64,000 nt of DNA from Hyphomicrobiales bacterium (GTDB taxonomy: Bacteria > Pseudomonadota > Alphaproteobacteria > Rhizobiales > Beijerinckiaceae), in the NCBI GenBank assembly GCA_027483945.1, contig JAIXTM010000012.1, positions 62,001-126,000 on the forward strand, read 5' to 3'. The notes under the pieces are model-generated. The model worked only from the letters and a program-made list of their open reading frames with translations. It was not told the DNA's origin and made no database searches. This document shows, piece after piece, positions 1 to 64,000 of the stretch. Positions within the stretch are counted from its first letter, which is position 1. The number at the start of each line of letters is the position of its first letter. A program made the position numbers and the translations under genes.

Positions 1-956
1 CGCTCGCGAACGTGGCCGCGGAGACGGGCCGCCAGGTGATCCTGTGGGGACGCGACCCTCAGGCCATGGCCCTGATGGCGGACCAGCGGGAAAATGCCGG
101 CGCGCTGCCGGGCGTCGCACTGCGCGATACGGTACGCCCGGTCTCATCGCTTGCGGAGATCGCGGCGGCCCGGATGGTGCTTCTCACCGTGCCGTCTCAA
201 GCCCAAGGCCAGGTGGCGGAGGCGCTGGGGCTCGTCCTGTCGCCGCGGGTTCCGGTCGTCACCTGCGCGAAGGGCATCGATGCCCGCAGCGGTGCCTTCA
301 TGACCGAGATCGTTGCGCAGGCCCTGCCGCAATGCATTCCGGCGATCCTGTCGGGACCCAGTTTCGCGACGGACATCGCGCGCGGTTTGCCCACCGCCGT
401 CACGCTGGCCGCCGCGGACGAGGTCATCGCGGCCGCACTGGCGCAAGCTCTGACAACGTCGACCTTCCGGGTCTACCACACGACCGATATCCGTGGTGTC
501 GAGATCGGAGGCGCCGGCAAGAACGTGCTCGCCATCGCGGCAGGCATCGTTGCCGGACGCGGCCTCGGCGAGAGTGCGAAGGCGGCGATCATCGCCCGGG
601 GCTTTGCCGAGCTCGGCCGGTTCGCGCGGGCGTTCGGCGCGCGCCAGGAGACGCTGATGGGCCTGTCGGGCCTCGGCGACGTCGTCTTGTCGGCGACCTC
701 GCCTCAATCGCGCAATTATGCCTTCGGCCTGGCGCTGGGGCGCGGCGCGGCGGTGGAGGAGGCAGCGGGCGGAAAGCTGGCCGAAGGGGCTTTCACCGCG
801 CCTGTCCTGCTGCGGCAGGCGCAGGCGCGCGGCCTCGACATGCCGGTGAGCGCGGCCGTTGAAGCGGTGATCGCCGGCCGCGCCACGATCGATCAGACGA
901 TCGCCGCGCTGATGATGCGGCCCGTCCGGGCCGAGCATGAGGAGGGGATGCGCTGA
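1..956 (+). CDS. gpsA: Glycerol-3-phosphate dehydrogenase [NAD(P)+], 5'-truncated by the window edge
   Basis: Makes sn-glycerol-3-phosphate from dihydroxyacetone phosphate for phospholipid synthesis in the cytoplasm. The frame is open from the first codon (position 3), and the GTG at 12 is internal: the Leu-Ala-Asn before it continues the N-terminal Rossmann fold, whose GxGxxG lies upstream of the window. About 317 residues are visible, nearly the full family length. Recognisable blocks are the KGID segment, LSGPSFA, the GAGKNVLAIAAG segment with the catalytic lysine, and GLSGLGDVVLSATS..SRNYAFG. The stop overlaps the next start by one base, so the two genes are translationally coupled. The identity is secure. 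Confidence 0.95.
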   Translation, partial: LANVAAETGRQVILWGRDPQAMALMADQRENAGALPGVALRDTVRPVSSLAEIAAARMVLLTVPSQAQGQVAEALGLVLSPRVPVVTCAKGIDARSGAFMTEIVAQALPQCIPAILSGPSFATDIARGLPTAVTLAAADEVIAAALAQALTTSTFRVYHTTDIRGVEIGGAGKNVLAIAAGIVAGRGLGESAKAAIIARGFAELGRFARAFGARQETLMGLSGLGDVVLSATSPQSRNYAFGLALGRGAAVEEAAGGKLAEGAFTAPVLLRQAQARGLDMPVSAAVEAVIAGRATIDQTIAALMMRPVRAEHEEGMR

Positions 957-1372
957 TGGCGCACTGGCTGATCAAGAGCGAGCCGTTCAAGTGGTCGTGG
1001 GACCAGCAGGTGAAAGCTGGCGCGAAGGGTACGTTCTGGGACGGGGTGCGCAATCATTCCGCCAAGCTCAACCTGATGCGGATGAAGAAGGGCGACGAGA
1101 TCTTCTTCTACCATTCCAATGAAGGGCTGGAGGTCGTCGGCATCGTGGAGGTGATCCGCGAGCATTATCCCGACCCGACGGCCGAGCCGGGCTCGCCCTG
1201 GGTCGTGGTCGACGTGAAGGCGGTGAAGCCGCTGCCGAGACCGGTCACGCTGGCGGCGATCAAGGCCGAGCCGAAACTCGCCAAGATGAGCCTGGTCACG
1301 TCCATGCGCCTGTCGGTCCAACCGGTCACCGACGCCGAATGGGACATCGTCTGCCGGATGGGCGGCCTTTAG
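956..1372 (+). CDS. EVE domain-containing protein
   Basis: A 138-residue single-domain protein of the EVE (PUA-like) family. It begins MAHWLIKSEP, typical of the group, followed by W-D-G-V-R-N and an FFYHSN strand. EVE domains are thought to read modified bases in DNA or RNA, but the bacterial role is not well settled. The ATG overlaps the gpsA stop (TGATG), so it is very likely expressed with gpsA. Related genomes often carry an EVE gene in the tsaD-gpsA neighbourhood, which fits. The family call is confident; the ligand is unknown. Confidence 0.88.
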   Translation: MAHWLIKSEPFKWSWDQQVKAGAKGTFWDGVRNHSAKLNLMRMKKGDEIFFYHSNEGLEVVGIVEVIREHYPDPTAEPGSPWVVVDVKAVKPLPRPVTLAAIKAEPKLAKMSLVTSMRLSVQPVTDAEWDIVCRMGGL

Positions 1373-1392
1373 CCTCCATCCGGGTCGCTCCT

Positions 1393-1429
1393 GTCCGGAA
1401 AACCGCACGCACTTTGCGGAAATCCGGAC
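1393..1429. promoter_or_regulatory. Inverted repeat, candidate upstream activator site for the sigma-54 promoter
   Basis: Two 15-bp arms in inverted orientation. The left arm is GTCCGGAAAACCGCA; the right arm, read on the other strand, is GTCCGGATTTCCGCA, identical at 12 of 15 positions. The dyad centre (about 1411) is roughly 105 bp upstream of the start predicted for the sigma-54 promoter at 1492-1507, a normal distance for an enhancer-binding protein site. TCCGGA occurs again at 1532-1537 and 1619-1624. It could alternatively serve as a 3' hairpin for the EVE gene, but no T-tract follows. Confidence 0.5.
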
Positions 1430-1491
1430 GGTGTTTGCGATTTAGGCCAGCGTCAGGCCCGAAAATCCATCGTATCGTCCGTGTCCTGCCG

Positions 1492-1507
1492 TGGCACGGC
1501 CTTTGCT
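1492..1507 (+). promoter_or_regulatory. Sigma-54 (RpoN) promoter, -24/-12 type
   Basis: TGGCACG (1492-1498), four bases, then TTGCT (1503-1507). The invariant GG (1493-1494) and GC (1505-1506) are separated by exactly 10 bases, as required for sigma-54. The start would be near 1517, giving a leader of about 140 nt before the TAXI binding-protein gene at 1659. The match to the consensus is essentially complete, and no competing sigma-70 promoter is obvious. Confidence 0.75.
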
Positions 1508-1658
1508 GCATCCGTGGCAGGTACTGCGTGTTCCGGATGCTGAAGGCGGAGGCGCCAACCCCGCCTAAAGACCAAAGTCGATGACCTTGTCGTCCCGGTC
1601 CTGCCGGGGAAACATGCGTCCGGACGACAACAACAACAGTTTGGGAGGACTACGCACC

Positions 1659-2603
1659 ATGAAAACGATCATTCGCAGCGCGATGCTGGCCGTAGCGGCC
1701 GCGGCGACCTTCGCCGTCCCAGCCAAGGCGCAGGACTTCATCAATGTACTCACCGGCGGCACGTCGGGCGTCTATTACCCGATGGGCGTCGCCATCTCGA
1801 AGATCTACACCGACAAGATCCAGGGCTCGCGCCCGGCGGTGCAGGCGACAAAGGCGTCGGTGGAGAACCTCAATCTGCTTCAGCAGGGCAAGGGCGAGAT
1901 CGCGTTCACCCTCGGCGACAGCCTGCAATTCGCGTGGACCGGCAACGAGGATGCGGGCTTCAAGACCAAGCTCGACAAGCTGCGCGGCATCGGCGCCATC
2001 TATCCCAACTTCGTGCAGGTCGTGGCCTCCAAGGAGTCCGGGATCAAGACGCTGGCGGACCTCAAGGGCAAGCGCCTGTCGGTCGGGGCACCGAAGTCCG
2101 GCACCGAGCTCAATGCCCGCGGCATCCTGGAAGCTGCTGGCATGAGCTACAAGGACCTCGGCAAGGTGGAGTATCTGCCCTTCGCCGAATCCGTGGAGTT
2201 GATGAAGAACCGCCAGCTCGACGCAACGCTGCAATCGGCAGGTCTCGGCGTGGCCTCCATCCGCGACCTCGCCACCTCGGTGGACATCATCGTCGTGGAG
2301 ATTCCGGATGAGGTCTCGTCCAAGGCGGGCTACGTGCCCTCCGTCATCCCGGCCAACACCTATCAGGGCCAGGCGCAGCCGGTGAAGACCTCGGCGATCC
2401 TCAACTATCTCGTGACGCGGTCCGACCTGAAGGACGATCTCGTCTACCAGATGACGAAGACGATCTACGACAATGTCGCCGACCTGCGCGCGGCCCATGC
2501 GGCGGGCAAGGACATCAAGCTGGAAACGGCGCTCCAGGGCATGCCGATCCCGCTCCATCCGGGCGCCGAGCGCTACTTCAAGGAAAAGGGCGTCGCGAAG
2601 TAA
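1659..2603 (+). CDS. TAXI-family TRAP transporter solute-binding protein
   Basis: Periplasmic receptor of a TRAP transporter, 314 residues. I start at ATG 1659 because GGGAGG lies 10 bases upstream and a clean signal peptide follows (MKTIIRSAMLAVAAAATFAV..AKAQ); the open frame extends 26 codons further upstream. The TAXI hallmarks are FINVLTGGTSGVYYPMG at the mature N-terminus and LKGKRLSVGAPKSGTE. Some TAXI proteins bind glutamate or related acids, but the substrate cannot be read here. It is first in an operon with the fused permease and DUF1850 gene, behind a sigma-54 promoter and followed by a strong hairpin. Confidence 0.93.
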   Translation: MKTIIRSAMLAVAAAATFAVPAKAQDFINVLTGGTSGVYYPMGVAISKIYTDKIQGSRPAVQATKASVENLNLLQQGKGEIAFTLGDSLQFAWTGNEDAGFKTKLDKLRGIGAIYPNFVQVVASKESGIKTLADLKGKRLSVGAPKSGTELNARGILEAAGMSYKDLGKVEYLPFAESVELMKNRQLDATLQSAGLGVASIRDLATSVDIIVVEIPDEVSSKAGYVPSVIPANTYQGQAQPVKTSAILNYLVTRSDLKDDLVYQMTKTIYDNVADLRAAHAAGKDIKLETALQGMPIPLHPGAERYFKEKGVAK

Positions 2604-2622
2604 TCGCGACCGTTCGACAAGA

Positions 2623-2650
2623 GGGGCGCCGGACGGATGGCCGGCGCCCC
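2623..2650 (+). other. Intercistronic hairpin after the TAXI binding-protein gene
   Basis: A perfect 10-bp stem, GGGGCGCCGG (2623-2632) and CCGGCGCCCC (2641-2650), with an 8-base loop, 20 bases after the binding-protein stop and 36 bases before the permease start. There is no T-run, so it is unlikely to stop all transcription. It more likely protects the 3' end of the upstream cistron or attenuates, raising binding protein over permease. Confidence 0.6.
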
Positions 2651-2686
2651 CGCTGCATCAGATCATCAAAATGAGGGGGGACGGCC

Positions 2687-4993
2687 GTGAGCAGGAACGC
2701 GCAGGCTGAGCAGACGCCATTGGCCGTGCCGGACGTGGGTGCCGCGCCCGGCGCGCCCATCGACCCGGAGCATGGCCTTCCGCCGGGCTTCGGCACGGGC
2801 ATGGCGGCGCGCCTTCTCTTCTGGATCGCCATCGCCTTCTCGGTCTTCCAGGTCGTCACCGCCTTCGGCATCCCGCTGGACCGGCCCTTCCTGCCCGGCA
2901 TTACCATCGGCCGCATCGGCGGAGCGGCGCTTGCGATCTGGGGCGCCTGGATCGCGTACCGTGCCCTCCGCGGCAGGCCGGTCACCGAAGCATTGATGGC
3001 GTTCGGCACGCTTCTCTTCGTCTACGTCCTGCTGATGGGATTTGCCGGCGGCGTTCCGAGCCAGGTGCTGCGGACGATCCATGTGGGATTCCTCTGCCTG
3101 ATCGCCGGCGCGCTCACGGCCAACCACAAGAGCCGGTCCGGGGCCGGAATGGCGCTGGGCTGGGGTCTCGGTGTCATCGGGCTCGGCATGGGCGTCTACC
3201 ACTGGGTTCTCTATTACGAGCTCGTGAACCGCGCCGGCGACCTCACCCACCTGGACATGGCGGTAGGCATCGCGACGCTGGCGATCCTGTTCATCATGGT
3301 CTGGCGCATGCTGGGCATTGCGCTGCCGATCGTGGCGGGTGTCTTCCTGCTCTACGTGCTGTTCGGGAACTACCTGCCGGCGCCGCTGGATCATCGCGGC
3401 TATTCGCTGGATCAGGTGGTCGAGCACATGGCCTTCGGCACCGAGGGCATCTATGGCGTGCCCACCCTCGTCTCGGCGACCTACATCTACCTTTTCATCC
3501 TGTTCGGCTCGTTCATGGAGCAGGCGGGCGTGATCCGGTTCTTCAACGAGCTGTCCATGGCCGTCTTCGGCGGATCGCGCGGCGGCCCGGGCAAGGTCTG
3601 CGTCGCGTCATCCGCGCTGATGGGGACGGTATCCGGCTCGGGCGTCGCCAACGTCGTCGCTTCAGGCCAGTTCACGATCCCGCTGATGAAGCGCTTCGGC
3701 TTCCCGGCCGCCTTTGCCGGCGGCGTTGAGGCGACGTCCTCCATGGGCGGGCAGATCATGCCGCCCGTCATGGGAGCGGTCGCCTTCATCATGGCCGAGA
3801 CGATCGACGTGCCCTACGCGGCGATCGTGGAGGCCGCCATCATCCCGGCTCTGCTCTATTTCGGGGCCTGCTACTGGTCCGTGCACCTCGAGGCCGGCAA
3901 GCGTGGCCTCAAGGGCCTGCCGAAGGACCAGCTGCCGAGTGCGCGTCAGGAATTGCGGGACAACTGGTTCCTTATCGCGCCGCTCGTGGTGCTCGTCATC
4001 CTGCTGTTCAGCGGCTACACGCCGCTCTTCGCCGGCGCGGTCGGGCTGGCGCTGACGGTCGTCATGATCCTCGGCACAGCCATCGCGCTCGGCCTTGCGG
4101 CGCCCGCCATCCGGCTCGTCTTCTGGGTGGGCCTGGCACTGCTCTGCGCCGCCTCGCTCTGGTATAGCGTGGCCTTGGTCGTCGGCATCGTCGCGGTGCT
4201 TGCCGTCCTCGCCGTGCTGCGTCCGGGCGGAACGGTGACGTTGGAGGGCTGCAAGGAGGCGCTCGCCGACGGCGCGCGTCAGGCGCTGAGTGTCGGCCTT
4301 GCCTGCGCGCTGGTCGGCATCATCGTAGGCACGATGACGCTGACGGGCCTCGGAACGATCATCGGCAACGCGCTCATCTCTGTCGGCAAGGACTCCATCT
4401 TCATTGCGCTCGTCCTGACGATGATCTTCAGCCTGATCCTGGGCATGGGCATCCCCACAATCCCGAACTACATCATCACGTCTTCGCTCGCGGCGCCCAT
4501 CCTGCTCAAGCTCGGCGTTCCGCTGATCGTCAGCCACATGTTCGTGTTCTATTTCGGCATCATGGCCGACCTGACCCCGCCCGTTGCGCTTGCGGCTTTC
4601 GCCGCGGCGCCGATGGCGAAGGTCTCGGGGATGCGGATCGGCGTGCAGGCGGTGAAGATCGCGCTCCCAGGCTTCGTGGTGCCCTACATGGCCGTCTACG
4701 ATCCGGCCCTCATGCTTCAGGACGTGCCGGGTCTAACTGGCGGCGCCTACTGGTTCGCCGTCATCTACGTCGCGTCGAAGGCCGTGCTCGCGGTCGGCCT
4801 TTGGGGCGCTGCCGCTATTGGCTATGTGCTGGTGCCGATGCCGCTCTGGGAGCGAATGCTGCACGCGATCGCCGCAGGCATGCTCGTCATCGCCATTGCC
4901 TGGACCGACTATGTCGGTTTCGCGCTCGCGGCCCTGGCTATCGCGATCCACATCTACCGGGCGCGCCGGACGCCGGCGGGTGTCACGGCATGA
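2687..4993 (+). CDS. TRAP transporter permease, fused small and large subunits (TAXI type)
   Basis: Inner-membrane permease of 768 residues, the length expected when the 4-TM and 12-TM TRAP subunits are one polypeptide. Residues 1 to about 40 are cytoplasmic; hydrophobic segments then run to the C-terminus. The large-subunit signature region includes GSGVANVVASGQFTIPLMKR and the EATSSMGGQIMPPVMGAVAF block, with a second copy-like block around GMGIPTIPNYII. The GTG start at 2687 follows a purine-rich GAGGGGGG. It works with the preceding TAXI receptor in sodium- or proton-driven uptake. The stop overlaps the DUF1850 start (ATGA). Confidence 0.93.
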   Translation: MSRNAQAEQTPLAVPDVGAAPGAPIDPEHGLPPGFGTGMAARLLFWIAIAFSVFQVVTAFGIPLDRPFLPGITIGRIGGAALAIWGAWIAYRALRGRPVTEALMAFGTLLFVYVLLMGFAGGVPSQVLRTIHVGFLCLIAGALTANHKSRSGAGMALGWGLGVIGLGMGVYHWVLYYELVNRAGDLTHLDMAVGIATLAILFIMVWRMLGIALPIVAGVFLLYVLFGNYLPAPLDHRGYSLDQVVEHMAFGTEGIYGVPTLVSATYIYLFILFGSFMEQAGVIRFFNELSMAVFGGSRGGPGKVCVASSALMGTVSGSGVANVVASGQFTIPLMKRFGFPAAFAGGVEATSSMGGQIMPPVMGAVAFIMAETIDVPYAAIVEAAIIPALLYFGACYWSVHLEAGKRGLKGLPKDQLPSARQELRDNWFLIAPLVVLVILLFSGYTPLFAGAVGLALTVVMILGTAIALGLAAPAIRLVFWVGLALLCAASLWYSVALVVGIVAVLAVLAVLRPGGTVTLEGCKEALADGARQALSVGLACALVGIIVGTMTLTGLGTIIGNALISVGKDSIFIALVLTMIFSLILGMGIPTIPNYIITSSLAAPILLKLGVPLIVSHMFVFYFGIMADLTPPVALAAFAAAPMAKVSGMRIGVQAVKIALPGFVVPYMAVYDPALMLQDVPGLTGGAYWFAVIYVASKAVLAVGLWGAAAIGYVLVPMPLWERMLHAIAAGMLVIAIAWTDYVGFALAALAIAIHIYRARRTPAGVTA

Positions 4994-5352
4994 TCGTCTG
5001 CCTCGGCGCCGCCGCGGTCACACTCGCGCTGGCGCCACAGGTGACGCTTTCCTGGACGCACTCGGTCCAGAAGACAGAGTGGCAAGAGGTCTGGGAAGCC
5101 AGGCCCGACGGCCTGATGCTGCGTGAGGCCAGAGTGAAGGGCAGCGGCGCGGGCATAGACCCGCCCCCTGAGGCAAGGCTGAAGGACGGCTTCTACGTCT
5201 GGGAGCCGCGGCTGCCGCCGCGGCGCGAGGTCGTGCTGCGGCGCTCGGGCGCGACGGAGGACTGGCGGATCTGCACGCAGGCAGGGTGCAGGACAGTCGC
5301 GGAAATGGCAGGCGAGGCGGATCCCGTCCGGCTCACGATCTGCGGCTCTTGA
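4990..5352 (+). CDS. DUF1850 domain-containing protein
   Basis: 120 residues starting at ATG 4990, which overlaps the permease stop. The N-terminal hydrophobic stretch (VCLGAAAVTLALAP) could be a signal peptide or anchor. The core WTHSVQKTEWQEVWEA is typical of DUF1850, a small family usually encoded next to TAXI-TRAP permeases. Its function is unknown; constant linkage suggests an accessory role for the transporter. A longer open frame upstream lies wholly within the permease gene and is not used. Confidence 0.82.
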   Translation: MIVCLGAAAVTLALAPQVTLSWTHSVQKTEWQEVWEARPDGLMLREARVKGSGAGIDPPPEARLKDGFYVWEPRLPPRREVVLRRSGATEDWRICTQAGCRTVAEMAGEADPVRLTICGS

Positions 5353-5356
5353 TGGT

Positions 5357-5593
5357 TCAGTCGTGGACGGGTTCGTAGCGAATGGCGTTCTGCATAAAGC
5401 GCCACAGCAGATAGGCGCCGAAAGCCGAGAAGAACGCCATCAGCGCGTAGCCGATGAAGGGATGCAGCTCGAACAGGCCGGCAATCGCCCATCCCGCCGC
5501 AAGGGCGGCGGCAATGACCTCGAAGCCGACGAGGACCGCGACGCTCACCAGCGTGACGAGGCTGCGGGTCGAGAGTTTGCGCTTGGCCATCAT
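5357..5593 (-). CDS. Small two-TM membrane protein, function unknown
   Basis: 78 residues: a basic N-terminus (MMAKRKLSTRS), two predicted membrane spans (about 13-40 and 46-67) and a short polar tail. Either of two adjacent ATGs (5593 or 5590) may be used. I do not recognise a family. It converges on the DUF1850 gene with only four bases between, and lies downstream of the NicO-type transporter on the same strand with a gap of about 76 bases, so co-transcription is possible. Confidence 0.6.
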   Translation of the reverse strand: MMAKRKLSTRSLVTLVSVAVLVGFEVIAAALAAGWAIAGLFELHPFIGYALMAFFSAFGAYLLWRFMQNAIRYEPVHD

Positions 5594-5669
5594 ATGCTCC
5601 GTTCCTGCCGGACCTAGCGTGAAGGCCGCGCGGAATCAACACGCGCGGGCGCCGCAGGTCCACTCACGG

Positions 5670-6683
5670 TCAGCTCGGCATGCCGCCCGCCCAGGCGCCC
5701 ATGAGCAGGGACACCCCCAGCACGGCGACGAAGGCGGCGGCGGCAAGCTCGATCATCGCTCCGGCCATCGCAGCGCGGCCTGGCGTCCCGCTCGCCAGGG
5801 CGAGCGCCGCCCGCTTTGCGTAGACGGCGAGCGCCGCGAGCGTCGCGGTGGTCAGCGCGGTACCGGCAGCCATTGCGAGGACGGCGGCGACACCGGCCGT
5901 GGCAAGGCCTTGCGACATGGCGAAGACGAGGACGATGACCGCACCCGAACAGGGCCGTAGGCCCGCGGCGAGGACGATGCCCGCCGTCTCGCGCCACGAG
6001 GCCGCATCCAGGGCGGCGTCGGGCGCCGGGCCATGGGCGCAATCGTCGTCGCAGCCGGCTGGAGCGGCACCCGGCGGCGTTGACGCCAACCGGCCGGCAC
6101 GCCGCCAGAGCAGCCAGAACCCGAAGGCCGCGACTGCCGCGAAGCTGGCGGTTTCCACTACACCCATGGCCGCGTTCATCCGGGCCGCCGTCCCCCTCAG
6201 CGCCCAGGCGAAAAGGCCGACGACACCGATCGCGACGGCAGCCTGGACGAGGGCGGCGGCGGTGGACAGCACGACGCCGCGCCGCAAGGCCGAGCCGCTG
6301 GCGACGATATAGGCGGAGATCACCGCCTTGCCGTGGCCTGGACCGGCGGCGTGGAACACGCCGTAGGCGAAGGCGAGGCCGGCGAAGGCGAGCGCGTCAC
6401 CACCGTCGCGCATGGCGGACAGGGTTTGGCGCAGCGCGACGTAGAAGGCTGATTGCCAGGCGAGGATCAGCCCGCCGATACCGCTGGCCGCAGGCGCCGC
6501 CTCGCGCAACGCGCCGCCGCCGAAGGGGTTGCGCGGCGCGGGCGGCGCCGGCGCGGCAGCCGGCCCCAGCAGTGCGAGCGCGCCGGCAAGCACCAGGGCA
6601 ACGGCGGCGAGAGCCGTTGCCGCGATGGCGAGGCGCTTCAGCGCGGAGGGGCGCGGCGCGGGCGCGAGCGCCGTCACGGACAT
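5670..6683 (-). CDS. Nickel/cobalt transporter family protein (NicO; ZevB-like)
   Basis: 337-residue inner-membrane protein of the NicO/RcnA family with about seven hydrophobic segments. The motif FHAAGPGHGKAVISAY (histidines on a helix) marks the metal path, and GLRPCSGAVIVLVFA marks the second half. A His/Asp/Cys-containing loop (about CDDDCAHGP) may bind metal. It overlaps the DUF1007 gene by ten bases. In Haemophilus this pair, ZevA (DUF1007) and ZevB (NicO family), supports zinc use, so zinc is as likely a substrate as nickel or cobalt. The direction of transport is not evident. Confidence 0.85.
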   Translation of the reverse strand: MSVTALAPAPRPSALKRLAIAATALAAVALVLAGALALLGPAAAPAPPAPRNPFGGGALREAAPAASGIGGLILAWQSAFYVALRQTLSAMRDGGDALAFAGLAFAYGVFHAAGPGHGKAVISAYIVASGSALRRGVVLSTAAALVQAAVAIGVVGLFAWALRGTAARMNAAMGVVETASFAAVAAFGFWLLWRRAGRLASTPPGAAPAGCDDDCAHGPAPDAALDAASWRETAGIVLAAGLRPCSGAVIVLVFAMSQGLATAGVAAVLAMAAGTALTTATLAALAVYAKRAALALASGTPGRAAMAGAMIELAAAAFVAVLGVSLLMGAWAGGMPS

Positions 6684-7336
6684 GCGGCAAGCGCCTTGTT
6701 GGCATATTGGACGCCGAAGGTTGCGTTCGGCCCCAGGCTCTCAAAGAAAGCCTCCGACAGGCTCTGCTGCAGCGAGAAGCCCTTGGGCCGTGTCACGGTG
6801 ATCGCGCAACCCTTCGGTGCCCCGGCGAGCTTCACCGCGTCCTCGTCCTTGGAGAGATCGAAGGCGACGAAGAATGTGGGATCGTAAACCTCCAGACCGA
6901 CAAGCCGCCCTGGCGCAGGCGACGCCAGCGGCAGAGTGAAAGTCAGGCGCAGGGTCTTGCCGTCATGGGACAGGGCATAGTCGCGGGGTGCGCCGAAGGC
7001 CTGCTTGGCGCCGTTCGCCTTGACCACGGTGAAGTATTCGAAATCCGCGAGGGACTCCACGTTGGTCTTGGCCAACTCAGAAAGTTCGGCGCCGGAGACC
7101 TTGCCGTCGCCGTCCTTGTCGAGGCCTTGAACGGAGAAGGCCGAGTAGGCCTCGTCGAAGTCCCAGACATGCCGTATCGCCCCGGCGCGGCCGTCCGGCT
7201 CGTAGACGATCTCGCTGCGAACGGTGACGAAGACATGCGGATGGGCCAGAGCGGCGATCGGGCTCAACGCCAGCCCGGCAGCGAGGAGCCATGCCGCCGC
7301 GTGCCCGATCCGATTGCCCGTGCCGCCCTTATCCAT
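6674..7336 (-). CDS. DUF1007 family periplasmic protein (ZevA-like) with an EF-hand loop
   Basis: About 220 residues starting at MDKGG (7336); a longer frame to 7375 has no better start. A signal peptide ends at ALAHPHVFV, which would leave an N-terminal His-Pro-His on the mature protein, a likely metal ligand. WDFDEAYSAF is family-typical. Next comes a canonical EF-hand loop, DKDGDGKVSGAE, as seen in many DUF1007 members. The 3' end overlaps the NicO transporter start by ten bases, so the two form a translationally coupled pair. I infer metal capture and hand-over in the periplasm. Confidence 0.83.
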   Translation of the reverse strand: MDKGGTGNRIGHAAAWLLAAGLALSPIAALAHPHVFVTVRSEIVYEPDGRAGAIRHVWDFDEAYSAFSVQGLDKDGDGKVSGAELSELAKTNVESLADFEYFTVVKANGAKQAFGAPRDYALSHDGKTLRLTFTLPLASPAPGRLVGLEVYDPTFFVAFDLSKDEDAVKLAGAPKGCAITVTRPKGFSLQQSLSEAFFESLGPNATFGVQYANKALAACP

Positions 7337-7526
7337 CGCCCGCTCATTCTCTCGAGTCCGCGCTGATCCTATCACCGCGCGGCCACTTCATTCCACGGCC
7401 ATCCGGGCAAAACGAGGGCGAACGCTGTGCGGGGCGGCGAGGGCTGTGCGCGTTTGCGCATCTGGCGGCCGAGCCGGACCCGCACCACCTGAAGATGTAG
7501 GGAGATTGACGGTTCCGGGGTGATAT

Positions 7527-7541
7527 GTCAGCCTTGCTGAC
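7527..7541. promoter_or_regulatory. Palindrome before the IOR gene, candidate operator
   Basis: GTCAGC-CTT-GCTGAC, a perfect 6-bp dyad in the 265-bp divergent gap between the DUF1007 and IOR genes, about 60 bases upstream of the IOR start. Its place suggests an operator for the catabolic cluster, but no regulator gene is adjacent and no repeat of the element was seen. Confidence 0.35.
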
Positions 7542-7601
7542 CAAAATAGAACCGGCACAAGCCGGCCGCCGACGCCCAAGCGGGCGACAGGGAGAACGGC
7601 T

Positions 7602-10600
7602 ATGGCGCAGGACCAGGTTCCGGCAGGCGGGGCGACACCCGTAGCGTCCGCAGGTGAGGGCGCATCTTCGCTTCGTCCCGTCACGCTGCATGACAAGTAC
7701 GACCTGTCGACGCAGCGCATCTTCATCTCGGGCACCCAGGCCATCGTGCGCCTGATGCTCATGCAGAAGGAGCGCGACCGGCGCGCCGGCCTCAACACGG
7801 GCGGCTTCGTCTCCGGTTATCGCGGCTCGCCGATCGGCGGCCTCGACCAGCAGTTTTTCCGGATGCGCAAGGAGCTGTCGGAGAACGATATCGTTTTCCA
7901 GCCAGGCCTCAACGAGGAACTGGCGGCGACCGCGTGCTGGGGCACGCAGCAGGCCGAGATGCGCGGCGATGGCCGCTATGACGGGGTGTTCTCCATCTGG
8001 TACGGCAAGGGCCCGGGCGTCGACCGCTCCGGCGATGTCTTCCGCCATGCCAATCTGGCCGGCACGTCGAAGCACGGCGGCGTTCTGGCCCTGATGGGCG
8101 ACGACCACACCGCGGAATCCTCGACGACCGCCCACCAGTCCGAGTTCCACTTCCTGGACGTCATGATCCCGATCATGAACCCGGCGGGCGTGCAGGAAAT
8201 CCTGGATTACGGCCAGTACGGCTTCGCCATGAGCCGCTTCTGCGGCACTTGGGTCGCGCTGAAATGCGTGAAGGACAACATCGAGTCGACCGCGTCGATC
8301 GATTCCTCGCTCGACCGCGTCTCGATCGTCATTCCTGACGACTACGTGATGCCCGATGGCGGGCTGAACATCCGCCCGGGGGATTCGATCCTTGGCCAGG
8401 AAGCCCGGCTGCAGGACTACAAACGCGACGCCATGATCGCCTTCATCAAGGCGAACAAGCTCAACCGCATGATCACGTCGGGCGGCCGCAAGCCGCGGAT
8501 CGGCATCATCACCACCGGCAAGTCGTATCTGGACGTGCGGCAGGCCTTCGACGATCTCGGCATCGACGAGGTGCGCGCCAATGATCTCGGCCTGCGGCTC
8601 TACAAGGTGGCCTGCCCATGGCCGCTGTCGCGCGAGGAACTCGTCGCCTTCGCAGACGGACTCGACCTCATCATCGTGGTCGAGGAGAAACGGTCCCTCA
8701 TCGAGGTGCAGGTCCGCGAGGAGCTGTACGGCACGTCCAATCAGCCCGTCTGCATCGGCAAGAAGGACGAGCGGGGCAATTGGCTGTTCCCGGTCAAGGG
8801 CGCACTTGACCCCAATGACATCGCGATCTGCATCGGCGAGCGGTTGCTGTCCTACGGCCATGTGGACGACATCGCCCGCCGCGTCACGCGCCTGAAGCAG
8901 GCTCAGGGCGTGCTGGCCTCGGTCTCCGATATCGCGACGCGGACGCCGACCTTCTGCTCCGGCTGCCCGCACAACACCTCGACCAAAGTGCCCGACGGAA
9001 TGCGGGCCTATGCCGGCATCGGCTGCCACTTCATGGTCCAATGGATGGACCGCAACACCGACGGCGTGACCCAGATGGGCGGCGAAGGTGCCAACTGGGT
9101 CGGAGAGGCGCCGTTCTCCAACCGCCGCCACATCTTCCAGAACCTCGGCGACGGCACCTACAACCATTCGGGCATCCTGGCGCTGCGCTGGTCTATAGCG
9201 ACCAAGACCAACGTCACCTACAAGATCCTCTTCAACGATGCGGTGGCCATGACCGGCGGGCAGGCGCATGAGGGCGGCCTGACCGTGGACGCCATCGCCC
9301 GGCAGGTGCGCGCCGAAGGTGTCGAGCGGATCGCCATGGTGTCGGACGAGCCCGAAAAATTCGCCTCCGGACGCTACAACCTGCCGCCCGGCCTGACCTT
9401 CCATCATCGGGACGACCTGGACGCCGTGCAGCGGGAGCTGTCGGAGGTGCCGGGCGTCTCGGTCCTGATCTACGACCAGACCTGCGCGGCCGAGAAGCGC
9501 CGCCGGCGCAAGCGCGGCCAGTTCCCGGATCCGGACAAGCGCGTGATCATCAACGAGCTCGTCTGCGAAGGCTGCGGCGATTGCGGCGTCAAGTCGAACT
9601 GCGTCTCGGTGCAGCCGCTGGAAACCGAGTTCGGGCGCAAGCGCCAGATCGACCAGTCGAGCTGCAACAAGGACTATTCGTGCGTGAACGGGTTCTGCCC
9701 GTCCTTCGTCACCGTCTCGGGCGCCAAGCCCAAACGCGTGAAGCCGGCAGCGGCGCGGGACGCCGATCCGGCGCAGGGACTGCCGACCCCGGCCTTGCCG
9801 ACGATCACGAGCCCCTATTCGGTGATCGTCACCGGCATCGGCGGCACGGGCGTCGTCACGATCGGGGCCATCATCGGCATGGCCGCGCATCTGGAGGGCA
9901 AGGGCTGCGGCATGATCGACATGGCCGGCCTCGCTCAGAAGGGCGGCGCGGTCTTCAGCCATATCCGCCTCGCCAATACGCCTGACGACATTCATGCCAT
10001 CCGCGTGTCGGCCGGCGATGCTGACCTCGTGCTCGGCTGCGATCTCGTCGTGACGGGGTCCAAGAAGGTGCTGGCCGCCGTGCAGCCCGGCGTGACCGGG
10101 CTCGTGGTCAACACCGCCGAGGTTATGCCGGGCGATTTCGCCCGCAAGCCGGACTTCTCGCTGCCGGCCGAGCGCATCAAGCGCGCGGTGCTGGAGGCCG
10201 CCGGGCAGGAGAGGGTGGCATTCGTGGATGCCACCACCATCGCGACGAAGCTCCTCGGCAATGCCATCGCGGCCAACATGTTCATGCTCGGCCATGCCTG
10301 GCAGCAGGGCTTCATCCCGCTTTCGGCGGCTGCGCTGGAGGAGGCGATCCGCCTGAACGGCGAAGCGGTGGACATGAACATCGCCGCCTTCCGCTGGGGG
10401 CGCCGGGCCGCGCATGACCCGTCCGCGATTGCCGACGTGTCGACGGCTGCCAGGGAGGCGACGCAGGCCCGCCAGCTATCTCAGACCCTCGACGAGGTGA
10501 TCGAGCGGCGGCTGGCCTTCCTGCGCGAATATCAGGACGCGGCGTATGCCGACCGCTTCTGGCGAAGCGTAGAGCGCGTCCGGCAGGCGGAGGCGAAGGC

Positions 10601-11147
10601 CGTGCCCGGCTCCACCGCCCTGACCGAGGCGGCCGCGCGTTACCTCTTCAAGCTGATGGCCTACAAGGACGAGTACGAGGTGGCACGGCTCTACAGCGAC
10701 GGGGCCTTCCTGGAGCAGCTGAAGTCGACGTTCGACGGCGACGACATCCGCATGACCTTTCATCTGGCGCCGCCGATCCTGGGCCGGAAGGATGCGAACG
10801 GCATGCCGAAGAAGACCACGTTCGGCCCCTGGATGCTGAAGGCATTCCGCGTCCTGGCGAAGTTCAAGGGCCTGCGCGGTACGGCCTTCGATCCGTTCGG
10901 CTACACGGCCGAACGACGGACCGAGCGGCAACTCGTCGCCGATTATGAGGCGCTGCTCGTCGAACTGATTGCGGGGCTCAAGGCCGGCAACCACGCGCTC
11001 GCCATCGCGCTTGCCTCCATCCCGGACAAGATCCGGGGCTTCGGTCATGTGAAGGAGCGGCATCTGAAGGCCGCCAAGGCGGAAGAGGCGCAACTCCTTG
11101 CGCGTTTCCGCAGCGGCGAGCCGCCTCTGGCCCAGGCGGCGGAATAG
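7602..11147 (+). CDS. Indolepyruvate ferredoxin oxidoreductase family protein (fused alpha/beta)
   Basis: 1181 residues, the usual size of the fused proteobacterial enzyme. It converts aryl-pyruvates (indolepyruvate, phenylpyruvate) with CoA to aryl-acetyl-CoA and CO2, reducing ferredoxin. A TPP-binding GDG is at 516-518 (LGDGTYNHSG), and a CSGCPHNTSTKVP block lies before it. A [4Fe-4S] cysteine cluster runs from Cys655 (CEGCGDCGVKSNC), with further cysteines at CNKDYSCVNGFCP. The C-terminal part starting near SVIVTGIGGTGVVTIG is the gamma/beta-like domain. Neighbours are an acyl-CoA synthetase, a Liv-type transporter and a PaaK-like gene, consistent with aromatic or branched 2-oxo acid catabolism. 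Confidence 0.9.
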   Translation: MAQDQVPAGGATPVASAGEGASSLRPVTLHDKYDLSTQRIFISGTQAIVRLMLMQKERDRRAGLNTGGFVSGYRGSPIGGLDQQFFRMRKELSENDIVFQPGLNEELAATACWGTQQAEMRGDGRYDGVFSIWYGKGPGVDRSGDVFRHANLAGTSKHGGVLALMGDDHTAESSTTAHQSEFHFLDVMIPIMNPAGVQEILDYGQYGFAMSRFCGTWVALKCVKDNIESTASIDSSLDRVSIVIPDDYVMPDGGLNIRPGDSILGQEARLQDYKRDAMIAFIKANKLNRMITSGGRKPRIGIITTGKSYLDVRQAFDDLGIDEVRANDLGLRLYKVACPWPLSREELVAFADGLDLIIVVEEKRSLIEVQVREELYGTSNQPVCIGKKDERGNWLFPVKGALDPNDIAICIGERLLSYGHVDDIARRVTRLKQAQGVLASVSDIATRTPTFCSGCPHNTSTKVPDGMRAYAGIGCHFMVQWMDRNTDGVTQMGGEGANWVGEAPFSNRRHIFQNLGDGTYNHSGILALRWSIATKTNVTYKILFNDAVAMTGGQAHEGGLTVDAIARQVRAEGVERIAMVSDEPEKFASGRYNLPPGLTFHHRDDLDAVQRELSEVPGVSVLIYDQTCAAEKRRRRKRGQFPDPDKRVIINELVCEGCGDCGVKSNCVSVQPLETEFGRKRQIDQSSCNKDYSCVNGFCPSFVTVSGAKPKRVKPAAARDADPAQGLPTPALPTITSPYSVIVTGIGGTGVVTIGAIIGMAAHLEGKGCGMIDMAGLAQKGGAVFSHIRLANTPDDIHAIRVSAGDADLVLGCDLVVTGSKKVLAAVQPGVTGLVVNTAEVMPGDFARKPDFSLPAERIKRAVLEAAGQERVAFVDATTIATKLLGNAIAANMFMLGHAWQQGFIPLSAAALEEAIRLNGEAVDMNIAAFRWGRRAAHDPSAIADVSTAAREATQARQLSQTLDEVIERRLAFLREYQDAAYADRFWRSVERVRQAEAKAVPGSTALTEAAARYLFKLMAYKDEYEVARLYSDGAFLEQLKSTFDGDDIRMTFHLAPPILGRKDANGMPKKTTFGPWMLKAFRVLAKFKGLRGTAFDPFGYTAERRTERQLVADYEALLVELIAGLKAGNHALAIALASIPDKIRGFGHVKERHLKAAKAEEAQLLARFRSGEPPLAQAAE

Positions 11148-11397
11148 AGGATCGGCGCGTCGGCCGCAGGCCTCGCCGACAGCCGGCGACGCTCTCAAGC
11201 GGTGTGTGTAAACGCGCACGGATGCGTGGCGCTTTTGGCAATCCCATTCGCATCTTCGCAAAAAGTCGAGGATGGTTGCCGCGCGATTTGGGTCTACAAC
11301 CTTCCCTCATAGAGGTGCCGGCAAGGCGCCCGCTTTGAGAGGAACGCCGGCCGTCCGCCATCCGCGCGGCTGGCCATGAGGGAGGTTGAAGCGTCGC

Positions 11398-13398
11398 ATG
11401 GCGAATGCTTCGTCGCGCGCGGATGCACCGATGTCTCCCGTCAGAGGCGCGGTCGCCGACACATTCCCCAAACTGCTGATGCACCATGCGCGCGCACGGG
11501 GCGACCGCCCCGCCATGCGCCACAAGGACCTGGGCATCTGGCAGAGCTGGACCTGGGCGGAGGTCGCCGACGCGGTCCGCGCCTATGCGGTGGGCCTGTC
11601 GCGGCTCGGGCTGAAGCGGGGCGAATCCATCGCCATCGTCGGCGCCAACCGCCCGCGGCTCTACTGGACCGTGATGGCTGCCCAGATGCTGGGGGCGGTG
11701 CCGGTGCCGGTCTATGCCGACGCGGTGGCGGACGAGCTCGCCTATGTCCTGGCTCATGCGGAAGTCCGCTTCGCATCTGTGCAGGATCAGGAGCAGGTGG
11801 ACAAGCTGCTCTCCATCGCCGAGCGCCTGCCGAAGCTGGAGCATATGGTCTATGACGAACCGCGCGGCCTGCGGGACTACGACCATACGCGCCTGCATTC
11901 CATCGACGATGTCGTGGCCGAGGGACGCGACGCGCTGAGGACCGCCAGCGTCGACAGCTGGCTCGACGGCGAGATCGCCGCGGGTTCCGGCGAGGATATC
12001 TCCATCATCCTCTACACGTCCGGAACGACCGGCCGGTCGAAAGGCGTGATGCTGACCGCGCGGGGGTGCATCGAGGCGGCCGCGGATACGGTGGCCTTCG
12101 ACAGGCTGACCGACCGCGACGAGGTGCTGGCCTATCTGCCGCTCGCCTGGGTCGGCGACCATTACCTGAACTACGCGCAGGGGCTTGTCGCGGGCTTCTG
12201 CATGGCGTGTCCGGAATCCACCGACACGGCGCAGGCGGACCTGCGCGAGATCGGCCCGACCTTCTATTTCGCCCCGCCGCGCGTCTTCGAGAGTCTCCTG
12301 ACGCGGGTGATGATCCGCATGGAGGACGCGAGCGCGCCGAAGCGGCGGATGTTCCACTATTTCGTGGACGTCGCCAGGCGCTATGGCGAGAAGATCCTGA
12401 ACCGGGAAAGCGTGCCCCTGTCGGGACGGCTGCTCTACGGGCTCGGCGAGCTGCTTGTCTACGGGCCGCTCAAGAACGTGCTCGGCTTCTCCAAGATCCG
12501 CGTCGCCTACACCGCCGGCGAGGCGATCGGGCCGGAGCTCTTCTCGTTCTATCGCTCGCTCGGCCTCAACCTGAAGCAGCTCTACGGGCAGACCGAGGCC
12601 TTCCTCTACGTGACGGCCCAGCCCGATGGGCAGATCCGCGCCGACACGGTGGGGCCCGCGACGCCGAACGTCGAGATCCGCATCGCGGAGAGCGGCGAGG
12701 TGCTGTTCCGCTCGCCGGGCCAGTTCAAGGGCTATTTCAAGGAGCCCGAGAAAACCGCCGAGACAATGACCGAGGACGGTTTCGTCAAGACCGGCGATGC
12801 CGGTTTCTTCGAGCCGAAATCGGGGCATCTGAAGATCATCGACCGCGCCAAGGATGTGGGGCGCCTGCGCAGCGGCGCGCTGTTCCCGCCCAAATACGTG
12901 GAGAACAAGCTGAAGTTCTACCCCAACATCAAGGAGGTGGTGGCTTTCGGCGACGGGCGTGATTTCGTCACCTGCTTCATCAACATCGACATGACCGCCG
13001 TCGGTAACTGGGCCGAGCGCAACAATGTCGTTTATGCCTCCTACCAGGAACTGGCGGCGATCCCGGCGGTCTATGACATGATCGCCGCCCACGTGGACGA
13101 GGTGAACCGCTCGCTCGCCGCCGAGCCCGGCATGGCGGGCGCGCAGGTCAAGCGCTTCCTCATCCTGCCCAAGGAACTCGACGCCGATGACGGCGAGTTG
13201 ACGCGCACCCAGAAGGTGCGCCGCGGCTTCATCTCCGAGCGTTACCAGCCCCTGATCGACGGCCTCTATGACGGTTCGCCGGAGGCGACGATCGCGGTGG
13301 AAGTGACGTTCGAGGACGGTCGCAAGGGCAATATCAGCGGGACGGTCGCCATCCGCGACGCCGCGATCCACCCGGACGTCGCGGAGGCCGCGGCATGA
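11398..13398 (+). CDS. AMP-dependent acyl-CoA synthetase (long-chain acyl-CoA synthetase family)
   Basis: About 666 residues. I prefer ATG 11398, 12 bases after GGGAGG, over TTG 11386, which touches that site. The P-loop YTSGTTGRSKG is at 206-216, the LYGQTE adenylation motif lies near 395, and GD(A)GFF plus IDRAKD follow. It activates a carboxylic acid as acyl-AMP and then acyl-CoA. Its length and layout resemble the large synthetase that sits in front of Liv transporter genes in many Proteobacteria; the natural acid may be aryl or branched rather than long-chain. The stop overlaps the ATPase start (ATGA). Confidence 0.88.
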   Translation: MANASSRADAPMSPVRGAVADTFPKLLMHHARARGDRPAMRHKDLGIWQSWTWAEVADAVRAYAVGLSRLGLKRGESIAIVGANRPRLYWTVMAAQMLGAVPVPVYADAVADELAYVLAHAEVRFASVQDQEQVDKLLSIAERLPKLEHMVYDEPRGLRDYDHTRLHSIDDVVAEGRDALRTASVDSWLDGEIAAGSGEDISIILYTSGTTGRSKGVMLTARGCIEAAADTVAFDRLTDRDEVLAYLPLAWVGDHYLNYAQGLVAGFCMACPESTDTAQADLREIGPTFYFAPPRVFESLLTRVMIRMEDASAPKRRMFHYFVDVARRYGEKILNRESVPLSGRLLYGLGELLVYGPLKNVLGFSKIRVAYTAGEAIGPELFSFYRSLGLNLKQLYGQTEAFLYVTAQPDGQIRADTVGPATPNVEIRIAESGEVLFRSPGQFKGYFKEPEKTAETMTEDGFVKTGDAGFFEPKSGHLKIIDRAKDVGRLRSGALFPPKYVENKLKFYPNIKEVVAFGDGRDFVTCFINIDMTAVGNWAERNNVVYASYQELAAIPAVYDMIAAHVDEVNRSLAAEPGMAGAQVKRFLILPKELDADDGELTRTQKVRRGFISERYQPLIDGLYDGSPEATIAVEVTFEDGRKGNISGTVAIRDAAIHPDVAEAAA

Positions 13399-14189
13399 GG
13401 GCGCCAGATGCCGTCGCTGCCGGCGACACCCTACTGGCGGTGGACAACGTCTCCCTGCGCTTTGGCGGGGTGAAGGCGATCTCGGATGTCTCGTTCGATA
13501 TCCGGAAAGGCGAGATCCGCGCGATCATCGGGCCGAACGGTGCGGGCAAGACCTCGATGCTCAACTGCATCAACGGGTTCTATCATCCGCAGGAGGGCCG
13601 CATCACCTTCAAGGGCGAAACGCGCCGGCGCATGCGCCCCTATGTGGCGGCGAGCCAGGGCATTGCCCGCACCTTCCAGAACGTCGCGCTCTTCAAGGGC
13701 ATGTCGACGCTGGACAACATCATGGCCGGCCGCACCCTGAAGATGAACCGCGGCTTCTTCTGGCAGCTGCTGCGCTACGGCCCGGCAATGGCGGAGGAGA
13801 TCGCGCACCGCAAGGTCGTCGAGGAGATCATCGACTTCCTGCAGATCGAGCACATTCGGAAGGTCCCGGTCGGCAAGCTGCCCTACGGCTTGCAGAAGAG
13901 GGTCGAACTCGCCCGCGCGCTCGCCATGGAGCCCGAATTGCTGCTGCTCGACGAGCCGATGGCGGGCATGAACCTGGAGGAGAAAGAGGACATGTGCCGC
14001 TTCATCCTCGACGTGAACCAGCAATACGGCACCACGATCGCGCTCATCGAGCACGACATGGGCGTCGTCATGGACCTCTCCGACCGGGTGGTCGTGCTGG
14101 AATATGGCCGCAAGATCGCGGACGGCACGCCCGACGAGGTGAAGCGGGATCCGCGCGTCATCGACGCCTATCTGGGAGTGGCGCACTGA
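13395..14189 (+). CDS. Branched-chain amino acid-type ABC transporter ATPase (LivG-like)
   Basis: 264 residues. Walker A GPNGAGKTS is at 46-54, Walker B is LLLLDEP, and the signature region reads PYGLQKRVELARAL, the LivG variant of LSGGQ. A long insert after Walker A with TFQNVALF is typical of LivG. It pairs with the LivF-like ATPase at 17.8 kb to power the LivH/LivM-type pore. The start overlaps the synthetase stop and the stop overlaps the LivH start by one base (TGATG). Confidence 0.93.
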   Translation: MRAPDAVAAGDTLLAVDNVSLRFGGVKAISDVSFDIRKGEIRAIIGPNGAGKTSMLNCINGFYHPQEGRITFKGETRRRMRPYVAASQGIARTFQNVALFKGMSTLDNIMAGRTLKMNRGFFWQLLRYGPAMAEEIAHRKVVEEIIDFLQIEHIRKVPVGKLPYGLQKRVELARALAMEPELLLLDEPMAGMNLEEKEDMCRFILDVNQQYGTTIALIEHDMGVVMDLSDRVVVLEYGRKIADGTPDEVKRDPRVIDAYLGVAH

Positions 14190-15145
14190 TGGGCACCCTC
14201 TACGCCATCTTCGTCGACCCGTTCATGCAGATGGGCAGCGCGCCGGACCTCCTGGTTCAGACGCTATGGGAGGGCCTCGTCGCAGGCGTGCTCTACGCGC
14301 TGATCGCGCTGGGATTTGTCCTGATCTTCAAGGCGTCCGGCGTCTTCAATTTCGCCCAGGGCATCATGGTCGTCTTCGCGGCCCTGACCCTGGTCGGCCT
14401 CTACGAGAAAGGCGTGCCCGCCTGGATCGCGGTGTTCCTGACACTCGGCGTCATGTTCCTGCTCGCGGTGACGATCGAGCGGGTGGTGCTGAGACCGCTG
14501 GTCAACCAGCCGGACATCATCCTGTTCATGGCGACGTTCGGCATCACCTACTTCCTCATCGGGTTCGGCGAGTCGCTCTTTGGCGGCAATCCGAAGCAGA
14601 TGATCGCGGGCGAACTCGGCCTGCCGCGCGGCGCGGTCGAGGTGAAGATGCTGGGCGGCTTCGTCGCCTTCCAGAAGATTGACATCGCAGCCGCGGTGAT
14701 CGCGTCCGCCATGATCGCGGGTCTCGCCGTCTTCTTCCAGTACACGCGGATCGGACGGGCGCTCCGGGCCGTCGCCGACAGCCACAAGGCCGCGCTCTCT
14801 GTCGGGATCTCGCTGAACCAGATCTGGGTGATCGTGTGGTTCGCGGCCGGCATCGTGGCGCTCGTCACCGGCATCATGTGGGGTGCGCGCTCGGACGTGT
14901 CCTTCGCGCTGGAGATCGTCGCGCTCAAGGCTCTGCCGGTGCTGATCCTCGGGGGCTTCACCTCCGTGCCCGGCGCCATCGTCGGCGGATTGCTGATCGG
15001 CGTCGGCGAGAAGCTCGGCGAGTTCTACTGGGGCCCGCTGATCGGCGGCGGCATCGAGAGCTGGCTGGCCTATTTCATCGCGCTCGCTTTCCTGCTGTTC
15101 AGGCCGCAGGGCCTGTTCGGCGACAAGATCATCGAACGGATTTGA
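14189..15145 (+). CDS. Branched-chain amino acid-type ABC permease (LivH-like)
   Basis: 318-residue integral membrane protein with about eight hydrophobic segments. LYALIALGFVLIFKASGVFNFAQG is the family N-terminal pattern, and GRALRAVADS with VGISLNQI is the coupling-helix region for the ATPases. The start is ATG 14189, overlapping the previous stop; the longer upstream frame is inside the ATPase gene. It forms the translocation pore with the next gene product. Confidence 0.93.
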   Translation: MGTLYAIFVDPFMQMGSAPDLLVQTLWEGLVAGVLYALIALGFVLIFKASGVFNFAQGIMVVFAALTLVGLYEKGVPAWIAVFLTLGVMFLLAVTIERVVLRPLVNQPDIILFMATFGITYFLIGFGESLFGGNPKQMIAGELGLPRGAVEVKMLGGFVAFQKIDIAAAVIASAMIAGLAVFFQYTRIGRALRAVADSHKAALSVGISLNQIWVIVWFAAGIVALVTGIMWGARSDVSFALEIVALKALPVLILGGFTSVPGAIVGGLLIGVGEKLGEFYWGPLIGGGIESWLAYFIALAFLLFRPQGLFGDKIIERI

Positions 15146-15155
15146 GGGCCAAGAC

Positions 15156-16235
15156 GTGTTCTATCGCGAGACCGGCCAGTTCAAGACGACCTACCAGGCC
15201 GACATGGCTGTGTTTCCCATCCGGCAGGACCGGATCGGCCTTGCCTTCATCCTGCTGGTTGCGTTCGCGGTGATCCCGTTCGTCGGGTCGGACTTCTTCA
15301 TCAGCTCGGTGATGATCCCGTTTCTCGTCTTCTCGCTGGCGGCGATCGGGCTCAACATTCTCACGGGCTATACCGGCCTCATCTCGCTCGGCACGGCGGC
15401 CTTCATGGGGGTCGGGGCCTATTCCTGCTACAAGCTCACGACCTTCTTCCCCGGCATCAACATCATCGTGCTGATCCTGGCCTCCGGGCTGGTCTCGGCG
15501 GCGATCGGCGTGCTGTTCGGGCTGCCCTCGCTGCGGATCAAGGGCTTCTATCTTGCCGTCGCGACGCTGGCGGCGCAGTTCTTCCTGCAATGGTGCTTCG
15601 TGCGCGTGCCGTGGCTGTTCAACTACAACGCCTCGGGCGCAATCGAGGTACCCCAGCGCCTCGTCTTCGGCGTGCCCGTCACGGGCGCGCTGGCAACCCC
15701 TGAGACGCGCTACTTCGTGTGCCTTGCCCTTGTCGTCGTCCTGACCTGGTTCGCGTCCAACCTCGTCCATGGGCGGATCGGCCGTTCCTGGATGGCGGTG
15801 CGCGACATGGACATCGCGGCGGAGCTGATGGGCATCAGGCTGCTCAACACCAAGCTGCTCGCCTTCGCGGTGTCGTCCTTCTATTGCGGCGTCGCCGGCG
15901 CGATGATGATCTTCCTCTGGTACGGCGGCGGCGAGGCAGCGGATGTGTTCTCGATCCGCCTGTCGTTCAACATCCTCTTCATGGTGATCATCGGCGGGCT
16001 CGGGTCGCTTCTGGGCTCGTTCTTCGGCGCGGCGTTCCTCGCCAGCCTGCCGACGATCATGAAGTTCGGCCTGCCGGCCATCGGCGTGCCGCTCTCGGGC
16101 GCCACCGCCGAGCACGTGACCTTCATGCTGGTCGGCGCCCTCATCATCCTGTTCCTGATCGTGGAGCCGCACGGGCTCGCGCGGCTCTGGCAGATCGGGA
16201 AGCAGAAACTGCGGACGTGGCCGTTCCCTTACTGA
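15156..16235 (+). CDS. Branched-chain amino acid-type ABC permease (LivM-like)
   Basis: 359 residues, GTG start at 15156, ten bases after the LivH stop. LNILTGYTGLISLGTAAFMGVGAY is the LivM hallmark, and GRSWMAVRDMDIAAELMGI is the ATPase-contact loop. Hydrophobic segments cover residues from about 30 to 345. It is the partner of the LivH-like permease. The gene is followed by two hairpins before the binding-protein gene. Confidence 0.93.
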   Translation: MFYRETGQFKTTYQADMAVFPIRQDRIGLAFILLVAFAVIPFVGSDFFISSVMIPFLVFSLAAIGLNILTGYTGLISLGTAAFMGVGAYSCYKLTTFFPGINIIVLILASGLVSAAIGVLFGLPSLRIKGFYLAVATLAAQFFLQWCFVRVPWLFNYNASGAIEVPQRLVFGVPVTGALATPETRYFVCLALVVVLTWFASNLVHGRIGRSWMAVRDMDIAAELMGIRLLNTKLLAFAVSSFYCGVAGAMMIFLWYGGGEAADVFSIRLSFNILFMVIIGGLGSLLGSFFGAAFLASLPTIMKFGLPAIGVPLSGATAEHVTFMLVGALIILFLIVEPHGLARLWQIGKQKLRTWPFPY

Positions 16236-16262
16236 GGACGGCGGCGATCCCAACAACAACGA

Positions 16263-16319
16263 TCCGCGGCCAAGGCTTCAAGCCGCGGACAATCCAAAGA
16301 AAGGCCGCATGCGACGGCC
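16263..16319 (+). other. Two hairpins between the LivM-like and LivK-like genes
   Basis: The first has 8-bp arms TCCGCGGC (16263-16270) and GCCGCGGA (16282-16289). The second has arms GGCCG (16303-16307) and CGGCC (16315-16319), just before the GGAGG ribosome site of the binding-protein gene. Together with the pair at 17730-17784 they bracket the binding-protein cistron, which suggests RNA processing or protection. Confidence 0.5.
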
Positions 16320-16335
16320 GCACAGGAGGACGACC

Positions 16336-17679
16336 ATGAGACGGACTTCACTGACCCGGCGCGCCGCACGCGGCGCGGCCATCGGCGCCCTGATCGCCGC
16401 CGGCGCCTTCTCGGTGCCGGCCCTGGCGCAGGACAGCGTCTACTTCGCCAACAACGCCTATCGCACCGGCCCGTTCTCGGGCTCCGGCATCCCGATCGGC
16501 GACGGGATGCGCGACTACATCACGATGATCAACGAGCGCGACGGCGGCGTGAACGGCGTCAAGATCGTCTACGAGGAATGCGAGACCGGCTACGACACCA
16601 AGAAGTCGATCGAGTGCTACGAGCAGGCCAAGGCCAAGGGCACGATCATCTACAGCCCCTGGTCCACCGGCGCGACGCTCGCGGCCATCCCGCGCGCTCA
16701 CGTGGACAAGATCCCGATCCTGTCCATGGCCTATGGCCTGTCGGCCTCGGCCGACGGCAACACGTTCCCCTGGGTCTTCATCCCGCCGCTGACGTATTGG
16801 GACGGCGCCTCGGTGATGGTGCGCCACATGGCGAACGAGCTCGGCGGCATGGACAAGCTCAAGGGCAAGAAGCTTGGCCTGATCCACCTCGACGCGCCGT
16901 TCGGAAAGGAGCCGATCCCGATCCTGGAAAACCTCGCCAAGAAGTACGGCTTCGAGGTGAAGCTCTATCCGGTGGCTGCCGCCGACATGCAGAACCAGGG
17001 CTCGCTCTGGCTCTCGATCCGCCGCGACCGGCCGGACTACCTCTACAACCAGGGCTGGGGCGCAATGAACCCGACCGCGGTCAAGGAGGCTGTGAAGAAC
17101 GGCTTCCCGATCAACAAGCTGGTCGGCGTCTGGTGGGCCGGCGGTGACGATGACGCCCGCGCGGGCGGGGCGGAGGCCAAGGGCTACAAGTCCCTGAACT
17201 TCAACGCCGCCGGCACCAACTTCCCGGTCATCCAGGACATCATCAAGCATGTCGTGGACAAGGGTAAGTCGCTGGCGCCGAAGGATAAGGTCGGCGAGAA
17301 CCTCTACAACCGCGGTGTCTACAACTCGATGCTCGTGGTCGAGGCCATCCGCAACGCCCAGAAGATCACCGGCAAGAAGGTGGTCACCGGCGAGGACATG
17401 CGGCGGGGCCTGGAGGCGCTCAACATCACCGAAGCGCGCCTGAAGGAGATCGGCATGGAGGGCTTCGCCTCTCCGGTGAAGATCACCTGCTCCGACCATT
17501 CCGGCCACCTGAAGGCCTATGTGGCCGAATGGGATGGCACGAAGTGGACGAAGGGTTCGGACTGGATGGACCCCCTGAAGGAAGAGGTCCGCCCGGTCAT
17601 CGAGGCGAACGCCAAGGACTATGCCGAGAAGAATGCCGGCTGGCCGAAGCGGACGGAAGCCTGCGACACCCCGTCCTGA
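16336..17679 (+). CDS. ABC transporter substrate-binding protein (LivK-like, periplasmic)
   Basis: 447 residues. ATG 16336 is chosen because AGGAGG ends eight bases upstream and a signal peptide follows, ending at ALAQDSVYFANN; an upstream in-frame start at 16309 would spoil the signal. The body is the type I periplasmic-binding fold used by Liv receptors, with DGMRDYITMINERDGGVNG near the N-terminus. There is no lipobox, so it is free in the periplasm. The ligand is unknown; neighbouring aryl-pyruvate and ligase genes hint at an aromatic or branched acid. Confidence 0.92.
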   Translation: MRRTSLTRRAARGAAIGALIAAGAFSVPALAQDSVYFANNAYRTGPFSGSGIPIGDGMRDYITMINERDGGVNGVKIVYEECETGYDTKKSIECYEQAKAKGTIIYSPWSTGATLAAIPRAHVDKIPILSMAYGLSASADGNTFPWVFIPPLTYWDGASVMVRHMANELGGMDKLKGKKLGLIHLDAPFGKEPIPILENLAKKYGFEVKLYPVAAADMQNQGSLWLSIRRDRPDYLYNQGWGAMNPTAVKEAVKNGFPINKLVGVWWAGGDDDARAGGAEAKGYKSLNFNAAGTNFPVIQDIIKHVVDKGKSLAPKDKVGENLYNRGVYNSMLVVEAIRNAQKITGKKVVTGEDMRRGLEALNITEARLKEIGMEGFASPVKITCSDHSGHLKAYVAEWDGTKWTKGSDWMDPLKEEVRPVIEANAKDYAEKNAGWPKRTEACDTPS

Positions 17680-17729
17680 CCGGGACGTGATCGAGGCCCT
17701 TCCCTGCGGGTGAGGGCCAGCCGACCAAG

Positions 17730-17784
17730 AGGACGGGTGGGGCGCAATCTGTGCCCCACCCGTCCTGCCCGCCGGCGCGGGCAG
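17730..17784 (+). other. Tandem strong hairpins after the LivK-like gene
   Basis: The first hairpin has a perfect 14-bp stem, AGGACGGGTGGGGC (17730-17743) and GCCCCACCCGTCCT (17753-17766), with a 9-base loop. The second, sharing two bases with it, has an 8-bp stem CTGCCCGC (17765-17772) and GCGGGCAG (17777-17784). No T-tract follows, so read-through into the ATPase gene at 17821 is expected. They probably stabilise the abundant binding-protein message. Confidence 0.65.
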
Positions 17785-17820
17785 CTACCCCACCCATCCG
17801 GGAGGGATCGGAGCAGGACC

Positions 17821-18660
17821 ATGACCAATGCCATGCCGACGAATGCCGCCGGGACCGCGTCCGACATCCTGTCGGTGAACAATATCGAGGTGATCTACGA
17901 CCACGTGATCCTGGTCCTGAAAGGCGTCTCGCTGACCGTGCCGCAAGGCGGCATCGTCGCCATCCTGGGCGCCAACGGCGCCGGCAAGACGACGACGCTC
18001 AAGGCCATCTCGAACCTGCTCAAGGCCGAGCGGGGCGAGGTGACCAAGGGCTCCATCGTGTTCGACGGCGAGCGCGTCGACCGCATGACGCCGACCGAAC
18101 TGGTGCGGCGCGGCTGCATCCAGGTCATGGAAGGCCGGCACTGCTTCGGCCATCTCACCATCGAGGAGAACCTTCTCACCGGCGCCTTCACCCGGCGCGA
18201 CGGTTCCGCCGCGATCAAGCGCGACATGGAGATGGTCTATGATTATTTCCCGCGGCTGCGGCAGCGGAAGGGCTCGATGTCGGGCTACACGTCCGGCGGC
18301 GAGCAGCAGATGTGCGCCATCGGCCGCGCGCTCATGAGCCGGCCGAAGATGATCCTGCTTGACGAGCCGTCCATGGGCCTCGCCCCGCAGATCGTCGAGG
18401 AGATCTTCGAGATCGTGAAGGACCTCAACGCGAAGGAGCGGGTGTCCTTCCTCATCGCCGAGCAGAACACCAACATGGCGCTGAAATACGCGACCTATGG
18501 CTACATCATGGAGACGGGCCGTATCGTCATGGACGGCGACGCCGCCCAGCTGCGCGAGAACGAGGACGTCAAGGAATTCTATCTCGGCGTCGCGGAAGGC
18601 TCGAAGAAGTCGTTCCGCGAGGTGAAGAGCTACAAGCGCCGCAAGCGCTGGCTGGCGTGA
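17821..18660 (+). CDS. Branched-chain amino acid-type ABC transporter ATPase (LivF-like)
   Basis: 279 residues from ATG 17821 (GGAG upstream); an earlier in-frame start would run through the hairpins and is unlikely. Walker A is GANGAGKTT, the signature is TSGGEQQM, Walker B is MILLDEPSMGLAP, and the H-loop position reads IAEQN (Gln), as in LivF. The C-terminus has an extra basic tail (about SKKSFREVKSYKRRKRWLA). It is the second ATPase of the five-gene transporter. Confidence 0.92.
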   Translation: MTNAMPTNAAGTASDILSVNNIEVIYDHVILVLKGVSLTVPQGGIVAILGANGAGKTTTLKAISNLLKAERGEVTKGSIVFDGERVDRMTPTELVRRGCIQVMEGRHCFGHLTIEENLLTGAFTRRDGSAAIKRDMEMVYDYFPRLRQRKGSMSGYTSGGEQQMCAIGRALMSRPKMILLDEPSMGLAPQIVEEIFEIVKDLNAKERVSFLIAEQNTNMALKYATYGYIMETGRIVMDGDAAQLRENEDVKEFYLGVAEGSKKSFREVKSYKRRKRWLA

Positions 18661-18723
18661 GCGTGATTCCGGCATCGGCAGGGTGCGATTGCGGGCGTGC
18701 GCGCGGCCGGCCATATCTGCTTG

Positions 18724-19410
18724 ATGCCGATCCTCTTTGTCCTTCTGGCCCTCGCCGTCATCGCGCTGATCTTCGGTCCGCAATATTGGGTGCGAGCCGT
18801 GATGCGGCGCCATGCGCAGGAGCGTCCGGATTTTCCGGGCACCGGCGGGGAACTCGCCCGGCATCTCCTGGACATGTACGGCTTGCGGGCGGTGAAGGTG
18901 GAGCTGACCGCCGACGGGGACCATTACGACCCCATGGACAAGGCGGTGCGGCTGACGCCCGCCAACCACGACGGACGGTCGGTGACCGCGGTCGCGGTCG
19001 CCGCTCACGAGGTGGGCCATGCCTGGCAGGATGCGCAGGGGCACCGGCTCCTGACCTGGCGCACGCGCTTTGCCGGAACGATGCGGCGCCTGGAAGTGGC
19101 CGCAGCCATCGTCTTTGCCTCGGCGCCGATCGTCGCGCTGATTCTGAAATCGCCGCTGATCGCTATCGTCCAGGTGCTGCTGGCGGTGCTGCTCCTCTCG
19201 GGGCGGCTGGTCTTCCATATCCTGACGCTGCCGGTCGAATTCGACGCCAGCTTCGGCAAGGCGCTGCCCGCGCTCGTAGAAGGGCGCTACCTGGCCGAGC
19301 GGGATGTGTCCGCGGCGCGGCAGGTGCTGAAGGCAGCGGCGCTCACCTATGTGGCGGCTGCCCTTGTGACGCTGCTGGATTTCGGCCGCATCATCCGCAT
19401 TCTGCGCTGA
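18724..19410 (+). CDS. Zinc metallopeptidase, YugP-like (membrane)
   Basis: About 228 residues from ATG 18724; a GTG nine codons upstream is possible. An N-terminal membrane span (MPILFVLLALAVIALIFG) is followed by the zinc site AAHEVGHAWQ (HExxH) and two or three further hydrophobic segments. The order TGGELARHLLD..VKVELT..DHYDP precedes the HExxH, as in the family. The substrate is unknown. It lies 63 bases after the LivF-like gene on the same strand and may be read from the same transcript, although its role is probably unrelated. Confidence 0.82.
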   Translation: MPILFVLLALAVIALIFGPQYWVRAVMRRHAQERPDFPGTGGELARHLLDMYGLRAVKVELTADGDHYDPMDKAVRLTPANHDGRSVTAVAVAAHEVGHAWQDAQGHRLLTWRTRFAGTMRRLEVAAAIVFASAPIVALILKSPLIAIVQVLLAVLLLSGRLVFHILTLPVEFDASFGKALPALVEGRYLAERDVSAARQVLKAAALTYVAAALVTLLDFGRIIRILR

Positions 19411-19465
19411 ACCCGGCCTCAGGCCGCGCCGTTCTTCCCGACCATCGACCCGACGAGGCTAGATC

Positions 19466-20698
19466 ATGAGCGACCCGACGCTGCACCCATCGGAGACGCG
19501 CGAGCCGGCCGCGCGCGAGGCGGACCTCTTGGCGCGCCTGCCGCAGGTCCTCGCCACCGCGCTGACCGCGCCGGGATGGGCGCGGCATCTGGGCGACGTC
19601 GATCCATCCTCGGTTACGACGCGGGGAGCGCTCGCGCGCCTGCCCGTGCTGCGCAAGTCCGACTTGCCGGACTTCCACCGCGGCGAACCGCCTTTCGGTG
19701 GTTTCGTGCCCGGCCATCCCGGCGATTACGCACGCCTTTTCGCTTCGCCCGGCCCGATCTTCGAGCCCGAAGGGATCGAGCCCGATCCGTGGAACGCGGC
19801 GCGAGCTCTGCGCTCGGCCGGCTTCGGGTGCGGCGATGTCGTGCTGAACACGTTCTCCTATCACCTCACGCCCGGCGGCTTCATCCTGGATTCCGGCGCG
19901 CGGGCCTTGGGATGCGCCGTCATTCCCGCCGGCCCCGGCCAGACCGAGCAGCAATTGCAGGTGATCCACGCGTACCGGCCAAGCGCCTATACCGGCACGC
20001 CGGACTTTTTGAAGATCCTCCTCGATGCCGCGGACGCAGCTTCCATCGATGCGTCATCCATCACGAAGGCGCTGGTTTCCGGCGCGGCGTTCCCGCCCTC
20101 GCTGCAGCAGGCCTTCGCGGCGCGCGGCATCGCGGGCTACCAGGCCTATGCGGTGGCGGAGGTCGGGATCGTCGCCTACGAGACCAGCGCCCGCGAGGGG
20201 CTTATCGTCAACGAGGACCTGATCCTGGAGATCGTGAAGCCCGGCACCGGCGACCCGGTGCCTGACGGCGATGTCGGGGAGGTGGTCGTCACCTCGCTGA
20301 ACCCGAAGCATCCGATGATCCGGCTGGCGCTCGGCGACCTGTCGGCGATCCTGCCGGGCCGGAGCCCGTGCGGACGCACGAATATCCGCATCAAGGGCTG
20401 GATGGGCCGCGCGGACCAGACCGCGAAGGTCAAGGGCATGTTCGTGAGGCCCGAGCAGGTGGCCGAGATCGGCCGACGCCACCCGGAACTGCACCGGCTT
20501 CGCCTTGTCGTCACCCGGCGGGACGAGACCGACGCCATGACGCTCAAGGCCGAAGTCTATGGTGGCGGCCCGGACCTGCACGATGCTGTCGCGGAGACGC
20601 TGCAGGCGGTGACCAAGCTCAAGGGGCAGGTGGACCTCGTACCCCAGGGCAGCCTGCCCAACGATGGCAAGGTCATCGCGGACGAGCGGGTCTACTGA
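19466..20698 (+). CDS. Phenylacetate-CoA ligase-like AMP-forming enzyme lacking the usual P-loop
   Basis: 410 residues, overall PaaK-like. The adenylation motif reads YAVAEVG; RLALGDLSAIL is the ATP-ribose region, and KVKGMFVRPEQVAEI leads into the small C-terminal domain with a late lysine (NDGKVIADER). Where PaaK has the Ser/Thr/Gly-rich phosphate loop, this protein has FASPGPIFEPEG, so ATP binding may differ or be lost. The position at the end of the IOR/Liv cluster suggests activation of an aryl acid or a related step. It may belong to a separate subfamily that shares this change. Confidence 0.75.
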   Translation: MSDPTLHPSETREPAAREADLLARLPQVLATALTAPGWARHLGDVDPSSVTTRGALARLPVLRKSDLPDFHRGEPPFGGFVPGHPGDYARLFASPGPIFEPEGIEPDPWNAARALRSAGFGCGDVVLNTFSYHLTPGGFILDSGARALGCAVIPAGPGQTEQQLQVIHAYRPSAYTGTPDFLKILLDAADAASIDASSITKALVSGAAFPPSLQQAFAARGIAGYQAYAVAEVGIVAYETSAREGLIVNEDLILEIVKPGTGDPVPDGDVGEVVVTSLNPKHPMIRLALGDLSAILPGRSPCGRTNIRIKGWMGRADQTAKVKGMFVRPEQVAEIGRRHPELHRLRLVVTRRDETDAMTLKAEVYGGGPDLHDAVAETLQAVTKLKGQVDLVPQGSLPNDGKVIADERVY

Positions 20699-20715
20699 AA
20701 TCGGGTGGCGGAGCG

Positions 20716-21429
20716 CTAAGCCCAGTCTACCGGCCGTTCGCCCTTCTCCTCCAGCCACGCATTGGCCCGGCTGAAGGGGCGGGATCCGAAAAAGCCTGTC
20801 CGGGCCGAGAGCGGCGAGGGATGGGCGCTCGTCACGACGAGGTGCTTCGCTTCGTCGACGAGCGGGCGGCGGATCGCCGCCTTGGCCCCCCATAGTATGA
20901 AGACTGTGTGCGATCGGTGAGCCGAGACCGCTGATAGGGCCTGGTCGGTGAGTCCATCCCATCCGAGGCGCAGATGGGCGCCGGTCGCTTTCGCCTCTAC
21001 GCTGAGCGCGGCATTGAGCAGCAGGACGCCCTGGGCCGCCCAGTGGCTGAGATCGCCGCCGGGCCGGCAGGAACGACCGAGATCGGCCTCAATCTCCTTG
21101 CGGATGTTCTTCAACGAGGCCGGCAGGCGCCCGTCACCGGCATAGGAAAAGGCGAGCCCGTGGGCGTCGCCGGGCGTCGGGTAGGGGTCCTGGCCGAGTA
21201 TGACCACCTTCACCGCGTCCAGGGGCGTCAGCGTGAAGGCCCGGAACAGATCCGGTGCGGGCGGGAGGATGTGGGCTCCCGCGTCCGAGCGCGCATCCAG
21301 GGCCGCGCAGAGGCGCGCCGCTTCGCCGGATACGAAGAAGGGCAGGCGGCCCCAGCCGCCCGCACCGTGCTTCAGGAAGGTTTCCAGAGCGGCGCCATAG
21401 GACGCCGCGCCGCTGATCCCGTTCGTCAC
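20716..21429 (-). CDS. ung: Uracil-DNA glycosylase, family 1
   Basis: Removes uracil from DNA to start base-excision repair. 237 residues with a GTG start at 21429 that overlaps the 5'-nucleotidase stop by four bases; the longer open frame upstream is inside that gene. Motif A is GQDPYPTPGDAHGLAFS, with the catalytic aspartate at about residue 81. The second motif is HPSPLSARTGFFGSRPFS with the minor-groove loop. Motif A has Pro in place of the common His after DPY. Coupling to the nucleotidase is by overlap only. Confidence 0.93.
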   Translation of the reverse strand: MTNGISGAASYGAALETFLKHGAGGWGRLPFFVSGEAARLCAALDARSDAGAHILPPAPDLFRAFTLTPLDAVKVVILGQDPYPTPGDAHGLAFSYAGDGRLPASLKNIRKEIEADLGRSCRPGGDLSHWAAQGVLLLNAALSVEAKATGAHLRLGWDGLTDQALSAVSAHRSHTVFILWGAKAAIRRPLVDEAKHLVVTSAHPSPLSARTGFFGSRPFSRANAWLEEKGERPVDWA

Positions 21430-22949
21430 CGGATGACGATGCGGCCTTCGGGCTTGGTGGTGATCTGCCCGACTTTGCGGGCATAGACCATCACGTCGCT
21501 CGCCATCAGCTTGCCGGCGACATCGAGGTCGCCGCCTTTCACGCCCTTGGCGAACATCGTGTAGCCGTCGCCGCCCTTGAGCATGAAGTCGTTGGTGGCG
21601 ACCGTGTAGGATTTGGCGTCGTCGATCGGCTCCCCGCCGATGGTGACGGACACGACCCGCGAGCCGGCCGGCTGCTTGGGATCGATCGTCGCCACGATGC
21701 CGGAGATCTGCGGGAAGCGGCCCGCGCGCTGCTCGAACTGCGAGACGCCGTTCTCCAGCGCCGCCTTCACGTCCTTGCCCGTGATCGAGGTGACGACGGT
21801 GCGGTTGCCGAAGGGCAGCTCGGTGAGGATATCGCGACGCGTCAGCTTGTGCCCCGCCGCGTATTGCTTGTTGCCGCGGATGCCGCCGCCATTGGTGATC
21901 GCGATCTGGGCGCCGGTCGCGTCGCGCATGGCGTCGGCGATGAAATTGCCGATCGCCGCCTCCTGCGAGCGCACGGTGGGGGTGCGGCTGTCGAACTCGA
22001 CCGCCAGCGAGCCGACATCGACGTCGAGCTCCTTGGAGAGCTCCGCCTCGTATTTCTTGACGACGGCCAGCGCCTCCGGATCCGGCGTCACCGCGCGGCT
22101 GTCGTTCACGCGGAAAGTCGGCGTCCACGTTACCTGGCGCTGGGCGCCCTCGCCGCGAACCTGGATCGCGAGGTCGATGGCCGTGACGTAATTGCCCTCC
22201 TCGTTGGACTCCACCATCACCGTCTTGCCGTCGAAACCGATGGCGAGGTCATGGTCGTGGCCGGTGAGCAGCACGTCGACGAGGCGGGACTGGACGATGG
22301 CGTTGTCCACTGCGCGGTCCGTATGGGTCACGGCAACGATGATGTCCGCACCCTGGCCTTTCAGGTTGCGGACCTGCGCGCGCAGCGTGTCGAGAACGGG
22401 CAGGAACTTCAGGTCGCCCGACTGGGAGATCTGCGCCGTGTTCTCGAGCGCAAGACCGACCACGCCGATCTTCACGCCGCCGAGTTCGAAGACCTTGCTG
22501 TCCTCATGGCCCGGCAGCTTGTTGCCGCCGGCATCGCGCATGTTGGCGGCGAAGACCGGAAACTTCGCCTCGGAGACGCGCTTGGCGTAATTGTCCTTGC
22601 CGAAGTCGAACTCGTGGTTGCCGGGCACGAAGACGTCCGGCTTCACGAGGTTGGTCAGCTCGATGATGTGCGCGCCCTGGTCGAAGCCCGACATCAGCGA
22701 GGGCGAGAGCGTGTCACCGGCATGGCAGAACAGCATGGGCGTGCCCTTGGCCCGCTCCTCCTTAACGATGGCCGCCAGGCGCGCGAAGCCGCCGCGGCCG
22801 CGGTCGTCGGACATCTTGTAGATGTCGTTGACCAGAAGGAGGGTGACGGTGGGCTTGGGCACCTGCGCGGCGACGGGGCCCGTCCCCGCCGCCATCGCGG
22901 CCGGGACCGCGAACAAGCCGAACGCCTTGCGCCTCGTGACATCGACCAT
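21426..22949 (-). CDS. 5'-nucleotidase / metallophosphatase family protein (periplasmic)
   Basis: 507 residues. The N-terminus carries TRRKAFGLF and an Ala-rich stretch ending at VAAQ, a signal peptide with a possible twin-arginine motif. The metallophosphoesterase domain has NDIYKMSDD, HAGDTLSP, GNHEFDFG and LTGHDHD; the C-terminal nucleotide-binding domain has ITNGGGIRG and NDFMLKGGDGYTMF. It probably releases phosphate or nucleosides from extracellular nucleotides. It is divergent from hemH and first in a two-gene unit with ung. Confidence 0.92.
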   Translation of the reverse strand: MVDVTRRKAFGLFAVPAAMAAGTGPVAAQVPKPTVTLLLVNDIYKMSDDRGRGGFARLAAIVKEERAKGTPMLFCHAGDTLSPSLMSGFDQGAHIIELTNLVKPDVFVPGNHEFDFGKDNYAKRVSEAKFPVFAANMRDAGGNKLPGHEDSKVFELGGVKIGVVGLALENTAQISQSGDLKFLPVLDTLRAQVRNLKGQGADIIVAVTHTDRAVDNAIVQSRLVDVLLTGHDHDLAIGFDGKTVMVESNEEGNYVTAIDLAIQVRGEGAQRQVTWTPTFRVNDSRAVTPDPEALAVVKKYEAELSKELDVDVGSLAVEFDSRTPTVRSQEAAIGNFIADAMRDATGAQIAITNGGGIRGNKQYAAGHKLTRRDILTELPFGNRTVVTSITGKDVKAALENGVSQFEQRAGRFPQISGIVATIDPKQPAGSRVVSVTIGGEPIDDAKSYTVATNDFMLKGGDGYTMFAKGVKGGDLDVAGKLMASDVMVYARKVGQITTKPEGRIVIR

Positions 22950-23009
22950 GGAAACCCCTCCGAGCGATCCGGCGCGGCAGGATCAGGCCTGCCTGCGACC
23001 ACGTTGATG

Positions 23010-23037
23010 TTGGACCTTTTTGCAGCAGCACTCTACA
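23010..23037 (+). promoter_or_regulatory. Possible sigma-70 promoter for hemH
   Basis: TTGGAC (23010-23015), 16 bases, then TCTACA (23032-23037), placing a start about 20 bases before the hemH ATG. The -35 element is good and the -10 element only fair. It is the only reasonable candidate I see in the short divergent gap. Confidence 0.35.
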
Positions 23038-23062
23038 TGCGCGTGACGTGGGAGGCGAGGAT

Positions 23063-24127
23063 ATGAGCGAGCAAAAGTTGGTCACAAGCCCGCCCCGGGA
23101 GCTTAAACTTCCGGCGGATCACCCGAAGGTGAGAAGCGGCCGCGTCGGCGTGCTTCTGGTCAATCTCGGCACGCCGGAAGGGACCTCCTACTGGCCCATG
23201 CGCGCCTATCTGAAGGAGTTCCTGTCCGACCGGCGCGTGATCGAGACACCGCGCTGGCTGTGGTGGCCGCTTCTGAACCTGATCATCCTGACGACCCGCC
23301 CGAGCCGGAAGGGCCGCGACTACGCGACGATCTGGAACAACGAGAAGGACGAAGGCCCGCTCAAGACGATCACGCGTTCGCAGGCCGAACAGTTGACAGC
23401 GGCCCTGTCGGGCTTCGCCGGCGACGAGGTCGTCGTCGACTGGGCCATGCGATACGGTTTCCCGCGTATGAAGGATCGGATCCAGGCGCTGATGGACCAG
23501 GGGTGCGACCGCATTCTGCTCTTCCCGCTCTATCCGCAATATTCCGCCGCGACCACGGCGACCGTGTGCGACCACGCCTTCCGGGCGCTGATGGAGATGC
23601 GCTGGCAGCCGAGCCTGCGCGTCGTGCCGCCCTATCACGACGACCCGGTCTACATCGCCGCGCTGGAACGGTCGTTGCGGGACGGGCTCGCCAAGCTTGA
23701 TTTCGAGCCGGAGGTCGTCCTCGTCTCCTTCCACGGGGTGCCCAAGGAATACCTCCTGAAGGGCGACCCGTATCATTGCCATTGCGCCAAGACATGGCGG
23801 CTGCTGCGGGAAGCGATGGGTTGGCCGGCCGACCGGTTCCTGATGAGTTTCCAGTCGCGGTTCGGGCCCGCCGAGTGGCTGCAGCCCTATACCGATAAGA
23901 CGGTGGAGGCGCTGGCCGCGCGCGGCGTGAAGCGCATGGCGATCCTGGCGCCGGGCTTCACCGCCGATTGCCTGGAGACGCTGGAGGAACTGGACGGCGA
24001 GAACCGGCACATCTTCGAGGACGGAGGCGGGGAGAAATTCGCCTACATCCCGTGCCTCAATGACGGGCCCGAGGGGATGTCGGTCATCTCCCACCTCGTC
24101 CGCCGTGAACTCCAGGGCTGGCTCTAA
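23063..24127 (+). CDS. hemH: Ferrochelatase
   Basis: Inserts ferrous iron into protoporphyrin IX, the last step of protoheme synthesis, at the inner face of the membrane. 354 residues from ATG 23063, preceded by GGAGGCGAGG; a GTG five codons upstream is less likely. LLVNLGTPEG opens the domain, VSFHGVPKEY carries the conserved active-site His, and FQSRFGPAEWLQPYTD is the C-terminal signature. No cysteine arrangement for a [2Fe-2S] cluster is evident. Confidence 0.96.
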   Translation: MSEQKLVTSPPRELKLPADHPKVRSGRVGVLLVNLGTPEGTSYWPMRAYLKEFLSDRRVIETPRWLWWPLLNLIILTTRPSRKGRDYATIWNNEKDEGPLKTITRSQAEQLTAALSGFAGDEVVVDWAMRYGFPRMKDRIQALMDQGCDRILLFPLYPQYSAATTATVCDHAFRALMEMRWQPSLRVVPPYHDDPVYIAALERSLRDGLAKLDFEPEVVLVSFHGVPKEYLLKGDPYHCHCAKTWRLLREAMGWPADRFLMSFQSRFGPAEWLQPYTDKTVEALAARGVKRMAILAPGFTADCLETLEELDGENRHIFEDGGGEKFAYIPCLNDGPEGMSVISHLVRRELQGWL

Positions 24128-24142
24128 AGGCGGCGTCGCCCG

Positions 24143-24607
24143 TCAGATCGTGCCTTGGAGGCGGGCATAGCTCGCCTCCATGCCCGTCTCCATGCTGCTG
24201 TCGATCATGGCCTGCCGCGTGGCGGCGTCGGGCAGGGTCATCGTGAGCGTGAGCAGGGTGCCATGGCCATCAGGCTCGAACCGCGTCTCGACGTGGTTGT
24301 CCGGGGTCGGATCGGGCAGGTGCATTCGTTCCACGTGGACGATCCGGCTGAACGGTTCCAGCAAGACGTAATGCCCGGTCAGATGAAAGCCTCCCCCGCG
24401 GCCGTCTGACCATTCGAACCGGATGGCGCCTCCAGGCACCGGCTCGCTGATACAGACAGGCATCGTCCAGCCTTCGGGCCCCAGCAGCCATCTCTGGAGC
24501 AGCGCCGGTTCGACATGGGCGCGGTAGACGAGCCCCGGCCGGGCTGCGAAGCGCCGGGTACCGACGAGTCTGGTCTCGCCCTCGACGCGCAGATTGAACC
24601 TGTTCAC
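24143..24607 (-). CDS. SRPBCC (AHSA1-type) domain protein
   Basis: 154 residues starting at GTG 24607, which overlaps the ArsR stop by four bases. The START-like fold is suggested by the FAARPGLVYRAHVEPALLQRWLLGPEGW opening and the GTLLTLTMTLPDAATRQ strand and helix near the end. ArsR-SRPBCC pairs are common in Proteobacteria; the SRPBCC partner is thought to bind a small hydrophobic ligand, but neither ligand nor function is known. It is co-expressed with and presumably controlled by the ArsR regulator. Confidence 0.85.
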   Translation of the reverse strand: MNRFNLRVEGETRLVGTRRFAARPGLVYRAHVEPALLQRWLLGPEGWTMPVCISEPVPGGAIRFEWSDGRGGGFHLTGHYVLLEPFSRIVHVERMHLPDPTPDNHVETRFEPDGHGTLLTLTMTLPDAATRQAMIDSSMETGMEASYARLQGTI

Positions 24608-24939
24608 GGCATGTCGTCCTTTTTTGCTTGGGTCATCTCGGCCAGGACGCCGTCCAGCCTGTCGTAATTGGCGGTCATCGACCTGCGGAGCTGCTCCATC
24701 CAGGCCTCGAGCGGCGCCAAGCCGGCCGGCGACAGCCGGCACGGGCGCTTCGTGCCTTCGACTCGTCGCTCAATGAGCCCGGCTCCCTCCAGCACCTTGA
24801 GGTGACGGGAGATCGCGGGTTGCGTCACCGCGAAGGGCTGGGCCAGTTCCATCACCGTTGCCTCGCCCAACGCCAACCGGGCGAGAAGCGCCCGACGAGT
24901 CGGATCGGCGAGGGCGGCGAAAGCCATATCCAGCTGCAT
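24604..24939 (-). CDS. ArsR family winged-helix regulator
   Basis: 111 residues. The helix-turn-helix is FAVTQPAISRHLKVLEGAGLIERR, preceded by LADPTRRALLARLALGEATVMEL. There is no CxC metal site in helix 3, so it probably does not sense metal and belongs to the group paired with SRPBCC genes. The start codon lies 15 to 20 bases after a strong promoter set in an AT-rich dyad, which suggests autorepression. Confidence 0.9.
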   Translation of the reverse strand: MQLDMAFAALADPTRRALLARLALGEATVMELAQPFAVTQPAISRHLKVLEGAGLIERRVEGTKRPCRLSPAGLAPLEAWMEQLRRSMTANYDRLDGVLAEMTQAKKDDMP

Positions 24940-24948
24940 GGCAGCTCC

Positions 24949-24989
24949 TTATATTACATATATTTTATATAAATCATTGGTTATGTCAA
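24949..24989 (-). promoter_or_regulatory. Promoter and AT-rich operator of the ArsR-SRPBCC pair
   Basis: On the minus strand TTGACA (24989-24984), 16 bases, TAAAAT (24967-24962), with a start near 24955 and GGAG just before the ATG. The dyad TTATAT (24949-24954), 12 bases, ATATAA (24967-24972) overlaps the -10 region and start. This AT-rich island stands out in a GC-rich window and has the spacing of an ArsR operator. Confidence 0.6.
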
Positions 24990-25069
24990 GCGTGACCGTA
25001 CAACTTGGATTTCGCTTGTCTTCCGCGCGGCTTCGGGGTCCCATGACCCGTTTTCCGGGGGGGGTGCCC

Positions 25070-26041
25070 ATGTCAGGGTTCGATATTTTCGTCGTCGCCA
25101 TCGTCGGCCTCATCATCTTGACGCTGGCCGCGGGCGTCAGGACCGTGCCGCAGGGCTACGCCTACACGGTGGAGCGGTTCGGCCGGTACACGCGCTCGTT
25201 GGGTCCGGGCCTGCAGCTGATCGTGCCGTATATCGAGCGGGTCGGACACAAGATGAACATGATGGAACAGGTGCTCGACATCCCGAGCCAGGAGGCCATC
25301 ACAAAGGACAATGCCGGCGTGCGCATCGACGCCGTCGCCTTCTACCAGGTGCTGGATCCGGCCCGTGCCTCCTATGAGGTGGCGGACCTGTCGAATGCCC
25401 TTGTCACCCTCACGATGACGAACATCCGCACTGTCGTAGGCTCCATGGACCTTGACCAGCTCCTGTCGCATCGCGACGAGATCAACGAGAAACTGCTGCG
25501 TGTCATGGACGCGGCCGCCTCGCCTTGGGGCGTGAAGGTCACGCGGATCGAGATCCGGGACATCCTGCCGCCTGCGGATCTCGCCGGCGCGATGGCCCGG
25601 CAGATGAAAGCGGAGCGCGAGAAGCGCGCCTCGATCCTGGAAGCCGAAGGTGCCCGCGCCGCCGACATCCTGCGCGCCGAAGGCGAGAAGCAGTCGCAGA
25701 TCCTGGCCGCCGAGGGGCGCAAGGAAGCCGCCTTCCGCGATGCCGAAGCGCGCGAGCGTCTCGCGGAAGCCGAGGCCAAGGCGACCAGCATGATCTCGTC
25801 CGCCATCGCCACGGGGGACCTTGCGGCGGCCAATTTCCTCGTCGCGGAGAAATATGTCGAGGCGTTCCGCGAGCTGGCCTCAGCCAACAATCAGAAGGTC
25901 ATCGTCGTGCCCTACGAGACGGGCGGTCTGGTCGGCACGCTGGCCGGGCTGACAGAAATCACGCGCTCGGTCTTCGGCGACCAGGGTCAGGGCTCGCCGG
26001 CCCGCACCCGAGGAACGGTGCCGTCCTCAGGGCAGAAATGA
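25070..26041 (+). CDS. SPFH/Band 7 (stomatin, QmcA-like) membrane protein
   Basis: 323 residues from ATG 25070; the open frame reaches back to 24938 but the upstream part is in the ArsR promoter. One N-terminal membrane span (FDIFVVAIVGLIILTLAAG), then the SPFH domain (VPQGYAYTVERFGRYTRSLGPGLQ) and a long Ala/Glu-rich helix (AEGARAADILRAEGEKQSQILAAEGRKEAAFRDAEA, about 195-245) that drives oligomerisation. It probably organises membrane microdomains with the NfeD protein encoded 13 bases downstream. Confidence 0.92.
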   Translation: MSGFDIFVVAIVGLIILTLAAGVRTVPQGYAYTVERFGRYTRSLGPGLQLIVPYIERVGHKMNMMEQVLDIPSQEAITKDNAGVRIDAVAFYQVLDPARASYEVADLSNALVTLTMTNIRTVVGSMDLDQLLSHRDEINEKLLRVMDAAASPWGVKVTRIEIRDILPPADLAGAMARQMKAEREKRASILEAEGARAADILRAEGEKQSQILAAEGRKEAAFRDAEARERLAEAEAKATSMISSAIATGDLAAANFLVAEKYVEAFRELASANNQKVIVVPYETGGLVGTLAGLTEITRSVFGDQGQGSPARTRGTVPSSGQK

Positions 26042-26054
26042 CGGAGCGGGGGCG

Positions 26055-26504
26055 ATGATCGCATCGACCATCGATGTTCTGGGACCGTGGAGCTGGGTCG
26101 TTCTCGGCCTGATCCTCGTCGGCCTGGAGATCGCCGTTCCTGGCGCCTTTCTGGTCTGGCTGGGCGTGGCCGCGCTGCTGACCGGGCTTTTCGACGCGCT
26201 TCTGGGCCTGTCCTGGCAGGCGAGCCTGCTGACTTTCGGCGCCCTGTCAGTCCTATCCGTCCTGGCCGGGCGATTCGTGACGAGCCGGAAGGACGAGGAA
26301 CTGGACGAGGCACGCTATCTCAACCGCCGCGCCGCCTCCCTGATGCATGGCAGCTTCTTCCTGTCGTCGCCGATCGAGAACGGGGAAGGCCATATCCGTG
26401 TCGGCGACAGCACATGGCGCGTCGTCGGCCCGGACATGCCGAACGGCTCGGTCGTGCGCGTCGTGCGCGTGGAGGGCACGACGCTCCACGTGGAGCCCGC
26501 CTGA
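26055..26504 (+). CDS. NfeD family protein (short form)
   Basis: 149 residues: two or three membrane spans in the first 75 residues, then a soluble OB-fold domain (IENGEGHIRVGDSTWRVVGPDMPNGSVVRVVRVEGTTLHVEP). It lacks the ClpP-like protease domain of long NfeD proteins. Pairing with a stomatin gene is the normal arrangement, and the OB-fold is thought to contact the SPFH partner. Confidence 0.9.
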   Translation: MIASTIDVLGPWSWVVLGLILVGLEIAVPGAFLVWLGVAALLTGLFDALLGLSWQASLLTFGALSVLSVLAGRFVTSRKDEELDEARYLNRRAASLMHGSFFLSSPIENGEGHIRVGDSTWRVVGPDMPNGSVVRVVRVEGTTLHVEPA

Positions 26505-26526
26505 TCTCCTCCAGCAAGGCCTGCCC

Positions 26527-27099
26527 ATGTCGACCAGCCTGAAGGACCGCCTGCGGATCGAGGACGTGCGCGTCCTGTCGGACGACTGGTATCTGCTGAA
26601 GAAGACGACATTTTCCTTCCAGCGCAGCGACGGGTCCTGGCAGCGCCAGTCTCGAGAGACCTATGACCGAGGCAACGGAGCGACGATTCTCCTGTTCAAT
26701 CGGCAGGCCCGCACGGTGCTGCTGACGCGGCAGTTCCGCTTCCCGGTCTATGTGAACGGTCACGATGACCTGCTGATCGAGGCTTGCGCGGGACTGCTGG
26801 ACGAGCGCGATCCGCTGACCTGCATCCGCGACGAGGCGCAGGAGGAAACCGGGACGCGCGTCGAGAACCCGGTTCACGTCTTCGACGCGTTCATGAGCCC
26901 AGGGTCGGTCACGGAACGCCTGTCGTTCTTCCTGGCCGAATACGAGGCGGCGGACCGCACCGGCGCGGGCGGCGGCCTCGTCACCGAGGGCGAGGATATC
27001 GAAGTGCTGGAGATTCCGTTCGACGAGGCACTGGCCATGATCGACAGGGGCGAGATCGTCGACGCCAAGACGATCATGCTGCTGCTCTACGTCCAGTAG
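26527..27099 (+). CDS. nudK: Nudix hydrolase, GDP-mannose pyrophosphatase type
   Basis: 190 residues from ATG 26527, 22 bases after nfeD; the longer frame overlaps nfeD and is not used. The Nudix box reads GLLDERDPLTCIRDEAQEETG: the EExG core is intact and the usual Arg before the first Glu is Asp, as NudK-type proteins tolerate (E. coli NudK has Lys). RQFRFPVYVNGHDDLLIEACAG and PGSVTERLSFFLAEY are family features. It hydrolyses GDP-mannose or related nucleotide sugars. The substrate is by homology. Confidence 0.85.
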   Translation: MSTSLKDRLRIEDVRVLSDDWYLLKKTTFSFQRSDGSWQRQSRETYDRGNGATILLFNRQARTVLLTRQFRFPVYVNGHDDLLIEACAGLLDERDPLTCIRDEAQEETGTRVENPVHVFDAFMSPGSVTERLSFFLAEYEAADRTGAGGGLVTEGEDIEVLEIPFDEALAMIDRGEIVDAKTIMLLLYVQ

Positions 27100-27132
27100 A
27101 AGCGGATCCTCTGAGCCGCCCCGAGCGGGCTA

Positions 27133-28134
27133 TCAGGCCACGCCGGCCTTGAGCAGATCGAGAACGTGGACGAGGCCGATGGGACGGCCCTCGGCCACCA
27201 CGGCCAGGGCGCCCTTGCGGCGTTTCTCCAGGATATCGAGAGCTTCCGCCGCAAGCGTGTCCGGAGCGACGGAGATCGGATCCGGCGTCATCACCGTCTC
27301 GACTGCCCGTTCGAGGAAGCCGTCACCCATCTGCCGCCGCAGGTCGCCGTCGGTGACGATGCCCTTTAGGTGGCCGGACGCGTCGGTGACCAGCACGCAG
27401 CCGAAGCCCTTGGCCGTCATGACCGGGACGACATCGCCCATCCGGGTGCCGAGCGTGACGACCGGCAGTTCATCCCCGCCATGCATGAACTCGCCGACCT
27501 GCTTGAGCTGGGCGCCAAGCTTGCCACCGGGATGGAAGACGCGGAAATCGTGAGCCGAGAAACCCCGCGCCTCCAGGAGCGCGACTGCAAGAGCATCGCC
27601 GAGCGCCAGCTGCATCGTCGTGGACGTCGTCGGCGCCAGCCCGTTCGGGCACGCCTCGTCGGCCTTGGGCAGGACGATCGGCACGTCGGCGGCCTTGGCA
27701 AGCGCCGACTGGGCGTTGGAGGTGAAGGCGATCATCGTCACGCCGAACCGTGCCGCATGGGCGACGATATCGGACAATTCCTTGGTCTCGCCCGACCACG
27801 ACATGGCCAGGATCACGTCGTCGGGCTGGATCATGCCGAGGTCGCCGTGGCTCGCCTCCGCCGGATGAACGAAATGCGCCGGCGTACCGGTGGATGCGAA
27901 GGTCGCCGCGATCTTGCGGCCGACATGGCCGGACTTGCCCATGCCGGTCACGATGACGCGGCCGCGGGCCTCGGCAATCCGCGCCACGGCGGCGGCGAAG
28001 GCCTCGCCGACGCTGCCGTCGAGCGCCCGCGCCAGGGCTTCGATCCCGGCCCGCTCGGTGGCGAGCGTGCGCCGGGCCGAGGCGATCGCGTCGGCGGCGG
28101 GACTGGAGGCAGGCAGCTTGTGCGGGGCGGTCAT
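27133..28134 (-). CDS. kdsD: Arabinose-5-phosphate isomerase, KpsF/GutQ family
   Basis: Interconverts ribulose-5-phosphate and arabinose-5-phosphate, the first step to Kdo for lipopolysaccharide. 333 residues: SIS sugar-isomerase domain (GRVIVTGMGKSGHVGRKIAATFASTGTPAHFVHPAEASHGDLG, about 58-100) and a C-terminal CBS pair (from about 210). The active-site His of the SHGDLG loop is present. It is divergent from an outer-membrane barrel gene. Confidence 0.92.
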   Translation of the reverse strand: MTAPHKLPASSPAADAIASARRTLATERAGIEALARALDGSVGEAFAAAVARIAEARGRVIVTGMGKSGHVGRKIAATFASTGTPAHFVHPAEASHGDLGMIQPDDVILAMSWSGETKELSDIVAHAARFGVTMIAFTSNAQSALAKAADVPIVLPKADEACPNGLAPTTSTTMQLALGDALAVALLEARGFSAHDFRVFHPGGKLGAQLKQVGEFMHGGDELPVVTLGTRMGDVVPVMTAKGFGCVLVTDASGHLKGIVTDGDLRRQMGDGFLERAVETVMTPDPISVAPDTLAAEALDILEKRRKGALAVVAEGRPIGLVHVLDLLKAGVA

Positions 28135-28239
28135 GGCAGGCTCGGCGATCAGCTTGTGCGGACCTGCGTGGGTTTAGGCCCGAAAACACCGGCGGTCCAG
28201 CCCCCGGGACCCACCCGTCCGGCCCCTGGTTACCGCCCA

Positions 28240-28269
28240 TTAACCACGCTCCTTTTACATCCGTTAACC
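28240..28269 (+). promoter_or_regulatory. Paired TTAACC half-sites before the outer-membrane barrel gene
   Basis: TTAACC at 28240-28245 and 28264-28269, 24 bases apart; the second continues as TTAACCAT, the extended CtrA half-site. They do not form a TTAA-N7-TTAA box. They are 26 to 55 bases before the ATG at 28295, where a regulator could act, but the evidence is weak. Confidence 0.3.
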
Positions 28270-28294
28270 ATCCCGGGCCGTCGCGCGTCCGGCG

Positions 28295-29803
28295 ATGCTG
28301 GAGCATGCATTGCGGCCCTGTCGCGCCCCGTCCGTCTTCGCCAACGCCGCCTGGCTGATGCTGGCCGGGGTGGTGACGGCCGGATCGGCGGCTGGCCAGC
28401 AGGCGCCGCCGCGACCGCTCAATCCGGCCCTCTCCGGCAGCGGCTTTCGGGGTTTGACGGAGGATGCGCGGCCAAGCCCCGGCGGACCCGAGCCAGGCCG
28501 GCAAGCACGGCCGCAGAGACCCAGCCCCACCCGCAAGAACGTCGTTCAGGATGTGACCGGTTCGGTGCGCGCGCCCGTGCGCAGCACGGTGGCCGAACCG
28601 GTCGCCGTGCTGCCGCTACCCGCGGAACCGGCATCCCCGCGCCGGCGCCGCCCGGCGCCGGACGATCCGTTCGCGCCGCTCGGCCTGCGGCTCGGCGGGT
28701 TGACGATTTTGCCGGCGATCGAGCAGAGCGTCGGTTACGACGACAATCCGCAGCGCGGGCGGGGTGTGAATGCCCGCGGCTCGCTGCTCACGCGCACCGA
28801 CGGTGAGGTTCGCCTCCAATCGGACTGGATCCGCCACGACCTCAACGGCTATCTGCGCGCCGGCTATTCGGCGTTCCGCGACGCCAGCGACGCGGATCGT
28901 CCGGATGCGGAGGGCCGGGTGACCTACCGCCATGACTTCACCCGCGCGACGCAGGGAACCCTGGAAGCGCGGCTGAGGGTCGATACGGAACGGCCCGGCA
29001 GCCCGGATCTGAACGCAGCTGTTCGCGGTCGGCCGATCATCGCCAGTTACGGCGCCGAGGCCGGTGCGACCCATGCCTTCAACCGACTGAGCCTTGGCCT
29101 GAAAGGGGCCATCGACCGCGTCGATTACGAGGACGCGCGGCTGAGCAACGGCGCGACCCTCGAGCAGGGGGACCGCAACTATACGCAATACGGCCTGAAG
29201 CTGCGGGGCGCCTACGAGGCGAGCCCGGCCCTGCAGCCTTTCGTGGAGGCGTCGCTCGATGCGCGCGAGCGCGACGAGGCACTGGACCGGTTCGGCTACC
29301 GGCGTTCCTCCACCGGACTCGGGTTGCGCGCCGGCACCAAGATCGAGCTGACGCGCACCCTCACCGGCGAGGTCTCCGCCGGCTACCAGCTGCGCCGCTA
29401 CGACGATGCCAGGCTGCCGGACGTGAAGGGCGCCGTCGCCGATGCTGCCCTCATATGGTCCGTGACCCCGCTGACGACCGCGCGCCTCAGCGTCGCGACA
29501 ACGCTGGACGAGACGACGATCCTCGGGTCTTCGGGGGCGGTCACCAATCGCGCAGGCGTCGAGGTGACGCATGACCTGCGACGCAACCTGACGCTCATCG
29601 GCGGGCTGTCCTTCGCCCGCACCGATTATCGCGGCGCGGCGCTGACCGAGGATTCAACGGCGGCCTCGGTCAAGCTCGACTACAAGATCGGCCGCAGCTT
29701 CGTCGTCCGTGCCACCTATGCGCACGAGCGGCTGAACTCCTCGGCGCCGGGCTCCGACTACATCGCCAACGTCTACCTGCTGGGCCTGCGGCTCCAGCGC
29801 TGA
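28295..29803 (+). CDS. Outer-membrane beta-barrel protein
   Basis: 502 residues. A signal-like N-terminus (AAWLMLAGVVTAGSAAG) is followed by a Pro/Arg-rich linker to about residue 125 and then alternating strands ending in an aromatic/basic C-terminus (VYLLGLRLQR), as in the beta-barrel porin 2 family (BBP2). Repeated patterns such as GTLEARLRVDT, LSLGLKGAI and GEVSAGYQLRRYDDARL are amphipathic strands. Such proteins often accompany polysaccharide export genes; kdsD, galU and galE nearby fit an envelope-sugar setting. The function is inferred only from context. Confidence 0.78.
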   Translation: MLEHALRPCRAPSVFANAAWLMLAGVVTAGSAAGQQAPPRPLNPALSGSGFRGLTEDARPSPGGPEPGRQARPQRPSPTRKNVVQDVTGSVRAPVRSTVAEPVAVLPLPAEPASPRRRRPAPDDPFAPLGLRLGGLTILPAIEQSVGYDDNPQRGRGVNARGSLLTRTDGEVRLQSDWIRHDLNGYLRAGYSAFRDASDADRPDAEGRVTYRHDFTRATQGTLEARLRVDTERPGSPDLNAAVRGRPIIASYGAEAGATHAFNRLSLGLKGAIDRVDYEDARLSNGATLEQGDRNYTQYGLKLRGAYEASPALQPFVEASLDARERDEALDRFGYRRSSTGLGLRAGTKIELTRTLTGEVSAGYQLRRYDDARLPDVKGAVADAALIWSVTPLTTARLSVATTLDETTILGSSGAVTNRAGVEVTHDLRRNLTLIGGLSFARTDYRGAALTEDSTAASVKLDYKIGRSFVVRATYAHERLNSSAPGSDYIANVYLLGLRLQR

Positions 29804-29807
29804 GGGT

Positions 29808-30713
29808 TCAGCGCTTCAGCCGCGACAGGAGGACGTCGAGATCGGCGCGGAAGGCGGCGCCGATATCGGCGCGCGAGAGGGCGTAAGCCACGTTCGCCAT
29901 CAGGAACCCGGTCTTCATGCCGCAATCGTAGATGTCGCCGTCGAACCGGTAGGCGAAGAAGTCCTGCGACTTCGCGAGGGTCAGCATCGAATCGGTGAGC
30001 TGGATCTCGCCGCCCGCGCCCCGTTCCTGCCGGGAAAGGAGGCCGAAAATCTCCGGCTGCAGGATGTAGCGCCCGGAAATGGCGAGGTTCGACGGGGCGG
30101 TGCCGCGCGGCGGCTTCTCCACCATCGCGTTGATCGGGTAGACGTTGCCCTTGGATCCGGACGCCTTGCCGACATCGGCGATGCCGTATTGATGCGTCTG
30201 GTCCTCGGGCACCTCGTAGACGGCGACGACGTTGCCGCCGGTCTCGTTATAGGCCTCGATCATGCCCTTCATGGCGCCGGGCGTGCCGTGATGGAGCATG
30301 TCCGGAAGCAGGAGTGCGAAAGGCTCGTCGCCGACGATATCCCGGGCGCACCAGACCGCGTGGCCGAGGCCGAGCGGCGCCTGCTGGCGCGTGAAGCTCG
30401 TCGTGCCGGCGGCCGGAAGGTCGCGGGCGAGCGCCTCGAGCTCCTTGGTCTTGCTGCGTTCCTCCAGCGTCCGGTTGAGCTCGTACTGGATATCGAAGTG
30501 ATCCTCGATCACGGCCTTGCCGCGGCCCGTGACGAAGACGAAATGCTCGATGCCGGCCTCGCGCGCCTCGTCTACCACGTGCTGGATCACGGGCCTGTCG
30601 ACGACCGTCAGCATCTCCTTCGGCACCGCCTTGGTGGCAGGCAAAAATCGCGTCCCGAGCCCCGCGACGGGGAACACGGCCTTGCGGATGCGTTTGACAG
30701 AGGTCTTGCTCAT
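29808..30713 (-). CDS. galU: UTP-glucose-1-phosphate uridylyltransferase
   Basis: Makes UDP-glucose for polysaccharides and lipopolysaccharide. 301 residues from ATG 30713 ([18 protein letters not shown]); the frame continues upstream to 30824 but that part has no family similarity. The nucleotidyltransferase signature [31 protein letters not shown] and the VEKP block are intact. It is convergent with the barrel gene with four bases between, and divergent from galE, whose product consumes UDP-glucose. Confidence 0.95.
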
Positions 30714-30888
30714 GGATGGCTGTCTCGGAAATCGATGGCGGGATTGACGAAGCGTAGCGGCGCAGCGCCCAGATAGACGATGGGCCAGGCTGGGCGTCAA
30801 CGCCTCCGTTGGAAGGGCGGACACCGGTGTTGACCGCCCGTCAACGTCTGCGTGCGAGTTACGGTTCCGCTAGCAATGAGGTGAAACG

Positions 30889-31878
30889 ATGACTGTGCTC
30901 GTGACCGGCGGCGCCGGCTATATCGGAAGCCATATGGTGCTCGCGCTGCTGGATGCGGGCGAGAAGGTCGTGGTCGTCGACAACCTCTCCACCGGCTTCT
31001 GGTGGGCGCTGCCGCCGGAAGCCACGCTGGTCACAGGGGATTGCGGCGACGAGGCCCTGATGAAGCGCGTGATCGCCGAGCACGGCGTCACCGCCATCGC
31101 CCATTTCGCGGCGAAGATCGTGGTGCCGGAGTCGGTCGCCGACCCGCTGGGCTACTATCTGGCCAACACGGTCAAGTCCCGCGCGCTGATCGCGGCAGCC
31201 GTGGCGTCCGGGGTGAAGCATTTCATCTTCTCCTCCACCGCCGCGGTCTATGGCGAACCGGCCACGATGCCGGTGCCGGAAGACCTGCCGCTCGATCCGG
31301 TCTCGCCCTATGGCCGCTCCAAGCTCATGACCGAATGGATGCTGCAGGATGCGGGCAAGGCGCACGGCCTCAACTACGTGGTGCTGCGCTACTTCAACGT
31401 CGCGGGCGCCGATCCGCAGGGCCGGACCGGCCAGTCCACGCCCAACGCGACCCACCTCATCAAGGTGGCAGCGCAGGCGGCGCTTGGCGACCGGCCGAAG
31501 ATGCAGGTCTTCGGGACGGACTTCGCCACGCCCGACGGATCATGCCTGCGGGATTACATCCAGGTCTCCGACCTCGCAGACGCGCATCTGAAGGCTTTGT
31601 CATACCTGCGCGCCGGTGGCGCCAGCACCGTGCTCAATTGCGGCTATGGCCGCGGTTATTCGGTTCTCGAGGTCATCGAGGTGGTGAAGCGCGTGTCCGG
31701 GGTGGACTTCCCCGTGGAGATGGCGCCGCGCCGCGCCGGCGATCCGGCAGCCATCATCGCCAAGGCCGACCGCGTGCGAACCGAGCTCGGCTGGGAGCCG
31801 CGCTACGACGACCTCGACCAGATCGTCGGCCAGGCGCTGCGCTGGGAGCGCTTCTTGAAGACCAAGAACGTGGCCTGA
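30889..31878 (+). CDS. galE: UDP-glucose 4-epimerase
   Basis: Interconverts UDP-glucose and UDP-galactose. 329 residues of the short-chain dehydrogenase fold: TGGAGYIGSH binds NAD at residues 6-15, SSTAAVYGEP contains the catalytic serine region, and SPYGRSKLMTEW has the Tyr-x3-Lys pair. It is divergent from galU, giving a two-gene UDP-sugar supply unit for the surrounding envelope genes. Confidence 0.95.
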   Translation: MTVLVTGGAGYIGSHMVLALLDAGEKVVVVDNLSTGFWWALPPEATLVTGDCGDEALMKRVIAEHGVTAIAHFAAKIVVPESVADPLGYYLANTVKSRALIAAAVASGVKHFIFSSTAAVYGEPATMPVPEDLPLDPVSPYGRSKLMTEWMLQDAGKAHGLNYVVLRYFNVAGADPQGRTGQSTPNATHLIKVAAQAALGDRPKMQVFGTDFATPDGSCLRDYIQVSDLADAHLKALSYLRAGGASTVLNCGYGRGYSVLEVIEVVKRVSGVDFPVEMAPRRAGDPAAIIAKADRVRTELGWEPRYDDLDQIVGQALRWERFLKTKNVA

Positions 31879-31919
31879 CAGGATCCCTCCGCGCTATAGA
31901 CACGCGGAACGGAGGTCCG

Positions 31920-32465
31920 ATGGGACAGGCCAAGCGACGCAAGGAAGCGGGGGAGCGTGTCTCGTGGTGCCGCACCTGCACCTATTGCTGCACGCTTCCC
32001 CGCATCGTGGCGCTCGACAAGCCGATGTACCGGCCCTGCCGGCACATCGCGAACCAAGGCTGCGGGCTGTTCGGCCAGCCGGAGCGACCGGCAGCCTGCG
32101 TCGCCTATAATTGCGCCTACCTGTCTGCCCGCATGGCAAATGCGCCGGAGCGGGGCGCCATCCCGCATCCGCTGGATGCCGGCGCCTACTTCCACCGCGA
32201 CCCGGTCGAGAAGGCCTATGTGCTCTTTGTCGATCCGGACCGGCCTGGCGCCTGGAAGCGCTCGGCCGTCGTCGATCACCTGCGGGCGCGGATGGCAGAG
32301 GGTTTCGCCCTCGTGGTGCTCGATCGGGGCCGACGCATGGTCGTCTCCAGCCCGTCGCTGTTCGAGGAAATCCTGAAGCGCGATTACGTGGCGTTCGCGG
32401 ATGCCGAGGGGCGGCCCCTTGACGAGCCGTCCTTTGCCGAATGGCGGGCACAGGCGCGGCCTTGA
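31920..32465 (+). CDS. Cysteine-cluster protein, YkgJ-like (CxxCxxCC)
   Basis: 181 residues from ATG 31920, with GGAGG six bases upstream. The cluster CRTCTYCC (Cys17, 20, 23, 24) matches the CxxCxxCC motif of the YkgJ family; further cysteines in YRPCRHIANQGCGLFGQPERPAACVAYNC complete the usual set. This arrangement is thought to hold zinc or an Fe-S cluster, and some relatives are flagellin N-methylases. The C-terminal 100 residues are of unknown fold. It is 41 bases after galE on the same strand. No specific function can be given. Confidence 0.75.
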   Translation: MGQAKRRKEAGERVSWCRTCTYCCTLPRIVALDKPMYRPCRHIANQGCGLFGQPERPAACVAYNCAYLSARMANAPERGAIPHPLDAGAYFHRDPVEKAYVLFVDPDRPGAWKRSAVVDHLRARMAEGFALVVLDRGRRMVVSSPSLFEEILKRDYVAFADAEGRPLDEPSFAEWRAQARP

Positions 32466-32564
32466 GCAGGAACGGGGGATGGAACGCGTCTCCCTCTTCA
32501 CAAAGCCGCAACCATTGGGAAACCATGATCGGCGGTGCCGCTCTCAACCCAGCTGCCGACGCCG

Positions 32565-33809
32565 ATGAACGCCTTTACTCCCCTTCGCACCCTTCTGCGC
32601 GCCGCGACGCTCGTTGCCGGCTTCACGCTCGCTGGCTGCGCCACGCTGGACGGATATACCGCTACGACGCCGCCCAGCCCTGCACCGCTGCGCGGTGAGT
32701 TCGGAGCCTTCGTGGAAGGGCTGTGGCCGGAGGCGCGGGCCAAGGGCGTCTCCCGCGCGACGTTCGACCGCGCCTTCGCCGGCATCCAGCCCGACCCGTC
32801 CGTGGTGGCGCTGACACGCAAGCAGAGCGAGTTCGTCCAGCCGATCTGGGCCTATTTGAACTCCGCCGCGGCGCCCGAGCGCGTCGCCAAGGGCAAGGCC
32901 GCGGCCCAGAAATACGCCGATGTCCTGGCCCGCATCGAGCGCCAGTACGGCGTGCCGCGCAGCGCCGTGCTCGGCATCTGGGGCATGGAGACCAATTTCG
33001 GCTCCTTCACCGGCGGCAAGGACGTCATCCGCTCGCTGGCGACGCTCGCCCATGAGGGCTATCGCGGCGACTTCTTCCGCAACGAACTCGTCGTCGCGCT
33101 GCAGATCCTGGAAGAGCGCCACATCGCCCGCGACCGGATGACCGGCTCGTGGGCAGGTGCGATGGGCCAGACCCAGTTCATGCCCTCCAGCTTCATGAAA
33201 TATGCCGTCGACTTCGACGGAGATGGCCGCCGCGACATCTGGAACAGCGTGCCGGACGCCCTGGCCTCCACTGCCAACTACCTCAAGCAGCATGGCTGGC
33301 AGCCTGCCGCGCCCTGGGGCGTGGAGGTGGAGATGCCGCACAATTTCCGCTTCGTCCATCGCCGCCAGAGCCTGGCGCAATGGGCGCAGTCGGGCCTGAA
33401 GCGCGCCGGCGGCGGTGCGCTCCCGGCGAGCAGCGCGGAGGCCTATCTCTTCTTCCCCGCCGGCGTGCGCGGGCCGGCCTTCCTGCTCACGGACAATTTC
33501 ATCGCCATCAAGGCCTACAATTCGTCGGACGCCTATGCGCTTGGCGTCGCCCATCTGGGTGACCGGTCGGTCGGCGGCCCGGCGCTCGCCGGGCGGTGGC
33601 CTGTCACCGAACCTCATCTGACGAAGCAACAGACCGAGGAGGTGCAGCGGCGCCTGAACGCGATGGGCTTCGACAACGGCGATCCCGACGGGCGGATCGG
33701 CACCAAGACACGCGAGGCGGTGCGCCGTTATCAGGAGAAATACAACCTCATCCCGGATGGCTATCCAACCCCGGCTCTCCTGGAGCGGATGCGGCTGGCG
33801 AGCAATTGA
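32565..33809 (+). CDS. Lytic murein transglycosylase, MltB type, with peptidoglycan-binding domain
   Basis: Cleaves peptidoglycan glycan strands to anhydro-muropeptides. About 414 residues from ATG 32565; a GTG ten codons upstream is the alternative. A lipobox (TLAGC) marks a lipoprotein. The catalytic domain contains GIWGMETNFGSFTGGKDVIRSL, with the acid/base Glu in GMET, then AGAMGQTQFMPSSF. The C-terminal 60 residues (VQRRLNAMGFDNGDPDGRIG..TREAVRRYQ) are a PG_binding_1 domain. A DUF459 hydrolase follows after 46 bases. Confidence 0.93.
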   Translation: MNAFTPLRTLLRAATLVAGFTLAGCATLDGYTATTPPSPAPLRGEFGAFVEGLWPEARAKGVSRATFDRAFAGIQPDPSVVALTRKQSEFVQPIWAYLNSAAAPERVAKGKAAAQKYADVLARIERQYGVPRSAVLGIWGMETNFGSFTGGKDVIRSLATLAHEGYRGDFFRNELVVALQILEERHIARDRMTGSWAGAMGQTQFMPSSFMKYAVDFDGDGRRDIWNSVPDALASTANYLKQHGWQPAAPWGVEVEMPHNFRFVHRRQSLAQWAQSGLKRAGGGALPASSAEAYLFFPAGVRGPAFLLTDNFIAIKAYNSSDAYALGVAHLGDRSVGGPALAGRWPVTEPHLTKQQTEEVQRRLNAMGFDNGDPDGRIGTKTREAVRRYQEKYNLIPDGYPTPALLERMRLASN

Positions 33810-33855
33810 GTGAACGGCGCTGACGCGGCGCGCGCGCCGGACTATACTCAAGGAC

Positions 33856-35076
33856 ATGATCGCGTCGTTTCTCCGCCGATGCCGGAATGCGCTGGCGCCT
33901 TCGCGCTGGCGCGCGGCGGGCGTGCTCGGGCTCCTTCTGTTCGTCACCGCCGGGCCTTTCGCCGCGGCGCAGAGCCAGGACGACCGCTATTTCTTCCTGC
34001 GGGAAAACCGCCAGCCCACCTTCCGCCTGTTCCAGGAGCCGCGCCCGGTCCAGCCGCTTCGGCCGCGGGCCCAGCCGGCGCCGCGGCGGGTCGCGCCATC
34101 GACCGTCATCGTCGCCGACACGCCCGAGAAGCCGCAGGTGGAGGCGACGACCTTCGTGGCCGTGATGGGCGATTCGCTCGCCGATCTCCTGGTTCATGGC
34201 CTCGGCGAAGCCTTCGCCGACGTGGAGGAGGTCGCCATCGTGCGCAAGGCGCGGCCCAATTCGGGCCTTGTGCGCGCCGACTTCTATGACTGGCCCAAAT
34301 CGGTCACCGATCTGCTCGCGTCCGGGGAGAAGGTGACCTTCGCCGTCATGATGCTGGGCGCCAACGACCGGCAGCAATTGCGCGACGGCGAGGTCCCGGT
34401 CGACCCCTTCACCGAACGGTGGAAGGAACTCTACGGCCAGCGGATCGACGCCATCGCCCGGGCCTTCGCCGACCGGAAGATCCCGCTCCTCTGGGTCGGC
34501 ATGCCGCCCATGAAGAACGAGCGGCTGTCCACGGACATGATCGCGCTCAACGAGATGTTCCGGGACCGCGTCCAGCGCGCCGGCGGCATCTTCGTCGACC
34601 TTTGGGGCGGCTTCGTCGATGACGAGAACCGCTTCGTGACGACGGGCCCGGACCTCACCGGTCAGGTGACACGCCTGCGCACGGCGGACGGCGTCCACTT
34701 CACCCGCGCCGGCGCCCGGAAGGCGGCACACTTCGTGGAGCAGGAGCTTAAGCGCCTGATCGACACGCGCGGCCCGTCGAACGTCGTGGCGCTGCAGAGC
34801 GACCCGAACGCCGTGCAGCCACCGGCCTTGGGCGTGGGGCCGGACATCACCATCCCGCCCTTGCCGGAACTGCCGGGCGTGCCCGCTATCCCGTTCAAGC
34901 CGGTGGCCGGGCCGATCATGCCGCTGACGCGGATCGAGGCCTCGCCCGGCGCGTTGCTGATGTCGCGCGCAGCGGCGCTGCGCCGGGACAACCCGATCGT
35001 CCAGCAGGTCCTCGTGGAAGGACGCCCGCCCGAGGCCGTCGCCGGCCGGGCGGACGATTTCCGCTGGCCGCGATAG
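33856..35076 (+). CDS. SGNH/GDSL hydrolase family protein (DUF459), exported
   Basis: 406 residues. Signal peptide ([20 protein letters not shown]), Pro-rich stalk to about 85, then the SGNH domain: [10 protein letters not shown] (nucleophile Ser), MLGANDRQ (Gly/Asn) and [12 protein letters not shown] (Asp-His). The C-terminal 100 residues are Pro-rich. DUF459 proteins are probable periplasmic esterases acting on cell-wall or polysaccharide acyl groups. Its place after a lytic transglycosylase supports a wall role. It is convergent with gltD, one base apart. Confidence 0.85.
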
Positions 35077-35077
35077 G

Positions 35078-36502
<1,425 letters not shown>

Positions 36503-36511
36503 GATCGCCCC

Positions 36512-41239
<4,728 letters not shown>

Positions 41240-41377
41240 GGCCTTCGATCCTCGTCTCGTCATGCGCCGCAATCGGGCGCGGCCGGTCCGCCGACGCCCA
41301 TGATCGTCTTCGCTCGCGAGGTTCGGATGAAGGTGCTGGCTGTTCCAGTCCGTCGCCCGCTTCCCCCGCGGGCGCGC

Positions 41378-41397
41378 CCGGTCTTGGTCAAGACCGG
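41378..41397. promoter_or_regulatory. 20-bp palindrome upstream of gltB
   Basis: CCGGTCTTG-GT-CAAGACCGG, perfect 9-bp arms around two bases, about 140 bases upstream of the gltB start. Its compact form suggests a dimeric regulator site. A short RNA hairpin is also possible if a gltB transcript starts beyond it. Confidence 0.4.
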
Positions 41398-41571
41398 ACT
41401 TTGGAGCCCGCCAGGCGGTTGTCCGCCGTCGTTTTGTTGCCGGCTCGCGTCACGCGGTCGGCATAGGCCAGTTCGCGTTTGGCTTTCGTCGCCGCACGAA
41501 CCATCGTCATTGCCGCCTGCATCGCTCCTTCGGCGCGCCCCGAAAGGCGAAACCGAACCGGTTGTCTGGAA

Positions 41572-41590
41572 AGGACAGCAAGGCTGTCCT
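41572..41590. promoter_or_regulatory. Inverted repeat in the gltB-aldolase gap
   Basis: AGGACAGC-AAG-GCTGTCCT, perfect 8-bp arms. It is about 330 bases from gltB and 250 from the aldolase gene. No T-tract follows on either strand, so it is more like an operator or RNA stem than a terminator. Confidence 0.35.
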
Positions 41591-41651
41591 AAAGCGGCTG
41601 CACAATGTCATATGTGCATACGACGCACAAGCGCCGTTTTCGCCTCTGTGA

Positions 41652-41664
41652 GACATAAAATGTC
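41652..41664. promoter_or_regulatory. GACAT-AAA-ATGTC dyad
   Basis: A perfect 5-bp dyad in a relatively AT-rich patch. The half-site GACAT/ATGTC also occurs alone at 41605-41609 (ATGTC) and in GCGACATGAA about 20 bases downstream, giving four copies in under 90 bases. This is typical of a transcription-factor cluster near a promoter. Confidence 0.35.
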
Positions 41665-41778
41665 GAATGGTGCGGATAATGCGACATGAACGATAAGGAA
41701 GTCGGCGAAAGCCGCAACTCTGTGTCGATCCGGTCGCGCAGATGGGCCTGACGCAAAAGCCGCATCGAATCCCGGTTA

Positions 41779-41797
41779 CGATGCGTTTTTCGCATCG
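41779..41797 (+). promoter_or_regulatory. CGATGCG-T5-CGCATCG hairpin before the aldolase gene
   Basis: Perfect 7-bp arms around TTTTT, 40 bases before the aldolase ATG; an extra copy of CGCATCG is at 41761-41767, so the 3' arm could pair with either partner or a protein could bind three half-sites. It is either an operator or a leader hairpin. Confidence 0.4.
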
Positions 41798-41837
41798 AGA
41801 ATGGCGCGTTGGTCCCGGGGCTTCTAACGAGGGCGGA

Positions 41838-42896
41838 ATGAACTTCGTCAGCGACAACATCACCGGCGCGGCACCCCGCGTCCTCGAGGCCATCGGCCGG
41901 CTCGGCGCCGGCGCGGATTCAGCCTACGGGATGGACGCGGAGAGTCAGGCTGCCGCCCGGCGCATCGCTGAACTGTTCGAGGCACCGGACGCCTCCGTGA
42001 TGCTCGTCGCCACCGGCACCGCAGCGAACGCGCTGGCCCTGGCGGCGCTGACGCCGCCCTGGGGCGCGGTCCTCTGCCATGAAGAGGCGCACGTCAACGA
42101 CGATGAATGCGGCGCGCCAGAATTCTTCACCCATGGAGCCAAGCTCGCCGGCGTTCCGGGCCCGGGCGGGAAGATGACCCCGGGCGGCGTGCGTCATGCA
42201 CTGACCCGCTTCCCGAAAGCCGTGAAATCGGTGCAGCCTGCGGTCCTCTCGATCTCCCAGGTCACGGAGGCCGGCACCGTCTACTTGCTTCAGGAGATCG
42301 CGGCGCTGTCCGCCGTTGCGCGCGAGGCGGGGCTCAAGGTGCATCTGGACGGCGCGCGCTTCGCCAACGCGCTCGTTGCCCTTGGCTGCACGCCGGCCGA
42401 GCTGAGCTGGAAAGCCGGCATCGATGTGGTGACGCTCGGTCTCACCAAGGTGGGCGGGCTTGCCTGCGAGGCCGTCGTCGCCTTCGATCCGGCCCTCGCC
42501 GAGACGCTTCCCTTCCGGCGCAAGCGCAGCGGCCACACCCTCTCCAAGGGGCGCCTGCTCGGCGTCCAGGCCAATGCACTGCTGGAAGGCGGCTACTGGC
42601 TGGACCTGGCGTCCCATGCCAATGCCGCGGCGCGGCGCCTCGCCGGTGGCCTCGTCGCGGTTCCAGGCATACGGCTCGCCTGGCCGGCGGACGCGAACGA
42701 GGTTTTCCCCATCCTGCCTGCGCGCGTCGACGCCGCGCTGCGCGGGGCGGGCTTCGCCTTCCTGCCTTGGGCGACCGGGTCGCTCGGGCAAGGTGAAACC
42801 TTGGGCCCGGACGAGCGGCTGGTGCGCCTCGTCACCTCGTGGGCGACGGAAATGTCCGATATCGAGCGCTTCCTCGCAGTCGCTGCGGCGGCGTGA
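41838..42896 (+). CDS. Low-specificity L-threonine aldolase family enzyme
   Basis: PLP enzyme that splits threonine or allo-threonine to glycine and acetaldehyde. 352 residues from ATG 41838 (MNFVSDNITGAAPRVLEAI); earlier in-frame ATGs (41742, 41781) would add residues unlike the family. VHLDGARFANAL holds the cofactor Asp, and LTKVGG provides the Schiff-base lysine. HEEAHVNDDECGAPEFF is the substrate-pocket His region. It stands alone between gltBD and the Pro-rich gene. Confidence 0.9.
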   Translation: MNFVSDNITGAAPRVLEAIGRLGAGADSAYGMDAESQAAARRIAELFEAPDASVMLVATGTAANALALAALTPPWGAVLCHEEAHVNDDECGAPEFFTHGAKLAGVPGPGGKMTPGGVRHALTRFPKAVKSVQPAVLSISQVTEAGTVYLLQEIAALSAVAREAGLKVHLDGARFANALVALGCTPAELSWKAGIDVVTLGLTKVGGLACEAVVAFDPALAETLPFRRKRSGHTLSKGRLLGVQANALLEGGYWLDLASHANAAARRLAGGLVAVPGIRLAWPADANEVFPILPARVDAALRGAGFAFLPWATGSLGQGETLGPDERLVRLVTSWATEMSDIERFLAVAAAA

Positions 42897-42917
42897 ACTT
42901 CCCGCCGCGGTCCTGCG

Positions 42918-42932
42918 TTAACCTCGCCTTAA
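42918..42932 (+). promoter_or_regulatory. CtrA box, TTAA-N7-TTAA
   Basis: TTAA (42918-42921), CCTCGCC, TTAA (42929-42932): a full match to the CtrA consensus with correct spacing, 66 bases before the ATG of the Pro-rich gene. A further TTAA is at 42955-42958. The surrounding 16-mer is nearly the same as the one before the DUF882 gene (58745-58759). Confidence 0.65.
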
Positions 42933-42998
42933 CCGTGCCGTATTCGCGGACGCCTTAATCGGATAAGGGTCGGGCGGCGAGCAGGAGCCTTTGCGACG

Positions 42999-44237
42999 AT
43001 GACCTCTTCATCCCTTGTCAGGGCCGGACTGAAGCGGCCTGGACGCATGGTCTTGGGCGCGGCGCTGGCCCTGGCGGCGGCCGCGACGGCCGTGCCTGCC
43101 ACCGCGCAGGTCTATATCTACCGCGACTATTACGGCCGGGGCGGCTGGGGCCCGCGCTATGCCGAGCCCGTGCCGGTTCCGCCCCTGCCGATCCCGTCAC
43201 CGGGGCGCCGGGTCTACGTGCCGGAAGCGCGCTATGCGGACGACCTGCCGCTGCCGCGCGGCGCGGCCGTCAGGGTGGCGCGCAATGCGGGCCTCGACAC
43301 GGTCTCGTCGATCCGGTCGGCGGGCGATGCCTATATCGTCGACGGCGTCTCGCGCCGCGGCCAGCGGCTGCGCGTCGTGGTCGACGCCTATGACGGCAGC
43401 GTCATCGAGCGTCAGGCCATGGGCGGACGCATCGCTCGCGACGAAATGGAGCCAAGGCCTGCTCCGCGCCGCGAGGCGCGCGCCGTGCCGCCCGCGATCC
43501 AGGACAAGCCCCGGGTGATCCCCGCACCGCCTGCCGCCGCGCCGGCTCCCACGCGGCCGGCGCCCGAGGCACGCGTCCCGGAAAAGCCGGTCGCTCCTGC
43601 CCCGTCCGAGGCAACGCGCGTGTCGCCGGCGACGCCGGACGGTGATCCGGCCGCCGCGGCGCCCAAGCCTGCGGCGCCTGCGGTCGCGGCGCGTCCCGAA
43701 CCAGCCCTGCCGGCAGCCAGGCCGGACCCGGAGATCAAGCTGCCGGTCCCGCCCGTCGCCAAGCCGGTGATCCCGATCCCCGGCACGCCGGCGGCCAGGG
43801 AGCCGGACACCCAGCCCGGCGCCCGGCCGGCCGCGATCGATCCGAAGCCCACCGCTCCGGCGGAGGCTGCCCCGGCCGTTCCCGCACCCCGCCGGGAGGA
43901 GACCCGCACCGCGCCCCCGCCTGCGGCCCCGGCCGCTCCCGGCGTGACGGCTCCTGCCTCGCCGGCTCCCGCGCGTCCGGCCACCGCTGCCATCGACCCC
44001 AAGCCGGCGGCTCCCGCCGTCAATCCGCAGCGCGTCCCGGAGCCGCGACCGACGCCGCGTCCTGCCGAGACACGGCAAAGCCCGGACACGGCCAGCCCGC
44101 CCGCCGCCGCGGCGGAGACCAAGCCGCAGATCCCGGTCGTTCAGGTACCCGTGGTTCAGGTGCCCGTGGTTCCATTGGAGGAAGCGCGGCCGAACAGGCC
44201 CGCTTCGCCGGCGGTGCCCCCGGTGGCGCTGGACTGA
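42999..44237 (+). CDS. Pro/Ala-rich exported protein, function unknown
   Basis: 412 residues. An Ala-rich signal peptide ends near ATAQVYIYRDYYG. Residues about 45-140 form a small globular part (LPLPRGAAVRVARNAGLDTVSSIRSAGDAYIVDGVSRRGQRLRVVVDAYDGSVIERQ), reminiscent of PepSY-like small periplasmic folds. From about 150 on it is mostly Pro, Ala, Lys and Glu, with repeated AAIDPKP units and an imperfect 15-bp tandem repeat at 44139-44168 (VQVPV twice). Such tails span the periplasm or bind the wall. A CtrA box lies upstream and a bidirectional terminator follows. Confidence 0.75.
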   Translation: MTSSSLVRAGLKRPGRMVLGAALALAAAATAVPATAQVYIYRDYYGRGGWGPRYAEPVPVPPLPIPSPGRRVYVPEARYADDLPLPRGAAVRVARNAGLDTVSSIRSAGDAYIVDGVSRRGQRLRVVVDAYDGSVIERQAMGGRIARDEMEPRPAPRREARAVPPAIQDKPRVIPAPPAAAPAPTRPAPEARVPEKPVAPAPSEATRVSPATPDGDPAAAAPKPAAPAVAARPEPALPAARPDPEIKLPVPPVAKPVIPIPGTPAAREPDTQPGARPAAIDPKPTAPAEAAPAVPAPRREETRTAPPPAAPAAPGVTAPASPAPARPATAAIDPKPAAPAVNPQRVPEPRPTPRPAETRQSPDTASPPAAAAETKPQIPVVQVPVVQVPVVPLEEARPNRPASPAVPPVALD

Positions 44238-44257
44238 GCGGCGGAAGACAAGACGAC

Positions 44258-44287
44258 AAAAAGCCCCGGCAGGTGCCGGGGCTTTTT
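44258..44287. terminator. Bidirectional intrinsic terminator
   Basis: AAAAAGCCCCGGC (44258-44270), loop AGGT, GCCGGGGCTTTTT (44275-44287): a perfect 13-bp stem with T-runs on both strands, between the convergent Pro-rich gene and hsp20. Confidence 0.93.
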
Positions 44288-44320
44288 CGTCTTCAGGCCT
44301 GCAGGTGGGCCGCCCGATGA

Positions 44321-44800
44321 TCAGGCCGCCTTGGCCTTGCCGTCGATGACGGTGGCTTTCGCAGACGCACCGATCGGGATCAGACGCGGCTTCTTGGCTT
44401 CGGGGACCTCGCGGACGAGGTCGACGTGAAGCAGGCCATGCTCCAGCGTCGCGTTCTCGACCTGGACATGGTCGGCGAGCTGGAAGCGACGCTCGAAGGC
44501 GCGGGCGGCGATGCCCTGATGCAGGACCTCGCGGCCACCCTCGGCGCGGGCCCTGGCCTCGCTCTCCGACTTGTCGCCGCGGATCGACAGGGTCTGCTCA
44601 CGGACCTCGATGGCAAGATCGTCCTCGGCGAAACCGGCAACCGCGACCGAGATGCGGTAATGGTTCTCGCCGGTGCGCTCGATGTTGTAGGGCGGGTAAG
44701 CGTTGCCGCCGTCCACGCCCGAAAGCTGGTCGAGCATGGAGAAAAGCCGGTCGAAACCGACGGTCGAGCGATAAAGGGAAGACGGATCGAACTGACGCAT
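44321..44800 (-). CDS. Small heat-shock protein, Hsp20 family
   Basis: ATP-independent chaperone that holds unfolding proteins. 159 residues from ATG 44800, with AAGGAGG eight bases upstream; the open frame upstream is leader. MRQFDPSSLYRSTVGFDRLFSML is the N-terminus of IbpA/HspA-type proteins. The alpha-crystallin domain (YPPYNIERTGENHYRISVAVAGF to LEHGLLHVDLVREVPE) covers about 36-130, with the IPI motif (LIPIGA) at the end. The leader looks like a ROSE thermometer behind a heat-shock promoter. Confidence 0.95.
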   Translation of the reverse strand: MRQFDPSSLYRSTVGFDRLFSMLDQLSGVDGGNAYPPYNIERTGENHYRISVAVAGFAEDDLAIEVREQTLSIRGDKSESEARARAEGGREVLHQGIAARAFERRFQLADHVQVENATLEHGLLHVDLVREVPEAKKPRLIPIGASAKATVIDGKAKAA

Positions 44801-44890
44801 GGCATATCCTCCTTGAAGCGACATGCGGTTGCCGAAGGTCCGCCCTGACGGGCCGGACCCGGTTGTCGTGCAGCCGTCACGGCCTGCACG
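44801..44890 (-). ncRNA. Probable ROSE-type RNA thermometer in the hsp20 leader
   Basis: Read on the minus strand, the leader folds into three stems. 44890-44867 is CGTGCA-G-GCCG-TGA-CGGC-TGCACG with one bulged G. 44859-44837 is GGTCC-G-GCCC-GTCA-GGGC-GGACC, again with one bulged G. 44833-44801 is closed by GGCA/TGCC and holds TCGCT (the UYGCU of ROSE) opposite the ribosome site AAGGAGG. This is the ROSE layout: stable 5' stems and a weak last stem masking the ribosome site until the temperature rises. Based on hand folding only. Confidence 0.65.
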
Positions 44891-44897
44891 GAGGCTG

Positions 44898-44926
44898 AGT
44901 TGGGAATCGCTGACGCCCGTTTCAAG
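44898..44926 (-). promoter_or_regulatory. Heat-shock (RpoH) promoter for hsp20
   Basis: On the minus strand CTTGAAA (44926-44920), 15 bases, CCCAACT (44904-44898). The -35 is an exact RpoH match and the -10 is partial. The start would fall at about 44890, exactly where the first leader hairpin begins. Confidence 0.6.
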
Positions 44927-44948
44927 ACCGCCGGAACCGCCGCCGCCC

Positions 44949-45950
44949 ATGGAACTCTTCGCGCTTCCCGTAAACCCGGTCCCGGCCCAGGGACACTCAT
45001 TCTCCGTCACGACGGCGGACGGGATCGTCCTGCGGGCCGCGCGCTGGCGGCCGACGACGCGCAAGGTGAAGGGCACCGTCCTGGTCGTGCAGGGCAGGGC
45101 GGAGTTCATCGAGAAATATTTCGAGACGATCGGGGACCTGCGGCGGCGCGGCTTCCACGTCGTCGCATTCGATTTCCGGGGGCAGGGCGGCTCGCAGAGG
45201 CTGACCGGCAATCCCCGCAAGGGGCACGTCCCGCGCTTCGCCCATTACCTGCGGGACCTCGACGCCATCGTGGGGCAGGTCCTGCCGGGCCTGCCGCAGC
45301 CCTGGTTCGCGCTCGGCCATTCGATGGGCGCGGCCGTACTGATCACTGCCGCCCACGGACGGGCCGCGCCGTTCCGGCGCATGGTGCTGACCGCACCGCT
45401 CATCGACATACGCGCGACGGAGGGGCGGGTCTGGCCCTTCCTCCTGGCGGGGGCGATGAAGGCGCTCGGGATGGGATCGTCCTTCATCCCCGGTGGGGGC
45501 GAGACCTCGCTGATGACCAAGCCCTTCGCCGGCAACCGGCTGACCCGCGACCCGGTGCGCTATGCCCGCAACGCGGAACTGGCGGCGCGCTTCCCGCATC
45601 TGGCGATCGGCGAGCCGACCGTGTCATGGCTCTGGACGGTGATGTGGGCGCTCAAGGCCTTCCGGGCGCCGCGCTACCCGCTCGAGGTCGCCGTGCCGAC
45701 CCTCATCATGGCAGCGGGCGAGGACGAGATCGTTTCGACGCGTTCCACGGAACGTTTCGCGGCGCGTCTCAAAGGCGGCCATGCCCTGATCGCGCCGGGC
45801 GCCAGGCACGAGATCCTCAACGAGACCGATAGCATACGCCAGGAATTCTGGGCCGCATTCGACGCTTTCGTGCCCGGCACCGAGCGTGCGCGGGTGCCGC
45901 GGGAGCCCGCAGCCGATCAGGCGTTGAGCAGCGCCAGCGTCGCCTCGTGA
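44949..45950 (+). CDS. Alpha/beta hydrolase, lysophospholipase-like
   Basis: 333 residues from ATG 44949; the frame extends upstream to 44823 but overlaps the hsp20 promoter and leader. GRAEFIEKYFETIGDLRRRGFHVVAFDFRGQGGS is typical of the PldB-like group, GHSMGAA holds the nucleophile Ser, and the catalytic Asp and His lie in AAGEDEIVS and GARHEILNE. It probably hydrolyses lysophospholipids or monoacylglycerols. The 3' end overlaps the HisN-like gene by 34 bases, tail to tail. Confidence 0.88.
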   Translation: MELFALPVNPVPAQGHSFSVTTADGIVLRAARWRPTTRKVKGTVLVVQGRAEFIEKYFETIGDLRRRGFHVVAFDFRGQGGSQRLTGNPRKGHVPRFAHYLRDLDAIVGQVLPGLPQPWFALGHSMGAAVLITAAHGRAAPFRRMVLTAPLIDIRATEGRVWPFLLAGAMKALGMGSSFIPGGGETSLMTKPFAGNRLTRDPVRYARNAELAARFPHLAIGEPTVSWLWTVMWALKAFRAPRYPLEVAVPTLIMAAGEDEIVSTRSTERFAARLKGGHALIAPGARHEILNETDSIRQEFWAAFDAFVPGTERARVPREPAADQALSSASVAS

Positions 45951-46699
45951 ACCGCGCGGCTGCCTGAGGCGACGACCGAGCCGCCGTCCTGGGCCGGCTT
46001 GCCGTCCCACGTGGTGACGATGCCGCCGGCGCCCTCGATGATGGGGATGATGGCCACGATGTCGTAGGGCTTGAGGTTGGTTTCCACGACCACGTCCACG
46101 AAGCCTGCCGCCAGCATGCAGTAGGAATAGCAGTCGCCGCCATAGCGGGAGAGGCGGGCCTGGCCCTCCACCCGGCGGAACCGCTCGCGGTTTTCCTCCG
46201 ACATGAGGAGCGGGCTCGTGGTCATGAGCGTCGCCTCGGAAAGGCCTGAGCAGTCGCGGGTGCGCAGGGACCTCTTGCCGGTGGCGCCGCGCCAGATCGC
46301 CCGTTTGCCGTCGCCGGAGAAGCGCTCGCCCGTGAAGGGCTGGTGCATCATGCCGTGGCAGGGGATGCCGTTGCGGGTCAACCCGATCAGCGTGCCCCAC
46401 ATGGGCAGGCCGCAAATGAACGATTTGGTGCCGTCGATCGGATCCAGCACCCAGACATATTCGGCGTCCCCGTTCTCGCTCCCGTATTCCTCGCCGACGA
46501 TGCCGTGGGCGGGGAAGGTCCGCTTGATGAGGTGGCGCATGGCCGCCTCGGCCGCCTTGTCCGCCTCGGTGACCGGATCGAACGCTCCGCCGGCATTCTT
46601 GTCCTGCGCCGCCAGATTGGTGCGGAAAAACGGCAGGATCGCACTGCCGGACAGCGTGGCGAGTTCATCGACGAACTGGGAGAAATCGACTGCCGTCAT
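45917..46699 (-). CDS. Inositol monophosphatase family protein, HisN-like
   Basis: 260 residues from MTAVDF (46699); the longer frame to 46759 has no family match. Metal-binding motifs GEEYGSE and WVLDPIDGTKSF are intact, and YDIVAIIPIIEGAGG is the C-terminal site. Members of this branch are often histidinol-phosphate phosphatases (last-but-one step of histidine synthesis) or inositol phosphatases; the sequence alone does not decide. It is convergent with the hydrolase gene. Confidence 0.87.
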   Translation of the reverse strand: MTAVDFSQFVDELATLSGSAILPFFRTNLAAQDKNAGGAFDPVTEADKAAEAAMRHLIKRTFPAHGIVGEEYGSENGDAEYVWVLDPIDGTKSFICGLPMWGTLIGLTRNGIPCHGMMHQPFTGERFSGDGKRAIWRGATGKRSLRTRDCSGLSEATLMTTSPLLMSEENRERFRRVEGQARLSRYGGDCYSYCMLAAGFVDVVVETNLKPYDIVAIIPIIEGAGGIVTTWDGKPAQDGGSVVASGSRAVHEATLALLNA

Positions 46700-46820
46700 G
46701 CGGAAAGCACCCCCGATCAAGTGATCATCGGCTGTAGCCGCTTCGCGCACGGGCCGCAACGCACGCGCGTTCAGCGCATGGGAAGCAGATCAGCCATGAT
46801 AAATTGGTAGGGCTAACGGC

Positions 46821-46849
46821 TTGAATTTTTTGCGGTGCACGCGCATATT
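46821..46849 (+). promoter_or_regulatory. Sigma-70-like promoter for a candidate small RNA
   Basis: TTGAAT (46821-46826), 17 bases, CATATT (46844-46849). Four of six positions match at each element, with ideal spacing. No protein gene starts downstream on this strand before a strong terminator at 46920-46950. Confidence 0.5.
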
Positions 46850-46855
46850 GTTGCA

Positions 46856-46950
46856 GTGCGATATCGTGATTGGCGTTGCGGTATCGCCTGCCCTCCTTGG
46901 GCGTTTCCTCCCTAGACTTGGACCGCTCACGCAAGTGCGCGGTCCTTTTT
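46856..46950 (+). ncRNA. Candidate trans-acting small RNA with two anti-Shine-Dalgarno motifs
   Basis: About 95 nt. The 5' stem GCGATATCG (46858-46866) pairs with CGGTATCGC (46879-46887) with one wobble. A small stem GCCC (46890-46893) and GGGC (46899-46902) displays TCCTT, so CTCCT is in a loop. TTTCCTCCCT (46904-46913) is single-stranded. A canonical terminator closes it at 46920-46950. Rhizobial alpha-r14-type RNAs and other alphaproteobacterial sRNAs use exposed CCUCC motifs to block ribosome sites. It lies in the 275-bp gap between the HisN-like and N-formylglutamate genes, both on the other strand, so the terminator has no other client. Confidence 0.65.
46920..46950 (+). terminator. Intrinsic terminator of the candidate small RNA
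   Basis: GGACCGC-T-CAC (46920-46930), loop GCAA, GTG-C-GCGGTCC (46935-46945), then TTTTT. One mismatch in an 11-bp stem. On the plus strand no coding gene precedes it. Confidence 0.9.
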
Positions 46951-46974
46951 CTTGGTCTGGAGGTCTAAAGACGC

Positions 46975-47856
46975 CTATTCCGCCGCCATGCGCCGCCCGG
47001 GCGCCAGATCGTCCGCCAGGTGGGGGATCACGGCCTTGAAAACGGCGGTCAGCGTGCCGGACAGGCGGCCGTACCCGCTTGTCGGCTCAAGGGTCCGCTC
47101 ATTCATGTAGAGCCCGCGGTTGATCTCCACCTGCAGGGCATGGCGCCCCGCCAGCGGCTCGCCGTAATGCTCGGTGATGAATCCGCCGGCATAGGGCTTG
47201 TTGCGCACCACATGGAAGCCGTGGCGGCGCAGCTCGCGCTCGACACGGTCCGTCAGCGCGCCGGCGCAACTGGTGCCGAACCGGTCGCCCAGGATGACGT
47301 CCGGCCGGCGCCCGCCCTCCCGCGCCAGTCCTGCGGACGGCATGGAATGACAGTCGATCAGGGCGGCGACGCCGAATTCACGGGCCGTGCGCATCACGAG
47401 CTGACGCAGCGACTGGTGATAGGGCTTGTAGAAGTCCTCGATGCGGGCGAGACCCTCCTCAGCCGCGATCCGCCCCGCATAGATTTCGCGTCCATCCCCG
47501 ACGATACGCGGGATCGTGCCCAGCCCGCCGGCCACCCGCATGGACCGCGTATTCGCGAAAGGCGGAAGGCGCCCTTCGAACAACCGGGGGTCGAGTTCGT
47601 AGGGCTCGCGATTGACGTCGAGGAAGGCGCGGGGGAAGCGCGCGATCATGAGCGGCGCGCCCAGGCCCAGCACTCCGGAAAACAGGTCGTCGACGAACGC
47701 GTCCTCGGACCGCCGCAGCGTCAGGGCGTCGAGCCGCGAGGCGGCCAGGAAGTGCGGATAATAGTCACGCCCCGCATGGGGCACGTTGAACACGACGGGC
47801 GCGGCAAGCCGCGACGGCTCGCGGATGAGGAAAGGGCGGGGCGCCTCGGCGGTCAT
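46975..47856 (-). CDS. N-formylglutamate amidohydrolase
   Basis: Hydrolyses N-formyl-glutamate to glutamate and formate, or acts on related N-acyl amino acids. 293 residues from ATG 47856, with GAGGAGG about ten bases upstream; the upstream frame overlaps the cpdR control region. VFNVPHAGRDYY (His), the RSEDAFVDDLF segment and DCHSMPS carry zinc ligands. An isolated copy outside a hut operon, next to cpdR, is the usual arrangement in Rhizobiales; its physiological role there is unclear. Confidence 0.92.
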   Translation of the reverse strand: MTAEAPRPFLIREPSRLAAPVVFNVPHAGRDYYPHFLAASRLDALTLRRSEDAFVDDLFSGVLGLGAPLMIARFPRAFLDVNREPYELDPRLFEGRLPPFANTRSMRVAGGLGTIPRIVGDGREIYAGRIAAEEGLARIEDFYKPYHQSLRQLVMRTAREFGVAALIDCHSMPSAGLAREGGRRPDVILGDRFGTSCAGALTDRVERELRRHGFHVVRNKPYAGGFITEHYGEPLAGRHALQVEINRGLYMNERTLEPTSGYGRLSGTLTAVFKAVIPHLADDLAPGRRMAAE

Positions 47857-48059
47857 TTTCTTGGATTTGACCTCCTCGCATGGCGGCCTTGAGGCCGCTT
47901 CTCGCCTGGTCATGAACAGTCTGGCCCTGCCGGAGACACTTGTCCATCGCTGCGGCAGAAACCAGCGGTCCGAGAAGGTTAACATCTTCACCAGACCTTT
48001 ACGAGGTTCGGTGTTTATGAGAGGCCAATGGGCGAACCGCCCGCGAGCCCGACACGGAC

Positions 48060-48419
48060 ATGACCAAGATTCTCCTCGCCGAAGACGACAACGACATGCG
48101 CCGCTTCCTCGTGAAGGCGTTGCAGAATGCAGGCTACGATGTAGCCTCCTTCGACAACGGCCTGTCGGCGTATAACCGCCTGCGCGAGGAGCCGTTCGAG
48201 CTTCTGCTCACCGACATCGTCATGCCCGAAATGGACGGGATCGAGCTCGCTCGCCGGGCAACCGAACTCGATCCGGACATGAAGGTGATGTTCATCACCG
48301 GCTTCGCGGCCGTGGCGCTGAACCCCGATTCCAACGCGCCCAAGGATGCAAAGATCCTGTCCAAGCCGTTCCATCTGCGCGACCTCGTCAACGAGGTCGA
48401 GAAGATGCTGGCGGCCTAG
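48060..48419 (+). CDS. cpdR: Single-domain response regulator CpdR
   Basis: Adaptor that, when unphosphorylated, delivers substrates to ClpXP at the cell pole during the cell cycle; the CckA-ChpT relay phosphorylates it. 119 residues, receiver only: acidic pocket Asp9-Asp10, phosphoacceptor Asp52 (LLTDIVMPEMDG), Thr in MFITGF and Lys in LSKPFHL. It ends Ala-Ala, as in Caulobacter CpdR, where the terminal pair matters for turnover. A TTAAC half-site lies at 47979-47983, about 80 bases upstream. Confidence 0.93.
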   Translation: MTKILLAEDDNDMRRFLVKALQNAGYDVASFDNGLSAYNRLREEPFELLLTDIVMPEMDGIELARRATELDPDMKVMFITGFAAVALNPDSNAPKDAKILSKPFHLRDLVNEVEKMLAA

Positions 48420-48455
48420 GTCGCACCGGGAGCACCGTCACAGGACTTCGTCGGC

Positions 48456-49502
48456 TCATCGTCGGCCTGACGCAGCGGGATCGTGGATCGAGCTGGCGCC
48501 GTGGGCCGCCGCGTGGCCCGTCGTCGTGGCATGGTGCCCGGCAAGACCGTAGCCGAGGGCGAGTTCCGTCATGGTCGGCTCGACCGCGCCGGCCCGTCCG
48601 CCAAACCAGCCGGCGATCGCACCCAGGACCAGAGCGAGAGCGCCGACCAATGCCCCCGTCGACACCGCCTTGGCGGCGACGTCGGCGGCCTGCCGCGCCT
48701 GGTTCGTCGCCTGCTCCATGCCCTGGCGGTATTGCTGCTCGTATTGCTGAACCTGCGTGCGCGCCTGCTCGATCGGGATGCCCTGCGCCTGCGCCAGCGA
48801 TTCGGCCGCACGGTCGCGGGCCTGCTGGGCCTGCGCCTGGTCGCCCGTCACCGCGGCACGCACCGCCGCGACGGCGGCGTCGCGCATTGCAGCCGGGTCG
48901 ACCCCGCCGGTGCCGCTGCGGATCTGCTGTTCGATCCGCGAGAAGGGGTCGCCACCCTGGGCGATGGACGGGGCCGCCGCCTGCGCGGCGGTCTGCGCCG
49001 TCTGGCCGACGGCTGAGGTCATGCCGCCGAGCGCGCCTGACGCCGCATTGTAGGCTCCGCTGACGACGCCGCTCACCGTCGAGGTGAGCATGTAGGCGAC
49101 GACCAGGGTGGTCAGTGCCCAGGCGGTGAAGCCGTGCCAGGCGGCCGTCCCTTCCTTTGGCTTGCCGGAGAGCCGGCCGGCCACGTAGCCGCCGGCGAAA
49201 GAGGCGATAACGCCCGACAGGGCCCACCAGATCGCCGCGCCCATGGAGAAGGCCGTCGGTGACGGGTTCTCGCCCGCGCCGGCCACCGGATCGAGGGTCG
49301 ACGCGCCGATGCCGATGCCGACCATGTTGAGGATCAGCTGCGTCACGAGGGCCACGACAACGCCGGCCAGGACCGCGCCCCACGAGATGCGGTTCAGCAT
49401 GATGGTTCGGGCATCCTCGGCCGGCGTGACCGGCGACAGGTGCGGCGCATCATGGTCGCCCCGGTTGCGCGGCGTGTTCGGCTTGTCGTGATGGGCGGCC
49501 AT
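48456..49502 (-). CDS. PhnA-like multi-pass membrane protein, function unknown
   Basis: About 348 residues from ATG 49502 (GGAGGG upstream); an ATG 11 codons earlier is possible. A polar N-terminus is followed by membrane spans at about 40-65, 85-105 and 120-145. A long Ala/Gln/Arg helical region (ARDRAAESLAQAQG..ARTQVQQYEQQYRQG) in the middle is probably a coiled coil outside the membrane, and a final span (ALVGALALVLGAIAGWFGG) precedes the tail. Similar proteins in Hyphomicrobiales are annotated PhnA-like without known function. Confidence 0.7.
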   Translation of the reverse strand: MAAHHDKPNTPRNRGDHDAPHLSPVTPAEDARTIMLNRISWGAVLAGVVVALVTQLILNMVGIGIGASTLDPVAGAGENPSPTAFSMGAAIWWALSGVIASFAGGYVAGRLSGKPKEGTAAWHGFTAWALTTLVVAYMLTSTVSGVVSGAYNAASGALGGMTSAVGQTAQTAAQAAAPSIAQGGDPFSRIEQQIRSGTGGVDPAAMRDAAVAAVRAAVTGDQAQAQQARDRAAESLAQAQGIPIEQARTQVQQYEQQYRQGMEQATNQARQAADVAAKAVSTGALVGALALVLGAIAGWFGGRAGAVEPTMTELALGYGLAGHHATTTGHAAAHGASSIHDPAASGRR

Positions 49503-49667
49503 GGGTCCCTCCGGCTGCTGGTTGTCGTCAACCATGGCCTTTCATCCATGTTCCGGCCCGCCTGCCTCGCCGGGAGCTGGGTACGCTGGCGGACCGACAG
49601 CGCCGCCGGAGAGGGTGATTAGAGCCTTGCGCGGAAAGCGGCGAGCCGGTATGACCCCGCCACATCG

Positions 49668-49684
49668 ACGGCCTTCGAGGCCGT
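49668..49684 (+). other. Hairpin abutting the tRNA-Val gene
   Basis: ACGGCCT-TCG-AGGCCGT, a perfect 7-bp stem ending two bases before the tRNA 5' end. It would sit in the pre-tRNA leader and might influence RNase P processing; it has no T-tract and no upstream plus-strand gene to terminate. Confidence 0.4.
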
Positions 49685-49686
49685 TG

Positions 49687-49761
<75 letters not shown>

Positions 49762-49769
49762 TTTTCGCG

Positions 49770-49804
49770 AAAGCCCCGGCGCCGGTCCCCGGCCCGGGGC
49801 TTTT
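49770..49804 (+). terminator. Intrinsic terminator after tRNA-Val
   Basis: AAAGCCCCGG (49770-49779) pairs with CCGGGGCTTT (49794-49803) around a GC-rich loop, followed by a short T-run. It starts nine bases after the tRNA. Confidence 0.8.
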
Positions 49805-49837
49805 GTCTGCCGGGGCGCATGCCGCCGCCATTGAGGC

Positions 49838-49865
49838 TTGCATCTCGCGACAAGTCCGCTATACA
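49838..49865 (+). promoter_or_regulatory. Sigma-70 promoter for rpmJ
   Basis: TTGCAT (49838-49843), 16 bases, TATACA (49860-49865), with a start near 49872 and a leader of about 77 nt to the rpmJ ATG. CTATAC as the -10 region is characteristic of alphaproteobacterial promoters. Confidence 0.5.
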
Positions 49866-49948
49866 GCCTCGCGACGCGCGCCCGACCGGCGCGCCTTTCA
49901 TTTTCGTTCAGATTGGCCGGCTCCGCGCCGGACCGCCGGAGCAGACCG

Positions 49949-50074
49949 ATGAAGATCCGCAACTCGCTGAAGTCGCTGCGCGACCGCCATCGCGACAACC
50001 AGCTGGTCCGTCGCAAGGGCCGCATCTACATCATCAACAAGACCCAGAAGCGCTACAAGGCCCGCCAGGGCTGA
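49949..50074 (+). CDS. rpmJ: Ribosomal protein bL36, zinc-free form
   Basis: 41 residues, [21 protein letters not shown] then a basic tail ending [11 protein letters not shown]. The zinc ribbon cysteines of the standard form are absent (no Cys at all), so it is the C-minus type (YkgO-like). In Alphaproteobacteria this form is commonly the resident copy. The ATG at 49949 is the conserved start; the longer open frame is leader. A good terminator follows. Confidence 0.95.
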
Positions 50075-50094
50075 GCCTCCGGACCAACCGATGT

Positions 50095-50121
50095 GAAAGC
50101 CCCGCTCCGGCGGGGCTTTTC
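50095..50121 (+). terminator. Intrinsic terminator after rpmJ
   Basis: GAAAGCCCCG (50095-50104), loop CTCCGG, CGGGGCTTTTC (50111-50121). It lies 20 bases after the stop. Confidence 0.9.
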
Positions 50122-50205
50122 ATTTCGCGCGCACGATCCTGTGTGATGGCTTCGGCACGGCAGGCTGCCGCTTGAATGCCGCTTTCGTCCGCCTATCATC
50201 GGGCC

Positions 50206-50832
50206 ATGTCGAAAAGAGCCGCTTCCGCCTTCCATCGTCCGGCTGCCATCTCGGCGGCGTGCTTGGCACTGATGCTGGGCGCCGGAGAGGTTGCCGCTCA
50301 GGCCCGGCAGGACCGGGAGCCTCCAAATCGCCGCCCTGCGGCGGTGGCCCGTCCCGCCGGCGTCGGCGAACTGCTCGATCAACTTTCTGCCGCGAAGGAC
50401 GAGGCTGCCGCCAAGGGCCTTGCGGTCCGCATCGAGCGCATATGGCGCCGGTCGGGCAGCGATACTGCCGACCTCCTGATGTCGCGGGCCGTGGCCGCGA
50501 TCTCGGGTGGCGACGTGCCGCTCGGTATCGAGCTCCTCGACCGCACGCTGGCGCTCAAGCCCGATTGGGCGGAAGCATGGAGCCAGCGGGCGACGGCCTT
50601 CTTCACTCTGGGCGACTACCAGCGCGCCATGCTGGACCTGCAGGAGACGCTGAGGCGCGAACCGCGCCATTTCAACGCGCTCGCCGGGGTGGGAATCATC
50701 TTCCAGGCCTATGGCGACGAGAAGAACGCGTTCGCCGCCTATCGCCGGGCGCTAGCCGTCCATCCCTTCCTGGAAAACGTGCGCAAGAGCGTCGACCGTC
50801 TGTCGCCGAACGTCGAGGGACGGGACCTCTGA
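50206..50832 (+). CDS. TPR-repeat exported protein
   Basis: About 208 residues from ATG 50206 (MSKRAAS), or 218 from ATG 50176. A signal peptide ends at EVAAQA. Three tetratricopeptide-like repeats fill the C-terminal two thirds (ALKPDWAEAWSQRATAFFTLGDYQRAMLDLQETLRREPRHFNALAGVGIIFQAYGDEKNAFAAYRRALAVHP). It is probably a periplasmic scaffold; partner unknown. It sits between rpmJ and an alpha/beta hydrolase, with no clear operon link. Confidence 0.82.
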   Translation: MSKRAASAFHRPAAISAACLALMLGAGEVAAQARQDREPPNRRPAAVARPAGVGELLDQLSAAKDEAAAKGLAVRIERIWRRSGSDTADLLMSRAVAAISGGDVPLGIELLDRTLALKPDWAEAWSQRATAFFTLGDYQRAMLDLQETLRREPRHFNALAGVGIIFQAYGDEKNAFAAYRRALAVHPFLENVRKSVDRLSPNVEGRDL

Positions 50833-50892
50833 TCGTGCCGCGCGTTTAGACCGTGTCCATCCGGCGCTTCCATGCGAGCACGAAGGCATGAC

Positions 50893-51942
50893 ATGTCTCA
50901 AGCGCAGCCTGCGCGCGCGGCTCCTTTCTGGCCCGGCCGCTTCGGCGCAACAATGATCGCCCTTGCGCTCACGCTGCTGGTCGTGGTGGCCGTCCTCGTC
51001 GCGGTCACACGTCTCATTGCGGCCCGGGTCGAGGCAGCGATGCCGCCGCAAGGCCGTTTCGTGACGGCGGACGGCACGCGGCTGCATGTCATTGAACGCG
51101 GCGCGGCCAGTAGCACGCCGCAGGCCACCCTCGTCTTCATCCATGGGGCTTCCAGCAACGCGACCGAGCCGTTGACCGTGCTGTCTCCGGTACTCAATGC
51201 CGGGTATCGGCTTATCTCCATCGACCGGCCGGGCCATGGCTGGAGCGAGCGGAGCGACGATGCACAGTCGGCGCCGGACCGGCAGGCGCGGGCCATTGCG
51301 GCCGTGCTCGACCAGATGGCAGTCACGCGCCCCATCATCGTCGGCCATTCCTTCGGCGGCATCGTCGCCCTGTCGCTGGCGCTGGAGCGGCCGGACCTGG
51401 TCGCCGGGCTGCTGCTGCTCTCGCCGGTCAGCCATCCCTGGCCTGGAGGCATCGCCTGGTATTATACCGCCGCAGCAAGCAACATGACGGGCTGGCTATT
51501 CTCGCAGACGCTCGCCATCCCGGCAGCGGCCGCCCTGCTCGAACCCGGCGCGCGCAGCGTGTTCGCGCCGCAGGAGATGCCGCCGCACTATCTGGACGAT
51601 GCTCGCATCCGGCTCTTGCTGCGTCCCCACGTGTTCCGCGCCAATGCGCAGGATGTGGCCGGCCTTATGGCCTATGTCGAAGCCCAGCAGGCGCGCTACG
51701 GCACGATCAAGGCGCCGACGACGATCATCACCGGCGACACCGATTCCATCGTGTCGCCGTCGATCCATTCCTTAAGCCTGAAGCGGCAGGTTTCCGATGC
51801 GAGGCTGATCGTGATGCCGAATGTGGGACATCAGCCGCAATTCGCCGATCCCGATCTCGTGGCGGCGGAGATCGACCGGCTGGTCGCACGCTTGTCGCCT
51901 GGTATGGCCGCGGAACCGGCGGCGGCCGTGCGAGCGCCCTAG
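50893..51942 (+). CDS. Alpha/beta hydrolase with N-terminal membrane anchor
   Basis: 349 residues from ATG 50893 (an ATG seven codons upstream is possible). A membrane span at about 15-45 (FGATMIALALTLLVVVAVLVAVT) tethers the enzyme. FIHGASSNATEP is the oxyanion-hole region, GHSFGG holds the nucleophile Ser, TGDTDSIVS holds the Asp and VGHQPQFADP holds the His. The substrate is unknown. The stop codon shares a CTAG with the convergent pyk stop. Confidence 0.85.
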   Translation: MSQAQPARAAPFWPGRFGATMIALALTLLVVVAVLVAVTRLIAARVEAAMPPQGRFVTADGTRLHVIERGAASSTPQATLVFIHGASSNATEPLTVLSPVLNAGYRLISIDRPGHGWSERSDDAQSAPDRQARAIAAVLDQMAVTRPIIVGHSFGGIVALSLALERPDLVAGLLLLSPVSHPWPGGIAWYYTAAASNMTGWLFSQTLAIPAAAALLEPGARSVFAPQEMPPHYLDDARIRLLLRPHVFRANAQDVAGLMAYVEAQQARYGTIKAPTTIITGDTDSIVSPSIHSLSLKRQVSDARLIVMPNVGHQPQFADPDLVAAEIDRLVARLSPGMAAEPAAAVRAP

Positions 51943-53357
51943 TCCCGGATATAGGCCAGGCGCAGCATATTGGTGGCGCCAGGCGTGCCGAAGGGAACGC
52001 CGGCCATGATGATGATGCGCTGGCCGGTCGTCGCGTATTCGGCGTCCTTGGCGAAGGAGCAGGAGCGATCCGCCATGTCGTCGGCGTCGCGCAGGTCCTC
52101 GGTCGTGATGGCGTGCAGGCCCCAGACCAGGCACAGCCGCCGGGCGACGCCGATGCTCGGTGTCATGGCGAGGACCGGCGTCTGCGGCCGCTCGCGCGCG
52201 ATGCGCAGGGCGGTGGAGCCGGAGAAGGACCAGGCGATGATCGCCTTCAGGTCCAGCGTCTCGGCGACCTGCCGGGCCGCAGCGGCAATGGCGTCCGCGC
52301 CGGTGGGTTCGGGTTCGGCGCGCTGGGCGTTGATCACCGTACGATAGACCGGGTCGGCCTCCACCTCCTCGGCGATCCGGTTCATCGTCGCCACCGCCTC
52401 GACCGGATACTGGCCGGATGCGCTCTCCGCCGAGAGCATGACCGCGTCCGCGCCCTCGAAAACGGCGGTCGCGATGTCCGACACTTCGGCGCGGGTGGGC
52501 ACCGGCGCGGTGATCATGGATTCCAGCATCTGTGTCGCGACGACGACGGGCTTGCCGAGACGGCGGGCGGCGCGGGTGATGCGCTTCTGCAGGCCGGGCA
52601 CGCGTTCCAGCGGCATCTCCACGCCGAGATCGCCGCGGGCGACCATCAGCCCGTCGGCGGCCTCGATGATCTCGTCCAGACGGCTCACGGCCTGGGGCTT
52701 TTCGATCTTGGCCATGACGAAGGCGCGCCCGCGCGTGACCTTGCGGACCTCCGCGATGTCTTCCGGGCGCTGGACGAAGGAGAGGGCGACCCAGTCGACG
52801 CCGGCATCCACGACCGCTTCAAGATCCGCCCGATCCTTCGCGGTGAGGGCGGAGACCGGGATCGTCGTGTCGGGGAAGCTCGCGCCCTTCCGGTTGGAGA
52901 TCGTGCCGCCGACGGCGACGCGGGTACGGGCGAAGCCCTCACCGACGTCCTCCACGATGAGGCGGATGCGGCCATCATCGATCAGCAGCGTATGTCCGGG
53001 CTGGAGCGCGGCGAGAATCTCGGGATGTGGCAGGCGCACGCGGGTCGCGGTGCCGGGCGTCTCGTCGGAATCGAGCGTGAAGGCCGCGCCCTCCGCGAGC
53101 CGAGCCGAGCCTTCGGCGAACTCACCGACGCGGATCTTGGGGCCCTGCAGGTCGGCGAGGATGCCGATCGGCCGGCCGAACTTCGCCTCGACATTGCGGA
53201 TGGCCGTGACGCGCTCGCGCACGGCCTCGCGGGGCGTGTGGCTCATATTGATACGGAAGACATCGGCGCCCGCCTCGAACAAGCGCGCGATCATCCGCTC
53301 GTCCTGGCTCGCCGGGCCTAGCGTCGCGAGGATCTTCACCCGCCGCATCCGCCTCAT
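51939..53357 (-). CDS. pyk: Pyruvate kinase
   Basis: Converts phosphoenolpyruvate and ADP to pyruvate and ATP. 472 residues: KILATLGPAS start, ILADLQGPKIRVG, MARGDLGVEMPLE (Mg site) and VATQMLESMITAPVPTRAEVSDIATAVFEGADAVMLS. It is last of four minus-strand genes (EamA, glycerate kinase, DUF1036, pyk) with small gaps. Glycerate kinase makes 2-phosphoglycerate, which reaches pyruvate through this enzyme, so the grouping has metabolic sense. Confidence 0.96.
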   Translation of the reverse strand: MRRMRRVKILATLGPASQDERMIARLFEAGADVFRINMSHTPREAVRERVTAIRNVEAKFGRPIGILADLQGPKIRVGEFAEGSARLAEGAAFTLDSDETPGTATRVRLPHPEILAALQPGHTLLIDDGRIRLIVEDVGEGFARTRVAVGGTISNRKGASFPDTTIPVSALTAKDRADLEAVVDAGVDWVALSFVQRPEDIAEVRKVTRGRAFVMAKIEKPQAVSRLDEIIEAADGLMVARGDLGVEMPLERVPGLQKRITRAARRLGKPVVVATQMLESMITAPVPTRAEVSDIATAVFEGADAVMLSAESASGQYPVEAVATMNRIAEEVEADPVYRTVINAQRAEPEPTGADAIAAAARQVAETLDLKAIIAWSFSGSTALRIARERPQTPVLAMTPSIGVARRLCLVWGLHAITTEDLRDADDMADRSCSFAKDAEYATTGQRIIIMAGVPFGTPGATNMLRLAYIRD

Positions 53358-53385
53358 GACTGGTGATCCTGCATGGCGATCTCCT

Positions 53386-53856
53386 TCACGGCCGGGGTTC
53401 CTGCGCGCGATTGTCGGTCAGCTGGACGGTCCAGGTCCGCTGCTCGCCCGTGTCCACTTCGAAGAAGGGCGACCGGTCATAGCCACGGGCCAGACAATCC
53501 TCGAAGCCGCGGATCGTGAATTCGCGGTCGCGGGTGCACATCATGGCGGTCCCGGCCCATTGGCCGCCGCGGTCGTAATCCACGGCATGGACGTAATAGA
53601 AGCGCGATCCCAGCGTGCCAGGGACAAGGGTCTCGCAGCCCCGGGGCGCCAGGTTCCACCAGCCCTCGGTAACCCAGCCCTGGCCGTCCCGGTAGCCAAG
53701 GGCAATGCCGACGCGGCTGGACGTGCCGTTGCACAGCCGCAGCTCCGCCTTCGCCGGGCCCGCCAGGACCGCCAGCCCGGCGAGGGCCGCGGCGATCAGG
53801 GCAGCCTGCCGGAACGGGCCAGGCCTTGGGGCGGATTCATGCGCCGTGCGAAGCAT
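53386..53856 (-). CDS. DUF1036 domain-containing exported protein
   Basis: 156 residues with a signal peptide (AALIAAALAGLAVLAGPAKA) and the DUF1036 core: LRLCNGTSSRVGIALGYRDGQGWVTEGWW, then CETLVPG and FYYVHAVDYDRGG. Several cysteines (CNGT, RGCET, MMCTRD, FEDCLARG) could form disulfides in the periplasm. The function is unknown. It is 28 bases upstream of pyk on the same strand, a pairing that recurs in Rhizobiales. Confidence 0.88.
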   Translation of the reverse strand: MLRTAHESAPRPGPFRQAALIAAALAGLAVLAGPAKAELRLCNGTSSRVGIALGYRDGQGWVTEGWWNLAPRGCETLVPGTLGSRFYYVHAVDYDRGGQWAGTAMMCTRDREFTIRGFEDCLARGYDRSPFFEVDTGEQRTWTVQLTDNRAQEPRP

Positions 53857-53903
53857 TTGGCAGTCTCAACACGCTCCTCGGAGGTCCGTCAACTGCGCCC
53901 GGA

Positions 53904-55184
53904 TCAGGGCGTGACGAGGATGAGGCGCAGGTCGTTGACGTTGGTGAGCGTCGGGCCCGGCGCATAAAGATCGCCCAGAGCGGCGAAGAAGCCGGTCGAG
54001 TTATTGTCGGCCAACGCCGCTTCCGGATCGATGCCCAACGCCCTTGCCCGCCCCAGGCTCGTCGGATCGATGAACGCGCCCGCGGGGTCGGTGACCGAGC
54101 CCGTCCCGCCATCGGTGCCGTCGCTGTCCGCGACCAGAGCGTGGATGCCGGGCTCCCCTGCAAGCCCCAGCGCCAGGGCGAGCGCGTATTCCTGATTGGG
54201 CCCGCCCCTGCCTTGCCCCCGCACGGTGACGGTCAGCTCGCCTCCCGAGATCAGGGCGGTGCCGCGTCCAGTGGCCCGCAGATCCCGGGCGAAGGCGGCG
54301 TGCTGGGCCGCGATGACGCGTGCCTCGCCTTCGATATCCGCGCTGAGGATCAGCGGCGTGAAGCCGGCGCGGGAGGCCTCGTCCGCCATGGCCTCCAGCG
54401 CCTGAAGCGGGCGGGCGACGATGTGGTACTCGCCCGCCAGCAAGGGGTCTCCGGGCTTGGGCGTCTCGTTGGCGGGATCAAGCAGTGCCGCGGTCACGCC
54501 GGGCGGGACATCGATCTCGCGACGACCGAGGACGGCCCGGGCATCGGCCAGCGTCGTCACGTCGGCGAAGGTCGGACCGGAGGCGATGATCGACGGATCG
54601 TCTCCGGTGACGTCGGAGATGGCGAGCGTCACGATGCGGGCCGGCGCAGCGAGGGCGGCGAGGCGTCCACCCTTAATCCGCGAGAGGTGCTTGCGGACGG
54701 TGTTCAGCTCGGCGATCGAGGCGCCGGCACGCAGGAGCGCGGCCGTGACCGCCTGCTTGTCGGCCAGCGTCACGCCGGCAGCGGGTGCGATCCAGTTGGC
54801 CGAGCCGCCGCCGGACAGCAAGACAAGCACGAGATCGTCCTGCCTTGCGTCCCGTGCCATCTCCATGACCGTCAGGGTCGCAGCCAGCCCGGCATCATCC
54901 GGCATCGGATGCCCCGCCTCCACCATCTGCACGCGCCGCGTCGGCATACCGTGGCCATGGCGAGTGACGGCGACGCCGGTCAGGCGTGATGGATCGAGGC
55001 GAAGCCGATCGAGATAATGCGCCTCTGCCGCGGCGGTCATGCTTCCCGCGCCCTTGCCGCAGGCCAGAACGATCAACCGGCCGGCGGGCGGCGCCGGCAG
55101 GTGCGCCGGAAGGCAGGACTTCGGCAGGGCGCTGGCGACGCCGGCGCGGACGATCGCCGTCAGGGTCTCGCGGGGGCGCCTCAT
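53904..55184 (-). CDS. Glycerate 2-kinase (DUF4147/MOFRL family)
   Basis: Phosphorylates glycerate to 2-phosphoglycerate. 426 residues from ATG 55184, overlapping the EamA stop (ATGA); the huge upstream extension of the frame is antisense noise. The N-terminal DUF4147 domain has VLACGKGAGSMTAAAE, GHPMPDDAG and VLLSGGGSANW; the C-terminal MOFRL domain has GRGGPNQEYALALAL and DSDGTDGGTGS. Older annotations call such proteins hydroxypyruvate reductase (TtuD). Coupling with pyk supports glycerate use through lower glycolysis. Confidence 0.9.
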   Translation of the reverse strand: MRRPRETLTAIVRAGVASALPKSCLPAHLPAPPAGRLIVLACGKGAGSMTAAAEAHYLDRLRLDPSRLTGVAVTRHGHGMPTRRVQMVEAGHPMPDDAGLAATLTVMEMARDARQDDLVLVLLSGGGSANWIAPAAGVTLADKQAVTAALLRAGASIAELNTVRKHLSRIKGGRLAALAAPARIVTLAISDVTGDDPSIIASGPTFADVTTLADARAVLGRREIDVPPGVTAALLDPANETPKPGDPLLAGEYHIVARPLQALEAMADEASRAGFTPLILSADIEGEARVIAAQHAAFARDLRATGRGTALISGGELTVTVRGQGRGGPNQEYALALALGLAGEPGIHALVADSDGTDGGTGSVTDPAGAFIDPTSLGRARALGIDPEAALADNNSTGFFAALGDLYAPGPTLTNVNDLRLILVTP

Positions 55185-56101
55185 GCGGCGCGCTCCGGCC
55201 GCGCGACCCAGAGCCCGGCCAGGATCAGCGCGCCGCCGGCCGCCTGAATCGCGGTCAGCGCCTCGCCTAGAATGATCCAGCCGAAGATCGCGGCCGCCAC
55301 CGCCTCCAGGAAGATAACCAGGGACGAGAAGACGGCCGGCAGCCGCCCGAGAGCGACGGCCAGCAGACCCTGACCGCCGGCATGGCTCACGAGTGCCATG
55401 GCGACGAGTGCGGCGGCCCCGTTCATCGAGGCGGGCAGGAGGCGGTCTTCCAGCGCCAGGGCGACGCAGGCCAGCACGCCGGCGGTCACCAGGGTTGAGC
55501 GGAATGTCACGCCTGCCGCGCTGCATCCTTCCTCTCGCGCCCGGCTCACCGCCAGGAAATAGAGGGCGAAGAAGAAGGCCGTGACGATGCCGAAGACGTC
55601 GCCGCGGATGCGCGCGGGCGCGATGTCGAGGCTCTGGCCGATCAACGCCGCCCCGCCGGCAAGGCACAGAGCGAGCCCCAGGAAGACCGGCCGTGCGACG
55701 GGCTTGCGAAGGGCGACCACCGTCATGAGCACCACGAAGACCGGCGCCGTGGTCGCGAAGAAGGTCGCGTTGGCGACCGTCGTGTTGAGAATCGACAGGT
55801 GCCAGAAGAACAGGTCCCCCGCGAAGGCGAGGCCGGCGAGCAGCGTGGCGCGGGTCATCCGGCGCGGTGTCGAGGGAAGCCGCGCCTCCTCGTAGCGCAT
55901 CCAGGCATAAAGGACCGGCAGGGCCAGGAAGACGCGCCAGAACGCGCTCGCGAACGGGCCGACCTCGGCGAGGCGCACGAAGATCGGGGAAATGCCCATC
56001 GCCACGGCGCCGGCCACCAGGGCCGCCAGCGCGGCGGCCTGCCCGCCCGGCGCGGACACCGTCGGCTGGGCCTGGGAGAGAGGCGGATCGCTGTGACTCA
56101 T
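55181..56101 (-). CDS. EamA/DMT family transporter
   Basis: 306 residues from MSHSDPP (56101); upstream codons are unlike the family. Ten hydrophobic helices in two EamA repeats (GISPIFVRLAEVGPFASAFWRVFLALPVL and AIFGWIILGEALTAIQAAGGALILAGLW are the repeat hallmarks). The substrate is unknown; translational coupling to glycerate kinase suggests a small organic acid or exported intermediate. It is divergent from gapR. Confidence 0.88.
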   Translation of the reverse strand: MSHSDPPLSQAQPTVSAPGGQAAALAALVAGAVAMGISPIFVRLAEVGPFASAFWRVFLALPVLYAWMRYEEARLPSTPRRMTRATLLAGLAFAGDLFFWHLSILNTTVANATFFATTAPVFVVLMTVVALRKPVARPVFLGLALCLAGGAALIGQSLDIAPARIRGDVFGIVTAFFFALYFLAVSRAREEGCSAAGVTFRSTLVTAGVLACVALALEDRLLPASMNGAAALVAMALVSHAGGQGLLAVALGRLPAVFSSLVIFLEAVAAAIFGWIILGEALTAIQAAGGALILAGLWVARPERAA

Positions 56102-56262
56102 CAGACACTTGGTAAGCGGTTTCTCCAGGCCCGTCACGCCCTGTCCCCGGTGTCCACCGCCCGCCATCGATTCGAACGGGGGAAGCGGGAAGCGAGCTTG
56201 ACGGATCGGCCGGCTTGCGGCTTCTGGCGCCCTCATCCTCACGACAAGCGTACGGGACAGCC

Positions 56263-56505
56263 ATGGCCGACACCGACTCCATCGCCGCAGACCAGCTGAA
56301 GGCCATCATCGAGCGTATCGAGCGTCTCGAGGAGGAGAAGGCCGCGCTCGCCAGCGACATCCGCGACGTCTATGCGGAGGCCAAGGGCAACGGCTTCGAC
56401 ACCAAGGTCCTGCGCAAGATCGTCAGCCTGCGCCGCAAGGACCATGCGGAGCGCCAGGAAGAGGAAGCGATCCTCGAGCTCTACATGCAGGCTCTGGGGA
56501 TGTGA
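56263..56505 (+). CDS. gapR: GapR-like nucleoid-associated protein (DUF2312)
   Basis: 80 residues from ATG 56263; 16 upstream codons are unlike the family. [51 protein letters not shown] is the hallmark: a coiled coil then a basic helix. In Caulobacter, GapR clamps overtwisted DNA ahead of polymerases and is essential for growth and division. The [11 protein letters not shown] segment belongs to the dimer clamp. A lipoprotein gene follows 28 bases later. Confidence 0.93.
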
Positions 56506-56533
56506 CGTCCTTCCTGACCGAAGGGCGATCCCA

Positions 56534-56863
56534 ATGACCGCGCGGCGCCATGGATTGGCTTGGCTCGTGCTGGCAGGGTCGCTCCTGTTGTCAGGCTGCG
56601 CGAAGACCTTTCCGCTGACGGCCGCCGAGCTCAATGCCGATCTGGCGGTGCGGTTTCCGGTCGGAACGCCTTACGATGTGATCGAAACTGCCCTGACCGC
56701 GGAAGGGTATCGCGGCTCCGGCATCCTGTGGGACGGCTTCTCGTTTGATAACCTGACCGGCGTCCTGGGCTGCGGCCATGTCGTCAGCGGTGTCGTGGAC
56801 GAGCGTCGCAGGCTGAAGGCGATCAAAACAACTCAAGGATGCTACAGAGCGATTGCACCCTGA
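56534..56863 (+). CDS. Small lipoprotein, function unknown
   Basis: 109 residues from ATG 56534. A hydrophobic N-terminus ends in the lipobox LLLSGC. The rest (LNADLAVRFPVGTPYDVIETALTAEGYRGSGILWDGFSFDNLTGVLGCGHVVSGVVDERRRLKAIKTTQGC) has two more cysteines that may pair. It resembles small outer-membrane-anchored lipoproteins of a SmpA/BamE-like size, but I cannot assign a family. It is close behind gapR and convergent with the DUF882 gene. Confidence 0.65.
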   Translation: MTARRHGLAWLVLAGSLLLSGCAKTFPLTAAELNADLAVRFPVGTPYDVIETALTAEGYRGSGILWDGFSFDNLTGVLGCGHVVSGVVDERRRLKAIKTTQGCYRAIAP

Positions 56864-56880
56864 ATGCAGCCTATTCGCCT

Positions 56881-58665
56881 TCAAGGTGCGCCGAAGCGCA
56901 TTACGGGCATAGGTGCCACGAGCTTGCCGTGAAAACCGGTCTGAACGGGCGCGGCGGCCGGTGCGAAGCGGCCGATCACAACCGTCCGGGGCGGCGCGGC
57001 AACCGCGTTGCCCATCGGCGCCGCGGCCGGCCTGTGGACAGCGGCCAAGGTCGCGACCTTGTCCCGCCGCGCCGGCGCTGCGGCCAGCGAGGTCTGCTCG
57101 AAGAGGCGCCCCAAAGCAGCCCGGTCCCGAACCGAGGCGAGCGTTATCGGCTGTACCGGTGCCGCCGCCGGCAGCGCGGTGGTCTGCGTAGGAACCATCG
57201 GCTGCAGCGAGGCAACCTCGACCGGTCGCGGCGGCGGAACGGGATGGCTCACCGTGGCATAGGCGGTCGCTCCTCCGGGCAGTCCCTGCTGGAGCGAGGG
57301 CTCCATGGCACCCGACAGCCGAAGCAGGCCGGCTGCGTCGAGCGCGGCGAGGTCGGCCGGCCGGCGCGGCGGCTCCGGCATCGCGACAAGCGTCGCCGGA
57401 GCGGCGGGGTTTCCGGCATCCGGGCGACGGGGCGGCTCGGGCATGACCACGCCAATGCCGCCTGGCACAGGCACGACCTGGCCGGCCGGTCCGGTCTGCC
57501 AGCCGCCGGGCAGGGCGTTGGGGTCCAGGGAGGCGACGCGGGCGAATTCCGGGGGGCGCGCCGGCGGCGCGACGCCGGGCACGGCAGCCTGAGGCGGCTC
57601 GGCATCGGCGACCTGTATCTGGGGCGCTGTCGGCGCCGCCGGTGCGGCAGGCGCAGGCTGGACGGCAATAGGCGCCTGGCGCGGAGCCGGTGGCGTCTCG
57701 CTGACGCGGCCTTCGTTCAGGAAGAAGGTGCGGCTGTCGTCGCTGCTTGTGGGGCCGAGCGAGGCCACGCGCGCCCGTCCTGACGTCGGACGGACGAATT
57801 CGGCATCCTCCTCCTCGTCCGCGCCGCCGAACAGGGCGGCCCAGAATGAGCGGCGGCGCCCGGTCGGGGCCTCGTCACCGGCATCGGCGACCGCTTCGCC
57901 CGCCACGCGTCCGCCGGCGGCGAGGATTTCCGCCTTGGCGAAATCGTAGCCCGGCAGCGGCTTGCCGTCGCGCGGGATGTGGACCGTCTTCCCATCGGGA
58001 AAGAGGCTCGTCAGCTGCTCGCGCGACATGCGCGGCCAGGAGCGCACGCTGCCGACGTCGAGATGGACGAACTGGCTGTAGGAATTAGGATAATAGCCGA
58101 CGCCGCCGCGCTGGAGGCGCATGCCGATGGCGCGGACCTTCGCCATGTCGGCGTCGGGGATGTAGAAGTCCACCGCCTTGCCGAGCATGTGCTGGCTGTG
58201 TTCGGCGACGGCCCGCGACCGGCGGCGTAGAGCCGCGTTGGTCTGGGGGGAGCGATAGGCGGACACCACATGGACCGGCTCGCTGGAGCCGACGTCGCGC
58301 TGCACGGCCCAGACCAGGTCGAAGAGCTTGGGATCCATGTCCGTCGGCTCGTCCCGACGCCAGTCCCGCAAAAGCCAGTTCAGCTTCTTCAGGCCTTCCC
58401 GGTCATAGACGCCGCTGCGCTTGAAGGTGACGGTTGCGGTCTCTTTCGTATGCGTGTGGACGATGGAGATCGTGCGCGTGTCGCCATTGGCGACGGCGTT
58501 CTGCAACGGCGCCGTGAAGCCAAGTATCGCGATGGCGGAAAGGCCGAAGGCGGCCACCCCCCGAAATGCGGCATTGAGGGAAGACGCGGCGCCCGCCTCG
58601 TCGCGTGCGAGGATGGGCGCGTCGTCGTCGCTGGCGCACGGGTGCGGCAAAGGCGGTTCGTCCAT
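56881..58665 (-). CDS. DUF882 family peptidase M15-like protein with Pro/Ala-rich tail
   Basis: 594 residues. A signal/anchor helix (about 33-58) precedes the DUF882 domain (about 60-245), with SAYRSPQTN, SQHMLGKAVDFYIPD and FVHLDVGSVRSW, which holds the zinc-binding His and Asp residues of the M15A-like fold. This suggests a peptidoglycan endopeptidase or carboxypeptidase. The last 300 residues are low-complexity Pro/Ala/Val. A CtrA-like box lies 80 bases upstream. An L,D-transpeptidase gene upstream on the same strand shares its cell-wall theme. Confidence 0.87.
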   Translation of the reverse strand: MDEPPLPHPCASDDDAPILARDEAGAASSLNAAFRGVAAFGLSAIAILGFTAPLQNAVANGDTRTISIVHTHTKETATVTFKRSGVYDREGLKKLNWLLRDWRRDEPTDMDPKLFDLVWAVQRDVGSSEPVHVVSAYRSPQTNAALRRRSRAVAEHSQHMLGKAVDFYIPDADMAKVRAIGMRLQRGGVGYYPNSYSQFVHLDVGSVRSWPRMSREQLTSLFPDGKTVHIPRDGKPLPGYDFAKAEILAAGGRVAGEAVADAGDEAPTGRRRSFWAALFGGADEEEDAEFVRPTSGRARVASLGPTSSDDSRTFFLNEGRVSETPPAPRQAPIAVQPAPAAPAAPTAPQIQVADAEPPQAAVPGVAPPARPPEFARVASLDPNALPGGWQTGPAGQVVPVPGGIGVVMPEPPRRPDAGNPAAPATLVAMPEPPRRPADLAALDAAGLLRLSGAMEPSLQQGLPGGATAYATVSHPVPPPRPVEVASLQPMVPTQTTALPAAAPVQPITLASVRDRAALGRLFEQTSLAAAPARRDKVATLAAVHRPAAAPMGNAVAAPPRTVVIGRFAPAAAPVQTGFHGKLVAPMPVMRFGAP

Positions 58666-58744
58666 GAGAGGGGCGGGGCCTTGGACGGGCCGCGGCGCGC
58701 CGCGGACCAGCCCCCGAATCTCAACAGAATCTTACCGGCAAGCG

Positions 58745-58759
58745 TGAACGCGAGGTTAA
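58745..58759 (-). promoter_or_regulatory. CtrA-like box before the DUF882 gene
   Basis: On the minus strand TTAA-CCTCGCG-TTCA, seven of eight consensus positions with correct 7-base spacing, 79 bases before the ATG. TTAACCTCGCGTTCAC and the box before the Pro-rich gene (TTAACCTCGCCTTAAC) agree at 14 of 16 positions. Confidence 0.5.
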
Positions 58760-58835
58760 GCCCGGCCCTACCCGTGCGGCAAGCGCGGCGTTTACATATC
58801 AACAATGGGGCGAAAAAGCGCCGAAACCGGGTGTC

Positions 58836-60593
58836 TCAACCGCGGAGACCGAGCGCTTCGGCGATCTTGCCGTCGACGCCATAAAGGTCGTCGCGGACGC
58901 GGATAGCGCCTTCCTCGGCCTGGAGCGTGAAATAGACGAGGTGCACGGGTAGGGACTGGGCGAGCTTGAGCGTTCGTTCGCCCTTGCCGATCAGCGCCTT
59001 CAGCTTGGGCTCGCTCCAGGTTTCGCCAAAGACGAAGTCGGCGAGGCGGAACGGCTGGTCCACGCGCACGCAGCCATGGCTGAAGGCCCGGCGCTCGGCG
59101 CCGAACAGCCGGCGATTGGGCGTGTCGTGCAGGTAGACGGCGTGGCGGTTCGGGAACATGAACTTGATGAAGCCCAGGGCGTTGCGCTCGCCCGGCGGCT
59201 GGCGCACCGAGATCTGGTTGCCCCGGCGGACCACCTCATAGCCACGTGCGGCGGCGTAGTTGGGATCACGCGCCAGCCCAGGCAGGATCTCGTTCTTCAT
59301 GATCGAAGGCGGGATGTACCAGGACGGGTTCACCACCGCGAAGCTCATCTCGCCCGAGAAGATCGGCGTCGGCGTCTCGGTCTTGCCGACGATGACCCGG
59401 GCCGTGTGGCGTACCGCGCCGTCTTCCACCAGCCGCAGCGAAAATTCGGGGATATTGACCAGGATGTGCCGCGCGCCGAGATCGTCCGGCAGCCAGCGCC
59501 AGCGTTCCATGTTCGCGATCAGCCGCGCCTCGCTGCGTGCCGCCGGTGGGCCGGACAGGAGCGAGACGGTCCGGTCGGTTAGCACGCCGGAGGCGGGCAG
59601 GCCGTTCTTCTTCTGGAATTCGGCGACGGCGGAGGCGATGCGCTCGTCATAGATGTCGGCGGCGTCCTCTGTCGGGCCGAGGCCGAAACGGGCGCGCACC
59701 AACGGGACGCGCGGGTCGCTCATCCCGACCTTGAGCGCGCGGCCGCGGGGCACCGAGACGGGCGCATCAGGGCGGCGGGCGCGCAGTTCCGCAAGCGCTT
59801 CCCGGAGCGCCGCGTAGCCCGGATGAACGGGGTTGAAGGTAGCGAGCCGAGCACCGGGATCGGACGAAGCGGCCAGAGCCGGGAGCACATCGGCGGCCCC
59901 CGGCAGTCGCAGGTCGGGCGTGATGAGGTTCGACAGGCGGGACGGCTCGATCCGCCCGCCGCGGGCGTCGCGGGCATAGAGAACGGCGAGCGCCGACAGC
60001 CGGATTTCGGCGTCGGCTAGGACGTCGAGGCCGCCGCCGGGCGGCAGGACGTCGATCCGCGGGGCGACATAGTCGGCCGGGTTCAGCGCGTCCTCGCCGG
60101 CGCGGGCGAGGCGTGCCAGGACGGCCTCGCCGGCCGGTTCGAAGCGCTTGTCCCCGATCCAGAGCGGCGCATGTCCGCGAGCGGCGTAGAAGGCGGCAAT
60201 GGCCTCCCGCTCGCGGCGTGGCAGGCGGCGGGGCCAGGACTGGTCGCCGGCGGCAAGGCGCGCCTCGATCCGCAGCGCCAGCGGCATAGCCTTCAAGCTG
60301 GCATCGACGGCGGGCGCGATGTCCGGAATGGCGGGAACTGCCAGGACAGGCCCGGAACCCTGTGGCGCGGGGGCTTGAGCCGCGTCGAAGACGGGCATGG
60401 CAGGAAGCGCCAGCTGCGGGAGCGTGAAGTCACCGTCATGGAAAGTCAGGTCGACCTGCAACTCGGGGGGAAGCGGGACGCCCGCACCGGTCTGCGCCTG
60501 AGACCCGGTCGCCAGCGCAAGCGCCAGCGCGAGAATGCCGAAGCCTTCCCGCACCCGGCGCCGCAAGCGCCTGATCCGTTCCCGCGACGGCAT
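58836..60593 (-). CDS. L,D-transpeptidase, YcbB (LdtD)-like
   Basis: Cross-links peptidoglycan via 3-3 bonds in the periplasm. About 585 residues from MPSRER (60593), chosen because the signal peptide (FGILALALALATGSQAQ) follows; upstream Mets at 60647 and 60722 are possible. A scaffold domain (RREREAIAAFYAARGHAPLWIGDKRFEPAG) and a PG_binding-like segment (VRARFGLGPTEDAADIYDERIASAV) precede the YkuD catalytic domain, which starts near ILVNIPEF; the active Cys is in SHGCVRVDQP. It lies between the TacA-like regulator and DUF882 on the same strand. Confidence 0.9.
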   Translation of the reverse strand: MPSRERIRRLRRRVREGFGILALALALATGSQAQTGAGVPLPPELQVDLTFHDGDFTLPQLALPAMPVFDAAQAPAPQGSGPVLAVPAIPDIAPAVDASLKAMPLALRIEARLAAGDQSWPRRLPRREREAIAAFYAARGHAPLWIGDKRFEPAGEAVLARLARAGEDALNPADYVAPRIDVLPPGGGLDVLADAEIRLSALAVLYARDARGGRIEPSRLSNLITPDLRLPGAADVLPALAASSDPGARLATFNPVHPGYAALREALAELRARRPDAPVSVPRGRALKVGMSDPRVPLVRARFGLGPTEDAADIYDERIASAVAEFQKKNGLPASGVLTDRTVSLLSGPPAARSEARLIANMERWRWLPDDLGARHILVNIPEFSLRLVEDGAVRHTARVIVGKTETPTPIFSGEMSFAVVNPSWYIPPSIMKNEILPGLARDPNYAAARGYEVVRRGNQISVRQPPGERNALGFIKFMFPNRHAVYLHDTPNRRLFGAERRAFSHGCVRVDQPFRLADFVFGETWSEPKLKALIGKGERTLKLAQSLPVHLVYFTLQAEEGAIRVRDDLYGVDGKIAEALGLRG

Positions 60594-60741
60594 CGTCCGA
60601 GCGTCCTTCACCGTCCAGTCCGCCTCGTATGTCTTCACGGCCGGCATCCCTTGGCGAGGCCGACCGCTCCTTCGTTGCAAAGCTTCACGTCGAAGAAAAG
60701 ACGATGCGGTGCAATGGCGCACATGATCGCGCGCGCCCGGT

Positions 60742-62226
60742 TCATGCGGCGTCGCTGTCGGACAGGCCTTCGTCGAGGCCGAGGTCCTTGAGCTTCCGGT
60801 AGAGGGTCGAGCGGCCGATCTTCAGCTTGCGGGACACTTCCGACATGTGGCCGCGATAGTGCTTCAGGGCGAAACGGATGATCTCCGCCTCGATCTCCTC
60901 CAGCGGGCGTACATCGCCGCGGCCATCGGTGAGCGTGATGGCGTCAGGGTCGCGCACCTCGACCCGGACGATCTCGCGGGGCGCATCCGCCGGCGGCAGG
61001 TCAGCGGGCGAAGGGGCGGGCGGGATACGGACGTGGAAGCCGTCGACCTGCGCGGCGATCTGCGGGAACTCGGCCACGGTCAGTTCGTCGGCGTCGGCCA
61101 GCACGACTGCCCGGAAGATGGCGTTCTCCAGCTGGCGCACATTACCCGGCCAGGGATAGCGCGCGAGCAGGGCCAGGGCCTCGGCGCTGATGCCGCGGAT
61201 CTTGCGGCCCTCCTCGGCGGCAAAGCGCGCGACGAAGGCGCGGCAGAGGTCCGGTACATCCTCCTGGCGGTAGCGCAGGGGCGGCACGGTGATGGGGAAG
61301 ACGTTGAGGCGGTAATAGAGGTCCTCGCGGAAGCGGCCCTGCTTCACGAGGTCCAGGAGGCTGCGGTTGGTGGCCGAAATGATGCGGATGTCGACCTTGA
61401 CGGGCCGGCGCCCGCCGACCGGATCGACCTCGCCTTCCTGAATGGCGCGCAGGAGCTTGACCTGCGCTTCCAGCGGCAATTCACCGATCTCATCGAGGAA
61501 GAGCGTCCCGCCATTGGCCTCGACGAACTTGCCGGCATGTTTCTCGGTGGCGCCGGTGAAGGCCCCCTTCTCATGGCCGAACAGGGTCGATTCCACGAGG
61601 TTCTCGGGGATCGCGCCGCAATTGACCGTGATGAAGGGCTTGCCGCGCCGGTCCGATGAGCCCTGGACCGCCCGGGCCAGCACCTCCTTGCCGACGCCGG
61701 ATTCGCCTTCGATCAGGATCGGAATGGAAGACCGTGCGGCGCGCTCGGCGAGCCGGATGGCCCGCGACATGTCCGGGCTCTTGGTGACGAGGTCGCGGAA
61801 GGCGAGCGTGCCGGAGACCCGGTGATTGATGCGGCGGATCTCGCTCTCCAGCGCGCCGACCTTGAGGGCGTTCTTGATGGAGACCTGCAAGCGCTCCGCG
61901 CCCACCGGCTTGACCACGAAGTCGACCGCGCCCGCACGCATGGCACCCACGACGGCATCGATGGAGCCGTTGGCGGTCTGCACGATGACGGGCTTGCCGA
62001 TGCCGGCCTCACGCAGGGCACCGAGCGCGCCGAGCCCGCCGAGCCCCGGCATGACGAGATCAAGGACGACGAGATCGACGGCCGCGCCTTCCGGACCGGT
62101 CATATGGGCGAGCGCTGCCTCGCCGCTATCCGTCATCACGGGTTCGTAGCCGAAGCGGCGGATCATCGCCTCGAGCAGCCGGCGCTGGACCGGATCGTCG
62201 TCGGCGATGAGAATCGTCCCCGTCAT
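60742..62226 (-). CDS. Sigma-54-dependent response regulator, TacA-like
   Basis: 494 residues. The receiver domain (1-120) has acidic Asp10/Asp11, phosphoacceptor Asp56 (VVLDLVMPG) and Lys in VVKPV. The AAA+ domain has GESGVGKE (Walker A), GHEKGAFTGAT (the sigma-54 contact loop) and GGTLFLDEIGE (Walker B). The C-terminal Fis-type helix-turn-helix is SEVSRKLKIGRSTLYRKLKDLG. The sequence order and wording closely resemble Caulobacter TacA, which drives stalk and polar genes. A CtrA-like box stands upstream. No partner histidine kinase is in the window. Confidence 0.88.
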   Translation of the reverse strand: MTGTILIADDDPVQRRLLEAMIRRFGYEPVMTDSGEAALAHMTGPEGAAVDLVVLDLVMPGLGGLGALGALREAGIGKPVIVQTANGSIDAVVGAMRAGAVDFVVKPVGAERLQVSIKNALKVGALESEIRRINHRVSGTLAFRDLVTKSPDMSRAIRLAERAARSSIPILIEGESGVGKEVLARAVQGSSDRRGKPFITVNCGAIPENLVESTLFGHEKGAFTGATEKHAGKFVEANGGTLFLDEIGELPLEAQVKLLRAIQEGEVDPVGGRRPVKVDIRIISATNRSLLDLVKQGRFREDLYYRLNVFPITVPPLRYRQEDVPDLCRAFVARFAAEEGRKIRGISAEALALLARYPWPGNVRQLENAIFRAVVLADADELTVAEFPQIAAQVDGFHVRIPPAPSPADLPPADAPREIVRVEVRDPDAITLTDGRGDVRPLEEIEAEIIRFALKHYRGHMSEVSRKLKIGRSTLYRKLKDLGLDEGLSDSDAA

Positions 62227-62319
62227 GCGCAGTTCCTTGGAAGGGCCAGGAAAAAGCGGAGGCCGTCCGCGATTCGGTCACCGGTTGTTCCGTTTCGGGG
62301 CGATGCTGCGCGACAATCG

Positions 62320-62334
62320 TAAAGCCGCTGTTAA
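62320..62334 (-). promoter_or_regulatory. CtrA-like box between the TacA-like and pepF-like genes
   Basis: On the minus strand TTAA-CAGCGGC-TTTA, seven of eight consensus positions with 7-base spacing, about 95 bases before the regulator ATG (62226) and 110 before the divergent peptidase ATG (62444). Caulobacter tacA is under direct CtrA control, so the placement is suggestive. Confidence 0.5.
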
Positions 62335-62443
62335 CGCAAAGGCAGAGCTGCCGCTCTGCTTGTCGCCTTGAGGGATAGGGCTCGGCGGTTGATCGCGGCG
62401 CCCTTCCGCCCGATATGTCTCGTCACCTCCACGCGAGACCCCC

Positions 62444-64000
62444 ATGCGCCAGAGCCATTTCAGCCCGACCGCCCTTCGCCCCGCCCTGGATATCCCGGCC
62501 GCCCCGTCCGCCTCCGGAGCGGATCCGGCCTCCTTTGGCGCGCTGCCGGAATGGAACCTGGACGATCTTTACCCGGGAATGGATTCGGCGGCGTTCAAGG
62601 ACGACCTCGTCAGGGGCATCGGGGAGTGCAAGAGCTTCGCGGAAGCCTATCGCGGCAAACTTGCCGGGCTTGCGTCGGGGCCGGACGCCAGTGCGCGGCT
62701 TGCCGAGGCGGTGCGTCGTTACGAGGCGCTGGAGGATCTTCTCGGCCGAGCCATGTCTTATGCGGGGCTGGTCTATTCGGGCAACACCACGGACCCGGTG
62801 CGTGCGAAGTTCTACGGCGACACGCAGGACAAGCTGACCACGGCCTCCAGCGACCTCCTGTTCTTCACGCTCGAACTCAACCGCATCGAGGATGCCGTGC
62901 TGGATGCGGCGATGGCGGGTGGTCCGCTTGCCCATTACCGGCCTTGGCTGGAGGATATCCGCAAGGAAAAGCCCTACCAGCTCGACGACGAGATCGAGCG
63001 CCTGTTCCTTGAAAAGTCCACGACCGGGCGGGCTGCCTGGAACAGGCTTTTCGACGAGACGATGTCGGGCCTGCGTTTCCAGGTGCGGGGCGAGGAACTG
63101 GCGCTGGAGCCGACGCTCAACAAGCTGCAGGACACGGACGGATCGATCCGCCGGGACGCCGCCGAGGCGCTGGCCAAGGTGTTCCGGGCCAATCTGCGCA
63201 CCTTCACGCTCGTCACCAACACGCTGGCGAAGGACAAGGAAATCTCGGACCGCTGGCGCGGCTTTTCCGACGTCGCGGCCTCGCGGCACCTGGCCAACCG
63301 CGTCGAGCCGGAGGTGGTGGATGCGCTGGTCGAGGCCGTGCACGCCGCCTATCCGCGCCTGTCGCACCGCTATTACAAGCTGAAGGCCAAATGGTTCGGG
63401 CGCGAGGCGCTGGACCACTGGGACCGCAATGCGCCACTGCCGAAAATCGAGCAGCGCATCATAGGCTGGGACGAGGCCCGGGAAACGGTGCTGTCCGCCT
63501 ATGGCGATTTCGACCCGCGCATGGCCGAGATCGCCGGGCGGTTTTTCGACCGCAACTGGATCGATGCGCCGGTGCGCCCGGGCAAGGCGCCGGGAGCCTT
63601 CGCGCACCCGACCGTGCCCTCGGCGCACCCTTATGTGCTGCTCAACTATCAGGGCAAGCCACGGGATGTGATGACGCTGGCCCACGAGCTCGGCCACGGG
63701 GTGCATCAGGTCCTGGCGGCGCCCAACGGCGCCTTGATGGCGCCGACGCCGCTGACGCTGGCCGAGACCGCCTCCGTGTTCGGCGAGATGCTGACTTTCA
63801 GGAAGCTCCTTGCCGCGACCACCGATCCGGTGCAGCGCAAGGCCATGCTCGCGGCCAAGGTCGAGGACATGATCAATACGGTCGTGCGCCAGATCGCGTT
63901 CTATACGTTCGAGCGGCGCGTCCATACGGAGCGGCGCGAGGGCGAGCTCACGGCGGAGCGGCTCTGCGAGATCTGGCTCGGCGTCCAGCGCGAGAGCCTG
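62444..64000 (+). CDS. M3 family oligoendopeptidase (PepF-like), cut by the window end
   Basis: 519 residues are visible from ATG 62444 and the frame is open at the end. The N-terminal part reads LPEWNLDDLYPGMDSAAFKDDL, usual for PepF. The zinc site HELGHGVHQ begins at His414, and the third ligand region ETASVFGEML follows about 28 residues later. Probably a cytoplasmic metalloendopeptidase that degrades oligopeptides. Divergent from the TacA-like gene. Confidence 0.92.
   Translation, partial: MRQSHFSPTALRPALDIPAAPSASGADPASFGALPEWNLDDLYPGMDSAAFKDDLVRGIGECKSFAEAYRGKLAGLASGPDASARLAEAVRRYEALEDLLGRAMSYAGLVYSGNTTDPVRAKFYGDTQDKLTTASSDLLFFTLELNRIEDAVLDAAMAGGPLAHYRPWLEDIRKEKPYQLDDEIERLFLEKSTTGRAAWNRLFDETMSGLRFQVRGEELALEPTLNKLQDTDGSIRRDAAEALAKVFRANLRTFTLVTNTLAKDKEISDRWRGFSDVAASRHLANRVEPEVVDALVEAVHAAYPRLSHRYYKLKAKWFGREALDHWDRNAPLPKIEQRIIGWDEARETVLSAYGDFDPRMAEIAGRFFDRNWIDAPVRPGKAPGAFAHPTVPSAHPYVLLNYQGKPRDVMTLAHELGHGVHQVLAAPNGALMAPTPLTLAETASVFGEMLTFRKLLAATTDPVQRKAMLAAKVEDMINTVVRQIAFYTFERRVHTERREGELTAERLCEIWLGVQRESL

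Follow-up and report, generated by a model that had tools for sequence, protein, structure and literature searches.

Background

MmgR of Sinorhizobium meliloti and SisA-D of Caulobacter crescentus are the described small RNAs closest to the RNA gene analyzed here. MmgR (SmelC689) belongs to Rfam family RF00519 (suhB/mmgR, alpha-r8), whose Rfam title is "Makes More Granules Regulator RNA"; it is 77 nt long, is an Hfq-dependent negative regulator of the storage polymer (PMC8401924), and is credited in a review with three stem loops. Ahead of its start site is a PhaR/AniA box that PhaR bound efficiently in gel shift, and the study lists one PhaR site there, gives the 21-bp motif as WNWD2NYGCRNYGCRNH2WNW, and places the start site 13 nt past this motif (PMC12542648). 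The same text reports that PhaR goes to granules when polymer accumulates and that depletion of PhaR leads to overproduction of MmgR (PMC12542648). MmgR-type control in S. meliloti also includes activation by NtrC, and the repression of phasins there may be indirect; according to PMC12559287, direct targets of MmgR have yet to be identified.

SisA-D are four copies that share the 10-mer UUUCCUCCCU, a weak hairpin before it and a terminator, and no common promoter motif is reported for them (PMC12559287). The seed of SisA pairs with Shine-Dalgarno regions, 8 of the 10 RIL-seq partners that were tested are under negative control by SisA (with no phasin named among them in the section consulted), SisA is itself sequestered by CrfA, and an N-formylglutamate amidohydrolase gene (FGase) is the published alpha-r8 neighbor, as at sisA (PMC12559287).

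Anti-Shine-Dalgarno motifs are also the means by which NfeR1, the alpha-r14 RNA, acts. The alpha-r15 RNA AbcR is ~114-120 nt long and has two CU-rich motifs. NfeR1 is defined by three hairpins that each carry CCUCCUCCC (PMC10746234). For the Microvirga, Chelatococcus and Methylobacterium kin of the organism studied here, a literature search in which Microvirga and Chelatococcus were not queried by name returned no study of an alpha-r8 RNA, and a Methylorubrum paper states that small RNAs were left unexamined (PMC6520949).

Results

A predicted alpha-r8 small RNA

We analyzed a 64-kb window (the whole stretch of DNA, 64,000 nucleotides) in which an original prediction, made from the letters alone, had placed a small RNA of ~95 nt with two exposed anti-Shine-Dalgarno motifs. 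The covariance-model check that it proposed returned RF00519 at 46883-46960 (+), with 63.2 bits against a cut-off of 41 (E = 1.1e-10) and an alignment spanning model positions 1-77 of 77. RF00519 was the only family above cut-off at this position; the other above-cut-off Rfam match in the window was a tRNA (49687-49758), and matches to NmsRb, SorY and sbrA scored under their own cut-offs. This match, the fold and the conservation in relatives all support the proposed transcript: the gene at 46856-46950 (+) is very probably genuine, a predicted member of the known alpha-r8 family, and the ~95-nt anti-Shine-Dalgarno RNA is well supported as a prediction (Table 1). It shares both Rfam family and anti-Shine-Dalgarno core with MmgR, whose 77 nt it is predicted to exceed. 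Two small open frames overlap it, 46821-47039 (+) and 46725-46934 (-), both without a Pfam match.

Table 1 Predicted features of the RNA locus and its flanking genes (window coordinates)
Feature	Position	Strand	Basis
hisN-like histidinol-phosphatase gene, divergent from RNA	45917..46699	-	TIGR02067, 332.5 bits (cut-off 275.15)
Predicted sigma-70-type promoter: TTGAAT 46821-46826, 17 bases, CATATT 46844-46849	46821..46849	+	Sequence
PhaR/AniA box 1, TGCGGTGCA, in -35/-10 spacer	46831..46839	.	Fits core YGCRNYGCR
PhaR/AniA box 2, TGCAGTGCG, over predicted start site	46852..46860	.	Fits core YGCRNYGCR; 21 bp from box 1
Predicted small RNA, alpha-r8/MmgR family, ~95 nt	46856..46950	+	RF00519 match; 5' end from promoter spacing
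5' hairpin H1, 13 pairs incl. G-U, loop UGGC	46858..46887	+	Fold, covariation; mostly outside RF00519 model
Mini-hairpin H2, GCCC-UCCUU-GGGC	46890..46902	+	Fold; stem invariant in 20 sequences, loop varies
Family core UUUCCUCCCU, predicted unpaired anti-Shine-Dalgarno seed	46904..46913	+	Fold; same 10-mer as SisA-D
Intrinsic terminator H3 and U-run	46920..46950	+	Covered by RF00519 model; 7 pairs, 100% of cells paired in 20 sequences
N-formylglutamate amidohydrolase gene (FGase), convergent with RNA	46975..47856	-	PF05013, 7.6e-75

Within the family, 117 of 119 genomes gave an RF00519 match (115 over cut-off), as did 131 of 150 within the order (115 over cut-off). Three family genomes had 14, 12 and 10 matches (E up to 0.001, cut-off not applied to all), compared with 1-2 in many others. 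The genome to which the window belongs has a second alpha-r8 copy (C17:84106-84184, 50.7 bits), and two copies are likewise present in its sister genome, the only further one of the genus, compared with the four of SisA-D. The second copy carries a variant seed, UUUCCUCCUU (CCUCCUU), lacks tandem PhaR-type boxes, adjoins a tRNA-Glu gene and lies ~7 kb from phaC, an arrangement repeated in the sister genome. Since the two copies have separate promoters, separate control is suggested, as with SisA-D.

Fold and conservation of the RNA

All elements named in the original prediction could be located where it had placed them, some in corrected form. A 110-nt fold reached -49.2 kcal/mol (z = -4.8), with 0 of 200 shuffles as good. 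The 5' stem, described originally as 9 bp, is present but consists of 13 pairs including G-U (arms 46858-46870 and 46875-46887; none of 100 shuffles gave an equally good fold). The mini-hairpin also exists, with arms GCCC (46890-46893) and GGGC (46899-46902), although its loop was said to show CUCCU and in fact reads UCCUU, so that the first C of CUCCU is paired. The single-stranded CCUCCC was found at 46907-46912, within UUUCCUCCCU, which is unpaired, or paired only in its last 1-2 bases, in folds started at 46883 and 46851; in a fold begun at 46865, pairing with the 3' end involves two of its Cs. The terminator is likewise present and consists of GGACCGC/GCGGUCC (46920-46926/46939-46945), one mismatch, CAC/GUG (three pairs) and then U5; a simple terminator scan did not list 46920-46950.

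Conservation separates the two proposed anti-Shine-Dalgarno motifs. Stems, UUUCCUCCCU and terminator are kept in relatives: among Rfam-picked copies, UUUCCUCCCU occurs in 59 of 61, missing only from the second copies of this genome and its sister, which have UUUCCUCCUU instead, and it is invariant in 70 syntenic copies, which were picked by it. The loop motif varies, with UCCUU in 47 of the 61 Rfam-picked copies but in 8 of the 70 syntenic ones, the remaining 62 reading UUCUU. Because UUUCCUCCCU is kept while the loop changes, we read the RNA as having a single conserved seed, the other motif differing between lineages, and the two-motif claim is borne out for one motif only.

The first position of the RF00519 model falls at 46883, within the 3' arm of H1; because the model begins in a conserved hairpin, its 5' end is here probably ~25 nt too late, and the predicted 95-nt transcript (46856-46950) is the better fit. 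With the S. meliloti spacing of 13 nt from PhaR motif to start site, the start here would be 46858. We drew 20 low-redundancy sequences from the 70 syntenic copies for a covariation analysis, in which 96.6% of cells were paired (vs. 33-53% when slid) and RNAalifold returned the same three helices, H1, H2 and H3. Of the 11 H1 pairs tested, 4 have both bases changed, and G-U steps also occur, with pairing kept. Cells with two-sided changes numbered 21, against 7.1 in shuffles (reached by 0 of 500), and the covariation score was also reached by 0 of 500 shuffles; the excess was modest for pairs with two-sided changes (5 vs. 3.6, reached by 65 of 500) and for further pair types (19 vs. 16.8, reached by 41 of 500).

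H1 was also examined in best-hit loci from other genera, with the start site assumed to be box 2 + 4. This covered 46 of 57 loci (5 of 27 from the order and 6 of 30 from the family, all without box 2, were left out), and in every locus having box 2—22 of 22 in the order and 24 of 24 in the family—a hairpin of at least 8 pairs starts at the box, each of the 46 hairpins beating at least 97 of 100 shuffles; in one of the 24 family loci (L024) the wrong box was taken as start and the fold shows two hairpins. These results suggest that the RF00519 model omits most of a conserved 5' hairpin. Placed at the extreme 5' end, such a hairpin would be expected to slow 5'-dependent decay or shield the RNA end.

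Two PhaR-type boxes in the promoter

The sigma-70-like promoter with 17-base spacing is present as predicted, with 4/6 and 4/6 consensus bases in its hexamers. At 8/12 in total it was absent from a simple promoter scan that needs at least 9/12; we credit it because it is conserved in relatives, where, judged by eye, TTG and a spacing of 16-17 recur across syntenic copies.

Two sites that fit the nine-base core of the S. meliloti PhaR motif lie in this promoter, compared with the one site listed for mmgR and with the lack of any reported common motif for SisA-D. Both boxes are present in 67 of 70 syntenic copies, box 2 alone in 2 and neither in 1, so that the position of box 2 is occupied in 69 of 70. 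The core itself is common (78 occurrences in the window), with only two pairs spaced 16-24 bp, and the tandem pattern occurs twice in the genome of the window (one being the RNA promoter) and once in the sister genome (again the RNA promoter), compared with 0 and 1 for the reversed pattern used as control. The other tandem match in the genome of the window lies at C1:23481. Among best-hit loci, the stretch 38-80 nt before the seed holds at least two boxes in 16 of 30 from the family and 20 of 27 from the order, a single box in 11 and 4, and none in 3 and 3, leaving 14 of the 30 family loci without tandem boxes.

The correspondence with S. meliloti is confined to the core. The AT-rich arms of the published motif are unmatched at both boxes, box 2 deviates from a perfect TGCN3GCA palindrome, and the full 21-bp motif occurs in the window only at 13211 and 51091; across the order, the published 21-mer of the S. 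meliloti promoter was matched in 7 of 397 genomes, in none of them before an alpha-r8 core. From the sequence, PhaR likely represses the RNA promoter through the two tandem boxes. The primary MmgR literature could already contain a description of the second box and of the 5' hairpin.

Genomic neighborhood

The original prediction had placed the RNA in a hisN-like/cpdR neighborhood, and this holds: the hisN-like gene lies to the left (its end set at an internal ATG, the open frame running to 46759), and cpdR (NF046022, 202.8 bits) lies to the right, past FGase as seen from the RNA. The end of FGase was set provisionally at an ATG, its open frame extending to 47991; this gene is the neighbor shared with sisA. 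Among the best 80 of 549 confirmed FGase relatives, which are mostly from Microvirga, Chelatococcus and Methylobacterium/Methylorubrum and of which the nearest is from a Hyphomicrobiales MAG (92% identity), the RNA core TTTCCTCCC lies near FGase on the expected strand in 69 loci. The other 11 loci, 10 of them from Methylobacterium, lack the core in the fetched stretch, with cpdR still there, and for these we propose lineage-specific loss or move of the RNA. One of the 11 (L051) would have a copy beyond the fetched stretch, ~3 kb away from FGase.

In tblastn searches of the FGase flanks, a HisN match was found in 42 of 80 loci and a CpdR match in all 80, including the 11 RNA-less ones. Because cpdR flanks FGase whether or not the RNA is there, its adjacency is uninformative about the RNA, and the cell-cycle link that had been drawn from it is left without support and was dropped.

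Storage-polymer genes and candidate targets

The genome of the window encodes phaR (147.3 bits), phaC (783.3 bits), two phasins (92 and 54.8 bits) and hfq (110.9 bits). Its phasin A promoter (L115 1339-1490, contig C5) reads TTGACATTTTTGTGCGGTGCAACATATAAGG and holds the identical nine bases of box 1 in its spacer, as in the RNA promoter; in both this and the sister genome, TGCGGTGCA lies between TTGAC and CATATAAGG. A strict phasin-type promoter pattern was found in only 4 of 118 family genomes at up to 2 mismatches, 2 of them being these phasin A promoters, and is not family-wide.

Phasin messages were also considered as direct targets. We compared duplex energies, calculated without an accessibility term, for phasin A of both genomes and phasin B of the genome of the window against 44 roughly called window genes (crude gene caller), and found that seed pairing with the phasin start regions was weak: 43, 27 and 44 of the 44 window genes, respectively, paired at least as well, and 42, 35 and 44 did so when H2 was added to the seed. 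Direct phasin pairing is thus unsupported here, and the phasins are unlikely to be direct targets, in agreement with the lack of any identified direct target of MmgR stated in PMC12559287. In the genome of the window, the 10-mer seed finds its exact complement only in the RNA's own antisense (reversed control: 1), so any target would pair partially; no perfect complement elsewhere, such as a target or a CrfA-like sponge might carry, was found in this genome. The sister genome has one further exact seed complement (C5:10958).

Discussion

We hold it probable that the gene at 46856-46950 (+) encodes an alpha-r8 RNA that is repressed by PhaR via tandem boxes and blocks Shine-Dalgarno regions, likely on Hfq. 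As polymer builds up, PhaR would move to the granules, as reported for S. meliloti; titrated off its sites, it would free the phasin gene and the RNA gene together, and the released RNA, likely on Hfq, could cover Shine-Dalgarno regions through its exposed UUUCCUCCCU and block ribosome binding. Given the two PhaR-type boxes in its promoter, the RNA is probably produced as polymer granules draw PhaR away. We infer transcription, PhaR binding at this promoter, titration of PhaR by granules and Shine-Dalgarno pairing by the seed, which together would make this a PhaR-repressed, Hfq-assisted anti-Shine-Dalgarno RNA of the storage-polymer circuit.

The most serious competitor, to which we give somewhat less than an even chance, has the RNA, similar to SisA, repress transport and catabolic messages broadly by anti-Shine-Dalgarno pairing, with only a loose tie to storage and possibly under sponge control. 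The behavior of SisA toward most of its tested partners, its sequestration by CrfA and the weak phasin pairing found here would fit such a role, whereas the presence of both PhaR-type boxes in 67 of the 70 syntenic promoters speaks for a closer tie to storage, and a perfect seed complement, which a strong sponge might have, was not found elsewhere in the genome. Broad repression is nonetheless compatible with PhaR control of the promoter, and the probability given to it overlaps that of the preferred account. Another reading treats the inverted repeats as DNA operators, or as the remains of a decayed RNA gene that gives no functional transcript. Some of the conservation in H1 may stem from DNA binding, since box 2 overlaps its 5' arm; yet H1 pairs change on both sides and through G-U steps with pairing kept, the H1 loop varies in size among best-hit loci while the stem stays, and the seed, the H2 stem and the terminator are conserved too, leaving this reading very improbable.

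Hardly credible at all is an alpha-r14 (NfeR1) or alpha-r15 (AbcR) identity with two anti-Shine-Dalgarno motifs, of which the original prediction had invoked the former as a likeness. CCUCC-type motifs and several hairpins are held in common, but CCUCCUCCC, found in each NfeR1 hairpin (PMC10746234), is absent from 46821-46960, which rules out NfeR1; RF00519 is the sole family over cut-off at the locus; and the gene neighborhood is the published alpha-r8 one (PMC12559287). No alpha-r15 family appeared among Rfam matches at E up to 10, from a library that may lack an alpha-r15 model.

A broader form of the preferred account, which we regard as about evenly balanced between true and false, holds that across the order (Hyphomicrobiales) alpha-r8 is a dedicated granule readout whose promoter is clamped by tandem PhaR boxes and which acts as a delayed brake under a signal shared with the phasin. 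Roughly two helical turns (mostly 19-21 bp) would separate the box in the spacer from the box on the start site, and the transcript would open with a covarying 5' hairpin beginning inside box 2, such that one granule signal may turn on both the storage proteins and an RNA restraining the surrounding metabolism.

These results turn a vague candidate into a member of a named family with a testable circuit, and suggest that a PhaR link published for one species may be widespread in the order, often with two boxes.
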